Below, piece after piece: positions 1 through 64,000 of a stretch of 64,000 nucleotides of DNA. A program made the position numbers and the translations under genes. The stretch is taken from NCBI RefSeq assembly GCF_001654455.1, contig NZ_CP015772.1, forward strand, positions 186,001 through 250,000, given 5' to 3'. The DNA comes from Niabella ginsenosidivorans (lineage in GTDB: Bacteria > Bacteroidota > Bacteroidia > Chitinophagales > Chitinophagaceae). Position 1 is the first letter of the stretch. Each line of letters begins with the position of its first letter. The notes below the pieces were generated by a model, which was not told the DNA's origin, ran no database searches, and saw nothing but the letters and a program-made list of their open reading frames with translations.

Positions 1-1
1 C

Positions 2-1195
2 ATTACCGTTATCAACCCCTCTGATATAGCGCGCAAAGATGAACTGGTGGTTCTGAAAAGAGAATGGCTGAAAAAAAAGCTGCCTTTGCTCAGCAATGAT
101 CATTATGTTGTCATTGCAGATAAAGGCACACCACAGGTGGTGCAGTATGATGATATGGATGGAGATGGTAGCTGGGATGAAGCCGTGCTGTTGCTGGACC
201 TGGCCCCCGGCCAGCAGCGAACGCTGACAGCTACCGTTAGTGACCAGCCGGCTGCAGTAAAAGCGGTGGTGCGCAGTTATGTACGCCAGAAGCACCGGTT
301 GCCGGATAGCCGTTTTGGGGCAAATGTATTAACAGATACCATGCCTTACAACAATGCGCCTACAGATTTTTCCAAACAAAAGCTGCCGCCCTATTTAACG
401 GAAGGACCGGCATGGGAGAATGACAAAGTGGGCTTCCGGAAATATTTTGATACCAGGAATGCAAATGATATATGGGGAAAACGGGTGCCGCAAATGGTTT
501 TGGATGAGGTGGGCGCAGATCCTTCAAAGATCTATCATAACCTGGCAGACTGGGGTATGGACATTCTTAAAGTGGGTAAATCACTTGGCGCCGGAGCGCT
601 TGCCTTAAAACTCAGCATAAATGAAAAAGACACGCTGATCCGTTTTGGCAGTAATGTAAAGCAGGAAATTTACCGACAGGTAACAACAGGCCCGCTCCGT
701 TCTGTTTTCGAGGTCATTTATAAGGACTGGCAATACCTGCCCAACCAGGCGCCCATAACCGTTACAGAGCAGATCAGCATCTGGGGCGGGCAGTATTTTT
801 ATGAAAACAAGGTAAGTTTCAATACCGTTCCTGCCAATGCCTCCCTGGTTACGGGTACCATTGATTTTTACAGTAAAGAGGATCACAAGATCAGTAAACC
901 GGGGGTGGCCGGCTTATATACTTATGACCGGCAGAGTGAGCACAAGGATTTACTGGGATTGGGTATACTGACACCGGCAAAATATTTTAACGGCTATGGG
1001 CATATTGGAGCTATACCCGGCGACATCACCAATGTATTTACATTAGATATGAAGATCAGCCAGGAACAGCCAACTCTTTATCGTTATTATGTGGGCTGGG
1101 AGCTGTCAGATCGTGTCTTTGCAACCAAACAGGGTTTTGAGCGATTTATAGATAGCGAGGAGGTAAAATTCGGGAGGCCGGTAATTATCCGGTAG
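2..1195 (+). CDS. DUF4861 family protein, 5'-truncated by the window edge
   Basis: The reading frame is open from base 2, so the N-terminus lies outside the window; the GTG at 47 is internal. The visible part (about 397 residues) has the DUF4861 pattern: a DMDGDGSWDE stretch near the start, EGPAWENDKVGFRKYFD in the middle with a following RNANDIWGK, and a C-terminal YYVGWELSD segment. The family is known from secreted proteins in Bacteroidota polysaccharide loci, often beside pectin or uronate hydrolases; its biochemical role is not settled. The typical C-terminal segment is present, so the 3' end looks complete. No neighbouring carbohydrate gene is visible downstream, so any locus it belongs to must lie upstream of the window. 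Family assignment is fairly firm; function is unknown. Confidence 0.8.
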   Translation: MTVINPSDIARKDELVVLKREWLKKKLPLLSNDHYVVIADKGTPQVVQYDDMDGDGSWDEAVLLLDLAPGQQRTLTATVSDQPAAVKAVVRSYVRQKHRLPDSRFGANVLTDTMPYNNAPTDFSKQKLPPYLTEGPAWENDKVGFRKYFDTRNANDIWGKRVPQMVLDEVGADPSKIYHNLADWGMDILKVGKSLGAGALALKLSINEKDTLIRFGSNVKQEIYRQVTTGPLRSVFEVIYKDWQYLPNQAPITVTEQISIWGGQYFYENKVSFNTVPANASLVTGTIDFYSKEDHKISKPGVAGLYTYDRQSEHKDLLGLGILTPAKYFNGYGHIGAIPGDITNVFTLDMKISQEQPTLYRYYVGWELSDRVFATKQGFERFIDSEEVKFGRPVIIR

Positions 1196-1316
1196 AACCA
1201 TTTGTCAATCAGTTTACTGCAAAAGAACGTGTGGAGCTGATCAATCAAAAGTATATCCAATAATCACAGTTAAGTAAATTATTATGTAACCTGGACTAAA
1301 TAAAACGCCTGAATAA

Positions 1317-1556
1317 ATGACACTTCAGCAACAGGAATTATTAAACCGTATTACAATTATACCCGGATTAATGAGTGGGAAACCTACAATACGAGGTTTA
1401 AGGTTTCCGGTGGGGATATATTAGAAATGCTCGCAAGTGGAATAGGGAAAATGCTATTCTGGAACAACACCCGTTTTAGAAAGGGGCGATATTTCTGCCG
1501 CACTATTATATGCGTCTTTAAAAATGAAAAATACGGTTGTTATTCATGCGGCCTGA
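1317..1556 (+). pseudogene. DUF433 (VapB-like antitoxin) gene, frameshifted remnant
   Basis: From ATG 1317 the translation gives LLNRITIIPGLMSGKPTIRG, the standard opening of DUF433 proteins (a helix-turn-helix antitoxin family). After about 33 codons it stops at a TAG, but the next frame continues with DILEMLASG, a further shift gives ENAILEQHP, and a third gives GDISAALLYASLKMKNTVVIH before a TGA at 1556. At least three single-base shifts are needed, the first in a run of G where one G seems missing. This is a decayed gene, not a working antitoxin. It lies directly before the matching toxin remnant, as in intact DUF433/DUF5615 pairs. Confidence 0.75.
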
Positions 1557-1560
1557 ATAG

Positions 1561-1904
1561 GAAATCTGGCTGGATATGCATCTTTCTCCCATTATTGCAA
1601 AATGGATGAAGGAAGAAATCGGAATAGAAGTTAATCAGGCTGCATACTTAATTTCAATGCACTTTCTGATGTTGCTATTTACAATAAAGCAAGAGCCTAT
1701 GGAAACGTTATACTTATTTCAAAAGATGCTGATTTTCCGGAATTAATAAGTCGCCTTGGGGCGCCTCCCAAACTCATCAATCTCAGGATCGGCAATTGTG
1801 ACAATCGTTTTTTGTGGGAGAAACTAAAAGTACGTATTCACGAAATGATTGCCATACTGACAACAGATAGTATTGATATTATCGAATTGGAATTGGAACG
1901 GTAG
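1561..1904 (+). pseudogene. DUF5615 (PIN-like toxin) gene, frameshifted remnant
   Basis: The translation from about 1562 reads IWLDMHLSPIIAKWMKEE, a DUF5615 N-terminus with its conserved LDxxLSP motif. It then shifts frame near 1646-1650 and continues as NALSDVAIYNKARAYGNV and ISKDADFPELISRLGAPP up to a TAG at 1904. The SKDxDF motif is the second acidic signature of this PIN-like nuclease family. The start codon is also lost: the first codons read GAA TAG GAA ATC TGG. Known partners of this family are DUF433 antitoxins, and such a remnant lies just upstream. The last 85 or so codons are open, so most of the fold is still recognisable. Confidence 0.75.
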
Positions 1905-1919
1905 GTGCTGATCGGCGTT

Positions 1920-2525
1920 TTACCAGTCTTTCTCATTACTGATGCCATACTGGGATTTATCTTCAGAAATACGCTGTTGCGTATTCCGTTCCTTTTGTTC
2001 CAGTTTATCAAGCTGGTTCTGTGCCTGCTTTTGTTTCAACTTTGACTGCTGGGGTTTCTTTTGTTGATCCTCCTTATTATCATCTCCGCCGCCGCTTTGC
2101 TTCTTTTGTTCCAGTAATGCTTTTTGCAGGTTTTCCCGTGCATTCCTGTCGTTACTGTTCAGCCGCAAAGCATTCTTGTAAGCTTCAATACTTTCGGTCA
2201 ATTTGTTTTGATTAGAGTAAACCACGCCCGTGTTATAAAATGCACCGGAGCGCAGGGCATTATTTGTATTGGCAGCGTCACTTGCCAGCTGGTAGCTTTT
2301 AATAGCGTCTTCATACTTTTTAAGGCGGTAAAGCGCGTTCCCTTTATTTACAAGCGCTACATATTTAGCAGGCCCGTTAACTGCCTTGTCATATTCGGTA
2401 ACCGCTGCCTCCAGCTTTCCCTCTTTGAAAAATTCATTCCCTTTATTTACAGATTGGGCACCGTTATCCTGTGCAAACACAGGGATCGCAATACAGCTCA
2501 ACAATAAAATAAAATTGCTTTTCAT
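1920..2525 (-). CDS. batC: BatC-type TPR protein
   Basis: A 201-residue exported protein: signal peptide at residues 1-18 (MKSNFILLLSCIAIPVFAQ), three to four tetratricopeptide repeats over about residues 25-130 (pattern KGNALYRLKKYEDAIKSYQ), then a very polar Gln/Lys-rich tail with coiled-coil character. The start at 2525 was chosen because its ATG overlaps the stop of the upstream VWA gene as ATGA, and because the signal peptide begins there. In the Bat (Bacteroides aerotolerance) loci, BatC is the periplasmic TPR partner of the VWA proteins BatA and BatB. It is probably cotranscribed and translationally coupled with batB. Its 3' end faces the toxin remnant with only 15 bases between. Confidence 0.8.
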   Translation of the reverse strand: MKSNFILLLSCIAIPVFAQDNGAQSVNKGNEFFKEGKLEAAVTEYDKAVNGPAKYVALVNKGNALYRLKKYEDAIKSYQLASDAANTNNALRSGAFYNTGVVYSNQNKLTESIEAYKNALRLNSNDRNARENLQKALLEQKKQSGGGDDNKEDQQKKPQQSKLKQKQAQNQLDKLEQKERNTQQRISEDKSQYGISNEKDW

Positions 2526-3529
2526 GTTTCTTTTACTTTTTTGCCATCGGGCAGCAACTGCTCTGTGATCAATAATAATACCATTGCAGTTGCAAATACC
2601 CAAAAGTAATAGCTAAAGCTCATGAGGCTGGTATCTGCGGATACTTTTTTGTCAATTTGCGCCAACTGGGCATTGATTGCTTTAACAGCGGCATTGATAT
2701 CGGTCAGGTGCACATACACGCCCTTTGTATTGGCCGCAATTTCCTGCAGTTCCTTTTGATTGAGCTTTGAAATAACAGGTGCCCCGGTTGCCGGATCCAG
2801 CTTATTTCCGCCTGTGGAATCGTCCGGAATAAAGCTGCCTTCCGGGGATCCGATGCCAACCGTGTTCACCATTAAGCCATGTGTGGCTAATTCCTTTGAC
2901 AGCTTCAGTGCTTTTTCGTCGTGATCTTCCCCGTCGGAGATCAGGATCACTGCTTTGTATTTTGCTTCCCGTTCTCCAAAAGATTTAAGGCTTTGTTCCA
3001 GGGCATCGCCGATTACCGTTCCCTTTACAGGAACCACATCCGGGGAAGCATCGTCTACATACATCTGGGCCGACCCGTGATCTGCACTAATGGGCATTTG
3101 TATAAATGCCTTTCCGGCAAACCACACAAGCCCCACACGGTTATCAGGCATGGCATCCATCATTTGACTGATAAATTGTTTAGCCAACAGCAACCGGCTG
3201 GGTTTTACATCCTGTGCCAGCATGCTCTTGCTGAGGTCCAGGACAAAAACCACATCAATTCCCGCTCTTTTTATGCCATCGTCTCCGCCGGGCTTTCTAA
3301 GGCTCATCACACAAAAAACGCCCAGTAAAAAGGATAAACAGAGCAAAAAGAATTTGAAATTGAACCGGAAGGGGCTGTATCCCCTGATCATGGACTTTAC
3401 AAGCGCGGGCTCACCTATTTTTTTTATGGTTTTGCGCTTCCATTTTTTTACGGCAGCAAACAATACCAGAAAAAGCAGGACCGCTGTTGCCAGCCAGATA
3501 AAATAGATGTATTGAAATTCAAAATGCAT
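2522..3529 (-). CDS. batB: BatB-type VWA membrane protein
   Basis: A protein of 335 residues with two membrane segments near the N-terminus (about 8-26 and 50-70), a von Willebrand factor A domain at about 85-270, and a C-terminal membrane segment near 305-325. The MIDAS metal site is visible as DLSKSM (DxSxS), followed by the downstream Thr region (VKGTVIGDAL) and ISDGEDHD. I chose the ATG at 3529 (MHFEFQY) over an upstream TTG at 3550 because membrane segment 1 follows it directly, as in relatives. Known role: part of the Bat complex linked to aerotolerance and envelope stress in Bacteroidota. Here batA and batD are not adjacent, so this is a reduced batB-batC pair. Confidence 0.85.
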   Translation of the reverse strand: MHFEFQYIYFIWLATAVLLFLVLFAAVKKWKRKTIKKIGEPALVKSMIRGYSPFRFNFKFFLLCLSFLLGVFCVMSLRKPGGDDGIKRAGIDVVFVLDLSKSMLAQDVKPSRLLLAKQFISQMMDAMPDNRVGLVWFAGKAFIQMPISADHGSAQMYVDDASPDVVPVKGTVIGDALEQSLKSFGEREAKYKAVILISDGEDHDEKALKLSKELATHGLMVNTVGIGSPEGSFIPDDSTGGNKLDPATGAPVISKLNQKELQEIAANTKGVYVHLTDINAAVKAINAQLAQIDKKVSADTSLMSFSYYFWVFATAMVLLLITEQLLPDGKKVKET

Positions 3530-3617
3530 GTGCCTGATAAAGTTACCCAATTGACGGGTTTAAAAAGCTGAAAAGACGCTGCCTTATCAACTTGTTAACA
3601 TTTAAAAGGCCTTTCTG

Positions 3618-4487
3618 TTACATTTTTCCTTCAAAAAAGCCCAATTGTTTTAAAATAGCTTTCAGCATTCTCAATCGTACAGTGCTCATGTCATAATCAG
3701 GATCGGGCGACTCTACGTTCAGCACAAAGAAATAGGGATGCCGGTTCTCTTCGATCCAGCCAACCACCCAGCCCAGGGCATGATCTTTATCTGTGGTGCC
3801 CCAACCGGTCTTATAAGCCAGCTTATAGTTGGCATTGTCTTCAAACAACATGGCATGTTTTACTTTTTCCTGGTATAATTTGAAAAAGGGCAGCTCATTA
3901 AAGTACAGTTTCTTTACAAAGCCCAGATTTTCATCGGGAGTGATCTTTAGTGTATTATCCAGCCAGAAGGTATCAATAGCGGATCTGATCCTGAATAAAG
4001 TATCTTTTTTACCGGAACCGTAATGCAGAGAATCCAGCCAGTATTGCATCGTATCTTTCCCGATACGGCGGGCCACCTCCTGGTAATAGGGAACTGCAGA
4101 TACACGAAAAGCCTGGTACATGTTCAGGTCTTTGTTCCACTCCGCTACGGGCCGTTGTATACCGTCCCAGGGAATGACCATACTATCGCTTGAAATAATA
4201 CCTGTCTGCAGGCCAATGAGGGAATTAGCAATTTTAAAGGTGCTGGCCGGCAGGTAAGCACTATCGCGATAACGGGCCAGGTTATAAACCGTAAACTCGC
4301 CGGTTCCGTTGTCCAGCAGCGCAAAACAACCGGTCAAATGGTTCTCATCAAAATATTTTTTAAGGGAATCGTCTTTTTTTACATTGTTTTGTGTACAGGA
4401 GTATAATAATATTGAACTGATGACCAATATTATACCTGACGCGCATCTATTGTTCCTCCATCCGGGCAAACCAGCTATCTTCTTCAT
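3618..4487 (-). CDS. Class D (OXA-like) beta-lactamase, lipoprotein
   Basis: A 289-residue protein. It has a signal peptide with a lipobox ending at Cys31 (LLYSC), so it is probably anchored in a membrane facing the periplasm. Class D serine beta-lactamase motifs are in order: S82-T-F-K85 (acylation serine and the lysine that is carboxylated in this class), S130-A-V, a Y156-G-S where most OXA enzymes have YGN, a tryptophan at 175 in the FWLDNTLKI segment, and K226-T-G with the WG after it. All catalytic positions are present except the third residue of the YGN motif. The gene stands alone, with nothing mobile beside it, so it looks like a resident chromosomal enzyme and not a recent acquisition. 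Substrate range cannot be told from sequence. Confidence 0.9.
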   Translation of the reverse strand: MKKIAGLPGWRNNRCASGIILVISSILLYSCTQNNVKKDDSLKKYFDENHLTGCFALLDNGTGEFTVYNLARYRDSAYLPASTFKIANSLIGLQTGIISSDSMVIPWDGIQRPVAEWNKDLNMYQAFRVSAVPYYQEVARRIGKDTMQYWLDSLHYGSGKKDTLFRIRSAIDTFWLDNTLKITPDENLGFVKKLYFNELPFFKLYQEKVKHAMLFEDNANYKLAYKTGWGTTDKDHALGWVVGWIEENRHPYFFVLNVESPDPDYDMSTVRLRMLKAILKQLGFFEGKM

Positions 4488-4507
4488 TTGGAATTTGTTA
4501 ATGCTGG

Positions 4508-4515
4508 CAAAAGTA
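4508..4515 (-). promoter_or_regulatory. Candidate -7 element of the class D beta-lactamase gene
   Basis: On the minus strand the sequence reads TACTTTTG, a match to the Bacteroidota -7 consensus TAnnTTTG, 20 bases before the ATG at 4487. I see no clear TTTG at the expected -33 distance, so this rests on the -7 match alone. Confidence 0.4.
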
Positions 4516-4686
4516 CGTACCTTTTATTAGTGTTGCGTCAGGTAAAATGTATTGTTTAAGGGAGGCCGCATATCCTTCTGTCTGTAATACAGATCAGCGG
4601 ATTTATTGTTGCCGGTATTCAACATCGGGTCATTTTAATAGTTTTCTGGCACCGGAATTGCCTGTTTAAATAGATAGCTAGTTCAA

Positions 4687-5259
4687 ATGCAGTCGGTTAT
4701 AGCATATAAAAGAGATGATTTCAACAGGTACCAGCTGATACTGGATCTGCCTCCGGCAATAAAAAAACGCTTTGCGAACGCCCGGGCAAAACTGGATGCA
4801 CTTTTCAGGGGTATAACCCTTCCCGGCGGTCATCCGTTTATTTATCTCGCTGCTTTTTCCGGCTATGAAACAAAAGAAACAAGCTGGTTAAGTGAGTTGC
4901 ATAAAGTGGCGCTGGGAATGATGCCTTTTAAGGTACACCTGAAGAATTTTGCATTAGGAAACGGGGATGAGCTCTATATAGATATTGCTGAAAAAATTGT
5001 AATTCAAAAGATCATAGAGAAAATAAGCAGGATTCAGCATCACTGGAGCGATGCCCGGCTGAACCCGCTGCCAAGGATCACCCTGGTTAAAGGCTTGTAT
5101 CACTGGCAACTGGAAAAATGCTGGCCTTATTTTGAAAAGGAAGTTTTCAGGAGCAGTTTTATAATGAACCGGATGCTGCTGTTAAAACAAATGCCCGGAT
5201 TCCGGTCCTGGCAGATTGAACGATCTTTTCTCTTTGAAAACCAGTTTATACAGGAATAG
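4687..5259 (+). CDS. 2H-phosphoesterase-like (2'-5' RNA ligase fold) protein, degenerate motifs
   Basis: A 190-residue cytoplasmic protein whose layout resembles the 2'-5' RNA ligase / 2H phosphoesterase family: YQLILDLPP at the start, a first motif region GGHPFIYLAAF, the central FKVHLKNFALG strand, and a second motif region PRITLVKG followed by KCWPYFEKE. The catalytic HxTx signatures are altered: the first reads H-P-F-I and the second has Arg where the second His belongs (P-R-I-T-L). If the family call is right, it may not be an active phosphoesterase. It ends at 5259, touching the stop of the convergent gene. Fold assignment is by pattern only. Confidence 0.5.
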   Translation: MQSVIAYKRDDFNRYQLILDLPPAIKKRFANARAKLDALFRGITLPGGHPFIYLAAFSGYETKETSWLSELHKVALGMMPFKVHLKNFALGNGDELYIDIAEKIVIQKIIEKISRIQHHWSDARLNPLPRITLVKGLYHWQLEKCWPYFEKEVFRSSFIMNRMLLLKQMPGFRSWQIERSFLFENQFIQE

Positions 5260-6441
5260 CTATACTTTAATATAGATCTTTCTTTTATCCATCCACCAGG
5301 CAATGGCCCACATCAGCAGGATCACACAGATGGCATAAAGCAGCGAACCATTTTCTTTGGCGCCGGGTGTATGTACCAGTACTTTTGTATAGAGCCAGTT
5401 CCAGGGTGTTACTCCGTCTTTCGTTTTAAACAGGGCAGCAGTTTTTGGGAAAAAGGCGCTTAATGCAAAAATGAAAAGAGGGTTTTTGCCAAACACCTCG
5501 AAAAAACTGGCCAGGAACCCCCTGCTGCCTTTTATTTCAATAAAGTAGATCATTACACAAAGGGTCAGGAGGGCTAACCCCGTTGTGTATACCGTATAAG
5601 AACTGGTCCATATTTTTTTATTGACAGGAAAGACCATATCCCAGCAAAAACCTGTTACCAGTAGGCCAACAGCCGCTACAAACAAAACGGTCAGCATTTT
5701 GAACATCGGGTTGCGGTAGTCGTTCTTATCGGTCAGGTCTTTTGGTATTTCAGCACTGCTGTTCCTGATATATATTCCTACAAAATACCCGAAAACGATC
5801 TGCACAATAGCAGCCATTGTGCTTGCGATCCCTTCAGGGTCAAAAGGCACCCCCTCCCCTTTATACATGTGAGGTATATGCAGGATGGCTTTATCTACAT
5901 TGGTGCCAAACCATCCGTTAAGGCTGTAAGGGTCCGATGGGTTACCCAGTATACACAGCGCCCAGTAGGCTAAAAGCAATATCAGGCAAAGGAAATAAGC
6001 CGCCCTGGGTTTCAGATAGTATACAATAACCGATGCAAAAAAGTAGCAGACAGCAATACGCTGCAGCACCCCGAAGATCCGGACCCCGCTTGTAGGACTG
6101 CTGACCCACCTGATGAATTGCAGCGAACCCTCATTCCACCGGACAAAGGGATACCAGTTCAGAAAAAGCCCGATTCCAAAGATCATCAGGGTTCTTTTGA
6201 TCACCTTTTTCCAGAATTCCGCAGGGCCGGCCTGTTGTAAACGGGGAATTACAAAGGAGAGCGCATTGCCCACCGCAAACAGGAAAAAGGGAAAAACAAG
6301 GTCTGTGGGAGTAAGCCCGTGCCAGGGAGCATGTTCTAAAGGAGCATAAATATGAGCCCAGCTTCCGGGGTTATTTACCAGGATCATCAAACAAACCGTG
6401 GCGCCCCTGAAAACATCAAGCGATCGGTATCGAATCTTCAT
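5260..6441 (-). CDS. NagX/HGSNAT-type membrane acyltransferase (DUF5009 family)
   Basis: A 393-residue polytopic membrane protein with about ten to eleven hydrophobic segments. It starts RYRSLDVFRGATVCLMILVN, then has HAPWHGLTPTDLVFPFFLF; these are the signatures of the family that includes heparan-alpha-glucosaminide N-acetyltransferase and bacterial NagX. The histidine in the HAPWHG loop is the likely acetyl acceptor in the eukaryotic enzyme. In Bacteroidota such genes are often found with amino-sugar metabolism and are thought to move acetyl groups across the inner membrane to glucosamine. No amino-sugar gene is adjacent here. A 16-bp sequence 13 bases upstream of the start also occurs before the rhamnosidase gene at 40.9 kb. 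Confidence 0.8.
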   Translation of the reverse strand: MKIRYRSLDVFRGATVCLMILVNNPGSWAHIYAPLEHAPWHGLTPTDLVFPFFLFAVGNALSFVIPRLQQAGPAEFWKKVIKRTLMIFGIGLFLNWYPFVRWNEGSLQFIRWVSSPTSGVRIFGVLQRIAVCYFFASVIVYYLKPRAAYFLCLILLLAYWALCILGNPSDPYSLNGWFGTNVDKAILHIPHMYKGEGVPFDPEGIASTMAAIVQIVFGYFVGIYIRNSSAEIPKDLTDKNDYRNPMFKMLTVLFVAAVGLLVTGFCWDMVFPVNKKIWTSSYTVYTTGLALLTLCVMIYFIEIKGSRGFLASFFEVFGKNPLFIFALSAFFPKTAALFKTKDGVTPWNWLYTKVLVHTPGAKENGSLLYAICVILLMWAIAWWMDKRKIYIKV

Positions 6442-6453
6442 TTTATTGAAATA

Positions 6454-6469
6454 AACAGTTAAAGTACAA
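6454..6469 (-). promoter_or_regulatory. 16-bp motif shared with the GH78 gene (promoter-like)
   Basis: The minus strand reads TTGTACTTTAACTGTT here, 13 bases upstream of the acyltransferase ATG. The same 16 bases occur on the minus strand at 40904-40919, 30 bases upstream of the rhamnosidase ATG. TACTTTAA differs from the TAnnTTTG -7 consensus at its end, so it may be a core promoter variant or a binding site. Confidence 0.35.
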
Positions 6470-6648
6470 ATTATATTTCTAAAATAAATAATTATGTTTT
6501 ATTAATATTGCACAGCTCAGGCAAGAAAAACGGAACCGGAATCAGAACTGATCGTAGTATTGGCTGTTTTTGTAACAGGAATAGCTTTACGGTAAAACTG
6601 TTGATGAAGGCCGGTTAATATAGCATTCAATTTTATCAGGATAATAAT

Positions 6649-7701
6649 ATGTCAAAGACAATCATCATTACCGGGGGAGCCGGATTTATAGGATCGCATG
6701 TGGTGCGCCTGTTCGTAACAAAATATCCAGATTATAAGATTATTAATCTGGATGCGCTCACCTATGCAGGTAACCTTGAAAATTTAAAAGATATAGAGCA
6801 GCAGCCGAATTATATTTTTGAAAAAGCCAATATTGTCAATGCAGAAGAAGTAGCAGCGCTATTTAAAAAATACCAGCCGGATGGGGTCATTCACCTGGCC
6901 GCCGAAAGTCACGTGGACCGCTCTATTACCTCGCCACTGGATTTTGTTTACACCAACGTGATCGGCACGGTCAACCTTTTGAATGCGGCAAAGGAATTGT
7001 GGAAAGACCATTACGAGGGCAAGCGGTTTCACCATGTGTCTACGGATGAAGTATATGGGGCATTAGGTGCAACCGGGTTATTTACAGAGGAAACCAAATA
7101 TGACCCGCACTCCCCGTATTCTGCTTCCAAAGCGGCTTCTGATCACTTTGTATACGCCTATTCGGATACCTATGGATTACCCGTTGTACTAACCAACTGT
7201 TCCAATAATTACGGCCCCAACCACTTTCCTGAAAAGCTGATACCGCTGATGATCCACAATATCATCAATAATAAACCCCTGCCGGTGTATGGCGATGGGA
7301 AGTATACCCGCGACTGGCTGTATGTGATTGACCACGCCCGTGCCATTGACCTGGTGTTCCATAAAGGTAAAAACGGGGAAAAATATAATGTAGGAGGCTT
7401 TAATGAATGGCAGAATATTGACCTGGTAAAACTGCTGTGTAAGCAAATGGATGAAAAACTGGGCCGGCCTGCCGGAACCAGTGAGCAGCTGATCACTTTT
7501 GTAAAGGACCGGCCTGGTCATGATCTGCGTTATGCCATTGACGCTACCAGGATCAATAAGGAACTGGGGTGGGCCCCTTCCGTAACCTTTGAAGAAGGGC
7601 TTTCCAGAACCATTGACTGGTTCCTGGAAAATAAAGAGTGGCTGAACAATGTAACCAGCGGGGAGTATCAGCAGTATTATAAGAAACAATATGCAGACTA
7701 A
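6649..7701 (+). CDS. rfbB: dTDP-glucose 4,6-dehydratase
   Basis: A 350-residue cytoplasmic short-chain dehydrogenase of the extended type. It makes dTDP-4-keto-6-deoxy-glucose from dTDP-glucose, the branch point to rhamnose and to amino-deoxy sugars. Seen: the NAD-binding GGAGFIG at residues 9-15, the HVSTDEVYG segment with T132-D133-E134, and the YxxxK pair Tyr157/Lys161, all specific to RmlB-type dehydratases. Length fits the family. It opens the surface-sugar cluster; the next gene starts 3 bases after its stop, so the two are almost certainly cotranscribed. No amino-acid replacement at catalytic positions is apparent. Confidence 0.95.
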   Translation: MSKTIIITGGAGFIGSHVVRLFVTKYPDYKIINLDALTYAGNLENLKDIEQQPNYIFEKANIVNAEEVAALFKKYQPDGVIHLAAESHVDRSITSPLDFVYTNVIGTVNLLNAAKELWKDHYEGKRFHHVSTDEVYGALGATGLFTEETKYDPHSPYSASKAASDHFVYAYSDTYGLPVVLTNCSNNYGPNHFPEKLIPLMIHNIINNKPLPVYGDGKYTRDWLYVIDHARAIDLVFHKGKNGEKYNVGGFNEWQNIDLVKLLCKQMDEKLGRPAGTSEQLITFVKDRPGHDLRYAIDATRINKELGWAPSVTFEEGLSRTIDWFLENKEWLNNVTSGEYQQYYKKQYAD

Positions 7702-7704
7702 CAT

Positions 7705-8166
7705 ATGAGACTTACTTTTTTAATAATCTGTACATTAATAACACATGCTCTTTATTCTCAAACGGTAGTATATGGTCCTGAGGTTAGTAAAGAGCAGAAA
7801 AAGCTGATTGATGAATTTGTTGATGTGAGTGGCTTTAAAAAGGCGCTTATAGAAGCAGCAAATATGCGGGTTTTTGTGAAAGCTATGGAAGCAAATAAAG
7901 AACATCCGGAGGCAATTTCAAAGGCGGATGCTGCCAGAATATTGAGAAGTATTTATGATAGTTATAATTACAAAGAGAAATATTATACGGAGTTTTCCAC
8001 TGTTACAGAAAAAGAATTAAAGTCATTGATCAAACTCTATAAGGACAATCCATCTTTATCGGAGCGCGGGCAATACATTTTTTGTTCGGTAACACTATTT
8101 CATAACCTGGAGAATGAAATAGAAAATGAAATAAAAACGGTTCTTCAAAATAAAGATAAAAAATGA
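7705..8166 (+). CDS. Exported protein of unknown function inside the dTDP-sugar operon
   Basis: A 153-residue protein that I do not recognise with confidence. Residues 1-18 ([18 protein letters not shown]) form a signal peptide; the mature part is mostly helical and charged, ending in a Lys-rich tail. It recalls loosely the small helical DUF2059-type exported proteins, but I see no decisive motif. It begins 3 bases after rfbB and its stop overlaps the rfbA start as ATGA, so it is translated within this operon even though it is secreted and its neighbours are cytoplasmic. Its reading frame is intact and codon use does not differ visibly from the neighbours. Confidence 0.7.
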
Positions 8167-9020
8167 AAGGTATCATACTCGCAGGTGGATCGGGCACCCG
8201 GCTATACCCGATCACAAAAGCCATCAGCAAGCAATTAATGCCTGTTTATGATAAGCCCATGATCTATTACCCGCTTTCGGTGCTGATGATGGCAGGTATC
8301 CGGGAAGTGCTCATCATTACCACGCCGGAAGACCAGGCCGGTTTTCAGCGGTTGCTGGGCGATGGCAGGAAGATCGGTTGCCGGTTTGAATATGCCGTGC
8401 AGGAGGTGCCCAATGGCCTGGCACAGGCCTTTGTCATCGGTGCTGATTTTGTAGGTAAAGACAAAGTAGCGCTGGTGCTGGGCGATAATATTTTTTATGG
8501 AGTGGGATTGGGGTCACAACTGAAAAAACTGACCGATATAGATGGCGGTTATGTATTTGCCTACCCCGTATCGGACCCGGAGCGGTATGGTGTGGTGGAG
8601 TTTGATGAGAACAGGGTGGCAAGATCTATTGAAGAAAAGCCGGCCGATCCTAAATCCAATTATGCAGTGCCCGGCCTGTATTTTTATGACAACTCGGTGC
8701 TGGAAATTGCCCGGAACCTGCAACCTTCCCCGCGGGGTGAATACGAGATCACTGATGTGAATAAAGAGTACCTGCGGCAAAACCGATTGCATGTAGCAGT
8801 ACTGGACAGGGGCACGGCCTGGCTGGATACCGGCACTTTTGATTCGCTTACGGATGCATCGGAATTTGTGCGGGTGATCGAAAAAAGGCAGGGCATGAAA
8901 ATAGGCTGTATTGAGGAAATCGCTTACCGGAACGGTTTTATCAATAAAGAGCAGCTGAATTTACTGGCAGATGAACTGGTCAAAAGTGGCTATGGCGCCT
9001 ATTTAAAAAAAGTGAAGTAA
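8163..9020 (+). CDS. rfbA: Glucose-1-phosphate thymidylyltransferase
   Basis: A 285-residue cytoplasmic nucleotidyltransferase that joins glucose-1-phosphate to dTTP, giving dTDP-glucose, the substrate of the RfbB encoded upstream. The N-terminal signature [13 protein letters not shown] (residues 6-18) and the [16 protein letters not shown] and VLGDNIFYG segments are those of RmlA. Length is that of the short RmlA form. The ATG overlaps the previous stop (ATGA), and the next gene's ATG follows its TAA directly, so translation of three genes is coupled. Confidence 0.95.
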
Positions 9021-9440
9021 ATGAAACCCGTATTTATAAAAGGTGGAACGCATATAGATGAGAGAGGCACTTTATTGTTTAATAACAGTTTTGACGCAAC
9101 ATCTGTAAAAAGGATTTACACTATTGAACATACCAGTACTTCTTTTATAAGAGGCTGGATGGGGCATGAGGTAGAGCATCGCTGGTTTACAGTATTACAG
9201 GGATGTTTTAAGATAGATGTACTTGCTATAACTGATTGGCAACAACCCGATCTGCGACCGGAAAAAGCTGTTACGTTTATTTTGGAAGCAGAATCTCTTG
9301 ATGTATTGCATATTCCTCCCGGACATCTGTTTAGCCTTCAGGCAAAAGAAAGCCCTTCCCGTATTCTGGTAATGGCTGATCGTTTATTGGGAGCTGATAA
9401 TGATGAACATCGTTACCCTGCTGAAGCGGGCAGGGTGTAA
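9021..9440 (+). CDS. Sugar 3,4-ketoisomerase-like cupin (QdtA/FdtA/WxcM family)
   Basis: A 139-residue single-domain cupin. DERGTLLF near the N-terminus, VKRIYTIEH, the GHEVEHRWFTVLQG segment with candidate active-site histidines, and LHIPPGHLFSLQA match the family of dTDP-4-keto-6-deoxyglucose 3,4-ketoisomerases. Such enzymes act on the RfbB product on the way to dTDP-3-amino-3,6-dideoxy sugars, which fits the position directly after rfbA (0 bases between). The following acetyltransferase would be a logical last step. The required aminotransferase (QdtB/FdtB type) is not in this cluster, so the pathway is incomplete here and the exact isomerase activity is inferred. It could also be a related sugar epimerase. 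Confidence 0.7.
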   Translation: MKPVFIKGGTHIDERGTLLFNNSFDATSVKRIYTIEHTSTSFIRGWMGHEVEHRWFTVLQGCFKIDVLAITDWQQPDLRPEKAVTFILEAESLDVLHIPPGHLFSLQAKESPSRILVMADRLLGADNDEHRYPAEAGRV

Positions 9441-9473
9441 CTAATATTCGTGTTCTTAAAATAAAATGACTTC

Positions 9474-10058
9474 ATGTCTGCAGCCTCGTTTTTTGCGCAT
9501 CCTTCTGCTATTATTGATGAGGGGTGTAGTATTGGTGAAGGAACAAAGATCTGGCATTTTTCACACATCATGTCCGGATGCTCCATTGGTGCCAATTGCA
9601 GTTTTGGGCAAAATGTAATGGTGGCATCCAATGTGGTGCTTGGCAATAATGTACGGGTGCAGAACAATGTGTCTATTTATGAAGGAGTGATCTGTGAAGA
9701 CGATGTATTCCTGGGCCCCAGTATGGTGTTTACAAATGTGATTAATCCACGCAGTGCTATCAGCCGGAAACATCAGTACCGGCCGACTCTTGTTCAAAAG
9801 GGAGCATCTGTCGGGGCTAACGCCACGATCGTTTGCGGTAATACAATAGGAGCGTATGCTTTTATAGGGGCTGGTGCCGTGGTTACAAAAGATGTACCTG
9901 CCTATGCATTGATGACCGGGAATCCGGCCCGGCAAACCGGCTGGATGAGCGAATATGGCCACAAGCTGGAATTTAATGAAAACGGAAGCGCTGTTTGCCC
10001 GGAAAGCGGAGCCCTTTATCAATTAAAAGAAGGCAGGGTCTTTAAACAGGAAGAATAG
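9474..10058 (+). CDS. Hexapeptide-repeat sugar N-acetyltransferase (WbpD/FdtC-like)
   Basis: A 194-residue left-handed beta-helix acetyltransferase. Hexapeptide repeats run through about residues 8-150 ([43 protein letters not shown]), and [20 protein letters not shown] is the classic end of the helix and acetyl-CoA site. The C-terminal tail with CPESG is like that of WbpD-type enzymes acting on UDP- or dTDP-3-amino sugars. With the ketoisomerase-like cupin upstream, a 3-amino-6-deoxyhexose is the likely acceptor; this is inference. It starts 33 bases after the cupin gene. Confidence 0.8.
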
Positions 10059-10141
10059 GAAAGTTTAAAAAATTGTTGAAATAGTACAGGTTCAGAACCA
10101 GCTTTCAGTTAAATTCGCTACGTATAACTCCTCAAATTAAT

Positions 10142-11122
10142 ATGAAGAAAAAAGTTTTAATAACCGGGGCCGCCGGTTTTCTAGGGTCGCATCTTTGTGA
10201 CAAATTTATTGCAGAAGGGTATAAGGTTATTGGAATGGACAATCTGATAACCGGCGATTTAAAGAATCTGGAACATTTGTTTGCCAATCCTGATTTTGAA
10301 TTTTACCACCATGATGTAACCAAATACATCCATATTCCCGGACAACTGGACTATATACTGCATTTTGCTTCGCCTGCAAGCCCGATCGACTATTTGAAAA
10401 TACCTATCCAGACACTAAAGGTGGGCGCCATGGGTACCCATAACTGTCTGGGCCTTGCCAAGGATAAAGGTGCACGGATGCTGGTGGCTTCTACCAGTGA
10501 AGTATATGGGGATCCGCTGGTGCACCCGCAAACAGAGGAATACTGGGGAAATGTGAACCCGGTAGGCCCCCGCGGGGTCTATGACGAGGCAAAGCGATAT
10601 ATGGAATCTATAACAATGGCATATCATACATTTCATAAAGTAGATACGCGTATTGTGCGCATCTTTAATACCTATGGCCCCCGTATGCGGCTAAACGACG
10701 GGCGGGCGCTCCCGGCCTTTATAGGACAGGCTTTAAGAGGTGAAAATATTACCGTTTTTGGCGACGGATCTCAAACCCGCAGTTTTTGCTTTGTTTCTGA
10801 TCTTGTAGAAGGCATTTACAGGCTGCTGTTAAGCAATTATGCATTACCGGTAAATATTGGCAATCCCAATGAAATTTCCCTGAAGGATTTTGCTGAAGAA
10901 GTACTGGCCCTGACCGGCAATGCCGTCAAAATTGTTTATAAACCTCTGCCGGTTGACGATCCCAAACAGCGGCAACCAGACATTACGAAGGCAAAAACAC
11001 TATTGAACTGGGAACCTGAAGTTTCCAGGAAAGAGGGCCTGCAAAGAACATATGATTATTTTAAAAGCCTTCCTTCTGAAGAATGGTACAAACAACCTAA
11101 AGAGTTCGTTAGTAACAAATAA
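10142..11122 (+). CDS. UDP-glucuronate decarboxylase-like NAD-dependent epimerase/dehydratase
   Basis: A 326-residue extended short-chain dehydrogenase. GAAGFLG at residues 9-15 binds NAD; S117-T-S-E120 and the Y147-DEA-K151 pair are the catalytic set; [20 protein letters not shown] is diagnostic of UDP-xylose synthases (UXS), which turn UDP-glucuronate into UDP-xylose. The related GDP-mannose dehydratases lack that stretch. It lies 83 bases downstream of the acetyltransferase, still in the surface-sugar cluster. A possible promoter (TAAATTCG, one mismatch to TAnnTTTG) sits about 38 bases upstream of the start. Confidence 0.85.
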
Positions 11123-11206
11123 GGAACATACGGAACAAAGATCTGCCTGAACGCATTTTTTAATAAGATGCCTGGAATTGCTGCCGGATATATTGAATTT
11201 CTATGC

Positions 11207-11214
11207 TATCTTTG
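11207..11214 (+). promoter_or_regulatory. -7 element before the CpsB-type gene
   Basis: TATCTTTG followed by CA is a perfect TAnnTTTG match. It ends only 5 bases before the ATG at 11220, so a transcript from it would be leaderless or nearly so, or would serve a later start (ATG 11259). No clear TTTG is present at -33. Confidence 0.4.
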
Positions 11215-11219
11215 CAGAT

Positions 11220-11960
11220 ATGTTTGGCCTTTTTTCGAAGAAAAACAACAAGACGCGAATGGATTACACATTGGTAAAAACCGATATGCATTCTCATTTG
11301 CTGCCGGGCATTGATGATGGGGCGCCTGATCTGGAAACATCAATAATGTTGATCCGCCGGTTTAAGGAACTGGGATATACCAAGCTCATTACAACCCCTC
11401 ATATTCTGTGGGACCTGTATAAAAATACGCCTGATATTATAGAAAACAAGCTGGAACTGGTGCGTAATGCATTAAAAGAGAACCAGATTGATATTGAAAT
11501 TACTGCTGCCGCGGAATATTTTCTGGACGATCATATGACGGAACTGCTGCAGAAAAAGGAAAAATTACTGACGATCAAAGAAAACCAGGTGCTAACAGAA
11601 TTTTCCACCATGCACAAGGCCCTGTCTATGAAAGAAAGCCTTTTTGATGTTCAGATGGCCGGCTATCAGCCGATCCTGGCGCACCCTGAACGTTATGTTT
11701 ATCTTTATAAAAAATGGGATTTCTTTCATGAAATAAAGGATAATGGTGTGCTTTTCCAGTTGAACCTGCTGTCTTTAACAGGTGGATATGGAAGCCGTGT
11801 GCAGGAAATTGCCCAGTACCTGCTGGATAATGATTTTTACACCTTTGTTGGAACAGATCTGCATCATGAAGGGCATATGAGCCGTCTTCAGTCATTACAA
11901 ATTCCGGAAAAGCTTCAGAACCTGTTAACAGGCGATCGTCTTTTAAATAAAGCACTTTAA
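11220..11960 (+). CDS. CpsB/CapC-type tyrosine-protein phosphatase (PHP fold)
   Basis: A 246-residue cytoplasmic metal-dependent phosphatase. The PHP motif TDMHSHLLPGIDDG gives metal ligands Asp22, His24 and His26; TTPH, AAEYF, AHPERY and GTDLHHEGH supply the others, including the last HxxH-like site. In Gram-positive and Bacteroidota capsule systems such enzymes dephosphorylate the BY-kinase that controls polysaccharide export, which fits the cluster upstream. No kinase or Wzx/Wzy gene is in the window. I start it at ATG 11220 (MFGLFSKK) because relatives begin this way; an ATG at 11178 would add 14 residues with no family counterpart. Confidence 0.85.
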   Translation: MFGLFSKKNNKTRMDYTLVKTDMHSHLLPGIDDGAPDLETSIMLIRRFKELGYTKLITTPHILWDLYKNTPDIIENKLELVRNALKENQIDIEITAAAEYFLDDHMTELLQKKEKLLTIKENQVLTEFSTMHKALSMKESLFDVQMAGYQPILAHPERYVYLYKKWDFFHEIKDNGVLFQLNLLSLTGGYGSRVQEIAQYLLDNDFYTFVGTDLHHEGHMSRLQSLQIPEKLQNLLTGDRLLNKAL

Positions 11961-12146
11961 AAGTAACGGGTTGTTCGGCCGGAATGTATTATCTCCTGGT
12001 TTTACACAAAACGTATGGGAGGACTTTCCTTTGGCTGCCGGTATGGCAGCCCGTGGTAAACGGTAAACTTTTTGTTATAATTGAACAACGAGCTTTGCAG
12101 ATAGACTGTAAAGCTGTAATTTAGATATATTTCAAAAAAGAAGGGT

Positions 12147-12647
12147 ATGGCAAATAAAGAATTTAATGAGTTGTTGGTGGATAATGCGGATTTTTTGAAG
12201 CCTTTTGCTGTCAATCTTACAAAGAATACGGAATCAGCTAATGACCTTTACCAGGAAACATTATATAAAGCACTTGCAAACTCAGAAAAGTATCATTCAG
12301 GCACCAACATAAAGGCATGGTTGTTTACGATCATGCGGAATATTTTTATCAATGATTACCGGAGGAACGCCAAGCGTAAAACGATCCTGGATAGTACACC
12401 GGAAGACTATCTGATCAACCTGAAGCAGGTTTCTGTAACCAATACGGCAGAAAGCTCACTGCATGAAAAAGAGATCCAGGCAGCAATTGAAGGTCTGCCG
12501 GAAACGTTCAGGGTTCCGTTTCGTTTATACTTTGAAGGATATAAATACCAGGAAATTGCCGAATACCTGCAGGAACCTTTGGGAACCATTAAAAGCCGTA
12601 TTCACTTTGCGCGTAAGCTGTTGAAAGAGCAGATACGCAGGTATTAG
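12147..12647 (+). CDS. ECF-type RNA polymerase sigma factor
   Basis: A 166-residue sigma-70 family protein of the extracytoplasmic-function type. Region 2 covers about residues 15-80 (DLYQETLYKAL, then AWLFTIMRNIFINDYRR), region 4 about 105-160 (LPETFRVPFRLYFEGYKYQEIAEYL, then GTIKSRIHFARKLL). The strongest binding-site-like sequence before the start is AAGAAGGG, 3-10 bases upstream of ATG. No anti-sigma gene is adjacent, unlike the sigma factor at 41.2 kb. Two head-to-tail GGTAAAC heptamers lie at 12055-12068 in the upstream gap. Its targets cannot be deduced. Confidence 0.9.
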   Translation: MANKEFNELLVDNADFLKPFAVNLTKNTESANDLYQETLYKALANSEKYHSGTNIKAWLFTIMRNIFINDYRRNAKRKTILDSTPEDYLINLKQVSVTNTAESSLHEKEIQAAIEGLPETFRVPFRLYFEGYKYQEIAEYLQEPLGTIKSRIHFARKLLKEQIRRY

Positions 12648-12671
12648 CCTTTGCTGTTACAATATTAAATG

Positions 12672-12713
12672 ACCCTTTTGTTATAGTTCCTGAACAAAAG
12701 GGTTATTTTTTTT
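12672..12713 (+). terminator. Rho-independent terminator after the sigma gene
   Basis: An 11-bp perfect stem ACCCTTTTGTT / AACAAAAGGGT with a 10-base loop, followed after two bases by a run of eight T. The right arm and T-run lie inside the last codons of the convergent MBL gene, so the terminator is shared with that coding sequence. Confidence 0.75.
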
Positions 12714-13325
12714 CTCATATCCGATGCAGGTACCGGCTCCATGACCGCTGTAAACATGGGTATCATCCGGCAGGGTATAAAGCCGGGTTCTTATAGAATG
12801 TTCAAGCGTGTTGAAGTCACCACCCGGCAGATCCGTTCTGCCAATGCTTCCGCTGAAAAGCGTATCTCCACTGATCAGCAGCTTGTTTTCGGCATTGTAA
12901 AACGATAAACTGGCGGGCGAATGGCCTGGTGTAAACAGCAGCCTGATCTCATCGGAACCCAGGAGCAGCTTTTCCTTTTCATCTATAAATACAATTTTAC
13001 CGGAATAAGGGTGAAATTCAAAACCATACATTTCCGCCACTCTGGGGCCAGACTCTAAAACAGGGAGCTCTCCTTTGTGAATGTGCAAAGGAAGGCCCCA
13101 CCGGTCATAAACAAACTGGTTGCCGAGGATATGATCAATATGACAATGTGTGTTCAACAGGTAAACCGGTTCCAGTTTATTTTCGTCAATGTATTGTAAA
13201 AACTGATCCTGTTCGTCTTTATTTGAAAACCCCGGATCTATAATAATGCACCTGCCGGATTCATTATAAAGAATATAAGTATTTTCCTGAAAGGGATTGA
13301 AAACAAAACGATGGATGAATAACAT
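12681..13325 (-). CDS. Metallo-beta-lactamase fold hydrolase (glyoxalase II-like)
   Basis: A 214-residue cytoplasmic hydrolase. The zinc-binding HxHxDH motif appears as NTHCHIDH, with further ligand motifs FTPGHSPAS, ISGDTLF and YSGHGAGT. This layout is that of small hydroxyacylglutathione-hydrolase-like enzymes that cleave thioesters, but many members have unknown substrates. The C-terminal glutathione-binding domain of true GloB is absent, so the substrate is probably not glutathione-based. Its last codons overlap the terminator of the convergent sigma gene. Confidence 0.85.
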   Translation of the reverse strand: MLFIHRFVFNPFQENTYILYNESGRCIIIDPGFSNKDEQDQFLQYIDENKLEPVYLLNTHCHIDHILGNQFVYDRWGLPLHIHKGELPVLESGPRVAEMYGFEFHPYSGKIVFIDEKEKLLLGSDEIRLLFTPGHSPASLSFYNAENKLLISGDTLFSGSIGRTDLPGGDFNTLEHSIRTRLYTLPDDTHVYSGHGAGTCIGYEKKNNPFVQEL

Positions 13326-13382
13326 AACAAATCTTTACTTTTAGGCGATGAAATTAGCTGAAATTCTGGAAAACAACAGTAA

Positions 13383-15851
13383 ATGATGGGGAAGAAAGGC
13401 TTATTGACAATAGGGGTACTGTTGTGGCAGTTTACTGTATGCGCACAAAAAACACTGACCGGAAACGTAAGGGATCATCATAGTGAAGAACCGGTCCCTT
13501 TTGCTTCATTTCAGTTTAAACATACAAATACCGGTTTTATAGCGGATTCTGCAGGCAGCTTTCATTTTTCTGCAACGCAGTGGCCTTCAGACACGTTGGT
13601 GATAACCAATGTGGGCTATGAAACAAAAGAAATTCCTCTTCGTCAGGGTACAGATTCCCTGAAGATATTGCTTGAACCCAGGACCTATGACAACGGGGTT
13701 GTAGTAAAAACAAAGATCAATATGGGCTTATATATCTGGAAGAACATTGTAAAGCACAAGCCTTATAACGACAGGTTCCGGCATTTTGATAATTTTTATT
13801 ATGAGATCTATAATAAAATGGAGCTGGACCTGAAAAACTTAAAAAGCATACAGAAGATCACCAATATAAAGCCTTTCCGCCCTATGAATGAACTGATCAA
13901 CCGGAACATAGATACAACAGAAGGGGTTAAGTTTTTGCCAACATATTTAACAGAATCGATCTCAGATTACTATTACCAGAAAAAGCCGTTAAGACGCAGG
14001 GAGGAAATAAAAGCGTATAATACAAATGGAATTAATAATGCCAGCATGGTAAAGTTTTTAGGGGGTATGGATCAGGTGATCAATGTGTATAATGATTTTA
14101 TAAACGTCTTTAACCGGCAATTTATAAGTCCGCTTAGCAGCAGTGGCAATTTTTATTATAAATATGCCTTAAGCGATACGCAACGCATCGGTTATCAAAA
14201 ATTTTATCACCTGGTATTTACTCCTAAAAATAAAGGCTCCAACACCTTTGAAGGGGATTGCTGGGTGGCTGCCGGAAGCTTTGCCATACAGAAAATGAGT
14301 TTGCGGCTGGATAAGTCTGCCGATGTCAATTTCCTGGACCGCCTGAGCCTTATACAGGAGTACAAAAAAATCAATGACAGTACCTGGTTTATTGCAAAGG
14401 ATAAATTTGTAGCGGATTTTTCCCCGGCGGGAAAACAGGTGCCGGGGATCATTGCGCGCAAAACCACCACCTATCAAAATGCCCTTGTAAATGATAGCAG
14501 CGTTACCAATGTGCTGAAACAGAATAAAAAGATAGAAGAGATTATTGTAAAAACCGGATCAGGGGATAAACAGGCCGGGTACTGGGATAGTGCCCGGCAT
14601 GAAGGGCTAACCACCAATGAAGTGAACATCATGAATATGATGGACACGGTTTTGAACTCGCCGACCTATAAGAAAATAACCAAACAGATCGCATTTTTGG
14701 GGTCAGGATTGTTTAATATAGGTAATGTGCAGTTGGGGTCGGCTTATAACTGGTTCAGCGGAAACGGCTGGGAAGGGTTCCGTATGCGGTTTGATGTTGC
14801 CAGTAACGTGCATTTTGATAAAAAGCTATGGTGGCATACGTACCTTGCGTATGGTTTCAGCGATAAAAAGTTTAAAGGAGAAGCCGAAGTTTTTTACCTG
14901 CCTAAAAAAGAGCCTAAACGCCAATACTGGTACCTGGGATATAAAAATGATCTGGATTTTGGACAAACCTATTTTGGAGAAATTTCCAATGATAACATTT
15001 TTGCGTTTGCCATACGTAAGCCCAATATTCCTTTAAAATACATCAACCTGGAACAGGCACAATTTGAGTTTTTTAATGAGCTGGGGAAAGGATTTTCCTT
15101 TTTAACAAATGTGTCCCGGAAAACATACCGGCCGCTGAAAAATCTGGTGCCTGCGGATTCCTTCAGGATGGGTTATAATGGCTTAACCGGTTCGGAGATC
15201 ACGGTAAAATTCCGGTATGCATTCCAGGAAAAATTCATTGAATCTAACTTTTTCAGAAGCAGCCTTGGGAGCAGGTACCCTATTGTTGAAGCTTCTGTTA
15301 CCAGAGGTATTTCAGGTTTTCTGGGAGGTAATTATAATTATACAAAGGTGCTGGCAAGCGTTTCCCATATTTTAAAAATCCCGCCGTTAGGGGTTATCAA
15401 TTATCAGGTTTACACAGGTAAAACATTTGGTACGGTACCTTATATGTTCTTAAATGTAGCGCCCGGCAATGAGCTGTATTATTATAACCGGTATGCTTTT
15501 AATATGATGAACCGGTATGAATTTATTAATGACCGTTTTGCCGGTATTAATTTTGAGCACAATATCGGTAATGGTATTTTCAAATTGTTCCCCAAATTAA
15601 AATTCCGCCAGTTGTATACCGTTAAGGCCTTATGGGGCACGCTTTCTGACGCAAACAAGTCACTGAATTTTAAAGAAGGGCATAATTTTCAGTCGCTGGA
15701 TGGAAAGACCTATATGGAAGTGGGCACGGGCATTGATAATATCCTGCGTTTTTTCAGGGTGGATTTTGTCTGGCGGGTATTGCCCAGGAGCTCCATTAAA
15801 ACCAGTACTGCCCATTTTGGCGTTTTTGGAAGCGTAAGGCTGAATTTTTAG
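13383..15851 (+). CDS. DUF5686 family outer-membrane protein with carboxypeptidase-regulatory-like domain
   Basis: An 822-residue protein: signal peptide at residues 1-21 (ending VCAQ), a CarboxypepD-reg-like beta-sandwich at about 23-100 (LTGNVRDHHSEEPVPFASFQF, VGYETKEIPL), a middle region of alternating polar and aromatic residues, and a C-terminal half rich in short amphipathic strands ending in Phe (VRLNF), as expected for an outer-membrane barrel. DUF5686 proteins are common in Bacteroidota; their function is unknown. Two ATG codons in a row (13383, 13386) are possible starts. A 12-codon open frame (13348-13386) overlaps the start and could be a leader. Confidence 0.8.
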   Translation: MMGKKGLLTIGVLLWQFTVCAQKTLTGNVRDHHSEEPVPFASFQFKHTNTGFIADSAGSFHFSATQWPSDTLVITNVGYETKEIPLRQGTDSLKILLEPRTYDNGVVVKTKINMGLYIWKNIVKHKPYNDRFRHFDNFYYEIYNKMELDLKNLKSIQKITNIKPFRPMNELINRNIDTTEGVKFLPTYLTESISDYYYQKKPLRRREEIKAYNTNGINNASMVKFLGGMDQVINVYNDFINVFNRQFISPLSSSGNFYYKYALSDTQRIGYQKFYHLVFTPKNKGSNTFEGDCWVAAGSFAIQKMSLRLDKSADVNFLDRLSLIQEYKKINDSTWFIAKDKFVADFSPAGKQVPGIIARKTTTYQNALVNDSSVTNVLKQNKKIEEIIVKTGSGDKQAGYWDSARHEGLTTNEVNIMNMMDTVLNSPTYKKITKQIAFLGSGLFNIGNVQLGSAYNWFSGNGWEGFRMRFDVASNVHFDKKLWWHTYLAYGFSDKKFKGEAEVFYLPKKEPKRQYWYLGYKNDLDFGQTYFGEISNDNIFAFAIRKPNIPLKYINLEQAQFEFFNELGKGFSFLTNVSRKTYRPLKNLVPADSFRMGYNGLTGSEITVKFRYAFQEKFIESNFFRSSLGSRYPIVEASVTRGISGFLGGNYNYTKVLASVSHILKIPPLGVINYQVYTGKTFGTVPYMFLNVAPGNELYYYNRYAFNMMNRYEFINDRFAGINFEHNIGNGIFKLFPKLKFRQLYTVKALWGTLSDANKSLNFKEGHNFQSLDGKTYMEVGTGIDNILRFFRVDFVWRVLPRSSIKTSTAHFGVFGSVRLNF

Positions 15852-15862
15852 ATGCCGCACTT

Positions 15863-16534
15863 TTAGCGTTGATAAATAGTTACCACGTTTCCTTTGCCGC
15901 AGATGACCATTGAAGCCAGGTCAATGAACAGGCCATGTTCCACCACTCCTGTAATATGATCCAGCTCTTTTGCAAGAGCAGCCGGATCATCAATAAGCCC
16001 AAAGTCTACGTCAAGGATGTAATTGTGCTGGTCAGTAAGATACACCTGGCCGTTCCTGTTGCGTAAAACCGCTCTTCCGTTTAAAGCGCTTAGCTTACGG
16101 GCCACGGCATTGGATGCAAAGGGAATTACTTCAACCGGAACTTTAAAGGCGCCCAGTTTTTCAACCTGCTTGGATGAATCGGCAATAATGATCTGTTGTT
16201 GCGTAATGGATGCCACAATTTTTTCCCGCAACAATGCGCCGCCGCCACCCTTTATTAATTGTAGCTTGCTATCAAACTCATCAGCCCCATCAATGGTTAT
16301 GTCAATTGCAGTAACTTCATTAATATCTGCCAAAGGAATAGCCAGCGCTGCTGCCATCTTTTTTGTTTCTTCTGATGTAGGAATGGCTTTGATCGTCAAT
16401 CCTTCCTTTACCATTTCCCCAACGCTCTGAATGGCAAAATAGGCAGTAGAGCCCGTACCCAAACCTATTATTTGCCCTTCTTTTATATAGGTTACCGCTT
16501 TTAGAGCGGCGTTCTTTTTTTCCTGTTCGTTCAT
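15863..16534 (-). CDS. rpiA: Ribose-5-phosphate isomerase A
   Basis: A 223-residue cytoplasmic enzyme interconverting ribose-5-phosphate and ribulose-5-phosphate in the pentose phosphate pathway. Signatures seen: IGLGTGSTA (phosphate-binding), PTSEET, DGADEFD with the catalytic aspartates, and KGGGGALLREKIVA with the catalytic lysine and glutamate. Length is typical. Its ATG overlaps the stop of the upstream aminotransferase gene (ATGA), so the two are translationally coupled although no metabolic link between them is obvious. It ends 11 bases from the convergent DUF5686 gene. Confidence 0.95.
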   Translation of the reverse strand: MNEQEKKNAALKAVTYIKEGQIIGLGTGSTAYFAIQSVGEMVKEGLTIKAIPTSEETKKMAAALAIPLADINEVTAIDITIDGADEFDSKLQLIKGGGGALLREKIVASITQQQIIIADSSKQVEKLGAFKVPVEVIPFASNAVARKLSALNGRAVLRNRNGQVYLTDQHNYILDVDFGLIDDPAALAKELDHITGVVEHGLFIDLASMVICGKGNVVTIYQR

Positions 16535-17724
16535 GCTAAGGTATTTAATGTTTTGATGATAATGGCACAGGCTTTTTCAATGATTTCTTCAGCAATGGTA
16601 AGCGGCGGGCAGACCCTGAACGCGGAGGGAGCAAATAAGAACCAATCGGTAAATACACCCATCTCTTTATTTTGAAGAATGGCATCAATCAGCTTTTTAT
16701 TTGCCTCAAATGTTCCTAAATCAACAGCCATCCATAAGCCAAAGGAATGAATGCTTTTGATCTTCGGGTGTTGTAATAAAGAGCTGAATAACGCTTCTTT
16801 TGCGGCTACACCTTCAGCCAGTTGCTCTTCCAGTAATACATTTAGCGCGGCATGGCCGGCAGCACAGGAAACAGGATGCCCTCCAAACGTAGTGATATGG
16901 CCTAATACAGGGTTTTCTGTAAGGGTCATCATTATTTTCCGGTCGCTTATAAAAGCGCCCAACGGCATTCCTCCGCCCAGGGCTTTGCCCAGTAATAAAA
17001 TATCGGGCACCACGTCAAAATGCTGAAAGCCCCATAATTTCCCGGTGCGCCCGAATCCCGCCTGTATCTCATCCAGCACCAGTAATGTGCCCGTTGCAGC
17101 ACATTGTTGCCGTACTGCCTGTATCCATTCTTTTTGTGGGGCTATAATTCCTCCTTCGGCCTGAACGGTTTCTAAAATAACGCAGGCTGTTGTTTCATTA
17201 ATTTCATGCAGCCAGTCGTAAGAGTTGTAATTAACATGTAAAATACCGGGTAATAGAGGCCGGTAGGCATTGCGCCAGTATTCATCTCCCAAAATGCTCA
17301 ATGCGCCTTGCGTAGAGCCGTGATAGGAGTTTTTTGCCGCGATGATCTTTGTGCGGTTGGTAGAACGTTTTGCCAGTTTCATAGCCCCTTCCACAGCTTC
17401 TGCTCCTGAATTGGTAAAATAAACAGAATTGAGGGAATCCGGTAAATGGTCAGCAAGCAGTTGGGCATACTGTACCTGAGGGCTCTGCACCACTTCTCCG
17501 TAAACCATTACGTGCAGGTAAGCATCCAGTTGCTTTTTAATGGCATCAATCACAGCCGGATGCCCATGCCCGGTATTGGCCACACTGATGCCGCCAATGA
17601 GGTCAATATATTCTTTACCGTTTCTGTCAAAAAGACTGGTACCCTTTGCTTTTGAAACTTCAAGAGTGAGCGGAGCCGAAGAAGTTTGTGCTACATGCCT
17701 TAAAAAAAGTTCGCGCTGATTCAT
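16531..17724 (-). CDS. Class III aminotransferase (acetylornithine/GABA-type)
   Basis: A PLP enzyme of 397 residues. The fold-type I, class III signatures are clear: FTNSGAEAVEGAMKLAK, NSYHGSTQGALS, VLDEIQAGFGRTG and LLLGKALGGGMP with the PLP lysine. Family members transfer amino groups from acetylornithine, GABA, ornithine or similar omega-amino acids; the substrate cannot be fixed here. I start at ATG 17724 (MNQREL) instead of the ATG at 17751 because a perfect -7 promoter element lies between them. It heads a two-gene operon with rpiA. Confidence 0.9.
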   Translation of the reverse strand: MNQRELFLRHVAQTSSAPLTLEVSKAKGTSLFDRNGKEYIDLIGGISVANTGHGHPAVIDAIKKQLDAYLHVMVYGEVVQSPQVQYAQLLADHLPDSLNSVYFTNSGAEAVEGAMKLAKRSTNRTKIIAAKNSYHGSTQGALSILGDEYWRNAYRPLLPGILHVNYNSYDWLHEINETTACVILETVQAEGGIIAPQKEWIQAVRQQCAATGTLLVLDEIQAGFGRTGKLWGFQHFDVVPDILLLGKALGGGMPLGAFISDRKIMMTLTENPVLGHITTFGGHPVSCAAGHAALNVLLEEQLAEGVAAKEALFSSLLQHPKIKSIHSFGLWMAVDLGTFEANKKLIDAILQNKEMGVFTDWFLFAPSAFRVCPPLTIAEEIIEKACAIIIKTLNTLA

Positions 17725-17730
17725 GGGCTT

Positions 17731-17738
17731 CAAAATTA
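17731..17738 (-). promoter_or_regulatory. -7 promoter element of the aminotransferase-rpiA operon
   Basis: The minus strand reads TAATTTTG (TAnnTTTG), ending 6 bases before the ATG at 17724, so the transcript would have almost no leader. TTTC lies at about the right -33 distance (17759-17762, minus strand). It is back to back with the promoter at 17778. Confidence 0.55.
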
Positions 17739-17777
17739 CACACTTACACATGAAACAGGAAACCAGTGGTATTTTCC

Positions 17778-17785
17778 TATTTTTG
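17778..17785 (+). promoter_or_regulatory. -7 promoter element of the B12/G-protein gene
   Basis: TATTTTTG, a perfect TAnnTTTG match, 17 bases upstream of ATG 17803. With the divergent element at 17731-17738 it makes a compact divergent promoter region of under 80 bases. No TTTG at -33 is visible. Confidence 0.5.
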
Positions 17786-17802
17786 CTAACAATTGTTCGG
17801 GT

Positions 17803-19203
17803 ATGAAGGTTGATACTTTACGTATAGTTACAGCGGCTTCCCTGTTCGATGGGCATGATGCTGCCATTAATATAATGCGCCGCATATTGCAATCAAAGGG
17901 TGTCGAAATTATCCATTTAGGCCATAACAGGGCGGTACAGGAAATTGTGGAATGTGCTATTGAAGAAGACGCGCACGCCATTGCCATTACCAGCTACCAG
18001 GGTGGGCATATAGAGTTTTTTAAATACATGAAGGACCTGCTGGCAGCATCAGGCTGTGGTCATATAAAGATCTTTGGGGGAGGGGGCGGTACCATTCTGC
18101 CTCATGAAACTGAGGAACTGCATGCTTATGGTATTGACAGGATCTACAGCCCGGATGATGGAAGAAAACTGGGTTTAGAAGGAATGATTGATGATCTTAT
18201 TAAGATTACCCGTTCCAAAGAAAGCAGGGAGGCTTTTAATAATGCACCTGAAAGCTGGAGCGGAGAACCGCCGTTGGGCGAAGCCAAAGACATCCGGCAG
18301 ATTGCCCGGGCTATTACTTTGGCCGAGCTGGGTCGTGCTCATTTGCCGGAAGCATTCAAACAAGCGCATACGCGTAAAGCGCCGGTATTGGGCATTACAG
18401 GTACCGGTGGTGCGGGTAAATCATCTGTGACTGATGAACTGGTGCGCCGATTCTTACATGAATACGCTGATAAAACCATCGCGGTCATTTCTGTTGACCC
18501 CTCCCGGAAAAAAACGGGTGGTGCCCTGCTGGGCGATCGTATCCGTATGAATGCCATTGCTCATCCAAGAGCCTATATGCGTTCTATGGCTACGCGTAAT
18601 GAGCACGCTGCCTTAAGCGGAGCCATACAGAAAGCGATTGACGTGTGCCAGTCCGCAGCCTTTGATTGCATTATCCTGGAAAGCGCCGGCGTGGGCCAAA
18701 GCGATGCCTCTATTGTGGATTATGCAGATGTGAGTATATACGTAATGACACCTGAGTATGGCGCGGCCTCTCAGCTGGAAAAAATTAATATGCTGGACTA
18801 CGCGGACATCATTTGTATTAACAAGTTTGATAAAGCAGGGGCTCAGGATGCATTAATGGAGGTAAGAAAGCAATACAAAAGAAATCATTCGTTATGGCAT
18901 ACGGCAGATGATGAGTTGCCCGTAATAGGAACAGTTGCTGCAAAATTTAATGACCCGGGCGTCAATGAACTGTTCGTAAAAATGATACAGGTATTGAATA
19001 AGAAAACTGAAGCAGGGTTTAACGAGCTTATTTCCTTTCAGTATTCAGCCCAGTTGGAGCGGTCTGTTATTCCTGGTAAAAGAGCACGTTATCTTTCAGA
19101 TATTGCAGATGCTGTGCGGCAGTATAATCAATGGGTGGGAGACCAGGCGGCTGTTGCAACAAAGCTGTACCAGTTAGAAGGCGTAATAAAAATGTATGAA
19201 TGA
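17803..19203 (+). CDS. B12-binding domain fused to MeaB-type G-protein chaperone (N-terminal part of IcmF)
   Basis: A 466-residue cytoplasmic protein with two modules. Residues 1-135 are a cobalamin-binding domain with the base-off motif DGHDAA (His18 would ligate cobalt) and the glycine run GGGGG. Residues about 190-440 are a MeaB/ArgK-type GTPase: P-loop GTGGAGKSS at 200-208, DPSRKKTGGALLGDR, ESAGVGQSD, and NKFD for guanine recognition. In IcmF (fused isobutyryl-CoA mutase) these modules precede the mutase domain in a single chain; here a TGA at 19201 ends the first part and the mutase is the next gene, 46 bases on. The G domain would load and protect the cofactor. Confidence 0.9.
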   Translation: MKVDTLRIVTAASLFDGHDAAINIMRRILQSKGVEIIHLGHNRAVQEIVECAIEEDAHAIAITSYQGGHIEFFKYMKDLLAASGCGHIKIFGGGGGTILPHETEELHAYGIDRIYSPDDGRKLGLEGMIDDLIKITRSKESREAFNNAPESWSGEPPLGEAKDIRQIARAITLAELGRAHLPEAFKQAHTRKAPVLGITGTGGAGKSSVTDELVRRFLHEYADKTIAVISVDPSRKKTGGALLGDRIRMNAIAHPRAYMRSMATRNEHAALSGAIQKAIDVCQSAAFDCIILESAGVGQSDASIVDYADVSIYVMTPEYGAASQLEKINMLDYADIICINKFDKAGAQDALMEVRKQYKRNHSLWHTADDELPVIGTVAAKFNDPGVNELFVKMIQVLNKKTEAGFNELISFQYSAQLERSVIPGKRARYLSDIADAVRQYNQWVGDQAAVATKLYQLEGVIKMYE

Positions 19204-19249
19204 ATGTGCTACGCAGACAAAAAGTGAATATTAAGGAAAGAGAGTTAGA

Positions 19250-21220
19250 ATGAAAGAAGCTATCATAAAAGAACAGTTGCAGGCGCAGCAGCAGCAACTG
19301 TCAACAGCTCTGGATGCCGGCAATAAGCAATTGCTGCAACAATGGCCGCTGTTACTGGAACGATATAATAAGGACGTATTTGAATTTACTGTGCGGGATA
19401 AAACAATCAGCCTGCCTTTAACAACCAATTCCTTAAGCGGTACGAAGATTAAAAAGATCCTGCTTCCGAAGTATAAGGATTGGGGCGATATCCTGAAATG
19501 GCAGCTACAGGAAAATGTTCCCGGCAAATTCCCTTTTACAGCAGGTGTGTTTGATCTGAAGCGGCAGGAAGAAGACCCTACCCGCATGTTTGCGGGGGAG
19601 GGCAGCCCGGAAAGAACCAATAAGCGCTTTCATTACGTAAGTGCAGATGCACCCGCAAAACGGCTCAGTACGGCATTTGACAGCGTTACGTTGTATGGAG
19701 AGGATCCGGGGCATCGCCCGGATATTTATGGAAAGATAGGCAACAGCGGTGTAAGCATAGCTACGGTTGATGATGCTAAAAAACTGTATAGCGGTTTTGA
19801 TCTTTGTGATCCTGCAACCTCCGTTTCAATGACCATTAACGGGCCGGCTCCCATCATCCTTGCATTCTTTTTAAATGCTGCCATTGACCAGGAATGTGAG
19901 AAGTATATTGCCGCGCATGATCTGTGGGACAAGGTAGCGACAGTACGCAAAAAGAAATTTGAACATACAAAGGCGCCTGTATACTTTAATCCCCTGCACC
20001 CGGAAGGGCTGCCCCCGGGCAATAACGGACTGGGTTTGCAATTGCTGGGATTAAGCGGCGATGAGGTCCTTGATAAAGAAACCTACGAGCGTATTAAAGG
20101 TGTTGCATTAACAAAAGTGCGGGGCACGGTACAGGCTGATATTTTAAAAGAAGATCAGGCACAAAATACCTGTATTTTCTCTACGGAGTTTGCATTGAAG
20201 CTTATGGGCGATGTTCAGGAATATTTTATTGAGCACAGGGTACGCAATTTTTACAGTGTAAGCATCAGCGGGTATCATATTGCAGAAGCCGGTGCCAACC
20301 CTATCACCCAGCTTGCTTTTACTTTGGCCAACGGGTTTACCTATGTAGAGTACTATCTGAGCAGGGGAATGCAGATAGATGATTTTGCGCCGAACCTTTC
20401 CTTTTTCTTTAGCAACGGAATGGATCCGGAGTACAGCGTAATAGGCCGTGTAGCCCGGCGTATATGGGCCAAGGTTATTAAGAACGTTTATAAGGGAAAT
20501 GAACGTTCTCAGAAGCTGAAATATCATATACAAACATCAGGGCGCAGCCTGCATGCACAGGAAATTGATTTTAATGATATCCGCACTACATTGCAGGCTT
20601 TATATGCGATCTATGATAACTGTAATTCACTGCATACCAACGCCTATGATGAAGCCATTACAACGCCCACAGAGGAAAGCGTGCGAAGGGCGATGGCAAT
20701 ACAGCTAATCATTAACAAAGAACTGGGAACGGCCCGGTCAGAAAATTTTATACAGGGAAGCTTTGCTATAGAAGAGCTGACGGATCTGGTAGAAGAAGCG
20801 GTGCTGATGGAATTTGACCGTATTAACGAGCGGGGCGGTGTTCTGGGGGCTATGGAACGTATGTATCAGCGTAATAAAATACAGGAAGAAAGCCTGTATT
20901 ATGAAATGAAGAAAAACGATGGGAGCCTCTCCCTCATTGGAGTCAATACCTTCTTAAGCAAACAGGGAAGCCCTACCGTTTTACCCAATGAAGTGATCCG
21001 CAGCACCCCTGAAGAAAAAGAACAGCAAATCCGGAACCTGAAAAATTTTCTTGAAGCTAATAAAGACAAAAGTGCAGCAGCGCTTGCAACGTTAAAACAG
21101 GCTGCTGTAGAAGGGAGAAATTTATTCAACGTTCTGATGGAATGCGTAAAAGCCTGTTCGCTGGGGCAGATCACACACGCATTATATGAGGTTGGTGGTC
21201 AATATCGCCGCAGTATGTAA
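19250..21220 (+). CDS. Acyl-CoA mutase subunit (IcmF-type, isobutyryl-CoA-like)
   Basis: A 656-residue TIM-barrel mutase domain without its own B12 domain. [50 protein letters not shown] and [10 protein letters not shown] are typical of IcmF. In methylmalonyl-CoA mutase a conserved Arg in the motif VRNT binds the substrate carboxylate; here the motif is AQNT with Gln305, as in isobutyryl-CoA mutases. The enzyme therefore probably rearranges isobutyryl-CoA and n-butyryl-CoA, with the preceding protein supplying the cofactor and the GTPase. The in-frame TAA at 19232-19234 shows the split is not one simple base error. Length with the partner (1122 residues) equals a whole IcmF. Confidence 0.9.
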
Positions 21221-21265
21221 TATATTTCCTTAATTTCGTCCGAATCAAAATATAAAATCAGGATT

Positions 21266-21724
21266 ATGGAAACAGGTTTGCTTCACTTACATAGTTTTTT
21301 GCGTTGGGTAATACTTCTTTTATTATTGATTGCCATCTTCCGGAACATTGGTGCCGGTAACCGGCCATTTACCAACGGGGATAAAAAAGTAAGTTTGTTT
21401 TTAATGATTGCCGTAGACATTGAGCTGTTAATAGGATTGATACAGTGGTTCACCGGTTCATGGGGACTAAAACAGTTAACATCCCGGCCTATGGGCGAAA
21501 TTATGAAGGACGCTGTAGCCCGCTTTTTTACAGTGGAACATATTACCATGATGCTGATTGCCGTGGTACTAGTACATATTGGCAAAGCTGCGGGGAAAAA
21601 AAATATTTCCGACCGGAAAAAACATCGTAAAACGGCCTTGTTTTTTGTACTGGCCCTGATTATTATGCTGGCTGCCATTCCCTGGCCTTTCAGAGAAATA
21701 GGAATGGGCAGAGGATGGTTCTGA
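21266..21724 (+). CDS. Small four-helix membrane protein, unknown function
   Basis: A 152-residue inner-membrane protein with four hydrophobic segments (about 12-27, 43-62, 90-108, 121-140) and conserved-looking histidines in HLHSFLRW, VEHITMM and VHIGK. The pattern recalls cytochrome b561-like or related four-helix proteins of Bacteroidota, in which helix histidines may bind heme; this is a guess from the histidine placement. It follows the mutase gene by 45 bases, with TAATTTCG (one mismatch to TAnnTTTG) in between, so it may have its own promoter. A strong terminator follows. Confidence 0.7.
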   Translation: METGLLHLHSFLRWVILLLLLIAIFRNIGAGNRPFTNGDKKVSLFLMIAVDIELLIGLIQWFTGSWGLKQLTSRPMGEIMKDAVARFFTVEHITMMLIAVVLVHIGKAAGKKNISDRKKHRKTALFFVLALIIMLAAIPWPFREIGMGRGWF

Positions 21725-21761
21725 AAAGGAAACGCTCCTGAAATAATGAATCACTGACCTG

Positions 21762-21793
21762 AGGTTGTCTGAAGTAGAGGCAGCCTTTTTTTA
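21762..21793 (+). terminator. Rho-independent terminator
   Basis: A 9-bp stem AGGTTGTCT / AGGCAGCCT (two G-U pairs), 7-base loop, then seven T. It closes the transcript of the small membrane protein. Confidence 0.75.
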
Positions 21794-22183
21794 TTTACAC
21801 ACCCGTTTGTGGAAACAGATGCCCCTATGCGATTCTCAGGAGGTGCATATACCCTTTCAGATGGCTCCGTTTTTATTTATTTTCCTGCTTTTCATCATGC
21901 AATCGTTTGCGCACTGTTTACTGTATAGCGATAGAGTTGTTCAAACGATTGCACGGATCTGTGATCGGGCCGGATAAATTTCTACATTTGGCGTTTACCC
22001 TCCAGCGGTATTATTGTATTGAAATGTTGCAATACTCCCCGCTGTACTTTTTAATAAAACAGACCTGTCATACCTAAGAACCTGTTTCCCGAAAGCGACT
22101 GTTTTGGGGGTGCAGTATTAGTAATGTTTTATAAATAACCATTATTGGCGGGCAGTGAATTGTAATTGACTAAATAAAAGTAT
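21794..22183. other. Long leader region upstream of the first SusC gene
   Basis: About 390 bases without a supportable gene. TACATTTG at 21983-21990 is a perfect -7 consensus and would give a leader of about 190 bases before the SusC start. Within that leader, GCAATACTCCCC (about 22029-22040) and GGGGGTGCAGTATT (about 22107-22120) are partly complementary and could form a long-range stem. A 70-codon open frame at 21765-21977 crosses the terminator and looks accidental. Confidence 0.4.
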
Positions 22184-25100
22184 ATGCTTAAAACAAAAAA
22201 AACGAACGCTTTCTGTGGGCGGGCGATGCTTGGCTGCTTTCTGACATTGTTATCGTTCATTCCCCCGGCCGGGTTTACCAGGAATGCAATACCAATGGAT
22301 TTTGCACATCAGCAGGCGCCGGTAAAAGGAAAAGTTACAGATGAAAATAAAACTCCATTGGAAGGAGTTACGGTTACTGAAAAAGGCACACAAAATAGTA
22401 CGGTAACCCGTGCAGATGGTACGTTCAGCCTTACCGTAAGTTCTGATACATCTGTACTGGTTTTTTCGGCAATAGGATATCAGACCCTTGAAGTAGCGGC
22501 AGCAGCGGCTTCGGAGGTTACACTGGTAAAGCAGGCGCAAACGATAGATGAGGTAGTAGTGGTGGGCTATGGTTCTCAGAAGAAATCCGATCTTACAGGT
22601 AGTGTTGCCACCATCAGCTCCAAAAACCTTTCAGAAATCAATGCCCCGAATTTTGTTGATAAGATCCAGGGGCGTGTACCGGGTATGAATATCAATACCG
22701 GCAATGCAAAACCCGGAGAGGTGGCGTCTATGACGGTACGGGGCGAAAACTCCATTTCAGCATCCAATCAGCCACTGATTATTTTAGATGGAGTGCCCTT
22801 TAATGGTTCTTTTAATGATATCAGCACCAGCTCTATTGAAAATGTATCGGTTCTGAAAGATGCCTCCTCCACCGCCATTTACGGGTCGCGGGCTGCCAAT
22901 GGCGTTATTATAGTTACTACAAAAAAAGGGCAGAACGGGAAACCGCGGGTGGCCTATAACGGCTATGTGGGCGTTCAAACAGTAGAAAGAAGATTGCATT
23001 TAATGAACGGACCGGAATATATCCAGTATATGCGCGATTATCAGGCATCCAAAGGAAAAACAGGTGATGAACTGGATCCTGAAAATTATTTATTTGCAAA
23101 TGTTCTGGAACAATGGAAAAAGGGTGAGGAAGTGAACTGGCAGGATGAAGTATTTAATAAAGCGGCATTGGTACAGGAGCACCAGTTAAGTATATCCGGG
23201 GGCAGTGAAAAATCAAATTATTATGCATCAGTAGGCTATCTGAACCAGGATGGGCTGGTAAAAAATACTTCCTATGAGCGTTATAACGTAGCGCTCGGGT
23301 TGAACCAAACGCTGCTGCCCTGGCTGAAATCGGGCTTAAATGTACAGCTTTCTCAGGGAAACACGAACGGCGTTCAGCCAAGTATTGATAATGCTGTAAA
23401 GCTGAGCCCCTATGGCAAGAACAGGGATGAAAACGGGAACCGTGTGCTGTATCCCATGTACGCGCAAACGCTTTACCCCAATCCCTTTGCGGATGAAAAC
23501 GGACTTGATGATAATACCCGCAGAACCGTTTTTGCGGCAGGCTTCCTGGATGCCAAATTACCTATAAATGGCCTGAGTTTTAAAACCTCCTTCGGAACCA
23601 ACTACCGGCACGAGTTTACCGGTCAGTATTATGGCGCCAATACGTTTAGCGGCATGAGCATGAACGGGTACGGACAAATCGATAATTCAGATTATTTTGA
23701 CTGGACCTGGGAAAACCTCCTGACCTATGACCGCAGTTTCGGAGATCATAAACTAAATGTGGTAGGGCTGTACAGTGCACAGAAAACAAACCTCAAAACC
23801 TCTTCTTTATACGGAGAGGATTTCATTATTGATAACGGGTACAATAATCTTGAATCTGCTTCAAAAAACCAGAAGATCAACTCCAATCTTACCAACACTG
23901 CGTTGATCTCCTATATGGGAAGGATCAATTATGGTTTTAAGGACCGTTATTTATTAACGCTTACCGGCAGATCAGATGGTTACAGTGCTTTTTCACCCAA
24001 TAATAAATGGGCGTTTTTCCCTTCTGTTGCAGGAGCATGGGTCATATCCCGGGAAGACTTTTTTAACAGCAAGCTGTTCAACCAGCTAAAATTAAGATTG
24101 TCCTACGGTGAAAACGGAAACCAGGGTGTAACCGCCTATCAGACCTTTGATCGTTTAACAAAGATCCAGTACCTGTTCGGAGACGGTGCTCCCGCAGAAA
24201 ACGGGCTGGTGATTAATTACAACGGTATCGGAAGTAAAAACCTGAAATGGGAAACAACCCGCTCATTTAACATCGGTGTTGATTTCGGCTTGCTGGAAAA
24301 CCGGATCAGCGGTAGCCTCGACTTTTATAAAACACACACCTTTGACCTGTTGCTGAGCCGCCAGGTGCCGGTAATGAACGGCTATAATTCTATATGGGAC
24401 AATGTGGGTAAAACACAGAACACAGGAATAGAGCTGGCGCTGAGCAGTCGTAATATTGTGCACGAGGATTTCTCCTGGAATACGGATCTGACCTTTGCCT
24501 ATAATAAGAATAAAATTCTTGAATTGCGCGGCGATGGCAAAAATGATCTGACCAATGCCTGGCTGATCGGTGAGCCGATCCGGGTTTTCTATGATTACAA
24601 TGTTATTGGGGTATGGCAGGAATCAGATGATATAAAAAACTCCTGGCAGCCCAATGCAAAACCGGGTGATGCAAAGCTGGAGGACGTTAATCATGATGGG
24701 AAAATAACTGCTGATGACCGCAAAGTCATCGGCTCCAAGATGCCGGCGTATACAATGGGTCTGGGCAATAGTTTTCAATATAAAAACTGGTCCCTGTCCT
24801 TATTTCTTACCGGCGCTTTTGATGTGACCAAAGAGAATAATTTTGCTAATATTGAGCGCTTTTTGCCCAATAACGGCGGCAACTTCCTGTCAGATATTCC
24901 TTACTGGACGCCCGAACGCCCCAGCACGGAATATGTATCACCGGGGTATACACCGGTCAATAATCACTCTTATTACCTTGATGCCTCTTACTTAAAAATA
25001 AAGGACGTGTCGCTGGGCTATGCTTTCCCGGTAGATAAATGGAATGTAAAAGGGATTACAGGTATAAAGGCCTTCATCAATGCCAGGAACCTGTACACGT

Positions 25101-25234
25101 TTACAAAAGTAAAAGGGTATAACCCGGAAGCACTTTCTGTAAGCGCAACAACGGGCAACCCCACAACAACAAATGTTCTTTCGCCCTACCCGGTGGCGCG
25201 TACTGTTTCACTGGGTGTGAATGTTCAATTTTAA
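22184..25234 (+). CDS. SusC/RagA-type TonB-dependent outer-membrane receptor
   Basis: A 1016-residue receptor that, with a SusD lipoprotein, imports oligosaccharides or other large nutrients through the outer membrane. Order of domains: signal peptide (about 1-36), carboxypeptidase-regulatory-like domain (about 46-120, VKGKVTDENKTPLEGVTV), the TonB-box region with VVVVGYGSQKKSDLTGSV, the plug (about 130-250, with ILDGVPFNGSF and YGSRAANGVIIVTTKKG), then the 22-strand barrel ending VNVQF. No STN domain is present, so no sigma/anti-sigma signalling is expected. The SusD gene starts 20 bases after it; no enzyme gene follows, so the substrate is unknown. Confidence 0.95.
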   Translation: MLKTKKTNAFCGRAMLGCFLTLLSFIPPAGFTRNAIPMDFAHQQAPVKGKVTDENKTPLEGVTVTEKGTQNSTVTRADGTFSLTVSSDTSVLVFSAIGYQTLEVAAAAASEVTLVKQAQTIDEVVVVGYGSQKKSDLTGSVATISSKNLSEINAPNFVDKIQGRVPGMNINTGNAKPGEVASMTVRGENSISASNQPLIILDGVPFNGSFNDISTSSIENVSVLKDASSTAIYGSRAANGVIIVTTKKGQNGKPRVAYNGYVGVQTVERRLHLMNGPEYIQYMRDYQASKGKTGDELDPENYLFANVLEQWKKGEEVNWQDEVFNKAALVQEHQLSISGGSEKSNYYASVGYLNQDGLVKNTSYERYNVALGLNQTLLPWLKSGLNVQLSQGNTNGVQPSIDNAVKLSPYGKNRDENGNRVLYPMYAQTLYPNPFADENGLDDNTRRTVFAAGFLDAKLPINGLSFKTSFGTNYRHEFTGQYYGANTFSGMSMNGYGQIDNSDYFDWTWENLLTYDRSFGDHKLNVVGLYSAQKTNLKTSSLYGEDFIIDNGYNNLESASKNQKINSNLTNTALISYMGRINYGFKDRYLLTLTGRSDGYSAFSPNNKWAFFPSVAGAWVISREDFFNSKLFNQLKLRLSYGENGNQGVTAYQTFDRLTKIQYLFGDGAPAENGLVINYNGIGSKNLKWETTRSFNIGVDFGLLENRISGSLDFYKTHTFDLLLSRQVPVMNGYNSIWDNVGKTQNTGIELALSSRNIVHEDFSWNTDLTFAYNKNKILELRGDGKNDLTNAWLIGEPIRVFYDYNVIGVWQESDDIKNSWQPNAKPGDAKLEDVNHDGKITADDRKVIGSKMPAYTMGLGNSFQYKNWSLSLFLTGAFDVTKENNFANIERFLPNNGGNFLSDIPYWTPERPSTEYVSPGYTPVNNHSYYLDASYLKIKDVSLGYAFPVDKWNVKGITGIKAFINARNLYTFTKVKGYNPEALSVSATTGNPTTTNVLSPYPVARTVSLGVNVQF

Positions 25235-25254
25235 TAACTGATAAAAATTATTAT

Positions 25255-26865
25255 ATGAAGGGTTTTTATAAATTGCAATGGACGTTACTGGCAGCTGTAA
25301 TGCTGACTTCCTGTAGCAAGCATTTTCTTGATGAAGATACCAGCGGCTTCCTGGCGCCGGATAATACATTTATAAATACAGCAGGCTTTAATGCTGGTAT
25401 GACCGGTCTGTATGCTTTTGCAAGGCTGGAATTCCAGACCTGGAACAATGATATCTTTTCGCAAGGGGCAACACCCCAGGAAGCATTGCAGGCCGGAACT
25501 GATATTGTTGCTATTAAAACAACGGGTACGGATGCCACCCTGGCGCCGTTCTCCAATTACACGCTCAATCCTGCCTCCAGCTATGTAAGAAATTACTGGA
25601 AATTCTCTTATGGATTAATTGCAAATGCCAACCAGCTTCTCGCGGCGCTGGAAAATCCTGCCATTTCATGGACGGACCCGGAAAACGATCCCAAGCTGGT
25701 TAAGGGCACTGCCGCTTTTTTCCGCGCTTATGCCTACCGGTACCTTGTTACACTGTATGGAGATGTACCCTGGGTAGATAAAGTATCTGTAACACCAAGA
25801 ACCGACTTTGTGCGGGATAAAAAAGAGGATGTTCTGCAAATGATGATCAATGATTACCGGACGGCATCTGGTAATCTTCCTGAAGATGCAGACGGGGTGG
25901 CTGACGGAAAGTTGACCAAATGGGCGGCCCTGCATTACCTGGCCGAAGCCTACCTGATGGCACATAAGCCTGATTCTGCCATTATTGCTGCTAATGCGGT
26001 TATTAATTCCGGGTATTTTCATTTGAATGACCAGCGTTTTGGTGCGCAGAAAAGTGCTCCCGGTGATTATTTCCATGATATGTTTATCGAAAATAACCAG
26101 AACCGCAAATCCGGCAACCAGGAGACTATCTGGGCCATGCAGCTGGATTTTAATACCCTGGGGGGCGGCGACCGTTACACAGACTGGAGCAAAAGGGCCT
26201 GGGTACCTTTTTACGCGCAGCAGGCTGGCTTTTTACTGGCGGATAGCTTAGGTGGCCGCGGACTGGGACAAATAAGACCGTATAAATGGTGGCTGGATAG
26301 CTATAAGCCGGGAGATGTTCGTAACTCCGAATACAACATCAAACGGCACTGGTATTATAATGATCCCAGCTCACCGCTTTATGGTAAAGAGCTGGTGCTT
26401 ACAGACGCCATCCGGGCTTCCGGTAATGTATTTGAAACCACCACCAAATTCTTTTATGGTAAAACCTCGGTTGACCCTGCTTTTGAGGGAAATATGAAAG
26501 ACCGGGTAAAAGCACGTTTGGCTGAGACCTATCTTTTATTGGCCGAGGCCTATTTGCAAAAGGGTAATACCGGAAGCGCTGCCACTGCAATTAATGTAGT
26601 GCGCGCCCGGGCAAAAGCCCCGCTTGCATCAGCCGGAGAGATCAATACAGATTACCTGCTGGATGAAAGGGCGCGTGAGCTCATTGGTGAGGAAATGCGC
26701 AGGATGACCCTGTTCCGTTTTGGCAAAGAGGTCTTTTATCAACGGGTACAAAGAAACGAACAGTCCAAAGGTGTGTATAAGGATTTTAACTGGCTATGGC
26801 CCATTCCGCAGGAAGTGATCGATGCCAATACCGGTGCGCCCTTTGCGCAGAATGAAGGGTATTAA
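25255..26865 (+). CDS. SusD/RagB-type surface lipoprotein
   Basis: A 536-residue lipoprotein: signal peptide with lipobox LTSC, Cys20 as lipidation site. SusD fold features: an N-terminal TPR-like region (AFFRAYAYRYLVTLYGDVPWV), and the C-terminal RARELIGEEMRRMTLFRFGK and NWLWPIPQEVIDAN segments typical of the family. It binds the glycan at the cell surface and caps the SusC barrel. The pair stands without glycoside hydrolases, so it may work with enzymes encoded elsewhere. A strong terminator follows its stop by about 20 bases. Confidence 0.95.
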   Translation: MKGFYKLQWTLLAAVMLTSCSKHFLDEDTSGFLAPDNTFINTAGFNAGMTGLYAFARLEFQTWNNDIFSQGATPQEALQAGTDIVAIKTTGTDATLAPFSNYTLNPASSYVRNYWKFSYGLIANANQLLAALENPAISWTDPENDPKLVKGTAAFFRAYAYRYLVTLYGDVPWVDKVSVTPRTDFVRDKKEDVLQMMINDYRTASGNLPEDADGVADGKLTKWAALHYLAEAYLMAHKPDSAIIAANAVINSGYFHLNDQRFGAQKSAPGDYFHDMFIENNQNRKSGNQETIWAMQLDFNTLGGGDRYTDWSKRAWVPFYAQQAGFLLADSLGGRGLGQIRPYKWWLDSYKPGDVRNSEYNIKRHWYYNDPSSPLYGKELVLTDAIRASGNVFETTTKFFYGKTSVDPAFEGNMKDRVKARLAETYLLLAEAYLQKGNTGSAATAINVVRARAKAPLASAGEINTDYLLDERARELIGEEMRRMTLFRFGKEVFYQRVQRNEQSKGVYKDFNWLWPIPQEVIDANTGAPFAQNEGY

Positions 26866-26885
26866 TATGAACCGCCTTTTTATAC

Positions 26886-26914
26886 AATGTCCGCTTGTTG
26901 AAAGCGGACATTTT
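26886..26914. terminator. Bidirectional rho-independent terminator
   Basis: A perfect 11-bp stem AATGTCCGCTT / AAGCGGACATT with a 5-base loop and T-run, between convergent genes (SusD and the phosphoesterase). The A and T flanks let it work in both directions. Confidence 0.85.
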
Positions 26915-26917
26915 CTA

Positions 26918-27412
26918 TTACCGGCCCTTCAGCTCAATAACTTCACAATCCCTGATATCCGGTCCGTCAATCGTAAAACGGATCAGCGTTCTTATCTGAT
27001 GCCAGCCCTGTTTGCCGGCAGCCCCGGGGTTCATATGCAGGCATTGCAGCTGGTTATCATACATAATTTTCAGAATATGCGAATGACCGTTGATAAAGAG
27101 CTGTGGCTTTTCCCGTATCAGCAGGGGCCGCGTGTCCTTATTGTATTTAGGAGGATAACCGCCAATATGTTTCATCAGTACCTTTACATTTTCACACTGA
27201 AATACCAGGATCTCCGGGAATTCCAGGCGGATCTCCTGTCCGTCGATATTGCCATATACGCCCCGCAGCGGCTTAAAACTTTTCAATTGCTCCACAAGCT
27301 CCTTACTGCCAAAATCCCCGGCATGCCATATTTCATCGCAGTCTTTAAAACAGGCAGAGACCGCTTCATCCAGAAAGCCATGCGTATCTGATAGTAAACC
27401 GATCCGTTTCAA
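26918..27412 (-). CDS. YfcE/MJ0936-type metallophosphoesterase
   Basis: A 164-residue cytoplasmic phosphodiesterase of the calcineurin-like superfamily. All metal motifs are present in order: SDTHG (residues 8-12), GDFG, GNID, the MKHIGGYPP segment with a His, and NGHSH near the C-terminus. Small proteins of this layout cleave cyclic nucleotides or general phosphodiesters in vitro; the natural substrate is unknown. It ends 4 bases from the terminator stem shared with the SusD transcript. Confidence 0.9.
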   Translation of the reverse strand: MKRIGLLSDTHGFLDEAVSACFKDCDEIWHAGDFGSKELVEQLKSFKPLRGVYGNIDGQEIRLEFPEILVFQCENVKVLMKHIGGYPPKYNKDTRPLLIREKPQLFINGHSHILKIMYDNQLQCLHMNPGAAGKQGWHQIRTLIRFTIDGPDIRDCEVIELKGR

Positions 27413-27431
27413 TTTTTTTCTGAAAATAAAT

Positions 27432-27462
27432 AAAAAAGTCCCGCAAGCTACGGGACTTTTTT
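27432..27462. terminator. Bidirectional terminator downstream of the beta-barrel gene
   Basis: A 12-bp perfect stem AAAAAAGTCCCG / CGGGACTTTTTT with a 7-base loop. On the minus strand it follows the beta-barrel gene (stop at 27483) and precedes the phosphoesterase gene, so it separates the two transcripts. Confidence 0.85.
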
Positions 27463-27482
27463 AAAGAATATTCCAAATCCGA

Positions 27483-28106
27483 TCAGAAGTTCTTGGAAAT
27501 ACCAATTCCTACAGAACGGCCAAAAGTGATATTAAAGTTGTTTACTTTATCCTGGCTCTGTTTGTATTTCATGGATGTATATTCAATTCCGCCAATATTA
27601 AAGTTCAGGCCAAAGCCATTTTTAACGTTGATAAAAACAGCAGGAAAGAAACCAACATTAAAACCATTTCTCTTTTCAGAATCTAAATTCTTACCATCGT
27701 ATTTTACCTGAGAAGACTGGTATTGCCCCTGCAACTGACCATAAACAGAGAAAATATCACTTAAAGGCGCCGTGTAACGTACAAAAGGACCCACGCCCCA
27801 TGCAGTGGTCTTCACCTTATCGTCATATTGTATGCCACTAATACCGATGACATCATCACTTTCTGCGATGCTCGAGTTTTTAGTAGTGCTGACAGAGCCC
27901 ACAACACCAACGGTCCAGTTATCGTTAAACTGATAGCCAATGGTCGGCGAAAACTGGAAGTAGTTCATGTTGTCCTTGTTACCGGAGCTGTCTTTAAAAG
28001 AGCGGGAATTAAAGTCTACGTTACCACCCACTAACACTGTTCCACTTTGTGCATTGGCGCCTGCTATTACAGCAAGGGAAAAAATGCTCAATACGATTTT
28101 TTTCAT
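27483..28106 (-). CDS. Small outer-membrane beta-barrel protein (OmpX/OprF-like porin family)
   Basis: A 207-residue exported protein: signal peptide MKKIVLSIFSLAVIAGANAQ (residues 1-20), then alternating strands with aromatic girdles (YFQFSPTIGYQFNDNWTVGV, WGVGPFVRY, FSVYGQLQGQYQ) and a terminal Phe, typical of an eight-stranded barrel. The start at ATG 28106 was taken because the signal peptide begins there; the frame upstream uses an ATG at 28151 that would bury it. Function is unknown; such proteins are abundant in Bacteroidota. A TATACTTTG (close to the -7 consensus) lies about 50 bases upstream. Confidence 0.8.
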   Translation of the reverse strand: MKKIVLSIFSLAVIAGANAQSGTVLVGGNVDFNSRSFKDSSGNKDNMNYFQFSPTIGYQFNDNWTVGVVGSVSTTKNSSIAESDDVIGISGIQYDDKVKTTAWGVGPFVRYTAPLSDIFSVYGQLQGQYQSSQVKYDGKNLDSEKRNGFNVGFFPAVFINVKNGFGLNFNIGGIEYTSMKYKQSQDKVNNFNITFGRSVGIGISKNF

Positions 28107-28255
28107 TTGATAAAGTTTTAATTGCGCCAGTTTGCCCAACAAACGTGCCAAAGTATAACAGAAACTTAAAAATAAATTAATGCAGTGTTAACGAAAGACC
28201 GGAAAAAAAACTATATTTATGCTTGTAATTCATTGATTTTAAATAAAACATTTTT

Positions 28256-28651
28256 ATGAGATTGGGTGAATTAAAACCAGGGGACTGGGTAATTGTTGAT
28301 GATGACGGTGTGGCACGTGAAGGCACCGTTGTACGGGTAAGTAATGAAGAGCAGGAAGTTTGTGTTGATAACGGCGTGCAGGAAATCTGGTACAAGCCGG
28401 ATCATGTTAAGGGCATTCCGCTTACAGAAGAGCAATTAATGCGCCTGGGGTTTGAAAAAATGGACAATGAGTCAGGAAAGGGTGCCAAATATGGCAAAGG
28501 CCCTTTCAGAATAGTGGTACCAGCGGCTGACAATTTTTCCCGCAGTGAAATATGGTACCGGGAAGACCGGCGGCAATATGATCGTCAGATAACCGTAAAT
28601 GAGTTACAAAATATTCATTTACAGATGACTAAGGTGCCCTTAGTGCATTAA
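28256..28651 (+). CDS. Conserved hypothetical protein, small cytoplasmic
   Basis: A 131-residue protein without a named function. The N-terminal half reads like a small beta-barrel ([20 protein letters not shown]), followed by [16 protein letters not shown] and an ending [13 protein letters not shown]. This three-part pattern, with a PLTEE..L..LGF stretch and a C-terminal HxLQN-like helix, is common in Bacteroidota proteins of unknown role, several from phage-like regions. Its frame is clean, the start is preceded by an A/T-rich leader, and no signal peptide is present. It sits where secY/map would be expected upstream of infA in many genomes. Confidence 0.65.
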
Positions 28652-28719
28652 TGGCGGCAGTAACGGTCATTTGGTATGCAAAACAGACAGCTTTATTCTG
28701 AAATTAAGCAGAATAAGGC

Positions 28720-28750
28720 TTTTTTATTATAAAGAATATACCTATCTTTG
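28720..28750 (+). promoter_or_regulatory. Promoter of infA and the alpha operon
   Basis: TATCTTTG at 28743-28750 is a perfect -7 match; a T-run at 28720-28725 lies 17-19 bases upstream in the -33 position. The infA ATG follows 16 bases after the element, giving a leader of about a dozen bases. No other promoter-like element of this strength is seen before the operon. Confidence 0.65.
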
Positions 28751-28766
28751 CAGCCCTAAAATTTGT

Positions 28767-28988
28767 ATGTCAAAACAACCATTAATAAAACAGGACGGTG
28801 TAATTGTAGAAGCCTTGTCCAATGCGATGTTCAGGGTGAAACTGGATAACGGGCATGAGGTTTTGGCAACAATTTCCGGTAAAATGAGGATGCACTATAT
28901 CCGCATTATGCCCGGAGATAAAGTGGGATTGGAAATGTCTCCTTATGACTTAACCCGGGGGAGAATTAACTTCCGCTACAGGAATTAA
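28767..28988 (+). CDS. infA: Translation initiation factor IF-1
   Basis: A 73-residue OB-fold protein that binds the ribosomal A site during initiation. [20 protein letters not shown] and the [19 protein letters not shown] and GRINFRYRN segments are standard for IF-1. The start at ATG 28767 gives the exact family length and lies just after a perfect -7 promoter; an open frame upstream (from 28671) would add 32 residues that cross the promoter and is rejected. First gene of infA-rpmJ-rpsM-rpsK-rpsD-rpoA-rplQ. Confidence 0.95.
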
Positions 28989-29016
28989 TCGGCTAAAAAC
29001 CTTAAAAATTTATAAG

Positions 29017-29133
29017 ATGAGAGTAAGAGCATCCATTAAAAAGCGTAGCGCCGACTGCAAAATAGTACGTCGCAAAGGGAAGCTTTATATAATTAATAAA
29101 AAGAATCCCCGCTTTAAACAAAGACAGGGATAG
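29017..29133 (+). CDS. rpmJ: 50S ribosomal protein L36 (zinc-independent form)
   Basis: A 38-residue protein, [15 protein letters not shown] at the start and NPRFKQRQG at the end, the exact length of bacterial L36. It is the C- form: of the zinc ribbon ligands only one cysteine (Cys14) remains; the first Cys is Ser, the third is Asn and the terminal His is Phe. That form needs no zinc. It lies 28 bases after infA in the usual order. After its stop, four TCTAAAT heptamers fill most of the gap to rpsM. Confidence 0.95.
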
Positions 29134-29161
29134 TCTAAATTCTAAATTCTAAATTCTAAAT
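29134..29161 (+). repeat. TCTAAAT heptamer array, 4 copies
   Basis: Four exact head-to-tail copies of TCTAAAT start on the base after the rpmJ stop and end 7 bases before the rpsM ATG. They fill the place where a ribosome-binding region would be. A second heptamer array with a different unit precedes rplQ. Confidence 0.9.
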
Positions 29162-29168
29162 TTAAAAT

Positions 29169-29549
29169 ATGGCACGTATTGCCGGTGTAGATTTACCAAA
29201 GAACAAAAGGGGCGAAATAGGCCTTACCTATATTTATGGCATTGGCCCTTCTACAGCCAAATATATTCTGGACAAGAATAATATTGACCGTAACAAAAAA
29301 GTAAACGAGTGGAATGATGAAGACCTGAATGCGATCCGCTCTACTATTACTGAAGAACTGAAGGTGGAAGGTCAGCTGAGAAGCGAGGTGCAGATGAACA
29401 TAAAGCGTTTACTGGACATCGCCTGTTACCGTGGGCTGCGTCACAGAAAAGGATTGCCTGTTCGTGGTCAGCGTACAAAAACAAACAGCCGTACACGTAA
29501 AGGTAAGCGTAAGACCGTTGCGGGGAAGAAAAAAGCAGCTAAGAAATAA
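29169..29549 (+). CDS. rpsM: 30S ribosomal protein S13
   Basis: A 126-residue ribosomal protein at the head of the small subunit. [25 protein letters not shown], the helix-two-turns-helix region, and [26 protein letters not shown] are diagnostic. The C-terminal tail is Lys/Arg-rich as usual. Order in the operon is the standard bacterial alpha operon. It is preceded by a heptamer array and followed by a perfect 40-base palindrome before rpsK, with a gap of 181 bases, much longer than in most genomes. Confidence 0.97.
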
Positions 29550-29555
29550 TTAAAA

Positions 29556-29595
29556 GTCGCCGTAGGGACAGAAAATTTTCTGTCCCTACGGCGAC
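29556..29595. repeat. Perfect 40-bp palindrome between rpsM and rpsK
   Basis: The left arm GTCGCCGTAGGGACAGAAAA is followed at once by its exact reverse complement: 20-bp arms with no spacer. Outside it, ATTAAAA on the left and TTTTAAT on the right can extend the stem after a short bulge. As RNA it would be a very stable hairpin within the operon; as DNA a cruciform. It begins 6 bases after the rpsM stop. Confidence 0.95.
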
Positions 29596-29730
29596 GACCC
29601 GTTTTTAATTTATATGCACCGAATAATTACCGGTTTAATTGCGGATACGATGGTGCACGTGGAGGGTTGAACCGGGTTTCGCTGATCAGGCGAAATGTTT
29701 TTATAAATAAGAATACCTCAGTTTTCAATT

Positions 29731-30132
29731 ATGGCAAAAGCACAAAACAGCGCAAAAGCCGCTGCAAAAAAAAGAATTGTGAAGGTGGACGCTTATGGCG
29801 ACGCGCACATTTCTGCTACATTTAACAACATCATCATCAGTTTAACCAACAAAACCGGCCAGGTAATTTCCTGGAGCAGTGCCGGTAAAATGGGTTTCCG
29901 TGGTTCTAAAAAGAACACGCCCTATGCCGCTCAGATGGCTGCTGCCGATGCTGCCAAAGTAGCACTGGATGCCGGTTTAAAAAGGGTAGATGTTTTTGTA
30001 AAAGGGCCCGGTGCCGGCAGGGAAGGTGCGATCCGATCTCTTTCCCAGTCTGGTATTGAGGTAGTAATGATCAAAGATGTTACACCTTTGCCGCATAACG
30101 GCTGCCGTCCTCCAAAGAAGAGAAGAGTTTAA
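29731..30132 (+). CDS. rpsK: 30S ribosomal protein S11
   Basis: A 133-residue ribosomal protein of the platform. The segments [36 protein letters not shown] and [15 protein letters not shown], and the ending [18 protein letters not shown], are those of S11. The asparagine-glycine near the C-terminus (HNG) is the site that forms isoaspartate in E. coli S11. It is followed by a 198-base gap holding a long imperfect inverted repeat. Confidence 0.97.
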
Positions 30133-30138
30133 CAGCAT

Positions 30139-30211
30139 CCGGAAGTCAGAAAGCTGGAAAGTCTGCAAGTATACGCTTCAGTCTTTCGGACTTTTTGGAC
30201 TTTCGGTCTTT
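30139..30211. repeat. Long imperfect inverted repeat built from octamers, between rpsK and rpsD
   Basis: The left part is four 8-base units in a row (GGAAGTCA, GAAAGCTG, GAAAGTCT, GCAAGTAT). The right part carries their inverse (CTTCAGTC, TTTCGGAC, one 9-base unit, TTTCGGTC). The two parts are complementary over about 30 bases with a few mismatches and an ending T-run (TTTT), so the RNA would fold into one long hairpin. Confidence 0.8.
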
Positions 30212-30330
30212 TACATATTTTTTGAGCCGATTTGGTTTCATTTTTAAAAAGGGTACACAATTAATTTTTTCCAAAGCTTTTTACTGATTGCTGTACCGGT
30301 TTCTAAAAAAGCTTAAATGAAAGTATAATT

Positions 30331-30936
30331 ATGGCACGTTACAATGGTCCTAAGACCAAAATCTCCCGTATTTTCGGGGAGCCTATTTTAGGTAATGGTA
30401 AATGGTTGGGTAAAAACAGTAACCCTCCCGGTATGCATGGTGAAAAGCGTAAGCGTAAAACCCTTGGTGAATATGCTTTACAGCTGCGCGAAAAACAAAA
30501 GGCAAAGTACACTTACGGTGTATTGGAAAAACAATTCCGCAAAACTTTTGAAGAAGCGAACCGCCGTAAAGGCATTACCGGTGAAAACCTTATAAAATTA
30601 CTTGAAGCGCGTTTAGACAACACTGTATTCCGCATGGGCATTGCCCCCAGCCGTCCTGCTGCACGCCAGCTGGTGAGCCACAAACACATTGAGGTAAACG
30701 GCGAGGTGGTAAACATCCCTTCCTATCAGCTGAAAGCCGGTGATATCATCACCTTAAAGGAAAGCAGCAAGAACAGGTCTTCTATTACAAGCGTTATCCG
30801 TCCGAAAAATCCGAAATTCGGATGGATCGATTTCAACGAAACAGAAATGAAAGGTACTTTCATTACGTATCCCGAAAGGGAAAGTGTTCCTGAAAACATT
30901 AAGGAGCAATTGATTGTTGAATTGTACAGTAAGTAA
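30331..30936 (+). CDS. rpsD: 30S ribosomal protein S4
   Basis: A 201-residue primary 16S-binding protein. MARYNGPKTKISRIFGEPI, the S4 domain over about 95-155 (LEARLDNTVFRMGIAPSRPAARQLVSHKHI) and the C-terminal IVELYSK fix the identity. The N-terminal zinc cysteines of some S4 proteins are absent. In many bacteria S4 represses its own alpha operon by binding the mRNA; the long leader structures near rpsM and rpsK could be relevant, but no S4 site is proven here. A short hairpin follows its stop. Confidence 0.97.
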   Translation: MARYNGPKTKISRIFGEPILGNGKWLGKNSNPPGMHGEKRKRKTLGEYALQLREKQKAKYTYGVLEKQFRKTFEEANRRKGITGENLIKLLEARLDNTVFRMGIAPSRPAARQLVSHKHIEVNGEVVNIPSYQLKAGDIITLKESSKNRSSITSVIRPKNPKFGWIDFNETEMKGTFITYPERESVPENIKEQLIVELYSK

Positions 30937-30942
30937 TTTTTT

Positions 30943-30965
30943 AAGTGATAGTACCGCTATCACTT
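30943..30965. repeat. Short hairpin between rpsD and rpoA
   Basis: AAGTGATAG / CTATCACTT, 9-bp perfect stem and a 5-base loop, starting 6 bases after the rpsD stop. It is followed only by TTATCC, too weak a T-run for a full terminator, so it may be a partial attenuator or an mRNA-stability element. Confidence 0.75.
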
Positions 30966-30991
30966 TTATCCTTAAAATACAAACCTAAAAA

Positions 30992-31993
30992 ATGGCAATT
31001 TTAAATTTCCACCAGCCTGATAAAATAATTCTGCAAAAGGCGTCAGATTTTGAAGCTCAGTTCGAGTTTCGCCCATTAGAGCCTGGTTACGGGGTTACTA
31101 TTGGTAATGCCCTGCGCCGTGTTTTATTGAACTCTTTAGAGGGATATGCTATTGTGGGCATTAAAATAGAAGGAGTTGATCACGAATTTGCTACCATGAA
31201 AGGGATCAGCGAAGACGTGGTTGAAATTATCCTGAACCTGAAACAGGTACGCTTCAAAAAGATCGTTGATCATGAAGTGGCCAATGAAAAAATAGCAATT
31301 TCCGTAAAGAACCAGACTGAATTTACCGCTGGTATGATCGCTGAAGGAACACAGTCTTTCCAGATCATGAACCCGGATCTGCTGATCTGCACTATGGATT
31401 CTTCTTCCAAGCTGGATATTGAATTAACCATTGGCAAAGGCCGTGGTTATGTTCCTGCGGAAGATAATAAGGTAAAAGATGCACCCGTTGGCTATATTGC
31501 CATCGACTCTATCTTTACTCCTATAAAAAATGTAAAATACAGCATTGAAAATACCCGTGTGGAACAACGTACCGACTATGAGAAACTGTTGATGGAAGTT
31601 ATTACAGACGGTACCATTCATCCGGAAGAAGCGGTTAAGCAGGCCAGCCGTATCTTAATTCAGCACCTGATGATCATTACTGATGAAAACATCACTTTTG
31701 ATAATAAGGAAGAGAAGAAGGAAGATATGGTAGACGAACAGACCCTGCAACTGCGTAAGGTATTAAAGACTCCGCTGGAAGATCTGGATCTTTCTGTTCG
31801 GGCCTTTAATTGCTTAAAGGCCGCCAAGATCAATTCATTGAGCGAGCTGGTGCAATACGAACAGGAAGACCTGATGAAGTTCCGGAACTTTGGCCAGAAA
31901 TCGCTGTCTGAAATTGAACAGGTATTGATTGAAAGGGGCCTGAGCTTTGGAATGGATCTTCAGAAGCTGGGTATTGATAAAGATGATTATTAA
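30992..31993 (+). CDS. rpoA: RNA polymerase alpha subunit
   Basis: A 333-residue subunit. The N-terminal assembly domain (about 1-230) has RPLEPGYGVTIGNALRRVLLNSLEGYAI; a linker follows; the C-terminal domain (about 255-325) carries LDLSVRAFNCLKAAKINSLSELV and RNFGQKSLSEIEQVLIERGL. Alpha sets RNA polymerase assembly and contacts activators. Standard place in the alpha operon. The downstream gap of 225 bases holds an inverted repeat and a heptamer array. Confidence 0.98.
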   Translation: MAILNFHQPDKIILQKASDFEAQFEFRPLEPGYGVTIGNALRRVLLNSLEGYAIVGIKIEGVDHEFATMKGISEDVVEIILNLKQVRFKKIVDHEVANEKIAISVKNQTEFTAGMIAEGTQSFQIMNPDLLICTMDSSSKLDIELTIGKGRGYVPAEDNKVKDAPVGYIAIDSIFTPIKNVKYSIENTRVEQRTDYEKLLMEVITDGTIHPEEAVKQASRILIQHLMIITDENITFDNKEEKKEDMVDEQTLQLRKVLKTPLEDLDLSVRAFNCLKAAKINSLSELVQYEQEDLMKFRNFGQKSLSEIEQVLIERGLSFGMDLQKLGIDKDDY

Positions 31994-31994
31994 A

Positions 31995-32105
31995 TAATTT
32001 AAAGATTTGAAAATTTGAGAATGTGCTAATGGATTAGTGTTACTGCTACTGCTCCAATTAAAATATTTCCAAATTTTCCAATCCCCAAATTTTCCAATTT
32101 GTGTA
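31995..32105. repeat. Inverted-repeat region between rpoA and rplQ
   Basis: Left side GATTTGAAAATTTGAGAA, right side TTTCCAAATTTTCCAATC and a second CCAAATTTTCCAATTTG copy. These are A/T-rich imperfect tandem units in opposite orientations, complementary over about 16-18 bases. The spacer has ATGTGCTAATGGATTAGTG. It could form a long loop hairpin in the transcript. Confidence 0.6.
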
Positions 32106-32159
32106 TAGTAGGTTACATTTCCTTGACACGGTGTAGCCGAATTTTTTAACCGGTTTGAC

Positions 32160-32215
32160 TTTGAAATCTCAGGTCTCAAATCTCAGGTCTCAAATCTCAG
32201 ATCTCAAATCCAAAT
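32160..32215 (+). repeat. Heptamer array TCTCAAA/TCTCAGG, 8 units, before rplQ
   Basis: Units of exactly seven bases: TTTGAAA, TCTCAGG, TCTCAAA, TCTCAGG, TCTCAAA, TCTCAGA, TCTCAAA, TCCAAAT. The array ends three bases before the rplQ ATG (32219). Together with the array at 29134-29161 it shows a seven-base period at two junctions of the operon, each time touching the next start codon. Confidence 0.9.
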
Positions 32216-32218
32216 GTC

Positions 32219-32782
32219 ATGCGTCACGGAGACAAAATCAAAAACTTAAGCCGTACCAAAGCACACAGAGATGCTTTGTTACGCAATCTTTCCTGCCAGT
32301 TAATTACACACAAACGCATTGTAACTACTGTTGCAAAAGCAAAAGCGCTGAGAGTGTATATTGAACCCCTGATTACAAAAAGTAAAGAAAATACCACTCA
32401 CCAGCGTCGTATCGTGTTCAGTCACTTACAGGATAAAGAAGCTATAAAAGAGCTTTTTGGTGATATTGCTGCAAAAGTAGGAGGGCGCCCCGGCGGTTAT
32501 ACCCGTATCATTAAACTGGGCATCCGTCCTGGTGATGCTGCTGAAAAAGCAATGATCGAGCTGGTAGACTACAACGAAATTTACGGTAAAGGTGGTGAAG
32601 AAAAAGCTGCCGGAAAACGTACCCGCCGTCGTGGTGGAAGCGGTAAGAAAAAGACTGCAGAAGAAACCACTGTAACGCCTGAAGCGGTAACAGCACCGGC
32701 TGAAGCCGCAGAGGAAGCAGCTCCAAAAGCTGAAGAGGCTCCTGCCACTGATGCAAAAGACGAAAACAAGGAAGAAGCGTAA
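32219..32782 (+). CDS. rplQ: 50S ribosomal protein L17 with a long acidic C-terminal extension
   Basis: A 187-residue protein. The first 118 residues are a standard L17 ([24 protein letters not shown], then [28 protein letters not shown]). The remaining 60-70 residues are extra: a basic stretch [13 protein letters not shown], then an Ala/Glu/Pro-rich acidic tail ending DENKEEA. Such tails are usual in Bacteroidota L17 and probably lie flexible at the exit-tunnel side. Last gene of the operon, followed by a strong terminator. Confidence 0.97.
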
Positions 32783-32803
32783 TGTTTTTTTGATAAAATG
32801 CTT

Positions 32804-32836
32804 AAAACCTCACCGTACCCCGGTGAGGTTTTTTTT
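32804..32836 (+). terminator. Rho-independent terminator of the alpha operon
   Basis: A 12-bp perfect stem AAAACCTCACCG / CGGTGAGGTTTT with a 5-base loop and a run of eight T, 21 bases after the rplQ stop. It is the only clear canonical terminator in the operon. Confidence 0.9.
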
Positions 32837-33098
32837 ATGGCAATTCTTTTTAGTAAAAGGGCAGGACCGGTAGCCGCTGCTAAAATGCCGTTTTATTCTG
32901 TTTAGATAATTTATAACAGGTATAAGCAGTTATTGAAATTTATATAAATAAATTATTAAATGGTTAATAACTACCCCTGCTATTGGCGAAAATCCTGTAT
33001 CTTCAACGCTGATCTTTTTCCGGATATGCAATAAAGCGGGAATTTAATTCCATTGCTTTGCTCAGGAACTTAATTACTAAAATTAAACAATAATTGAC

Positions 33099-35678
33099 AT
33101 GGATGTGGTAGCGAGTCAGTCCGTTCAGCGCTTTAAGAATGATGTTGGCGTTCGATTTCAATTATACAATAGTTTATTTACTTCTTTACCCTTTCATAAA
33201 ATTGAAAAGACCGGGATTTTATTATCACTGCTGTCCAATATGTGTGAAGAGGGCTATGAAAAAGGGCTGAGCCCTGTCGAAATTCTGGAAGATTTTTTTA
33301 GCCGGCACACTTCTTTTACCACGCCCAGGGAGCGGCTGGATCTATTGTTCCGGCTGGTGCAATATGTAGAGCGCCAGGTGGTTTTATTTGATGCACTGGA
33401 AGATGCCTCCTATAAAAAAATAAATGACTTTAATGGCCCCGGTACGTTAAAACAGCTGATGTCTGCAGTAGCTCAAAATAACAAGGAGGCTCAGTTGGAT
33501 AAAGTGCTGGAAGATTTTTGCGTGCGGTTGGTGCTAACAGCGCATCCTACCCAGTTTTATCCGGGTTCTGTGCTGGGTATTATCAGGGACCTGAGCAATG
33601 CCCTGGTTAAAAATGATGCCAGTGAAATAAATACACTGTTACAGCAGTTGGGTAAAACGCCTTTTTTTAAAAAAAACAAACCCACGCCTTTTGACGAAGC
33701 GGTAAGTCTTATCTGGTATCTTGAAAATGTTTTTTATCCGGCAGCAGGCCGTATTCTCAGCGAGTTAAAAAACCAGTTCCCGGATGTTGCTACAGACAAG
33801 CATACACTCATAAAAATGGGCTTTTGGCCCGGTGGCGACAGGGATGGAAATCCTTTTGTTACTACTGATACCACGCTGCAGGTAGCTGCGGCGCTACGCG
33901 CGGCTATTTTGAAATGCTATTACTTTGATGTGCGCAGGCTAAAACGCCGGCTGACTTTTCATGATGTAGAAGACATTATGAGCGATCTGGAACGCCGCCT
34001 GTATGAGGAGGTATTCATTCCGGGGCATGAAGCCAAAATAACCGATAAAGAAATTATATCCATACTGGAAGGGGTAAAGAAAATCGTTAATGAGCGGGCC
34101 AACGGGTTATTTGTGTCCCGGATACAGGACCTGATCAGCAAAATTGAAATATTCGGGCTGCATTTTGCATCGCTGGATATAAGACAGGACAGCTCTATAC
34201 ATGAAAAAGTATTTTCACAGGTAGCAGCTTCACAGTCGGGCATATTGCCGGAGAATTACGATGACCTGGGAGAGAAGGAAAAGGTGAAATTACTGTTGAA
34301 CCTTAAACCGCTTGGCGCTTCTTCCATATTCAAAGATGATGTTGTAAGAGATACGGTTGAAGTCGTAAACGCCATTTGTTCTATACAAAAGTCGAACGGG
34401 GAACAGGGCTGTAACCGATATATTATCAGCCATGCCACCAGTGTACTGAGCATTATAGAAGTAATTGGTTTGTTTAAACTGAACGGCATCAGCAGCCAGG
34501 AAATGAATGTGGATATTGTTCCGCTTTTTGAAACAATTGATGATCTGCAAAATGCGGGGGATATTATGAAAACCCTGTATTCCCTTCCGGAATATAAGGC
34601 ACATCTGGGCCGCCGTGGCAAAACGCAAACCATCATGCTGGGCTTTTCTGATGGTACCAAAGATGGCGGCTACCTGATGGCCAACTGGTGCATTTACCGG
34701 GCAAAGGAAGAGCTGACGCGGATCACAAGGCAATACGGCTTTGATGTTATTTTCTTTGATGGAAGAGGGGGGCCTCCTTCCCGCGGTGGCGGAAAAACAC
34801 ATAAGTTCTATGCCTCTATGGGACGGAATATTTCTAACAAAGAAATTCAGCTGACCATACAGGGCCAAACCGTAAGCGCTAATTTCGGTATTATTGACTC
34901 TGCCCAGTTTAACATAGAGCAATTAATTAACGCTGGTGTGTCCAGCTCCCTTTTTTCGGATCGCTATCCGCCGTTAAACGGCAAGCAGGAGCAGTTATTG
35001 CAGGAGCTTTCTTCATACGGGTTTGATGCGTATATAAAACTGAAGAACCATCCGCAACTGGCCAATTATTTGTATGAAATAAGCCCCCTGCGTTTTTACA
35101 GCGAAACAAATATTGGCAGCCGGCCAGCCAAAAGGGGCAAACAGACTTCTATTTCACTGGGCGATTTACGTGCGATTCCGTTCTCGGGTGCGTGGAGCCA
35201 GCTGAAGCAAAATGTGCCCGGTTTCTTTGGTGTGGGCACTGCGTTAAAACAAATGGAATATATCGGGCGCTTTGATGAACTGAAGCAATTATATAACGAC
35301 TCGCTGTACTTTAAAACCCTGCTGGATAATTGCGAAATGGCCATGAGCAAATCTTATTTCCCCATAACGGCTTACATCGCAAAGGATCAGCAATTTGGTG
35401 ATATCTGGAAAATGATTTATGATGAATTTGTTTTAACCAAGCAATATATTTATAAACTAACGGGACATGATACATTAATGGCCTCTTATCCGGTAGATAA
35501 ATTATCCATCCGCATGCGTGAGCGGATCGTGATGCCGCTGGTAACTATTCAACAATACGCCCTGGTGCAATTGCGTGAGGGTAATGACGATAAAGAAGAA
35601 AGCCTGCACGAAGTGCTTGGAAAACTGGTGATGCGCTGCTCCTTTGGAATTATTAATGCCGGAAGGAATTCAGCATAA
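33099..35678 (+). CDS. ppc: Phosphoenolpyruvate carboxylase
   Basis: An 859-residue cytoplasmic enzyme that fixes bicarbonate onto PEP, giving oxaloacetate for the citric acid cycle. LTAHPTQ with catalytic His149, FWPGGDRDGNPFVT, FASLDIRQDS, GFSDGTKDGGY and the FFDGRGGPPSRGGGKTH segment (Gly555-Gly558) mark the active site. The last two differ from the common forms (GYSDSGKDAG and GRGGTVGRGGGP), as in the Bacteroidota group of this enzyme. The tail ends INAGRNSA, not the usual NTG. It stands alone with 260 bases of A/T-rich sequence upstream; TATCTTCA at about 32998 may be a weak -7 element. Confidence 0.93.
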   Translation: MDVVASQSVQRFKNDVGVRFQLYNSLFTSLPFHKIEKTGILLSLLSNMCEEGYEKGLSPVEILEDFFSRHTSFTTPRERLDLLFRLVQYVERQVVLFDALEDASYKKINDFNGPGTLKQLMSAVAQNNKEAQLDKVLEDFCVRLVLTAHPTQFYPGSVLGIIRDLSNALVKNDASEINTLLQQLGKTPFFKKNKPTPFDEAVSLIWYLENVFYPAAGRILSELKNQFPDVATDKHTLIKMGFWPGGDRDGNPFVTTDTTLQVAAALRAAILKCYYFDVRRLKRRLTFHDVEDIMSDLERRLYEEVFIPGHEAKITDKEIISILEGVKKIVNERANGLFVSRIQDLISKIEIFGLHFASLDIRQDSSIHEKVFSQVAASQSGILPENYDDLGEKEKVKLLLNLKPLGASSIFKDDVVRDTVEVVNAICSIQKSNGEQGCNRYIISHATSVLSIIEVIGLFKLNGISSQEMNVDIVPLFETIDDLQNAGDIMKTLYSLPEYKAHLGRRGKTQTIMLGFSDGTKDGGYLMANWCIYRAKEELTRITRQYGFDVIFFDGRGGPPSRGGGKTHKFYASMGRNISNKEIQLTIQGQTVSANFGIIDSAQFNIEQLINAGVSSSLFSDRYPPLNGKQEQLLQELSSYGFDAYIKLKNHPQLANYLYEISPLRFYSETNIGSRPAKRGKQTSISLGDLRAIPFSGAWSQLKQNVPGFFGVGTALKQMEYIGRFDELKQLYNDSLYFKTLLDNCEMAMSKSYFPITAYIAKDQQFGDIWKMIYDEFVLTKQYIYKLTGHDTLMASYPVDKLSIRMRERIVMPLVTIQQYALVQLREGNDDKEESLHEVLGKLVMRCSFGIINAGRNSA

Positions 35679-35808
35679 ATATAGCATTGGTTCGATAAGT
35701 AATGCCATTTAGATTCTTTTAAATTGCACCAGGTGAAGGTATGTCAGGCTGAGCCAACCATAAAGCGTTACAGTTAAGTTTATTGAAATGACAGGTAAAT
35801 AAAGAGTC

Positions 35809-35980
35809 GTCATGCTGAGTTTTCCATTTGTAAAAACAAGATCATCCGAAAGTTCGGATGAGGCAATAACAATTATTCTTACGGGGTCCACCCTGAAGAT
35901 GTCATCCCGGACTTGTTCCGGGGTCCCGATTAGCAATAAATAGATACCGAAACAATTCCGAACTATCGGAACGGCATGAC
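35809..35980. repeat. Palindromic mosaic repeat with GTCATGC/GCATGAC ends
   Basis: A 172-base stretch with 7-bp inverted ends (GTCATGC and GCATGAC) and internal palindromes: CATCCGAAAGTTCGGATG, a CCCGGACTTGTTCCGGG unit, and TTCCGAACTATCGGAA. It has the look of the palindromic MITE/REP-like elements found in many Bacteroidota genomes. No coding capacity. Confidence 0.65.
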
Positions 35981-36195
35981 AAAAAAGAAGGATTGATTTT
36001 CAAAACAATAACACATCTGGCATTGGCAGCGGAGTGTAACGCAGCCGAAACATCTCTGGATAATCGGTTGATCTTAGCAATCAGGAGACCCTTCCGCTTT
36101 CAGCGGAATACGGCCAGGGTAACAAATACTATAATACTTACCATTAACAGGCACAAATAAGAGGAAAGGTAAGTTCTTTAAATCCGAACATTCGG

Positions 36196-36333
36196 ATGAC
36201 AAGTAGCACTGTCAGGCAGAGCTTGACGAAACCTCGGACGATGGATATTAATGTCCTTCGTCAGGCTCGTCCGACCGGGTCATCCGGGCGGGCTTAGGAC
36301 GACATTGATTTTCATATTTAAACCACTTGTCAT
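36196..36333. repeat. MITE-like repeat R1, copy 1
   Basis: A 138-base element with ends ATGACAAGTAG and CCACTTGTCAT. It is the longer relative of the element at 57093-57205: shared blocks are GGCAGAGCTTGACGAA, GATATTAATGTCCTTCGTCA and AGGACGACATTGATTTT. Copy 1 carries an extra block of about 27 bases in the middle (GTCCGACCGGGTCATCCGGG and on). Inside, GAGCTTGACGAA and TTCGTCAGGCTC are partly complementary. Confidence 0.8.
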
Positions 36334-36762
36334 TAGCAGCAGTTTGACGAAGCCTAATCAAGTGAAATTTATTATGGACTAAAGCATTAGGACTAAGTTG
36401 CCGGAGCATTAAAAATCCCTAAAAGCAGCTGGATCTATTTTTGGATAAGGTATTCTCACCACCCGGATTTCCAGGAAGAACCAAAAGAAAGGGCCCGTGC
36501 TCTTCAATATTCCCGCAGAACAACGCAAACAACCATCTATCTGCGCTTCCGTTAATGGCGGAAGTCTGCGTTGCGAAGGTTCGGAACAGCAGGACATAAC
36601 ACACAAGTGAAACTCATTGCAGGCTAACAAAAAAAGCGTTGTGTCTTCGGGAAACTTTTCGGCCTGATTAAAATGTCACTTCCGTATGAGAAGAAGGATC
36701 CCGCTTTCAGATGGTTCGTATACATCTCCTGTTACTCTACTTTGCTGCGTCCGGAATGGATA
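36334..36762. other. Intergenic stretch without recognised content
   Basis: About 430 bases between the R1 repeat and the PstS-like gene. Short open frames exist on the minus strand (36409-36630) but have no recognisable sequence, no plausible start context and no family pattern. I see no RNA gene or strong hairpin in it. It may be degraded coding DNA. Confidence 0.4.
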
Positions 36763-37731
36763 CTAATCCGGAAGAAAGCCGCACTCTGCAATGGTTGGTT
36801 TTGCATGTTGCGATTGTAACCATTCATATAATTTATAAGCCATTGTGTTGTGATCTAAATCAGAACGGATAATGACATATAATTTAGTTATAAAAGGATA
36901 TGTTCCGTTTGCAATCGTTTTTTCACTGGGAAAAATATTGTCAATGGCTATTTTGGGTACTTCACTGTCCGGCACCCGCGCTTGTAAATTTTTATAGTTA
37001 TTGAATGTATAGCATATGGCATTCTCAAAATTACGCACTTCAGTAAAAACACCCGCCATGCCTCCTATGGCGCTTTCCGGAAAATCGGCTGGTTCCATGC
37101 CGTCCATTACAAGGCTTCTGAACACCTCTTCACTACCTGAATTGCGCGGTCGGGTAAATACTTTTATCGCTGCATTTTTGCCACCTATCTGAGACCAGTT
37201 AATTATTTCGCCGGTATATATTTTCCGGATCTGATCTGCCGTAAGCGATTTTACGGGATTGTTTTTGTTCAAAACAAATACAAAAGCATCAGAAGCTATT
37301 GGAGTTTCTGTTAGTATGATTCCGGCCGCTTCCGCGTAAGCTTTCTCTTCCGGAGAAGCGGTGCTGCTCGTTATGATTATATCCGCATTACCATTAATCA
37401 GGTTCAGAAATGCGGTGTGGGTTTTGGAACTTTTTATTTTTTCACTGAAAAAGGGCCAGCGCTCCTTTGGTATTTTATCATACACAGGATGTATGCTCCA
37501 TTCTATAAACGTATCCGCTCCACTCCACTTATAAGGCACGCTCAATTGTTTGCAGGCCACCATCATATTCAGTACATAGGAAGACGTAGATCCATCTACT
37601 TTCGGATAATTTTCAAATGAAATACCATCGATTCCAATAAAATGCTCTTTTGCAGGTTTTTCTTTGCTGCAAGCTGCGTCAATGACTATGGCCAGTAAAA
37701 TCATTACTGTACATACATTCAATCGTTTCAT
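36763..37731 (-). CDS. PstS-like phosphate-binding lipoprotein, orphan
   Basis: A 322-residue protein with a signal peptide and lipobox ending at Cys21 (IDAAC). The periplasmic-binding fold of PstS type is indicated by VDGSTSSYVLN near the N-terminus, DIIITSSTASPEEKAYA, the FVFVLNKNNPVKSLTADQIRKIYTGEIINWSQIGG block and RNSGSEEVF, which provide phosphate contacts in PstS. No pstC, pstA or pstB is nearby; many Bacteroidota have such stand-alone members, whose ligand may not be phosphate. It lies inside a repeat-rich zone and has a good promoter upstream. Confidence 0.85.
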   Translation of the reverse strand: MKRLNVCTVMILLAIVIDAACSKEKPAKEHFIGIDGISFENYPKVDGSTSSYVLNMMVACKQLSVPYKWSGADTFIEWSIHPVYDKIPKERWPFFSEKIKSSKTHTAFLNLINGNADIIITSSTASPEEKAYAEAAGIILTETPIASDAFVFVLNKNNPVKSLTADQIRKIYTGEIINWSQIGGKNAAIKVFTRPRNSGSEEVFRSLVMDGMEPADFPESAIGGMAGVFTEVRNFENAICYTFNNYKNLQARVPDSEVPKIAIDNIFPSEKTIANGTYPFITKLYVIIRSDLDHNTMAYKLYEWLQSQHAKPTIAECGFLPD

Positions 37732-37769
37732 ATTTTATGCCCCGTTTATTGTTAAATCTTTCGCTGAAA

Positions 37770-37803
37770 CAAAAGTAATACCAATTGTGAAGGTGACCCC
37801 AAA
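37770..37803 (-). promoter_or_regulatory. Promoter of the PstS-like gene
   Basis: On the minus strand TTTG (37800-37803) - 22 bases - TACTTTTG (37770-37777), close to the full Bacteroidota consensus, 38 bases upstream of the ATG at 37731. Confidence 0.6.
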
Positions 37804-37811
37804 GCCCTTTT

Positions 37812-37886
37812 GTCATGCTGCATTTATTTCAGCATCTAAAATAACGATTGCTTGTCAACAGATTCTGAAAAAGGTTCAGAACGACA
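37812..37886. repeat. Dispersed palindromic repeat R2, copy 1
   Basis: A 75-base element starting GTCATGCTG, with CAGCATCTAAAA, TTGTCAACAGATTCTGAA and GTTCAGAACGACA. The last three blocks recur in reverse orientation at 61207-61265 (GTCGTTCTGAAC, CAGAATCTATTGACAA, TTTTAGATGCTGAT). The end TTCTGAAAAAGGTTCAGAA forms a hairpin. Confidence 0.75.
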
Positions 37887-38210
37887 ATCTGTTATAAACC
37901 GACTTTTTGGTTATCCCCTATTCCGAGCTATCGGAAGCATTATACCAGAAACAGTTGGACTGTTGCTTAATGACAAACAGTATAATTCCCTGTTTCCTGT
38001 TGTTTATTGCCTTAATATAACCGGATAATATAATTATCTCAAAACAGAGGCTTATCGTCAATCTCTTTCCTGACCTGTAAATCATTTCCCCGGCACATAT
38101 TTACTTTAGAGCAATTAATGCTTATTCCCCGGGAGTGCCACCGGAGTACCACCAAAATGTTCTGAGTCATTCATACAGCGCAGGTCATTTGCTGAGTCCA
38201 TGTTAATAGG
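37887..38210. other. Intergenic stretch with two small hairpins
   Basis: About 320 bases. AACCGACTTTTTGGTT and TTCCGAGCTATCGGAA are small inverted repeats near the R2 element. The rest has no supportable gene on either strand; it contains the 3' side of the minus-strand rhamnosidase gene but no canonical terminator that I can see. Confidence 0.4.
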
Positions 38211-40874
38211 TTATAATTTTTGTAGTTGTATGGAATACGTACCGGATGACAGCTCATAGCTGCCATCTTTATTAGGTGCGCCCGGCATTTTTGAGGCTTC
38301 TTTCAGTTTCCATTCCCGGGGAATATAAAATGTTGCTGTGCTGTTGGCCGGGATCACAACTTCAAAATGCACGGAACGGCCTGTTTGCCTCCAGGAAGAG
38401 CGGATGAGCCCCTGTGGCCCGTAGTAAGAGGCTTTGAACCGGCTAAGGCCTGTAACAAAATTGGGTTTCAGCAGAATGTGCTTAAAACCGGGCAGGTCAG
38501 CATCAGGGAAAATACCACCTAATGCCTTATACAGCCAGGCACCGATATCGCCAAACATAATATGGTTTAAGGAAGCATCATTCTTTGCGTCTACTTTCCA
38601 GTTCTCATAAAGCGTAGTGGCTCCGTTCTCCATCCACCATCCCCAGGAGGGATATGTTTTCCTTGAGGCCAGCTGGTAGGCAAGGTCTGCATAGCCATTT
38701 TCGCTTAAAACATTCAGTACTGCTTTAGCGCCCAATATGCCTACGTCTAACTGCATGCCGTCCTTTCTCACTTTCTCTGCAAGGTTTGCCACCACCCTGG
38801 CTTTTATATTTTCCGGAACCACACCCCAGTATACCGGGGTGCTTAGCTCTGTTTGCAGCCCGCTTCCATAAATGCCGGTTGTGGTGTTCAGATATTTTTT
38901 GTTGATGGCATTTTTTATTTTTTCTGCCAGGGCTGAATAGTTGTTCTCATCTTCTGTTTTGCCCAGTAGTTTTGCAGCTTTTGCAAGTATAGTTGCATCC
39001 GCATAATAATATAAGGAAGAGGTTAACTCAACCGGTGATTTGGACTTCACAGGTACCCAATCGCCAAGCCCCCAGGTGGTTAATCCCCCCGGATAAAGAT
39101 CATTGATGTGGCTTACATAAGACCTTATGTTTTCATAGTTGTCTTTCAGTGGTTTCAGATCCCCGTAAAATTCATATAATGTCCAGGGAATAACGGCGAT
39201 GGTGCTTGTCCAGTCGGGCCCGTTCCCCCATTCATATCCCCAGCCGCCGGTGGGTATAATAGAGGGAAGCACCCCGTTAGGCTGCTGCTCATCCCGGTGA
39301 TCTGCCAGCCATTTTTCATACACGGTAATGCCGTTAAAATTATAAAGCCCTGTTTGCAGCGCAATAATGGCATCGCCGGTCCAGCCGTTCTTTTCGCGTT
39401 GCGGGCAATCTGTCGGATAACCAAACAGATTGGATAAGTAGGAATTGTTAGTTGCCTGCCATATTTTATTGATCAGCAGATCGCTGGTTTGCAGCTGACC
39501 GATTTCCGGAACAGCACTATGCATAAAATAGCCGGTCAGGCTGTTTTTGTCCAGCTGAACAGGAGCGCTGCTGACTACTTCTACATACTGAAACCCTTTG
39601 TAATTAAAACGGGGTTTAAAGGTTTCGGTACCGGCGCCCTTAAGAATAAAAATATCTGTCTGGAAAGGGTCGCTGTCATCTGTAGGGCGATAATGCACAT
39701 CAATATTGGAAAGATCTGTATGGCCGGAAGGATGGATCTTTTCCGCATGGATCAACCGGATAATGGTACCAGCCTTCCCCGAAACAGTCAACTCACTGAT
39801 GCCTGCAATGTTCCTTCCCAGATCAAATACATAATTGGTATCGCTGAATTTTTTTACTGCTTTTGCCGGAATTTTTTCTACAGCACGAATGGGGTATAAG
39901 GTCTGGGCCACGATGTGCCCGGAAGGAGCGGATCTTATAATGACCGGCTTCCAGGTAGTGTCCACAAAATCAGCCCTGTTCCATCCTGGTATTTCCAGCC
40001 GCGCATCATAATGCTCACCGGTATAAATGCTGTTGAATATAACAGGACTTAATGCTGTTTTCCAGCTTTTATCAGAAGTAATTGTTTCAATGCTTCCATC
40101 AGCATAGGTAATGCGGAGGTCTAAACAGAAAGCCGGCCGGTTGCGCCAGGGTGCTTTATGAAAATCCCATACGGCGGTAGACTGATGATTGTACCAGCCA
40201 TTCCCTAATAAAAGCCCTATTGCATTGTTACCGGATTGCAGCTCATTCGTTACATCATAGGTTACATAAAGATTTCTTCGGTCAAAACGTGTATACATAG
40301 GATCCAGCTGATGATCGCCGATTTTTTTGCCATTAATGGAAAGCTCATATAACCCCGCTGCTGCAATATATACTCTTGCTGATTTTATGGCTTTGCCAAG
40401 CATAAATGATTTTCTGAAATAGGGGGCAGGCTTCAGGTGAATGTCTGTACCATCACTGATCCAGCTGCCCTTCCAGTTCTGTTTTTGCAGCATGCCTGTT
40501 TCAAAAGAAGCAGTTGCTGACGGCTGATAAGGATGATTATCTTTATCAGTAAGCAGTACCTTCCAGGTATATTTTGTAAACGGCTCCAGGGCTTTGCCTG
40601 CATAGGTAACAAGATGATCGCCTGATGCAATTGGTCCGGAGTCCCATATTGTTTCGCCGTTTTCCTTATACACGATTACCTGGTAACTGGTCTGCCGGGC
40701 ACCCCGGGTATCATCAAGCAGCACCCAGCTGAAACGTGGCTGGAGATTATCAATACCCAGGGGATTTTGCAAATGTTCACATTGCAGATCATCTGCCCTC
40801 CCGGGTGATTGTGCCTTTACAATAACAGGAACAGCGGCAAAGATCCACACCAGGCAATAAATGATTCGATTCAT
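38211..40874 (-). CDS. Alpha-L-rhamnosidase, GH78 family, secreted
   Basis: An 887-residue exported glycoside hydrolase that removes terminal alpha-L-rhamnose from plant or bacterial glycans. It has a signal peptide (1-21, ending IVKAQ), an N-terminal Ig-like and beta-sandwich region (to about 300), the rhamnosidase concanavalin-like domain, a (alpha/alpha)6 barrel from about 440 with DCPQREKNGWTGDA (general acid region) and WWMENGATTLYENW (general base), and a C-terminal beta domain. Length is typical. It faces away from the ECF sigma gene 372 bases off, so it is near, but not in, the SusCD locus. A 16-bp motif shared with the acyltransferase gene lies 30 bases upstream. Confidence 0.92.
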   Translation of the reverse strand: MNRIIYCLVWIFAAVPVIVKAQSPGRADDLQCEHLQNPLGIDNLQPRFSWVLLDDTRGARQTSYQVIVYKENGETIWDSGPIASGDHLVTYAGKALEPFTKYTWKVLLTDKDNHPYQPSATASFETGMLQKQNWKGSWISDGTDIHLKPAPYFRKSFMLGKAIKSARVYIAAAGLYELSINGKKIGDHQLDPMYTRFDRRNLYVTYDVTNELQSGNNAIGLLLGNGWYNHQSTAVWDFHKAPWRNRPAFCLDLRITYADGSIETITSDKSWKTALSPVIFNSIYTGEHYDARLEIPGWNRADFVDTTWKPVIIRSAPSGHIVAQTLYPIRAVEKIPAKAVKKFSDTNYVFDLGRNIAGISELTVSGKAGTIIRLIHAEKIHPSGHTDLSNIDVHYRPTDDSDPFQTDIFILKGAGTETFKPRFNYKGFQYVEVVSSAPVQLDKNSLTGYFMHSAVPEIGQLQTSDLLINKIWQATNNSYLSNLFGYPTDCPQREKNGWTGDAIIALQTGLYNFNGITVYEKWLADHRDEQQPNGVLPSIIPTGGWGYEWGNGPDWTSTIAVIPWTLYEFYGDLKPLKDNYENIRSYVSHINDLYPGGLTTWGLGDWVPVKSKSPVELTSSLYYYADATILAKAAKLLGKTEDENNYSALAEKIKNAINKKYLNTTTGIYGSGLQTELSTPVYWGVVPENIKARVVANLAEKVRKDGMQLDVGILGAKAVLNVLSENGYADLAYQLASRKTYPSWGWWMENGATTLYENWKVDAKNDASLNHIMFGDIGAWLYKALGGIFPDADLPGFKHILLKPNFVTGLSRFKASYYGPQGLIRSSWRQTGRSVHFEVVIPANSTATFYIPREWKLKEASKMPGAPNKDGSYELSSGTYSIQLQKL

Positions 40875-41246
40875 AGTGGCAATGTTATTTTATAATTTCT
40901 TGGAACAGTTAAAGTACAATGATAATAAATGTCTTTCTAAAATTATATTTTCAGGATGGTACAGGATGGTTGGCCCGGCAATATTGCTTAACTTAACCAA
41001 CGGTTAGTAACAGCTTTATTTATAACGGTTGCCATTTTATTGATCTGTACGTTTATCAGGAAGGAATGTTTTTGGCCGGCATCGCAGGCCCGTGATTGCT
41101 TTTCAACAGATAGAACGATTGCATTATTGCATAAGATAAAGGACTTCCTGAAAAATTAAGGCAAATGTAATATACCACAAGAGGACTGTTTGTGGAAATA
41201 CTGCGAACTTGCCCGGATGCTGTTAAAAGTATTAAACTTGTAATAG
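40875..41246. other. Divergent intergenic region between GH78 and the ECF sigma gene
   Basis: 372 bases. On the minus strand TTGTACTTTAACTGTT (40904-40919) repeats the 16-mer found before the acyltransferase gene at 6.4 kb and is a likely promoter part for GH78. Toward the sigma gene the sequence is A/T-rich; I see no perfect TAnnTTTG. No small gene or RNA is recognisable. Confidence 0.45.
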
Positions 41247-41810
41247 ATGCTTTCTGATTTTGAGATAAGAATCAACATGGAGCGCGTGGCTCTTTTTGAA
41301 AAGCAGGATGCTTTTGAGCTGTTGTTTAAACATTTCTATGAACGTTTAAAACGTTTTGCCCTGTCTATTGTAAAAACAAATGAGGCCGCAGAGGATGTAG
41401 TGGCTGAAGTATTTCTTGTTCTCTGGAACAACCGGGCCCGCTTGCTGGATATTAAAAATCTGAACAGCTATCTGTATATCATTACAAAAAACCTGTCGAT
41501 CAGGGAATTGAGCAAAACCAGGTCCATCCGTTTTTTTTCGGTAAATGATATGGAGTTGCAGTTGATTCCTGCTGTTGAAAAAAACCCGGAGGAGTCGCTG
41601 TTGAATAATGAAATGATACGGCAATATGAGAAGGCTGTCGAGCAGTTGCCGCCCCGCTGTAAATTGATCTATTTGCTTGTAAAGCAGGAGCAGCTGCGCT
41701 ATAAGGAGATCGCCTCGATCCTTAATATTTCTGTCAAAACGATTGACGCCCAAATGGCTATTGCTACCCGGCGTATAACAAAAGCAGTACGCTTTGAGAT
41801 GATCGGTTAA
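41247..41810 (+). CDS. FecI-like ECF sigma factor
   Basis: A 187-residue sigma factor of the Bacteroidota ECF expansion that works with FecR-type anti-sigma factors and STN-containing SusC receptors. Region 2 (about 25-90: DAFELLFKHFYERLKRFALSIV, EDVVAEVFLVLWNNR) and region 4 (about 130-185: LPPRCKLIYLLVKQEQLRYKEIASIL, SVKTIDAQMAIATRRI) are complete. The start could also be ATG 41277 (MERVALF), which is nearer the family start. Its partner FecR is 2.9 kb downstream, after a quinoprotein gene, whereas the two are normally adjacent. Confidence 0.92.
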   Translation: MLSDFEIRINMERVALFEKQDAFELLFKHFYERLKRFALSIVKTNEAAEDVVAEVFLVLWNNRARLLDIKNLNSYLYIITKNLSIRELSKTRSIRFFSVNDMELQLIPAVEKNPEESLLNNEMIRQYEKAVEQLPPRCKLIYLLVKQEQLRYKEIASILNISVKTIDAQMAIATRRITKAVRFEMIG

Positions 41811-41936
41811 TAGGAATCATTTAGTAAGGCTTTAATTATAAACCCGTCTGTAGTGCTGCTATCGGGCTTTCGTTGCGTCGCACTCTTCAACTGTTGTGCT
41901 ACTATTCAACAACATCCCTGTATTGTTTGGGAATTG

Positions 41937-42215
41937 CTATAGTGATGAAGAGGCGTAGCCTCGGCCAAATGTGTTAGCTACGAACTGAAGTTCGTAGCTA
42001 AGATGACAATAATAAAACGGAGAGCTGTAGGCTCGGAGCATAAGTAAACGACAATTGCCGGCAGGAATGAAAAGTAGAGCAACCATTTGTGGCGGCAGAA
42101 GATGGAAGTGATGCGGCAGTTCAACAGCAAACCTGATGAAGTATGATGGTTTTGCTGTTATGCCGTTGGTGTCTTTCCCTCGCGCATAGGCTGTGCTCAA
42201 CACCAACGGTAGCGG
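41937..42215. repeat. Cluster of palindromes between the sigma gene and the quinoprotein gene
   Basis: Four inverted repeats follow one another: AGGCGTAGCCT; a perfect 13-bp stem TTAGCTACGAACT / AGTTCGTAGCTAA with a 2-base loop at 41974-42001; AACAGCAAACC (42123-42133) against GGTTTTGCTGTT (42148-42159); and CCGTTGGTGT (42163-42172) against ACACCAACGG (42200-42209). No gene is supported here. It looks like several REP-like elements landed in the sigma-fecR gap. Confidence 0.75.
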
Positions 42216-42233
42216 AATTTTTTTTTGAGAGCA

Positions 42234-42253
42234 TTTAGGGGATTTTTATTTGC
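42234..42253 (+). promoter_or_regulatory. Putative ECF-dependent promoter element, copy 1 (quinoprotein)
   Basis: TTTAGGGGATTTTTATTTGC, repeated with one base changed upstream of fecR at 44647-44666. It starts 49 bases before the ATG at 42283; the fecR copy starts 50 bases before its ATG. The sequence after it (GCATACCGCTCC, TATAAGGA) also resembles the fecR copy (GCTGCCTGCTCA, TAATAAGA). Confidence 0.6.
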
Positions 42254-42282
42254 ATACCGCTCCTATAAGGAAATAAACGGGT

Positions 42283-42468
42283 ATGCAGCTTGCCATTCAT
42301 AATTGTAAACGGATCAGGATCTCCTTTTTAAAAGAAATTATCGGGGGCGGGTATGTAAAAGAACCCCTGGTGCTTACGGACTTTGCCTCAGCCGGAAATA
42401 CCTGGGATGCAACTTCCGCCTGTTTAACCTGGTTCATTAATCCTAAAGACCCCTCAAAAGACAGATGA
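42283..42468 (+). CDS. Small open reading frame coupled to the quinoprotein gene
   Basis: 61 codons, MQLAIHNCKRIRISFLKEIIG to SKDR, no family recognised. It starts 30 bases after the putative ECF-type element, exactly where fecR starts after its copy, and its TGA overlaps the next ATG as ATGA. That placement suggests it is translated. The sequence has no signal peptide and no membrane segment. It may be a leader for coupled translation or the remnant of a gene displaced when this block moved between sigma and fecR. Confidence 0.4.
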   Translation: MQLAIHNCKRIRISFLKEIIGGGYVKEPLVLTDFASAGNTWDATSACLTWFINPKDPSKDR

Positions 42469-44639
42469 TCCCGTTTCGCAAAGAATTTATCCGTATTGCC
42501 AGGCTGCTCCCTGTTATTGTGCTGGCATTCTGTTCCTGTAAGAACGATTCAACTGATTATACAAAATGGGAAAACTATGCAGGTACCAAAGACGGCATGC
42601 GTTACAGTTCCCTGGACCAGGTGGATACCGCTAATGTGGCCAACTTGCAGGAAGTATGGCGGTTCAGTACGCATGATAAGGATACACTGGGCAGGAGCCA
42701 GATCCAATGCAACCCGATAGTGGTGAACGGGATCCTGTATGGCGTTTCACCGGCTTCAAAATTATTTGCCTTGGATGCGGCAACCGGTAAACCCCGCTGG
42801 ATATTTGATCCGGCCGGAAAAGATCCGGATAACGGGGGACAAAAGCAGGGAAGCTTTAACATCTGCCGGGGAGTAACCTATTGGACGGATGGGAGCGATA
42901 GCAGGATCTTTTACAATGTGGGAAAAAAGATAATGGCTATTGAAGCCGGCACAGGTAAGCTGATCAGGAGCTTTGGGCATAATGGCTGGATTGATCTTTC
43001 AGAGCACCTGGGGCGGGATGCAGGCCCCAGCCCTTATGTTGTGGGTACCACTCCCGGTATTATTTATAAAGAACTGCTGATCGTTGGATCAAGGGTGTCA
43101 GAAACGGCTGATGCCGCCCCGGGCGATATACGCGCTTATGATGTGCGGAGCGGCAGCCTCCGCTGGACCTTTCACACCATTCCCCACCCCGGGGAAAAAG
43201 GCTATGAAACCTGGCCTGATAAAGAGGCCTGGAAAAAGCTAGGAGGCGCTAACTGCTGGGCCGGTATGTCGCTGGATGAGCAACGCAGAATTGTATATGT
43301 ACCTACAGGCTCAATAGCGGGCGATTTTTATGGAGGGATCAGGCAGGGTACCAATCTTTTTGCAAACAGCATTATTGCCTTAGATGCTTTAACCGGCAGC
43401 TATCTCTGGCATTACCAGACCGTGCATCATGATCTTTGGGACCGGGATCTGCCCGCAAACCCCAACCTGGTAACGGTGGAGGTGAACGGGAAAAAGATCG
43501 CAGCATTGGCGCAGATCACCAAGCAGGGAACCATTTTTTTGCTGGACAGGACAAACGGTAAACCGGTTTTTGAAATAAAGGAAATGCCTGTTTCTACAAA
43601 GGGATTGCCGGGAGAGGAGCCCTGGCCCACACAGCCGGTGCCCACGCTGCCGGAGCCTTTTGCACGGCAGTATTTTACTGCCGCAGATATTTTTAGTACC
43701 GATGAAGCCGGTAAGGCGGATTTAGCTGAAAAGTTCGGTAAAATCAGGTATCATGAGCAATTCGATCCGCCTTCAAAGGAAGGAAGCTGGATCTTCCCGG
43801 GCTTTGACGGGGGCGGTGAATGGGGCGGAGCTGCGGTTGACCCGGAATCATCAGTTCTGTATGTGTTCAGCAGCGAGCTTCCCTGGTCGCTTACCATGAC
43901 GGATATACCTGTGCAAAGCGCACCGGCCGGGGAACGTTTGTATAACCGGTATTGTGCTGCTTGTCACCGGCCCGACCTTCGGGGGGATGGCGCTTCATTT
44001 CCTTCGCTGGTAAATATTGCAGAACGGCTGACACCGGCAGTAATAAAAGGACTGATACGGCAGGGCCGTAACCGGATGCCTTCTTTTGCCAGTCTGCCGC
44101 CCGGAGAAATAGAGGCACTGGTTGCATATATTACGCATAAACAGGATAAGGAACCTGCATCGGATCCGCATGATCGTGCGCCGGGAGATTCCGGTAGTAT
44201 ACTGGATCAGGTTCCGTATATGATGACCGGCTACAACCAGTTTCTTGACAAAAACGGCTATCCCGGTATCCGGCCACCCTGGGGTACTTTAAATGCGGTG
44301 AATTTAAGCACTGGTAAACGGCTTTGGACGGTGCCGGTTGGGGAATACCCCGAACTTACCCGTAAAGGGATCCCGGTTACAGGAACAGAAGGATATGGCG
44401 GCCCGGTTGTTACAAAAGGCGGACTGGTATTTATTGCAGCATCCAGGGACAAAAAGATCCGCGCCTTTGACAAACGCAGCGGAAAACAGCTCTGGCAGGC
44501 GGACCTGCCGGCCGCGGGCTTTGCCACCCCCGCAACGTATATGGTGCAGGGCGTTCAGTACATCGTCATTGCCTGCGGTGGCGGCAAAATTGGCACAGTA
44601 TCCGGAGATGAGTATGTAGCATTTGCACTAAAAAAATAA
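42465..44639 (+). CDS. PQQ-type quinoprotein dehydrogenase with inserted c-type heme domain, lipoprotein
   Basis: A 724-residue exported protein. A lipobox (AFCSC, Cys23 or Cys25) follows the signal peptide. An eight-bladed PQQ-type propeller is spread over the chain (WENYAGTKDGMRYSSLDQV, KLFALDAATGKPRW, ending GGGKIGTVSGDEYVAFALKK). A cytochrome c domain is inserted at about 480-570 with the heme motif C497-A-A-C500-H501. This layout is that of periplasmic sugar or polyol dehydrogenases that pass electrons from PQQ to heme. It sits between the ECF sigma and fecR genes under a duplicated promoter-like element, which is unusual. Substrate unknown; aldose oxidation is the first guess. Confidence 0.9.
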   Translation: MIPFRKEFIRIARLLPVIVLAFCSCKNDSTDYTKWENYAGTKDGMRYSSLDQVDTANVANLQEVWRFSTHDKDTLGRSQIQCNPIVVNGILYGVSPASKLFALDAATGKPRWIFDPAGKDPDNGGQKQGSFNICRGVTYWTDGSDSRIFYNVGKKIMAIEAGTGKLIRSFGHNGWIDLSEHLGRDAGPSPYVVGTTPGIIYKELLIVGSRVSETADAAPGDIRAYDVRSGSLRWTFHTIPHPGEKGYETWPDKEAWKKLGGANCWAGMSLDEQRRIVYVPTGSIAGDFYGGIRQGTNLFANSIIALDALTGSYLWHYQTVHHDLWDRDLPANPNLVTVEVNGKKIAALAQITKQGTIFLLDRTNGKPVFEIKEMPVSTKGLPGEEPWPTQPVPTLPEPFARQYFTAADIFSTDEAGKADLAEKFGKIRYHEQFDPPSKEGSWIFPGFDGGGEWGGAAVDPESSVLYVFSSELPWSLTMTDIPVQSAPAGERLYNRYCAACHRPDLRGDGASFPSLVNIAERLTPAVIKGLIRQGRNRMPSFASLPPGEIEALVAYITHKQDKEPASDPHDRAPGDSGSILDQVPYMMTGYNQFLDKNGYPGIRPPWGTLNAVNLSTGKRLWTVPVGEYPELTRKGIPVTGTEGYGGPVVTKGGLVFIAASRDKKIRAFDKRSGKQLWQADLPAAGFATPATYMVQGVQYIVIACGGGKIGTVSGDEYVAFALKK

Positions 44640-44646
44640 AAAAGCC

Positions 44647-44666
44647 TTTAGGGGATTTTTATATGC
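44647..44666 (+). promoter_or_regulatory. Putative ECF-dependent promoter element, copy 2 (fecR)
   Basis: TTTAGGGGATTTTTATATGC, 19 of 20 bases identical to the element at 42234. Placed 50 bases before the fecR ATG, in the place where the sigma-to-fecR promoter usually lies. Confidence 0.6.
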
Positions 44667-44696
44667 TGCCTGCTCATAATAAGAGATTAGAATAAA

Positions 44697-45773
44697 ATGT
44701 CTTCAAGATTTTGGTTTTTATTGGCAAGAAAGCTGGCTGGCGAGGCAACGCTTGATGAGATCAGGGAACTGGAACAGCTGCTGCTGGAAAACCCGGAACT
44801 GGCGGGCAGGGTTGAGTTATATACAAAATATTTCAATAGCCGGATACCAACAGCTCCTTCAGCTAATGCCAGGCTGGAGCAGCAATGGCAGCAGCAGCTT
44901 GACCGGTTGCGGGGGCAGGGCGCACCTGAAGATCAGGTAGGGCCGCCCGATAGCAAACCCCTTAAAAAGGGCAGGATGCTGAACCCTGTGCTGGTATTTG
45001 GTTTGGTTGCTTTGGTGGCAGGATTGTTTGGCATTTTTACTGTGAAGCAAAGACAGGGCGCATTGCTGCCGGGTAATACTCCCGGTGCTGTTACCTCAAA
45101 AAATGAGCGCATTGAAACGCTATTGCCGGATGGCAGCAAAGTGTGGCTGAATAAAGACAGCCGGCTTACGTTTGATAAGGGTTTTGGAAAAAGTAACCGG
45201 GAAATTTACCTTACAGGAGAGGCCTTTTTTGATGTGGTGCATAAAGCAGAACTGCCAATGATCGTTCATGCCGGAAAGGTGGATGTAATGGTAAAAGGTA
45301 CTGCATTTAATGTATGCGCCTACCCGGGCGATAACCAGGTAGAAACCGCCCTGGTAAGAGGCTCCATTGAACTTTCGGCCCGTATCAATGGTAAAAAACA
45401 ACGGCTTTTGATGAAGCCCAATGAAAAGGTGACCGTTCACACCGGTGAAACACCGGTTCAACTACGACAGCAGGCACCGGTTCCGGAATTTGTTCTGGAT
45501 ACGCTTGCCGTTGAAGAACAAAGCGGGCTGATTCCTGAAATTGCCTGGATCCAGAATAAAATGGTGTTTAAGAATGAAAATTTTGCAGAACTAACAGAGA
45601 AAATGAATAAGTGGTTTCATGCCAGAATTATCATAGAGGACACTTCCCTGTTAAAGGAGCGGTTTACCGGTGTCTTTCAGAATGAAAACCTTCAGGAGGC
45701 ATTGGAAGCGCTGCGGTTCACTTACGGGTTTAATTATAGCATTCAGAACAATCAAGTAGTAATAACTAAATAG
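44697..45773 (+). CDS. FecR-type anti-sigma factor
   Basis: A 358-residue inner-membrane protein: cytoplasmic N-terminal sigma-binding part (LLARKLAGEATLDEIRELEQLL), one membrane helix at about 95-115 (VFGLVALVAGLFGIF), and the periplasmic FecR domain (ETLLPDGSKVWLNKDSRLTF; EIYLTGEAFFDVV; VKGTAFNVCAYPGDNQ), then a C-terminal STN-like domain (about 290-355, FTGVFQNENLQEALEALRFTYGF). It receives the signal from the STN domain of the SusC downstream and frees the sigma factor encoded at 41.2 kb. The SusC gene begins 132 bases later. Confidence 0.93.
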   Translation: MSSRFWFLLARKLAGEATLDEIRELEQLLLENPELAGRVELYTKYFNSRIPTAPSANARLEQQWQQQLDRLRGQGAPEDQVGPPDSKPLKKGRMLNPVLVFGLVALVAGLFGIFTVKQRQGALLPGNTPGAVTSKNERIETLLPDGSKVWLNKDSRLTFDKGFGKSNREIYLTGEAFFDVVHKAELPMIVHAGKVDVMVKGTAFNVCAYPGDNQVETALVRGSIELSARINGKKQRLLMKPNEKVTVHTGETPVQLRQQAPVPEFVLDTLAVEEQSGLIPEIAWIQNKMVFKNENFAELTEKMNKWFHARIIIEDTSLLKERFTGVFQNENLQEALEALRFTYGFNYSIQNNQVVITK

Positions 45774-45905
45774 ACATACAATGATATAGGAATCGTTCAA
45801 CAAAAAAAGAGGAGATGCGTCAACATCTCCCCCGGAAAATCAAAAACGTTGGGGCATGCTTTGCAAACCAGTCCCATTATTTTTAATCTTTAAGAACTGC
45901 AATTT

Positions 45906-48900
45906 ATGCAAAAAAATGCTATTGCTGCCATTTGTTGTGGAGCAAATAGGAAAATGAAAATCCTGCTTGTTATGAAGTTGGTTATTGCGATGTTAACCCT
46001 GTTTTGTGTACAGGCTGCCGCTAAAGGTTTTTCGCAGAATAAAGTGACCATCTCTGCCAACAAAACGGCTATCCGTGAAATATTTAAATCTATTGAAAAA
46101 CAAACGGATTACCGGTTTCTTTATCATGAAAGCAACCGGCTGAACAATGTTAAGGTAAGCCTTGATGTAAAAGATATGGAGGTTCCGGAGCTGCTGGAGC
46201 AGTTGCTTAAGAATACAGCGTACAGTTACCGCATTACAACGGGTAAATTAATATTGTTAAGCAGTGGAGCAGCTATTTTTGAAAAAATCACCGGCGTTGT
46301 TAAGGACAGTGCAGGAAATGTATTGCCAGGCGTATCGGTGGGTATAAGAGGCAAGCCGATCGGTACCACAACAGATGGCAACGGGGTGTTTAGCATCAGC
46401 GCAGATCCTGAAGATTACCTGGTGTTTTCGAGGGTCGGAATGGTATCCCTGGAAATTGCTGTGGGCAACCAGAAGGAATTCCGGATTACGATGTACTATG
46501 AGGAAGCAAAATCAGAAGATGATATAGTGGTGGTTGCTTATGGAAAACAACGCAAGGCAACACTTACCGGCTCAGTTGCAACCATCACTACAAAAGAAAT
46601 AAAGCAAAGCCCTGCGGCAAACCTTGCAGTAGCGCTAACCGGCCGTTTACCGGGTTTGATCGCCCAACAAAGAAGCGGAGAGCCGGGGCGCGATGAAACC
46701 TTGCTTTTTATGCGGGGCAGAGGAACGCTAAATGGTCAGGCGCCACTAATTATGGTAGACGGAGTGGAGCGCGAACTCAATTCCATAGATCCTAATGAAG
46801 TGGAAACGGTGACCATTTTGAAAGATGCTTCCGCTACAGCTTTATATGGCGTACGCGGTGCAAACGGGGTGATCCTGGTTACTACAAAAAGAGGCACAGA
46901 ATTGGTGCCTACTATAGGACTTAATGTGGAAAGCGGGCGGCAGACCTTTACGAGGTGGCCGACAACGATGAGCTCCTATGACTGGGCGCAGCTGAAAAAC
47001 CAGGCATGGCATAATGACAATCCCAATCCCGGGCCTAATGATTCTCCGCCCTATTCCGACTATGCACTGGAGCGTTTTCAGAAGCAGGATTGGCCGGAGG
47101 CTTATCCCAACAATAACTGGGTCGATAAACTTTTGTATAAATGGGTACCGCAAACCCGCTATAATCTTACACTCAATGGAAAGGGATCAAACGTAGGATA
47201 CTTCGTAAACATTGGCTATTTAGACCAGGGTGGACAATTTAAGGTGGACCCGGAACCTAAGAGCTGGGATCCCGCAGCGTATATGAAGCGTTATAATTTC
47301 CGCTCTAATATTGATGCGGTTTTAAATAAATCAAAAACCCTGAAGACGTTTTTAAACGCTGCCGGCTGGCTGGAAAAGGTGAACGGGCCTTATGTTGATG
47401 GGCGGTTCACTTCAAATTCTCAAATTGCTCCTGAAATCATACATAGAACCCTGCAGCTTTGGCCGGTTACCATGCCCGGGCCATTAACGCCGGGAGGAGA
47501 GGTATTGATTGGTAGCGGAAGTTATCAGGAATCCCCCTGGGCTGAGATTAACCGGACCGGCTATCGTAGGGAAACGCGCAGCAGCGTTACGGCTACCTGG
47601 GGTATGGAGCAGGACTTTAGTGCACTTATAACCAAGGGGCTTTCTGCGAAAGTAATGGCTTCTTTTGATACGCGGTCCATGCATTACCTCAATGGTGCCA
47701 TGCAGCATCAGTACTGGGAGCAGGTAATTGATCCCAATCTGAAAGGCAGCAGCGGGTTCGATAGTGTGTATTACCGGAGGATCCGGTCCGATTTTGACAA
47801 TACGCCTATTTCAACCAGTATCAGTGCCAGTTTTCAATCATTCTTCGATATGCAGCTGCACATAAATTATAACAGGTCTTTTGGCAAACATAATGTAGGG
47901 GCGCTTATTTTAGGGCAGCAGCAGGGGATGATCAAACCTTCTGACCCCCTGCCTTTTAATGTAAGAGGGTTGGCATCAAGATTGAGTTATGGCTATGACA
48001 ATCGTTATATGGTAGAATTTAATGCCGGATATAACGGTTCAGAGCAATTTGCAAAGGGCCGCCGCTATGGTTTTTTCCCTTCTTACTCCGGGGCCTGGAA
48101 CATTTCTAATGAAGCATTCTTTCAGGGCCTGAAGGCCACTGTGAATACTTTTAAACTAAGGGCTTCGTACGGTAAGGTAGGAAACGACAAAATTGGCGAC
48201 ACCCGTTTTTTGTACCTGGATAATGTATCCAGGGGCGGTGGTGGGCCTATACCCGGCGTTGCCCAGAATAACAGTACGATCAATGAAACGTTTTTCGGTA
48301 ACCCGAACGTATCCTGGGAAACAGCCCGGAAATTAAACCTGGGGCTGGATATAAGCTTGTTCCGCTCTCTGGATATTGTTTTTGATGTTTTCAATGAACA
48401 TAGAGATAATATCCTTATCTACAGGCAGACAATACCCACGTTAATTGGTGTTTCAAATTCTTCTATTGCGCCGTATAATATGGGAAAGATCAATAATAAA
48501 GGATGGGAACTGGAAATGACCTATAACAAATCTATTAACAGGGACCTGAATCTGGTCAGTAAATTCAATATTGCCTATAATGATAATAAAATAATATTCA
48601 GGGACGAGTTACGGATGGACTCTTCTTACGCTTATCCTTACAGGGAAACAGGGTATTCTATCGGGCAGCAATGGGGCTACAAGGTGCTGGGCTATTATAA
48701 TAGCCAGGAGGAGATTGACCAGGCAGGCATTGTGTATGGTGAAGGAAAGGCATTCCGTCCCGGCGATTTTAAATATGCAGATCTGAACGGCGATGGAATC
48801 ATTAATAACAAAGATGTAATGCCCCTTGGATACTCCAATGTACCCAAACTTAGCTGGGGATGGGCAACCAGTATCAATTATAAGATCTTTGATATATCTT

Positions 48901-49313
48901 TTTTATTGCAGGGCGTAAGCAAGGTTTCAGGGGTTATTGGAGGCGACGGGCCCTGGGAATGGTATGATTTCCGTAAGTACCATCAGCAGGCATGGACGCC
49001 GGAACGCGCAGCTTCCGGAGAAAAAATCCTGTATCCTGCATTATCCTTAAATGTTTCCGCAAGTAATACTACCAATTCGTTTTTCATCCAGGACCGGTCT
49101 TTTGTACGGCTCAAAAATGTGGAAATTGGTGTATCGCTGCCCTCCAGTTGGGTATCTAAGATCAGCGCCCGCCAGGTACGTCTTTATATGAATGGCTTGA
49201 ATTTATTTACCTGGGATAAACAAAAGATCAAGGATTGGGACCCCGAGCTGTTGAGCAACACGACCTATCCGGTACTTAAAATTATCAATTTTGGTTTGAA
49301 TGTTACTTTTTGA
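45906..49313 (+). CDS. SusC-type TonB-dependent receptor with STN signalling domain
   Basis: A 1135-residue transducer. The N-terminus has the long leader typical of this group (MQKNAIAAICCGANRKMK, then a hydrophobic signal), an STN domain at about 48-118 (IREIFKSIEKQTDYRFLYHES, VPELLEQLLKNTAYSY), a carboxypeptidase-regulatory-like domain (about 128-205), VVVAYGKQRKATLTGSV, plug with MVDGVERELNSIDPNEVETV, and the barrel. The STN domain contacts FecR, which sets this receptor apart from the one at 22 kb. It overlaps the sequence before the SusD gene. It probably imports the substrate and reports its presence. Confidence 0.95.
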   Translation: MQKNAIAAICCGANRKMKILLVMKLVIAMLTLFCVQAAAKGFSQNKVTISANKTAIREIFKSIEKQTDYRFLYHESNRLNNVKVSLDVKDMEVPELLEQLLKNTAYSYRITTGKLILLSSGAAIFEKITGVVKDSAGNVLPGVSVGIRGKPIGTTTDGNGVFSISADPEDYLVFSRVGMVSLEIAVGNQKEFRITMYYEEAKSEDDIVVVAYGKQRKATLTGSVATITTKEIKQSPAANLAVALTGRLPGLIAQQRSGEPGRDETLLFMRGRGTLNGQAPLIMVDGVERELNSIDPNEVETVTILKDASATALYGVRGANGVILVTTKRGTELVPTIGLNVESGRQTFTRWPTTMSSYDWAQLKNQAWHNDNPNPGPNDSPPYSDYALERFQKQDWPEAYPNNNWVDKLLYKWVPQTRYNLTLNGKGSNVGYFVNIGYLDQGGQFKVDPEPKSWDPAAYMKRYNFRSNIDAVLNKSKTLKTFLNAAGWLEKVNGPYVDGRFTSNSQIAPEIIHRTLQLWPVTMPGPLTPGGEVLIGSGSYQESPWAEINRTGYRRETRSSVTATWGMEQDFSALITKGLSAKVMASFDTRSMHYLNGAMQHQYWEQVIDPNLKGSSGFDSVYYRRIRSDFDNTPISTSISASFQSFFDMQLHINYNRSFGKHNVGALILGQQQGMIKPSDPLPFNVRGLASRLSYGYDNRYMVEFNAGYNGSEQFAKGRRYGFFPSYSGAWNISNEAFFQGLKATVNTFKLRASYGKVGNDKIGDTRFLYLDNVSRGGGGPIPGVAQNNSTINETFFGNPNVSWETARKLNLGLDISLFRSLDIVFDVFNEHRDNILIYRQTIPTLIGVSNSSIAPYNMGKINNKGWELEMTYNKSINRDLNLVSKFNIAYNDNKIIFRDELRMDSSYAYPYRETGYSIGQQWGYKVLGYYNSQEEIDQAGIVYGEGKAFRPGDFKYADLNGDGIINNKDVMPLGYSNVPKLSWGWATSINYKIFDISFLLQGVSKVSGVIGGDGPWEWYDFRKYHQQAWTPERAASGEKILYPALSLNVSASNTTNSFFIQDRSFVRLKNVEIGVSLPSSWVSKISARQVRLYMNGLNLFTWDKQKIKDWDPELLSNTTYPVLKIINFGLNVTF

Positions 49314-49333
49314 TCATGTATCAATTTAAAAAA

Positions 49334-51103
49334 ATGAAAAGACTTTTTATACTTAGCATCGGCATTGTTATTCTTTTGGGATCCTGCAAGAAAGATCCGC
49401 TGGATATAACGCCCGATGGGAGAATGAGCCTGGAAGATGTTTTTAAAAGCTCCGATCTGACCCCGGCTTATTTAAATTCCTGCTACGCCTGGGTGCGCAA
49501 ATACGGCCACGGCTATCATTATTATACCTTTCTCTCTTCATTTACAGATGATGCAACAGATAGCCAGGTGCCAACAGATAGCTGGCACCAGTTGCAAAGC
49601 TGGTATAATGATGCTTTCAGCGCCAGCAATATGCCCTTTATGGCGGGGAGCGCAACGCAACTTTATAATGACATGGATCTCTATGCCCGCAACTGGATGG
49701 GCATCAGGAAGACCAATGTATTTATCAACAATGTAACGGAGCAAAATATTCCAGACCCGACAACGCGCGCCCGGCTGCTGGCAGAGGCAAAAACCCTGAG
49801 GGCCCATTATTACTGGGATCTGATCAAAATGTTTGGGCCTATGCCTATTATTGATAAAGATCTTGTAGGAGAGCAGGACTTTAGCAGTATCAAAAGGAAC
49901 AGTTTTGATGAATGTACACAGTTTATTGTAAAAGATTGCGATGAGGCAATTGCTACTGCATCTTTTCCATTACGTGCAGAAAATGAGCCAGACAGGGGCA
50001 GGATGACGAAGGCAGTGGCATATGCTGTAAAATCGATGGCCACCTTATTTAATGCAAGCCCTCTTTGGAATCCGGATAATAATGCCGGAAAATGGAAAGC
50101 GGCTGCTGATGCATCAAAAGAAGCAGTGGATGCGCTTAGCTCAAATGGTTATGCCCTGTATCCCGATTATGAAAAATATTTCCTGACCCGGCCGGATAAG
50201 GCCGCTGCTCCCGGCGATAAGGAAACCATCCTGGAAGCAACAGACAGCTATGGTTACGGAACCCAGACATACCGTGCCTTTGGTTCTATTACCTATCTGA
50301 TGCACATGATTCCGACTTTTCCTTCCGAAAAGCCCGGCTGTGCTCCTACACAGGAACTGGTGGATGCTTACGAAATGAAAGATGGCACCATACCTATTCT
50401 GGGTTATAATGATGCCGATCACTCCAGGCCTATTATTAACCCGGCTTCCGGCTATGATGATCAAAATCCTTATGTGAACCGCGATCCTCGCTTTTATGCC
50501 TCCATCTGGTATAACGGTGCCTATTTTGGTGTAGTAAACGGCGCACAGATTTATATTGAATCTTTTGTAGGAGGTGCACATGGTATCTCAGGCATTAAGC
50601 AACGGTCGCCTACAGGTTATTACTTAAGAAAATATGTAGATCCGGCCATGCGCAATAATGGTACCAGCAAAACCCTGTTCCGGATCTACCGCCTTGGTGA
50701 GTTGTACCTGAACCTTGCCGAGGCTGAAAATGAAGCCAATGGACCCACAACTATTGCTTATAACGCCGTAAATACCGTAAGAGCACGCGCAAAAATGCCT
50801 GACCTGCCGGCAGGGTTGTCAAAGGAGGAATTCCGGGAGCGCATCAGGCGGGAACGCAGGGTAGAAACGGCCATAGAAGAAGACCGGTATTATGATTCCA
50901 GAAGATGGGGGAGCGATTATTTTGTAAATGTGTCAAAAATAAAAACCGGGATGCGCTGGGTAAAAGCGACCGATGGCTCTTTGAGCAATACGCGTATTGT
51001 GGTAGTAAAACCCAAAATGGCCATACCCAAATACCTGTTAATGCCCATACCGCTGGGAGAAACGATCCGCATGCCGGGTATGACTCAGAATCCAGGGTGG
51101 TAA
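49334..51103 (+). CDS. SusD-type lipoprotein partner
   Basis: A 589-residue lipoprotein. The start was placed at ATG 49334 (MKRLFILSIGI) because a lipoprotein signal starts there, with lipobox LLGSC; ATG 49316 would add six residues. SusD fold: LRAHYYWDLIKMFGPMPIIDKDL in the N-terminal TPR part; YRLGELYLNLAEAENEA, RERIRRERRVETAIEEDRYYDSRRW near the C-terminus. The SusC stop is about 20 bases upstream, so the pair is cotranscribed. It binds glycan at the cell surface and covers the SusC channel. Confidence 0.95.
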   Translation: MKRLFILSIGIVILLGSCKKDPLDITPDGRMSLEDVFKSSDLTPAYLNSCYAWVRKYGHGYHYYTFLSSFTDDATDSQVPTDSWHQLQSWYNDAFSASNMPFMAGSATQLYNDMDLYARNWMGIRKTNVFINNVTEQNIPDPTTRARLLAEAKTLRAHYYWDLIKMFGPMPIIDKDLVGEQDFSSIKRNSFDECTQFIVKDCDEAIATASFPLRAENEPDRGRMTKAVAYAVKSMATLFNASPLWNPDNNAGKWKAAADASKEAVDALSSNGYALYPDYEKYFLTRPDKAAAPGDKETILEATDSYGYGTQTYRAFGSITYLMHMIPTFPSEKPGCAPTQELVDAYEMKDGTIPILGYNDADHSRPIINPASGYDDQNPYVNRDPRFYASIWYNGAYFGVVNGAQIYIESFVGGAHGISGIKQRSPTGYYLRKYVDPAMRNNGTSKTLFRIYRLGELYLNLAEAENEANGPTTIAYNAVNTVRARAKMPDLPAGLSKEEFRERIRRERRVETAIEEDRYYDSRRWGSDYFVNVSKIKTGMRWVKATDGSLSNTRIVVVKPKMAIPKYLLMPIPLGETIRMPGMTQNPGW

Positions 51104-51205
51104 CTCCTGCTCATCTGTTAGATCCGATATTTTCCACAAAAGGGAAAGCGGAAGCGTTGTGCTTTCCGTACGGGAATATTATTCACTTCACCTCAAAACT
51201 TATAT

Positions 51206-52540
51206 ATGATGAAAACCTGTTTAACAATTGCAAAGAGCAATACACAAACTTTTTTTATTTTAGGATTGCTGCTTATCATTTTTTACGGTTGCAGCAGGCA
51301 GCTAAAGGAGAATCTGAATGTATCGGGAACCAGTTCGGGAACCGGATTGCCCGGCCCTGTAGCAACACTTGCCACAACGGCTGATGTACTTACCCTGGAC
51401 GCGACTACCGGCAGGCTAAAGAAAGGAGGAGCTGATTACTACGGCGCCGGTGTAAATTATTATGATGCTTTTTACAGGGTTATTATAAATGCTTCGCATT
51501 CCGATACGTCTTATAAAAAAGGCATCCGGCAACTGGAAGCACGCGGCATCCCATTTATTCGCTTTAGTGTGCTTGGGTATTATCCCGATGATCTGAACTA
51601 TTATAAAAATAGTGAAGCAGATTATTTTCTAAAGCTTGATTCGTTTGTAAAATTTGCAGGTGACCATAATGTAGGATTAATACCCTGTTTTTTCTGGAAC
51701 CATTCCACTATTTCGGATTTTGTGGGTGAAAAAGTAAAGGCCTGGGCACATTTGGAAGAGGCAGGTAATAAGACAAATGCTTTTATTACAACCTACATAC
51801 AAAAAATGGTAACCCGCTATGGAAATAACAAAACAATATGGGCATGGGAATTCGGCAATGAAACGAATATTAAAACGGATCCGGCAGGGATGAGCTTTCA
51901 GCAGCAAAAATGGCTATATCCGATCACCAGTGCTACCGGCCAGGGAGGCATACCTGCCACCCGCTCCTGGGATGATACCTTGCATACTACACAGCTAAAT
52001 GCCGCATACAATAAGTTCCAGGGGTTGGTACGTTTTTTTGAAAATCAATTAGGACTGCCCAACCGTGCGCTATTCAGCGGGAATACGCTTTCTACATGGG
52101 GCGCGTATTCGCGTTATTACGGCATTTGGGGCGCAGATACAAAAAGCGCACTGGAAACGATGATGCTTTGGCAGAATGGAAACCTCGGAACCATTACGAT
52201 CCATCCTTATCTTAATAACGAAGGGGCTGCTTCATACAACACGTCCATCGGAAATATTATTACCGGCGCCAAAGCAAAAGCAGATGCCTTTAACCGGGCC
52301 TTATTTATTGGCGAGTTTGGAGTGCAGGAATCCTATACAGGCAATAAATTGCAGAAATTTGCCGAATATCTTAATGCCATCAGGGGCTCCTCGGTTCAAT
52401 TGTCCGCCTTGTGGGTATTTGACCCGCTGGGAGGCGCTACCGGCTATATGCAAGATTGGGCAGTAACTCCTTCTTACAGATCCTATCAGTTAGATTCATT
52501 AGAAGCGCTTAACAATTATTACCGGTCGCTGCCGCATTGA
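51206..52540 (+). CDS. GH5-like glycoside hydrolase, lipoprotein
   Basis: A 444-residue lipoprotein (lipobox IFYGC, Cys29) with a TIM barrel of clan GH-A. Catalytic pair: the NE motif in WEFGNETN (acid/base Glu219) and FIGEFGVQ (nucleophile Glu370). The barrel includes IPFIRFSVLGYYP and IHPYLNNEG. The family most like this is GH5 (endo-beta-mannanase, cellulase and related subgroups); I cannot fix the subgroup. It follows SusD by 102 bases, so it is likely the surface or periplasmic enzyme that makes oligosaccharides for this locus. Confidence 0.8.
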   Translation: MMKTCLTIAKSNTQTFFILGLLLIIFYGCSRQLKENLNVSGTSSGTGLPGPVATLATTADVLTLDATTGRLKKGGADYYGAGVNYYDAFYRVIINASHSDTSYKKGIRQLEARGIPFIRFSVLGYYPDDLNYYKNSEADYFLKLDSFVKFAGDHNVGLIPCFFWNHSTISDFVGEKVKAWAHLEEAGNKTNAFITTYIQKMVTRYGNNKTIWAWEFGNETNIKTDPAGMSFQQQKWLYPITSATGQGGIPATRSWDDTLHTTQLNAAYNKFQGLVRFFENQLGLPNRALFSGNTLSTWGAYSRYYGIWGADTKSALETMMLWQNGNLGTITIHPYLNNEGAASYNTSIGNIITGAKAKADAFNRALFIGEFGVQESYTGNKLQKFAEYLNAIRGSSVQLSALWVFDPLGGATGYMQDWAVTPSYRSYQLDSLEALNNYYRSLPH

Positions 52541-52599
52541 CGGCGCCTGGACGTAACCAGAACCGTACAAACTCGTTAACCCGGATTAAAAGAAAAAAT

Positions 52600-53532
52600 A
52601 TGCGAATTCTGAATATTATTTTAACAGTTTTTGTTTTACAAAGTTGCGCTTCTTCAAAATTTACCATCCCGGTACTTCCGGATACACAGGAAGCGGTTAC
52701 CCGCCGCCATGACATGTTTAATGCACAACTGAATTGGATCGCTAAGGCAAAAGATTCATTGCACATACCTATTGTGCTGCATGTGGGCGACCTGGTGAAT
52801 TTTGATACCATTCCCCAATACCAGCGGGCGGCAAAAGCGTTTGAAGTGCTGGATCAGGCAAAGATCCCTTATGCCATTACGCTCGGAAATCATGATGGGC
52901 AGGCGGTTCAGCACAATAGCGGTAGCGCGGCACCGGGCAATGTAAATGCCAATTTAAGAAAAACACAAAAATTCAATGAGTACTTCCCCGTGTCCAGGTT
53001 TGCATTGCAAAAAGGAAGATATGAAGAAGGAAAAAGCGACAACTCTTACCAGGTTTTTAAGGCAGGCAAAAAGAAATTCCTGGTAATAACCCTGGAATTT
53101 TGCGCCCGCGAGGGGGCAGCACAATGGATGGACCAGGTAATAAAAGAACACCCGAAATATAATGTGATCGTATTGACGCATTATCATCTCACACCCAAAG
53201 GCGAGATTGCCAGAACCAACGCCGGTTATGGCGACATGAAAGTGGTTGATATTTTTGATAAATATATAAAGCCCCATAAGAATGTCTTTATGGTGCTGAG
53301 TGGGCATGTATGCTTCTCAAGCCACAGGGAAGATAAGGGTACCGGTGGTAACAGGATCTACCAGATCTTATCGGACTACCAGTGTAAAGATGATGGTGGT
53401 GGCTATATACGGCTGTTAGATTTTGATTTGAAAAAGAAAATCATAACGGCAAAAATGTACAGCCCTTTCTATAATAAAACGCTTGATGACGATAGCCGGT
53501 TTGTACTTACTGATGTCCGGCTGGTAAAATAA
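52600..53532 (+). CDS. Calcineurin-like metallophosphoesterase, lipoprotein
   Basis: A 310-residue exported phosphoesterase (lipobox LQSC, Cys16). Motifs in order: LPDTQ, HVGDLVNF, LGNHD, LTHYHL and SGHVCFSSHRE. The start at ATG 52600 was chosen because the signal peptide starts there; a longer frame upstream overlaps the preceding GH5 gene. In glycan loci such enzymes remove phosphate groups from substituted sugars. The next genes also suggest a substituted glycan substrate. Specific target unknown. Confidence 0.85.
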   Translation: MRILNIILTVFVLQSCASSKFTIPVLPDTQEAVTRRHDMFNAQLNWIAKAKDSLHIPIVLHVGDLVNFDTIPQYQRAAKAFEVLDQAKIPYAITLGNHDGQAVQHNSGSAAPGNVNANLRKTQKFNEYFPVSRFALQKGRYEEGKSDNSYQVFKAGKKKFLVITLEFCAREGAAQWMDQVIKEHPKYNVIVLTHYHLTPKGEIARTNAGYGDMKVVDIFDKYIKPHKNVFMVLSGHVCFSSHREDKGTGGNRIYQILSDYQCKDDGGGYIRLLDFDLKKKIITAKMYSPFYNKTLDDDSRFVLTDVRLVK

Positions 53533-53608
53533 AAAAAAGAACCGGATTCAGGATTAACCTGCTTTGTTGTTATAACAATGTATATATCCGGAAAACAGAA
53601 AGGAATTT

Positions 53609-54370
53609 ATGAAGCCGCTGCAAAATAACCGCCGCAGGTTTATTAAGCACACAGTTGCCAGTGTAGGGCTTTTATCGCTGCCGGCTTTATTACAGGCACA
53701 GCCAGGCAGGAAGGCCGTTGCTAAAAAGGTTGTTTGTGTCGGCGCCCACCCGGACGATCCTGAAACGGGTTGCGGAGGTACATTGGCCCGCCTGGCACGT
53801 GCGGGTCATAGGGTGACCATCATTTATTTAACAGCAGGTGAGGCGGGTATTACAGGCGCTTCACATACGGAAGCCGCCCGGATAAGAACACAGGAAGGAA
53901 TAAATGCCTGCAAGATACTGGAAGCGAAACCTGTATTTGCCGGTCAGACGGATGGCGCTACGGAAGTGAATAATGAGTGGCTGAAAAAGATGCGGGAACT
54001 GATCGTTTTCGAAAGCCCCGATATTATATTCACCCACTGGCCGGTCGATTACCACCCGGACCACCAGGTGGCCGGTTTATTGACCATCCAGGCCTGGATG
54101 AAAGAGGAACGGAAATTTGGGCTTTATTTTTATGAGGTTCAAACAGGGTTGCAAACGGCTCTTTTTCATCCTACGGATTATGTGGATATTACCGGAACAG
54201 TTGAACAGAAGTGGAAAGCGGTTTATTGCCACAAGAGCCAGGACCCTTCGGGAATTGAGGCCAGCGGTCACCGGACTATGGAAAATTTCAGGGGATTGGA
54301 ATTAGGCGTGAAGGCCGCTGAAGCTTTTGTGCGGATGACTGGCCGGCTGCAAGGGGAGATCAATATCTGA
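53609..54370 (+). CDS. PIG-L/LmbE-family N-deacetylase, exported
   Basis: A 253-residue zinc-dependent deacetylase. Residues 1-30 form a twin-arginine-like signal (NNRRRFIKHTV then a hydrophobic stretch). The AHPDDPE motif (H47-P-D-D50) is the zinc and catalytic site; WPVDYHPDHQVAG supplies the third ligand. Family members remove acetyl groups from GlcNAc in GPI precursors, mycothiol precursors or chito-oligosaccharides. Exported form inside a polysaccharide locus suggests it acts on a GlcNAc-containing polysaccharide outside the cytoplasm; this is inference. Confidence 0.88.
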   Translation: MKPLQNNRRRFIKHTVASVGLLSLPALLQAQPGRKAVAKKVVCVGAHPDDPETGCGGTLARLARAGHRVTIIYLTAGEAGITGASHTEAARIRTQEGINACKILEAKPVFAGQTDGATEVNNEWLKKMRELIVFESPDIIFTHWPVDYHPDHQVAGLLTIQAWMKEERKFGLYFYEVQTGLQTALFHPTDYVDITGTVEQKWKAVYCHKSQDPSGIEASGHRTMENFRGLELGVKAAEAFVRMTGRLQGEINI

Positions 54371-54393
54371 ATCGTTACTTAAATAGATTTATT

Positions 54394-55455
54394 ATGACTG
54401 TAAATATTTTTCATGCTGCCGTATTAATGATCTTCTGCATGCTCACAGGTTGCTCCACGGGCAGGCACCAACCTGCTGCGCTTTCAGAAAATAAAAGCAA
54501 TGTTCAGATCGGCGCTTATTATTTTGATGGATGGACAGGGAAGACAAAGCATATCAGGGAAACCTTTAATGACTTTCCTGAACGGAAGCCCATATGGGGA
54601 AGCTTTGTTACCAGTACGCCGGAGCTGGTAAAAAAGCAAATTGACCTGGCCGCAGACGCAGGGCTTGATTTTTTCAGCTTTTGCTGGTATTTTGATCATA
54701 AGAACAATTCTGATGATCCCCCTATGAACAATGCACTCAAACTTTATTTGCGCTCTCCCAACCGTTCCCGGTTAAAATTTTATTTAATGGTTGCCAATCA
54801 TCAAGGCTATTATATTGACCCCCAGAACTGGGACCGGATTAAAAAATACTGGATACAGGCCATAAAAGAACCGGGGTATTTAACCGTGAACGGAAAGCCG
54901 CTGCTGGTTTTTTTTGAGTACAGGAAAATGCTTGAAAATTTCGGATCGAAGCATGCCTTACGGCAGGCGCTCCTTTCCTTAAAAAGTGAAGCAAAAGGTC
55001 TTACGATCGGCGTTTGCGTGTGGCCCGGCTTCAATGATGTGCAGGAAGCGGTGGATTGCGGTTTTGACCTGATTACGGGTTATAATTACCATGGGTCCGG
55101 TTTAACCGGGCTTTTGACACCGGTACGGCAGATGGCAGATGCAGAGTATAAAATATGGGAAGGATTAAAGAACACCCGGTTGCCCTATATTCCCGTGTCT
55201 ACCCTCAACTGGGATCTTCGTCCGTGGAGCGATAGTGCAGACCGGGAAAAACGGCTTGTAGGGTATGGTGAGCAATCAGTAATGCACTCCGTGGGGTCCC
55301 TGAAAAAATGGTTGCTGCAAAATGCCGGCTTTGCAACAAAGGAAAAGATCGGTATCTTATATGCCTGGAATGAATATGGCGAGGGTGGCTGGCTAACGCC
55401 TTCATTGCCTATGAAAGACAGCCTGCTGAATGGTGTCAGGCGTGTGCTGAAATAA
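54394..55455 (+). CDS. GH99-like (WbsX-type) lipoprotein, copy A
   Basis: A 353-residue lipoprotein (lipobox LTGC, Cys20). IGAYYFDGWTGKTK at the start of the mature part, FFSFCWYFD, ITGYNYHGSG and the C-terminal YAWNEYGEGGWLTP match the GH99/GH71-like and WbsX family of TIM-barrel proteins. The Glu in NEYGEG is the likely catalytic residue. True GH99 enzymes are endo-alpha-mannosidases, acting on alpha-mannan or glycoprotein N-glycans. It lies 23 bases after the deacetylase gene. A second, divergent copy follows. Confidence 0.8.
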   Translation: MTVNIFHAAVLMIFCMLTGCSTGRHQPAALSENKSNVQIGAYYFDGWTGKTKHIRETFNDFPERKPIWGSFVTSTPELVKKQIDLAADAGLDFFSFCWYFDHKNNSDDPPMNNALKLYLRSPNRSRLKFYLMVANHQGYYIDPQNWDRIKKYWIQAIKEPGYLTVNGKPLLVFFEYRKMLENFGSKHALRQALLSLKSEAKGLTIGVCVWPGFNDVQEAVDCGFDLITGYNYHGSGLTGLLTPVRQMADAEYKIWEGLKNTRLPYIPVSTLNWDLRPWSDSADREKRLVGYGEQSVMHSVGSLKKWLLQNAGFATKEKIGILYAWNEYGEGGWLTPSLPMKDSLLNGVRRVLK

Positions 55456-55814
55456 CTTTCCCTGCTAAAAGATATTCAATGATCCTTGTAAATTTATATT
55501 TCAAAATAATTGGGTTACAAAATAAGAGAGCTGACAAAGAGCAGCGACAACTGATAATGAATCGGGATGCAAGACGAACGTATCCGTTTGTTTTTTACTG
55601 TAACTGGCCGTCAATAAGGTTCTTGTTCATAATGCCACGAATTCCATCGTTCTGCGTTTCAGAATGATGGAATCCGTGGCAAAATACGATACCGTGATTT
55701 GCATCCGCACAAAACCATTTAAAGCTGCGTTAGTTGGGGATGATTTGATCCCGGCGTGGCATAACATTTTAACCGGAAATAATCCGCATAATAATTTTAA
55801 GAAAAGTAAATCAG
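55456..55814. other. Gap between the two GH99-like genes, with a large hairpin
   Basis: About 360 bases, no supportable gene. An inverted repeat at 55634-55680 has 21-base arms (GCCACGAATTCCATCGTTCTG and its complement with two mismatches) and a 5-base loop. Short open frames around it (55479-55667 and 55664-55921) are interrupted by or built from the hairpin and look accidental. Confidence 0.6.
55634..55680. repeat. 21-bp hairpin repeat in the GH99-like gap
   Basis: GCCACGAATTCCATCGTTCTG, loop CGTTT, CAGAATGATGGAATCCGTGGC. Two mismatches, both able to pair as G-U in RNA. No T-run follows, so it is not a standard terminator; it looks like a REP-type element. Confidence 0.8.
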
Positions 55815-57050
55815 ATGAAAACAATACGTATATTCCTTCCCCCCTCATTCTTCGTCTTTATTTATCTGAATATAGCTCTGGCGCTGTTAGGGCTTTCGGC
55901 ATGTGTTTCGCAAACACATAAGGAGCAGGTTGTAGAGAAAAAGAGCAACTATTACGTAGCCGCGTATGTATGGCCCTCCTGCCACAACGATACGATGGCG
56001 CAAAGATTATTATGGCCCGAAGGTATCGGAGAATGGGAAGTGATTAAAAAAGGAAATCCCCGTTTCGAAGGCCATTATCAACCCAAACAGCCCTTGTGGG
56101 GCTACGAAATGGATAATGATCCCAAAGTAGTGGAAAAATGGATCGATGCAGCTACCAGTCACGGGGTGAATATATTCATCTACGATTGGTATTGGTATGA
56201 CAAAAGTCCGTACCTGGAAAGCGCCCTTAATGACGGGTTCCTTGGAGCCAAAAATAATGAGAAGATGCAATTTTACATAATGTGGGCTAACCACGATGTG
56301 AAAAAGAACTATTGGAATTACCATAAATACGGTAAAGACACCTCCCTGTTGTGGAATGCTGCTGTTGATTGGGAAAACTTCAAAATTATCGTACACAGGG
56401 TCATCAATCAATACTTCCGCAAGCCCAATTATTTCAAGATCAATGGCGAACCGGTGTTTGCTATTTTCAGCCAGGAAAAACTGATGCAAAGCTTTAATAA
56501 CAGCGTGGAGGAAACCCGTAAAGCATTGGACTATTTCAGGACTGAAGTAAAGAAAGCCGGTTTCCCGGGATTACACCTGCAGCAGATCTACGGTGGCGGT
56601 GGCTACCTGTCTGAAGAATCAGGCAGGCAGGCGGCTGACCGTATTGACAAATTAGGATTCAACAGCGTAACCTTTTATAACATGGGTGGCCGCGTGGAAG
56701 ATTATATAACATACGGTACCAATTCCATTAAAATCAGGGAGCAGTGGGATAAGGCAATGAAGGTTCCGTTCTTCCCCTGCGTATCTGTTGGTTGGGATGA
56801 TACCCCGCGTTTCCCCGCCTATGGAATGAAGGATGTGGTACATTACCATAATACACCTGAAAGTTTTGCCGCCCTCCTGTCAAAAGCCAAAAGTTACGCG
56901 GACAGCCGCCCGGACCAGCCCAGGCTGATCACGATCAATGCCTGGAACGAATGGGTGGAAGGCAGCTATCTCTTGCCTGACATGCAATATGGATATGATT
57001 ACCTTGATGCGGTAAAAGAGGTGTTTTTAGAAGGGAAATATGACAGGTAG
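55815..57050 (+). CDS. GH99-like (WbsX-type) lipoprotein, copy B
   Basis: A 411-residue lipoprotein (lipobox LSAC, Cys30). YYVAAYVWPSCHND, INIFIYDWYWYDKSPY-like segments (IFIYDWYWYD), QQIYGGGGYL, VSVGWDDTPRF and ITINAWNEWVEGSYLLP are typical of the GH99-like group. NEWVEG holds the candidate catalytic glutamates. It is longer than copy A and clearly divergent, so the two likely act on different linkages. It is separated from copy A by a 359-base gap with a hairpin and followed by the R1 repeat. Confidence 0.82.
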   Translation: MKTIRIFLPPSFFVFIYLNIALALLGLSACVSQTHKEQVVEKKSNYYVAAYVWPSCHNDTMAQRLLWPEGIGEWEVIKKGNPRFEGHYQPKQPLWGYEMDNDPKVVEKWIDAATSHGVNIFIYDWYWYDKSPYLESALNDGFLGAKNNEKMQFYIMWANHDVKKNYWNYHKYGKDTSLLWNAAVDWENFKIIVHRVINQYFRKPNYFKINGEPVFAIFSQEKLMQSFNNSVEETRKALDYFRTEVKKAGFPGLHLQQIYGGGGYLSEESGRQAADRIDKLGFNSVTFYNMGGRVEDYITYGTNSIKIREQWDKAMKVPFFPCVSVGWDDTPRFPAYGMKDVVHYHNTPESFAALLSKAKSYADSRPDQPRLITINAWNEWVEGSYLLPDMQYGYDYLDAVKEVFLEGKYDR

Positions 57051-57092
57051 CCAGATTGAGGAATAAATAATAGGAAAATTAAGTTCATTAAA

Positions 57093-57205
57093 ATGACAAG
57101 TAGCGCTTTCAGGCAGAGCTTGACGAAGCCTCAAGCGATAGATATTAATGTCCTTCGTCAAGCTCAGGACGACATTGATTTTTATTTATTTATACTACTT
57201 GTCAT
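57093..57205. repeat. MITE-like repeat R1, copy 2
   Basis: A 113-base element with 11-bp perfect inverted ends ATGACAAGTAG and CTACTTGTCAT. Body includes GGCAGAGCTTGACGAAG, GATATTAATGTCCTTCGTCA and GACGACATTGATTTT, in the same order as copy 1 at 36196-36333. GAGCTTGACGAAG and CTTCGTCAAGCTC form an inner 13-bp inverted repeat. It splits the GH99-like gene from the next genes. Confidence 0.85.
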
Positions 57206-57347
57206 TAACAGGAATAAGAAAGGGGTGTTGACAGGGCTGCTCCATGCTATAGGTGTATAAAGAACATAAAGGATCCGTCTAAAGTTACGCGTCAGCCCCG
57301 TTAGAGCGATAGATTGTAGTAAAAGGTATTTTAATAATCTATATCAC

Positions 57348-58217
57348 ATGAAAAAAATAGAAAAGCTTGCAGGATTTGGATATTTTTTATTGGCTATGTT
57401 ATTGCCGGCTGCAGCGTTGGCGCAGTCTGCAAAAGAAATGCGCGTAATGACCTACAATATCCGGTATAAGAACACGATTGACAGCATCAATAACTGGGAC
57501 AACCGGAAGGCGAATGTTGCTGCGTTAATAAAGTATCACCAGGCGGGCATTATTGGCATGCAGGAAGCGTTTCTCTCACAGATTGCTGATCTGGAAAAAG
57601 ACCTGCCCGGTTATAAATGGTATGGTGTTCCACGGGTAACGGGCAGTAATGGTGAGTGTAACCCTGTTTTCTACCGGGAGGATCTTTATACGCTTTTGGA
57701 TAAAGGCACTTTCTGGTATTCGGAAACCCCCTATATAAAAGAAAGCAAAAGCTGGGATGCTTACTATCCCCGGATTGCATCCTGGTGCAAATTCCGGGAT
57801 AAAAGATCTGGCAGGGAGTTCTTCTTTTTTAATACCCATTTTGATCATAGGGGAGCAATAGCCCGGACGAAAAGTGCCGAAGTATTGCGGTATCAGATTG
57901 ACTCTATTGCCAAAAATACGCCCGTAATTGTGACCGGCGATTTTAATTCCATGCCTTCCTCAACGGCTTATGAAACCATGACCAAAGACGGCGCTTTACG
58001 GGATGCTTTATTAATTACCGAAACGCCGCACTACGGACCGGTGAATTCGGCCGGCGGGTTTTTTGTAAGCACCCAGCCCATTCGTGCAAGGATTGATTAT
58101 ATTTTCGTCAGCAAAAATGTAAAAGTGCTGCAGCATGCAACCCTGAGCGATCAGCAGGAAGGCAGGTACTATTCAGATCATTTGCCGGTGCTCTCCGTTG
58201 TAGAATTGGTACGGTAG
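57348..58217 (+). CDS. Exported endonuclease/exonuclease/phosphatase (EEP) family protein
   Basis: A 289-residue protein with a signal peptide (1-26, ending ALAQ). EEP motifs are complete and in order: MTYNIRYKN, GMQEAF with the metal Glu, NTHFDHRG, TGDFNSMP, ARIDYIFVSKN and YSDHLPVLS with the catalytic His. Members cleave phosphodiesters in nucleic acids or phosphoinositides and sugars. Its placement with a deacetylase, a phosphoesterase and GH99-like genes suggests a role on a phosphate-bearing glycan, for example a phosphodiester-linked substituent. Cellular target unknown. Confidence 0.88.
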   Translation: MKKIEKLAGFGYFLLAMLLPAAALAQSAKEMRVMTYNIRYKNTIDSINNWDNRKANVAALIKYHQAGIIGMQEAFLSQIADLEKDLPGYKWYGVPRVTGSNGECNPVFYREDLYTLLDKGTFWYSETPYIKESKSWDAYYPRIASWCKFRDKRSGREFFFFNTHFDHRGAIARTKSAEVLRYQIDSIAKNTPVIVTGDFNSMPSSTAYETMTKDGALRDALLITETPHYGPVNSAGGFFVSTQPIRARIDYIFVSKNVKVLQHATLSDQQEGRYYSDHLPVLSVVELVR

Positions 58218-58262
58218 TGCCTAGTTCCCAGGCATAATCTTTCAAAAAAATATATATACAGT

Positions 58263-58940
58263 ATGCGCTTTTTATTTTTTAGTATCTGCTTTCTTGTTGT
58301 ATTTCCCGCCTGTAACACATCCAAAAAGAGCCGGCAAAGCGGCCTGGTAAAAAAACACATTAAAGTGCTGATATTAGGAAACAGTATTTTGCAACATGCA
58401 CCTGCTCCTGCGTTAGGATGGCAGCATAACTGGGGTATGGCCGCATCGGCGGCGGATAGTGATTTTTTGCACCGTCTTCAGGTAAAGATCCTTAAAAAAC
58501 AGCCGGAAGCAGTAATTGAGCACAGGAATATCGCTGATTTTGAAAGAGACTATAGGAACTATGATCCGGAGCAGCTTGCAGTATTTAAGAATGCGGATAT
58601 CATTATCATGAAGATTGGTGAAAACGTTAAGGATGCAGCCGCTGCAGATAGCAATTTTATAAAATATTATGATGGGTTACTGAATTTCCTGGATGAGAGA
58701 AAAAAGGCCAAAAGAGTGCTGGTGGACGGATTTTGGAAAAACCGGAATGTAAACAGGCTGATCCGGAACTATGCGCAGGAAAACCACCTTCCGCTTGTAA
58801 GTATAACAGCCTTATCCGCTGATCCGGGCAATGAGGCTACCGGGATGTATGAAAACCGGGGCGTGGCGGCACATCCTTCAGATAAAGGAATGCAACTGAT
58901 CGCAGAAAAAATATGGGAAGCCATTAAAGGCTATTTTTAA
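58263..58940 (+). CDS. SGNH-type hydrolase, lipoprotein
   Basis: A 225-residue lipoprotein (lipobox FPAC, Cys17). GNS at residues 39-41 (nucleophile Ser41) begins the SGNH pattern, KIGEN and the C-terminal AHPSDKGMQ with His supply the rest. The family includes carbohydrate esterases that remove acetyl groups. It starts 45 bases after the EEP gene and ends 56 bases from the convergent GntR regulator. Confidence 0.8.
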   Translation: MRFLFFSICFLVVFPACNTSKKSRQSGLVKKHIKVLILGNSILQHAPAPALGWQHNWGMAASAADSDFLHRLQVKILKKQPEAVIEHRNIADFERDYRNYDPEQLAVFKNADIIIMKIGENVKDAAAADSNFIKYYDGLLNFLDERKKAKRVLVDGFWKNRNVNRLIRNYAQENHLPLVSITALSADPGNEATGMYENRGVAAHPSDKGMQLIAEKIWEAIKGYF

Positions 58941-58996
58941 GCCCTGCATTTTCTATACTGTTACTGCTGACCTCTTTAAAAGGAAGCTGTATATTA

Positions 58997-59749
58997 TTAC
59001 AATTCATTGCCTGCTATTATTGCAAACCTGTATTTGTCCCCGCGGTAATAAGAACGTTCCAGTTCAACCACTTTATCGTTAGATGTGAGCACCGCACTGT
59101 CTAAAATGAATACGGGGATCAGCACATCGGACTCAAAATTGTTTTCGGGGTCGTCTGGTTTAAAGATGTCCGTTCCTAAGGTCTGTGTAATATGCAGTTG
59201 GCCCAGTTGGTATCTTTGTTCGTAAATTTTATAGTAAGAGATATCTGTAGGCAATATATTTATTTTGGGGCAAAGCGTCAGCGATATATATTTTGTTTCG
59301 TCTTTCATAACAATATCATTGGCACACCGCAGCTGGCGTACCAGTAAAGCCGGCCCTTCTATGATATAATGTTTCCCATTTATTTCAGAAGATACGCCTT
59401 CGTTTAATATTGTTTTCTCAAGGATGATATTCCTGGGTTCAAATCCTTCCGCTTTTAATTTCTCGTGAAAGCCGATACGCGTATCGCCGATGGAACCAAG
59501 TGTCCGCAATAAATGCCGGTCCTGTGTGCGGTTTAGAACAAAAGTACCTTTCCCTTTTATCCGCCGGGCCCAGCCTTTTGTTTCAATTTCGAGCAATGCC
59601 TTCCGGGCGGTTGTGTTACTTACCCGGTAGTTACTGATAATTTCATTTTCAGAAGGAATTTTATCTCCGGGCAAATAGTCACCCGCTTCAATTTTTTGGA
59701 TAATGTCCTGGCTTATTTTTAAGAATTTGTGTTTGTCTTCTGCTTTCAT
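58997..59749 (-). CDS. GntR/HutC-family transcriptional regulator
   Basis: A 250-residue repressor: winged-helix DNA-binding domain at about 8-75 (GDYLPGDKIPSENEIISNYRVSNTTARKALLEIETKGWARR) and a UTRA/HutC effector domain at about 95-245. Such proteins usually respond to a sugar or sugar phosphate. A dyad CTTAGTGCGTTAAA is on its own promoter (59754-59768), 5 bases before its start, and again before the MFS and isomerase genes. It is therefore probably autoregulated and controls the two plus-strand genes. Ligand unknown. Confidence 0.92.
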   Translation of the reverse strand: MKAEDKHKFLKISQDIIQKIEAGDYLPGDKIPSENEIISNYRVSNTTARKALLEIETKGWARRIKGKGTFVLNRTQDRHLLRTLGSIGDTRIGFHEKLKAEGFEPRNIILEKTILNEGVSSEINGKHYIIEGPALLVRQLRCANDIVMKDETKYISLTLCPKINILPTDISYYKIYEQRYQLGQLHITQTLGTDIFKPDDPENNFESDVLIPVFILDSAVLTSNDKVVELERSYYRGDKYRFAIIAGNEL

Positions 59750-59753
59750 AAAT

Positions 59754-59768
59754 TTAACGCACTAAGTT
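59754..59768 (-). promoter_or_regulatory. GntR operator, site 1 (regulator gene)
   Basis: The minus strand reads AACTTAGTGCGTTAA, ending 4 bases before the GntR ATG. Same 13-base core as the other two sites. CTTA and TTAA/TAAG half-sites flank a central GTGCGT. Confidence 0.8.
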
Positions 59769-59899
59769 GATTCCCTTTGTTTGGATCAGGAATATGCCGG
59801 CTGATTCCTGCTTCATAAAGGGGCAGGGTGTAAATTTACTACATTTGGGACGCCCATATTAAGAAATTATGACAAAAATGAATATCCGGTAAGATTGTT

Positions 59900-59931
59900 T
59901 TTGTTTTTTATAAAAGATTATTATATTTTTG
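59900..59931 (+). promoter_or_regulatory. Promoter of the MFS transporter gene
   Basis: TTTG (59900-59903), 20 bases, TATTTTTG (59924-59931): a full Bacteroidota promoter. Transcription would start about 59935. The operator at 59942-59954 lies just downstream, in the leader. Confidence 0.75.
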
Positions 59932-59941
59932 GTTCACGATT

Positions 59942-59954
59942 ACTTAGTGCGTTA
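59942..59954 (+). promoter_or_regulatory. GntR operator, site 2 (MFS gene)
   Basis: ACTTAGTGCGTTA, 6 bases before the MFS ATG (59961) and just after the expected start of transcription. A repressor bound here would block elongation or initiation. Confidence 0.8.
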
Positions 59955-59960
59955 GCTTAT

Positions 59961-61199
59961 ATGAAAAAAATTAAACTTAAATGGATTGTTGCTGGGCTTT
60001 TGTTTATTGCTACAGGGTTGAGTTTCCTTGACAGGCAGGTGCTTTCTGTTGCCATCATCCAGATACAAAAAGAGCTTCATATCACCGATGTTCAATATGG
60101 ATGGATCAACACTTCCTTCCTGGTGGGGTATGCATTTATGTTTACAGCAGGAGGCTGGCTCATTGACCGTTACGGAAGCCGGAGGGGAATGGCCTGCTCA
60201 GTGGGCGTATGGTCCGTTGCAAACCTGTTACATGGAATGGTAACAGGGTTTGGCCAGCTTGTTTCCTTCCGTTTCCTGCTGGGCCTTGGTGAAGGGGGCT
60301 GTTTTCCCGGTGCTGCCAGGGCTGTATCTGAATGGTTTGACAAAAAAGAACGGGCCCTGGCCAATGGTATCGCCATCGGGGGATCTGCGGTGGGAGCAGT
60401 GATAGCGCCCCCGCTTACGATATGGATCGCCGGCAGCCACGGATGGCGCTGGAGCTTTGTATTGCCGGGGATTGTTGGAATATTATGGACGATCGGCTGG
60501 TTATGTATACGCTCCAAAAAACCGGCAGCCGGAGGAGATTTCTTTATACTATTCCCGACAAGAATTCCCTTTTCAGCCGTATTACAGCAGAAACAGGTAT
60601 GGGTATTTGTTGTGATCCGCTTTTTACTGGATCCCGTATTGTATTTTTTTATGTTCTGGATCCCAAAATATCTTAGTGCAGAAAGACATGTTTCCTTTGA
60701 CCGGATCGGAAACCTGTTCTGGATCCCTTTTCTTGCATTGGGCGTATCCAATATAATCGGGGGCTGGCTTTCAGACCGGCTGATGAGCCGGTTGGGTTTT
60801 TCATTAAACAGATCCCGTAAAACCGTGATGGGGATAGCCGCATTCCTGACAATGACGGCGCCTTTTATTGCGGTTGTTGCTTCTGTAGAGGGGGCCATAA
60901 CGCTGATGGCCGTCATCCTGTTTGCACACGGTTTCTGGATTACCAATTATATAACGTCTATATCCGATGTATTTGGAACTGCAGCCACATCAACCGTTGT
61001 AGGTATTTCCGGAACCGCGGGTGCCCTTTCAGCCCTGCTGGTGAACCCGCTTATTGGCAAAGTGGTATCCGCCGCAGGTTACACGCCATTATGGTTTTTA
61101 TCCGGGCTAATGTACCCGCTGGGGTTCGTGCTTCTTGTTGTATTGATTCCTAAACTATCACCGGTAACATTCAAATGCTTGTATCAAAAGTCATTATAG
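59961..61199 (+). CDS. MFS transporter, ACS (hexuronate/sugar-acid) family
   Basis: A 412-residue inner-membrane carrier with 12 hydrophobic segments. FLDRQVLSVAI in helix 1, DRYGSRRGMACSVGVW in the loop between helices 2 and 3 (MFS signature), and GLGEGGCFPGAARAVSEWF are those of the anion:cation symporter group (ExuT type), which carries sugar acids such as hexuronates or galactonate. The start at ATG 59961 lies after the promoter and operator; the frame extends upstream to 59895 but crosses them. The last codons (LYQKSL) are encoded by the inverted end of a repeat element, so the natural C-terminus may have been replaced. Confidence 0.9.
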   Translation: MKKIKLKWIVAGLLFIATGLSFLDRQVLSVAIIQIQKELHITDVQYGWINTSFLVGYAFMFTAGGWLIDRYGSRRGMACSVGVWSVANLLHGMVTGFGQLVSFRFLLGLGEGGCFPGAARAVSEWFDKKERALANGIAIGGSAVGAVIAPPLTIWIAGSHGWRWSFVLPGIVGILWTIGWLCIRSKKPAAGGDFFILFPTRIPFSAVLQQKQVWVFVVIRFLLDPVLYFFMFWIPKYLSAERHVSFDRIGNLFWIPFLALGVSNIIGGWLSDRLMSRLGFSLNRSRKTVMGIAAFLTMTAPFIAVVASVEGAITLMAVILFAHGFWITNYITSISDVFGTAATSTVVGISGTAGALSALLVNPLIGKVVSAAGYTPLWFLSGLMYPLGFVLLVVLIPKLSPVTFKCLYQKSL

Positions 61200-61304
61200 A
61201 ACGTAATGTCGTTCTGAACTTGGTTCAGAATCTATTGACAATCGTAGTTCCTTTTAGATGCTGATCCGCCACCTGGCGAACAACAATGGTGACTTTTGAT
61301 ACAA
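61179..61304. mobile_element. MITE-like element with 15-bp terminal inverted repeats, containing R2 copy 2
   Basis: Ends TTGTATCAAAAGTCA (61179-61193) and TGACTTTTGATACAA (61290-61304) are perfect inverted repeats. The interior (61207-61265) is the reverse of the R2 element found at 37812-37886, and TTCTGAACTTGGTTCAGAA gives an inner hairpin. No coding capacity. The left end overlaps the last codons and stop of the MFS gene. Confidence 0.75.
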
Positions 61305-61328
61305 ACTTTAGAAAATAGTAAGCATTCA

Positions 61329-61344
61329 AACTTAGTGCGTTAAG
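61329..61344 (+). promoter_or_regulatory. GntR operator, site 3 (isomerase gene)
   Basis: AACTTAGTGCGTTAAG, with perfect CTTA and TAAG half-sites. It is 22 bases before the isomerase ATG and just downstream of the MITE-like element. It implies the isomerase has its own regulated promoter. Confidence 0.8.
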
Positions 61345-61366
61345 TAAATAAAAGAAAACATTTATA

Positions 61367-62860
61367 ATGAGTACAGATCATAGCAAACAGCAGGTTCATT
61401 TTTCAATAAGCCACCGTCAGTCACATGCTCCCGCCCGCATCGGCGTGTTTGGAGTTGCCTATCATAAATACTGGGCACAGTTTGAAGGGTTATTGGATGA
61501 CATGTATAAAAAACAGCAACTGCTTATTAAAAAGATCAAAAGCCAGCCGGTTGAGGTGATTGATTTTGGATTAATAGACACCGTTCAGAAAGCGTATGAA
61601 CTGGTGCCGAAATTAAAAGCGGCCGGCCCGGATCTTATTTTTTGCGACATGCTCACCTACGCCACTTCCAGCACTTTTGGAATTATTATTAAGAGTATCG
61701 ATACGCCAATTGTGCTGGTGGCCCTGCAGCCCGATAAGGCAATGGATTATACCCGTGCTTCCACCTACCTGCAACTGTATAACGATGATATCTGCTCATT
61801 GCCGGAATTTGCCGGCGTAGCGGCCAGGATGGGAAAGCCGGTACCGGAAATGATCATAGGCACGTTGCAGGATGATGCCGCTGCTGATGAAAAGATAGCT
61901 GAGTACTGCCGTATAGCTAAAGTATTGCACGATCTGAAAACAGCCAGGATCGGCCATATCGGCCATCCCATAGAAGCCATGCTGGACATGCATACTGATG
62001 CGACCCTGCTGACCACTTTCTTTGGCGCACATATTGTACAATGCGAGGCGCATGAGATCGTATCGGGTTATGAAAACGCCAATGCCGGCGAGGTGGCTCT
62101 GTTGAAAGAAGACATCCTGGGTTTTTTTGATACACCGGATCCCTCATCAGATCCTATTGCAGAAAAACTAAATGAAGCAGATCTTGAAACAGCGGCAAGG
62201 GCTACAGTAGCGCTTCAGCGTTTTGTGCAGGAAAAAGAGTTGGACGGGCTGGCCTATTATTATGAGGGAGCCGCAAACAGCCTGGAGCGCCTCGTAATGT
62301 CTAACCTTATAGTGGGCAACTCCCTGCTTACTTCGCGGGGCTTTCCCATGTGTGGAGAGAGTGACCTTAAGACCTGCTTTGCTTTATTTATCATGGACAG
62401 GCTGGGCATAGGCGGCAGCTTTGCGGAATTTCATCCGGTGGATTTTAATGAGGGCTTTGTGCTGGTGGGGCATGATGGTCCGCATAATATTGCCATTGCA
62501 GATGGCAAGCCGGTATTAAGAAGCCTTAAAAAATATCATGGAAAATATGGCTCCGGCGCCAGTGTGGAGTTTAAAATAAAAGAAGGTCCCATCACCATGC
62601 TCAGTATTAATGCTACCTATAACGGCAAACTCAGGTTTATTATAGCGGAGGGGACTTCTGTTGCCGGTCCTATTCCGCCCACCGGTAATACCAATACGCG
62701 CGGCTTCTTTAAGCCGGACGTCCGCACATTTCTGTACAGATGGATGAAAGAAGGCCCCACCCATCATTTTGCATTGGGGGTGGGGCATCATGCTTCAACG
62801 ATTCAGAAAATAGGGCAATACCTGAATGTTGAAACGGTGCTGGTACAGACGGGGGAATAA
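61367..62860 (+). CDS. L-arabinose isomerase-like sugar isomerase
   Basis: A 497-residue cytoplasmic enzyme of the AraA/FucI-like fold. RIGVFGVAYHKYW near the N-terminus, DLIFCDMLTYATSS, IGHIGHPIEAMLDMHTD and CGESDLKTC (Glu331) with FHPVDFNEGFVLVGHDGPHN and THHFALGVGHHA, which hold candidate Mn-binding Glu354, His369 or His373 and His467. AraA turns L-arabinose into L-ribulose; this distant member could use another aldose. With the MFS transporter and GntR operators it would take up and isomerise one sugar. It has the usual AraA length. Confidence 0.82.
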   Translation: MSTDHSKQQVHFSISHRQSHAPARIGVFGVAYHKYWAQFEGLLDDMYKKQQLLIKKIKSQPVEVIDFGLIDTVQKAYELVPKLKAAGPDLIFCDMLTYATSSTFGIIIKSIDTPIVLVALQPDKAMDYTRASTYLQLYNDDICSLPEFAGVAARMGKPVPEMIIGTLQDDAAADEKIAEYCRIAKVLHDLKTARIGHIGHPIEAMLDMHTDATLLTTFFGAHIVQCEAHEIVSGYENANAGEVALLKEDILGFFDTPDPSSDPIAEKLNEADLETAARATVALQRFVQEKELDGLAYYYEGAANSLERLVMSNLIVGNSLLTSRGFPMCGESDLKTCFALFIMDRLGIGGSFAEFHPVDFNEGFVLVGHDGPHNIAIADGKPVLRSLKKYHGKYGSGASVEFKIKEGPITMLSINATYNGKLRFIIAEGTSVAGPIPPTGNTNTRGFFKPDVRTFLYRWMKEGPTHHFALGVGHHASTIQKIGQYLNVETVLVQTGE

Positions 62861-62989
62861 AAAGACATCAATCAATTATAAATATTCTGATTATTCAATT
62901 ATGAAATGAGCCATAAAAATTATTCATGCCTAAAAGAATGATTATTTGGCGAATTCCATCTGACCATTAAAACAATAAAAAATAAACAG

Positions 62990-64000
62990 ATGAAACAATT
63001 AAGGTTCTGTAAAACGCTGCCAAAGAAATGGGTGTTGCTGGTATTCAGCCTCGTTTCCTGTTGCCTTATTGTAACTGCCCAGCAGCGCATTGCTGTTAAA
63101 GGCAGGATAACGAATGCTTCCACGGCTGCGCCGGTTTCCGGCGTCAGTATTATTGAAAAGGGTACAAAGAATGGCACGTTAAGCGATTCGGATGGAAATT
63201 TTACATTGACGGTAGCCGCCAATGCAACACTCACCGCCACCTATGTGGGCTATCAGCCCCGGGAGGTGAAGGTAGAGGGCCGCACTACGCTTTCTATTGG
63301 GCTTACGGAAGAAGTAAAAGACCTGGGTGAAATAGTAGTAGTGGGGTATGGATCGCAGCGTAAAAAAGACCTTACCGGGTCTATAGCCAATTTAACGCAA
63401 AAAGACCTGGTGCCTATTCCTGCAGCAAACAGCTTTGACCAGATGATGCAGGGTAAGGTGGCCGGTGTGCAGATCACCCAGACATCCGGCGCCCCGGGCG
63501 GCAATGTAAATGTGCTGATAAGGGGCGTTAACTCTATTACAGGAGGCAACCAGCCGCTGTACGTGGTAGATGGCTATGCCATTGGTACCAGCGGAGGCGG
63601 CAATGTAAGCAGCTATGCATCCGGGTCCTATTCCGTAGATGGGCTGATCGGTTCCAGCGGCATCAACCGCATCAACCCGCTGAGCACCATCAACCCTTCC
63701 GATATTGAATCGATCCAGATATTAAAGGATGCTTCTGCAACGGCGATCTATGGTTCAAGAGGCGCCAATGGTGTTGTAATTATCAATACCAAAAGAGGAA
63801 GGAGCGGAAAGGCCAGTATTAATTTTGAGCATTCTACCGGGCTGCAGGAGGTGCAAAAGAAATTAGACCTGCTTACGCCAAGGGAATATGCCGAGTTTGT
63901 GGCTGAAGGCAGGGATAACGCCTGGGTCTTTTTAGGCGGCAAGGCATCAGATCCTAATAACGTAAGAGGCACGGGGCAATATGTAAAACCGGCATTCAGA
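62990..64000 (+). CDS. SusC-type TonB-dependent receptor, 3'-truncated by the window edge
   Basis: 337 codons are visible. Start MKQLRFCKTLPKKW at ATG 62990; a signal peptide to about residue 31 (VTAQ); a carboxypeptidase-regulatory-like domain (VKGRITNASTAAPVSGVSI), VVVGYGSQRKKDLTGSI, a plug with VIRGVNS-like and VVDGYAIGT segments, and YGSRGANGVVIINTKRG. The barrel lies outside. No STN domain, so it is not a signalling receptor. It follows the isomerase gene by 129 bases and lacks the GntR operator sequence, so it may belong to the next locus. Confidence 0.93.
   Translation, partial: MKQLRFCKTLPKKWVLLVFSLVSCCLIVTAQQRIAVKGRITNASTAAPVSGVSIIEKGTKNGTLSDSDGNFTLTVAANATLTATYVGYQPREVKVEGRTTLSIGLTEEVKDLGEIVVVGYGSQRKKDLTGSIANLTQKDLVPIPAANSFDQMMQGKVAGVQITQTSGAPGGNVNVLIRGVNSITGGNQPLYVVDGYAIGTSGGGNVSSYASGSYSVDGLIGSSGINRINPLSTINPSDIESIQILKDASATAIYGSRGANGVVIINTKRGRSGKASINFEHSTGLQEVQKKLDLLTPREYAEFVAEGRDNAWVFLGGKASDPNNVRGTGQYVKPAFR

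Follow-up and report, generated by a model that had tools for sequence, protein, structure and literature searches.

Among the regulons outlined for Bacteroides thetaiotaomicron (PMC3878776), the one predicted for ManR (BT2103, GntR family) covers alpha-mannoside genes together with SusC/SusD, and FucR (BT1272, also of the GntR family) is assigned to the fucRIAKUP operon. For HutC-type members of the family, the usual operator is a palindrome with GT-N4-AC, to which exceptions exist; the GntR motif survey that lists them has one Bacteroidetes HutC protein in its analysed set (PMC4494728), and this branch therefore appears little studied.

Here, we analysed a 64,000-nucleotide stretch of Niabella ginsenosidivorans DNA (the window) in which a HutC-type regulator gene, a transporter gene and an isomerase gene are each preceded by a similar short site. 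Taken together, the comparisons below make it very probable that a local GntR repressor circuit controls a polysaccharide utilization locus.

RESULTS

Three near-identical sites at one locus

The features of the locus within the window are as follows:

58997..59749, minus strand: gntR, HutC-type regulator of 250 aa with a GntR winged helix and a UTRA effector domain
59752..59767, minus strand: operator 1, ACTTAGTGCGTTAAAT, 2 bases upstream of the gntR ATG
59900..59903, plus strand: TTTG of the -33 type in the transporter promoter, recognized by eye, with a 20-nt spacer to the -7 box
59924..59931, plus strand: -7 box TATTTTTG (TAnnTTTG) of the transporter promoter, 10 nt upstream of operator 2
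59942..59957, plus strand: operator 2, ACTTAGTGCGTTAGCT, 3 bases upstream of the MFS transporter ATG
59961..61199, plus strand: MFS transporter of 412 aa (PF07690, E 6e-55)
61330..61345, plus strand: operator 3, ACTTAGTGCGTTAAGT, identical to the consensus, 21 bases upstream of the isomerase ATG
61367..62860, plus strand: aldose-ketose isomerase of the arabinose/fucose isomerase superfamily, 497 aa (PF02952, PF11762; AraA alignment; fold search)
62990..64000, plus strand: start of a gene for a SusC-type outer-membrane transporter, continuing past the window (PF07715)

The operators are variants of a 16-base consensus. A sequence-only reading of this DNA had placed near-identical sites before the GntR, MFS and isomerase genes and had seen no further copy in the window. 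All three were found; they share the 13-mer ACTTAGTGCGTTA, which occurs three times in the whole genome, each time at this locus. Measured against the 14-mer of that reading, site 3 is exact (CTTAGTGCGTTAAG, 61331-61344, plus strand; 22 bases to the isomerase ATG at 61367), site 1 has one mismatch (CTTAGTGCGTTAAA, 59753-59766, minus strand), and site 2 has two (CTTAGTGCGTTAGC, 59943-59956, plus strand; 4 bases to the transporter ATG at 59961). The latter ATG was taken as the MFS start because a longer TTG frame would cross the operator. The distance of 4 bases given for site 1 needs correction, as the 14-mer ends 3 bases before the regulator's ATG at 59749. Describing the site as a dyad is apt for the symmetric arms, ACTTA/TAAGT, but not for the asymmetric centre, GTGCGT; perfectly palindromic versions of this imperfect dyad would read ACTTAGTGCACTAAGT and ACTTAACGCGTTAAGT.

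Between the MFS and isomerase genes lies an 85-base dispersed repeat (window positions 61180-61264), enclosed by 24-nt inverted repeats at 61170-61193 and 61290-61313. It has at least 39 matches in the genome including itself (40 of 69 candidates scored). The final residues of the MFS reading frame derive from the left arm of the inverted repeat.

The shared sequence is confined to these promoters in the genome

Up to three mismatches to the 14-mer gave 7 matches in the window against 4.67 expected, and 18 of 100 shuffles reached 7; this loose window search is therefore not significant alone. One additional two-mismatch match lies at 28639. The longer shared strings are far more selective: the 13-mer would be expected 0.22 times per genome and about 0.00006 times per 1.6 kb, against the three copies seen here. 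The genome-wide check for many unrelated sites, which the sequence-only reading had proposed, returned three exact copies of the shared 12-mer CTTAGTGCGTTA in 5.63 Mb, all at these three promoters, and two extra matches to the 10-base core TAGTGCGTTA, both within open reading frames (ORFs). A 15-base search at up to two mismatches added one genomic match, at 3537513, and the reversed-pattern control gave six. We considered and rejected a wider regulon in this genome on the grounds that this near-match falls in a transposase-like ORF (judged by eye) and that the extra core matches are in ORFs. With 14 bases and two mismatches, 13 matches were counted in this genome versus 16 for the reversed pattern, and four other genomes likewise gave no excess over the reversed control; such weak matches therefore carry no information.

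The neighboring genes look like a polysaccharide utilization locus

The best NCBIfam model for the MFS transporter is the D-galactonate transporter subfamily TIGR00893, below its cut-off (233 versus 395 bits). Canonical L-arabinose isomerase, AraA, was rejected as the identity of the isomerase (55.3 bits versus an equivalog cut-off of 622), although E. coli AraA provides an aligned profile and a fold match, and its candidate metal-binding residues are kept. E331, E354, H369 and H466/H467 are invariant in 26 isomerase sequences and align with the Glu/Glu/His/His of AraA, which we take to bind metal. In most rows of the fold search, identity to arabinose isomerases was 14-17%; the structure model (mean pLDDT 70) reached a TM-score of about 0.4 to AraA, with a Foldseek E value of 5.7e-19. 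A second homologue is encoded elsewhere in the genome (L199, G000:C1:1688485-1689894, at 1.69 Mb; 40% identity).

The SusC fragment scored above the cut-off of TIGR04057 and below that of TIGR04056, and it matched PF07715. In the locus that extends beyond the window (L008), the isomerase gene is followed by genes for SusC, SusD (PF07980), an 842-aa protein that we call P842 (L008:10682-13210, past the right end of the window) and a GDSL-family protein. The P842 family is present in 53 of 80 related loci (best 80 of 533; see below). P842 itself gave one sub-threshold Pfam match, no NCBIfam match and chance-level sequence matches in the PDB. The model of a P842 relative (mean pLDDT 65) has a low-confidence fold like that of clan GH-A glycosidases with a ThuA-like part, and it matches GH42 and GH164 enzymes at TM-scores near 0.25; the best matches are a GH42-type beta-galactosidase and a GH164 beta-mannosidase. 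P842 is a putative glycosidase, for which these structural matches are a lead only. With SusC and SusD adjacent, and with the GDSL-family match and the low-confidence P842-relative fold as its enzyme part, the isomerase group looks like a polysaccharide utilization locus. This genome's cluster showed neither a kinase nor an aldolase.

Upstream of the locus, at window positions 54394-57050, two consecutive WbsX-family (GH99-related) proteins are encoded; after them come an endonuclease/exonuclease/phosphatase-family protein and a weak GDSL match.

The operator recurs before the transporter and isomerase genes of relatives

Close GntR orthologues are rare. They were found in 4 of 394 genomes of the family, this one included; the other 16 genomes of the genus that were searched (17 with our own) had none, the sole match among 298 genomes drawn from the order was the window's own gene, and 2 of 395 genomes drawn from the class had one. 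A single-protein search of genome contigs confirmed no relative. A profile built from five GntR orthologues yielded 80 loci at 40-73% identity (the best 80 of 533 confirmed stretches), including loci from Runella, Dyadobacter, Spirosoma, Larkinella, Pedobacter, Parapedobacter, Cyclobacterium, Sphingobacterium, Pontibacter, Flaviramulus, Arenibacter, Maribellus, Parabacteroides and Tannerella. In the 20 gene orders listed for these loci, gntR commonly either diverges from the series MFS-isomerase-SusC-SusD-P842 or precedes it, and other arrangements occur as well.

We extracted 200 nt upstream plus 30 nt for every gene with a projectable start, which required at least 45% identity, an alignment extending into the first 25 residues and sufficient distance from the contig end; other genes were dropped. 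Among these best 80 of 533 loci, all found through GntR and drawn from related species that are not independent (the Sphingobacterium loci, for example, are very similar), the 16-mer was present at up to two mismatches in 26 of 35 MFS and 20 of 39 isomerase upstream regions, and at up to three mismatches in 31 and 27, respectively. In sets resampled with a first-order Markov model, the count was 0.00 per set at two mismatches and at most 0.2 at three. In the same clusters, no site at up to three mismatches preceded SusD (0/38), P842 (0/33) or GDSL (0/40) genes, nor close SusC genes (0/23 with a looser filter, the strict filter leaving one SusC). Among 49 SusC-labelled ORFs longer than 900 aa, a distant SusC with a site was found in L092 and L093 (Pontibacter, two mismatches) and in L134 (three mismatches); in the two Pontibacter loci (L092:12660-12675 and L093:12660-12675), this SusC gene lies between the MFS and isomerase genes.

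The four MFS regions that had no site at three mismatches differ from the operator at 6 (L091), 5 (L095), 5 (L152) and 7 (L165) positions, and 12 of the 39 isomerase regions also had none. We also took all 16-base windows from the MFS and isomerase upstream regions of this genome and compared them with the relatives' regions at two mismatches: windows containing part of the operator recurred in up to 15 of 35 and 18 of 39 regions, and windows lacking it recurred in at most one relative's region. By this comparison, the operator is the sole conserved part of the transporter and isomerase upstream regions. Two Pedobacter loci carry operators distant from both genes (L091:16378-16393 and 17060-17075; L095:16379-16394 and 17065-17080); one of these lies shortly upstream of an ECF sigma factor-like gene (by eye), and the MFS genes there are among those without a site.

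Of 74 gntR regions, 23 had a site at up to three mismatches, and 21 of these 23 matched best on the other strand, mostly as the site of the divergent MFS gene. A site on the coding strand of gntR was found in this genome and in three of the 74 regions (L088, L094 and L113). A dedicated autoregulatory site is rare in relatives. The sequence-only reading had proposed repression of a transporter and an isomerase plus autorepression: the sites before the first two genes are conserved in relatives, the own-strand gntR site seldom is, and the regulated unit is probably larger than had been drawn.

The orientation of the operator relative to its gene is constant in 31 of 31 MFS and 26 of 27 isomerase cases, the exception being L088. 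This fixed orientation is in part due to common descent.

The operator and the gene set also co-occur in searches that did not start from GntR

The exact 13-mer is present in 10 of 394 family genomes, namely three of the four with the GntR orthologue and seven others; each of those seven holds a single copy, and the 2-3 kb examined contained no homologue of GntR, MFS or isomerase. In G218, the fourth genome with GntR, a 14-base copy with one mismatch precedes a second regulator gene near gntR. A close isomerase (at least 69% identity) is encoded in 3 of 394 family genomes, all three with GntR; it was not found in the 79%-complete assembly of G218, where GntR is present. Matches to the isomerase at E values up to 1e-100 in 12 other genomes, and the second copy in this one, have 38-42% identity, and around these 13 distant homologues no site at up to three mismatches was seen over 1.5 kb, or as far as the contig end where that was nearer.

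Outside the family, a Spirosoma metagenome-assembled genome (G988) has an exact 15-mer 4 bases before an MFS ATG, 12 kb from gntR, and a nearly palindromic, three-mismatch version of the operator precedes its isomerase gene. On a Phycisphaerales contig, from another phylum, with a GntR that is 40% identical, two-mismatch sites (L166:8570-8585 and 8672-8687) lie about 20 and 120 bp before the gene. Relatives from KSB1, Bacteroidetes and Sumerlaeia (L164, L165 and L167; 41-44% identity) had no site at two mismatches. In L040, a two-mismatch 15-mer operator (L040:751-765) lies 20 bases before a second regulator gene near the gntR orthologue, the product of which combines a GntR helix with a Peripla_BP_3 domain.

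The operator follows the -7 box of the transporter promoter

For Bacteroides fragilis, the proposed primary-sigma consensus combines TAnnTTTG at -7 with TTTG near -33; in Flavobacterium, the -7 element was confirmed but no -33 element was found (PMC7366714). The MFS promoter here reads TTTG, 20 nt, -7 box, 10 nt, operator, 3 nt, ATG. The sequence-only reading had put site 2 between the predicted transcription start and the transporter ATG. Of 29 distinct MFS promoters, that of this genome among them, 15 have a TAnnTTTG box that stops 9-11 nt short of the operator; two of the 29 (L140 and L143) extend less than 8 nt before the operator and could not show the box. The box lies 10 nt before the operator in 4 of 25 isomerase promoters, all four from Sphingobacterium. 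No gap other than 9-11 nt was seen among TAnnTTTG-operator gaps of 0 to 40 nt. Operators 1 and 3 of this genome have no TAnnTTTG box at the usual distance. A scan for sigma-70 promoters was uninformative, with 13 found against 9.0 expected. Given a box 9-11 nt before it, the operator would lie just after the presumed transcription start.

The regulator has asparagine at two helix-turn-helix positions

The N-terminal winged helix-turn-helix domain of GntR matches PF00392 (E 9.8e-17; 60.8 bits versus a cut-off of 27), and the C-terminal UTRA (chorismate-lyase-like) domain matches PF07702 (E 4.6e-8; 33.4 bits versus 23.8). The nearest solved relatives, with both domains aligned, are the HutC-type repressors YvoA/NagR (E 7.2e-20) and DasR (E 9.5e-18). 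These proteins have Arg at two helix positions where the present family has Asn, and the operator here is unlike the GT-N4-AC consensus. In a matrix of 65 sites, T4, G8, C9 and A13 are invariant and the consensus holds G6 in 60, T7 in 54, G10 in 64 and T11 in 63, departing from the GT-N4-AC palindrome; the sites were picked by likeness to the consensus, which inflates the information content.

Within the best 80 of 533 GntR proteins, this one included, Asn45 is present in 80 and Asn35 in 78, and the recognition-helix stretch S-N-T-T-A-R is invariant in all 80. By our own alignment to the table in PMC4494728, Asn35 and Asn45 correspond to helix-turn-helix positions 28 and 38, where an Arg that contacts G is usual, though not required. 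As tabulated there, AraR of Bacillus subtilis shares the Asn at position 28, with Arg at 38 (PMC4494728). The exchange of Arg for Asn appears to run in step with the noncanonical operator, and the two together would be well suited to the unsolved question of DNA recognition by GntR proteins.

Gene neighborhoods of relatives hint at a rhamnose-containing glycan

A family whose tested member is a GH106 alpha-L-rhamnosidase occurs in 24 of the 80 loci (best 80 of 533), and single tested members of other neighboring families match GH140-like apiosidase, GH5, GH3, GH92, sulfatase and esterase models. Neighbors in L144 include a rhamnulose-phosphate aldolase/dehydrogenase above its cut-off and a rhamnose isomerase-like protein below its cut-off; both families have members in L127 and L128, and the aldolase family alone is found in L088. 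Two closely related Pedobacter loci each have an exact 16-mer on the rhamnose side (L127:7567-7582; L128:7568-7583), flanked by an AraC gene and a sodium:solute symporter gene, and no MFS or isomerase homologue was found in the 20.7 kb covered. In this genome's cluster, no GH106 gene was noticed among the ORFs, of which the P842, GDSL, SusC and SusD genes were scanned. The neighborhoods of relatives hint at rhamnose-containing glycans; rhamnose as the inducer is suggested, not established, and the isomerase may act on a second sugar from that glycan.

DISCUSSION

In the circuit that we favor, a HutC-type GntR dimer would bind the 16-bp operator just downstream of the transporter's transcription start, and likewise before the isomerase-SusC-SusD-glycosidase-esterase genes and before its own gene, and bound GntR would block transcription. 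The UTRA domain would bind a sugar, or a derivative of one, set free from the glycan, and this would release the repressor. We infer that GntR is the protein that binds, that it represses and does not activate, and that a sugar induces. Because of the gene order and the absence of further sites, we also infer that SusC and the later genes are cotranscribed with the isomerase gene. The regulated unit is probably larger than the isomerase gene alone, since SusC, SusD, P842 and GDSL genes follow it and, in relatives, no site at up to three mismatches was found before the SusD, P842, GDSL and close SusC genes examined.

Three other explanations were weighed against this circuit. The near-constant placement of the 16-mer on the coding strand, mostly near the start codon, would also suit an RNA element in the 5′ leader, a hairpin of the form ACUUA-loop-UAAGU acting on translation or RNA stability. 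Against it, none of 27 single changes at pair 1-16 and none of 16 at pair 2-15 leaves the bases paired, and 3 of 10 double changes do; the inner pair 6-11 alone keeps pairing, in 5 of 7 single changes. There is no Rfam match in 58900-63000 at E 0.5, and the sites of L140 and L143 stand about 180 bp away from the MFS ATG. We rejected the hairpin, which we consider very unlikely, because changes in its outer stem are uncompensated. It is about equally improbable that GntR binds the sites and activates. The direction of control is not readable from sequence; where a -7 box was seen, however, the operator starts 9-11 nt downstream of it, and a dimer bound there should hinder polymerase. Characterized HutC-type regulators are mostly repressors.

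There is likewise little chance that the sites belong to another regulator and that GntR is merely a neighbor. Such a regulator would be compatible with the 51 of 74 gntR upstream regions that have no site at up to three mismatches, and with the sites in L040 and L127 that stand beside the GntR/Peripla_BP_3 protein and the AraC protein, respectively. Against it, the family's exact sites beside MFS and isomerase genes were seen only in genomes with this GntR, and the S-N-T-T-A-R stretch of its recognition helix does not vary across the 80 best of 533 proteins. Repression by the local GntR remains the best reading, because the operator lies just downstream of the presumed start and a dimer bound there would block polymerase.

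The analysis turns a pattern in one genome into a predicted regulon across many Bacteroidota. This regulon links two proteins, an isomerase and a glycosidase-like protein that has no Pfam family, to a single inducer, identification of which would help to assign both. A more far-reaching interpretation, which we offer tentatively, is that the locus belongs to an undescribed sugar pathway of Bacteroidota, with an Asn-bearing HutC branch, an asymmetric operator of fixed orientation, a new isomerase subfamily and a new clan GH-A-like family (P842), directed at a sugar found together with rhamnose in glycans of plants or algae. The exact 15-mer motif string had no match in the literature searched, and among the papers listed by topical searches none was recognized, from the listings, as describing this regulon.

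Of the systems outlined for Bacteroides (PMC3878776), ManR resembles the present case as a GntR-family local regulator of a locus with sugar uptake genes, catabolic genes and SusC/SusD. It differs in its gene set, which leads from mannose to fructose 6-phosphate and includes alpha-mannosidases; this comparison concerns gene content, not operators. With FucR, too, a sugar isomerase and a transporter are under a GntR regulator, but its regulon, as given there, is a single target operon with the full fucose pathway (PMC3878776). The isomerase here is only distantly related to FucI of the FucR system. GntR regulators of sugar loci are already known in Bacteroides, and the circuit predicted here, though it looks real, belongs to that familiar kind.
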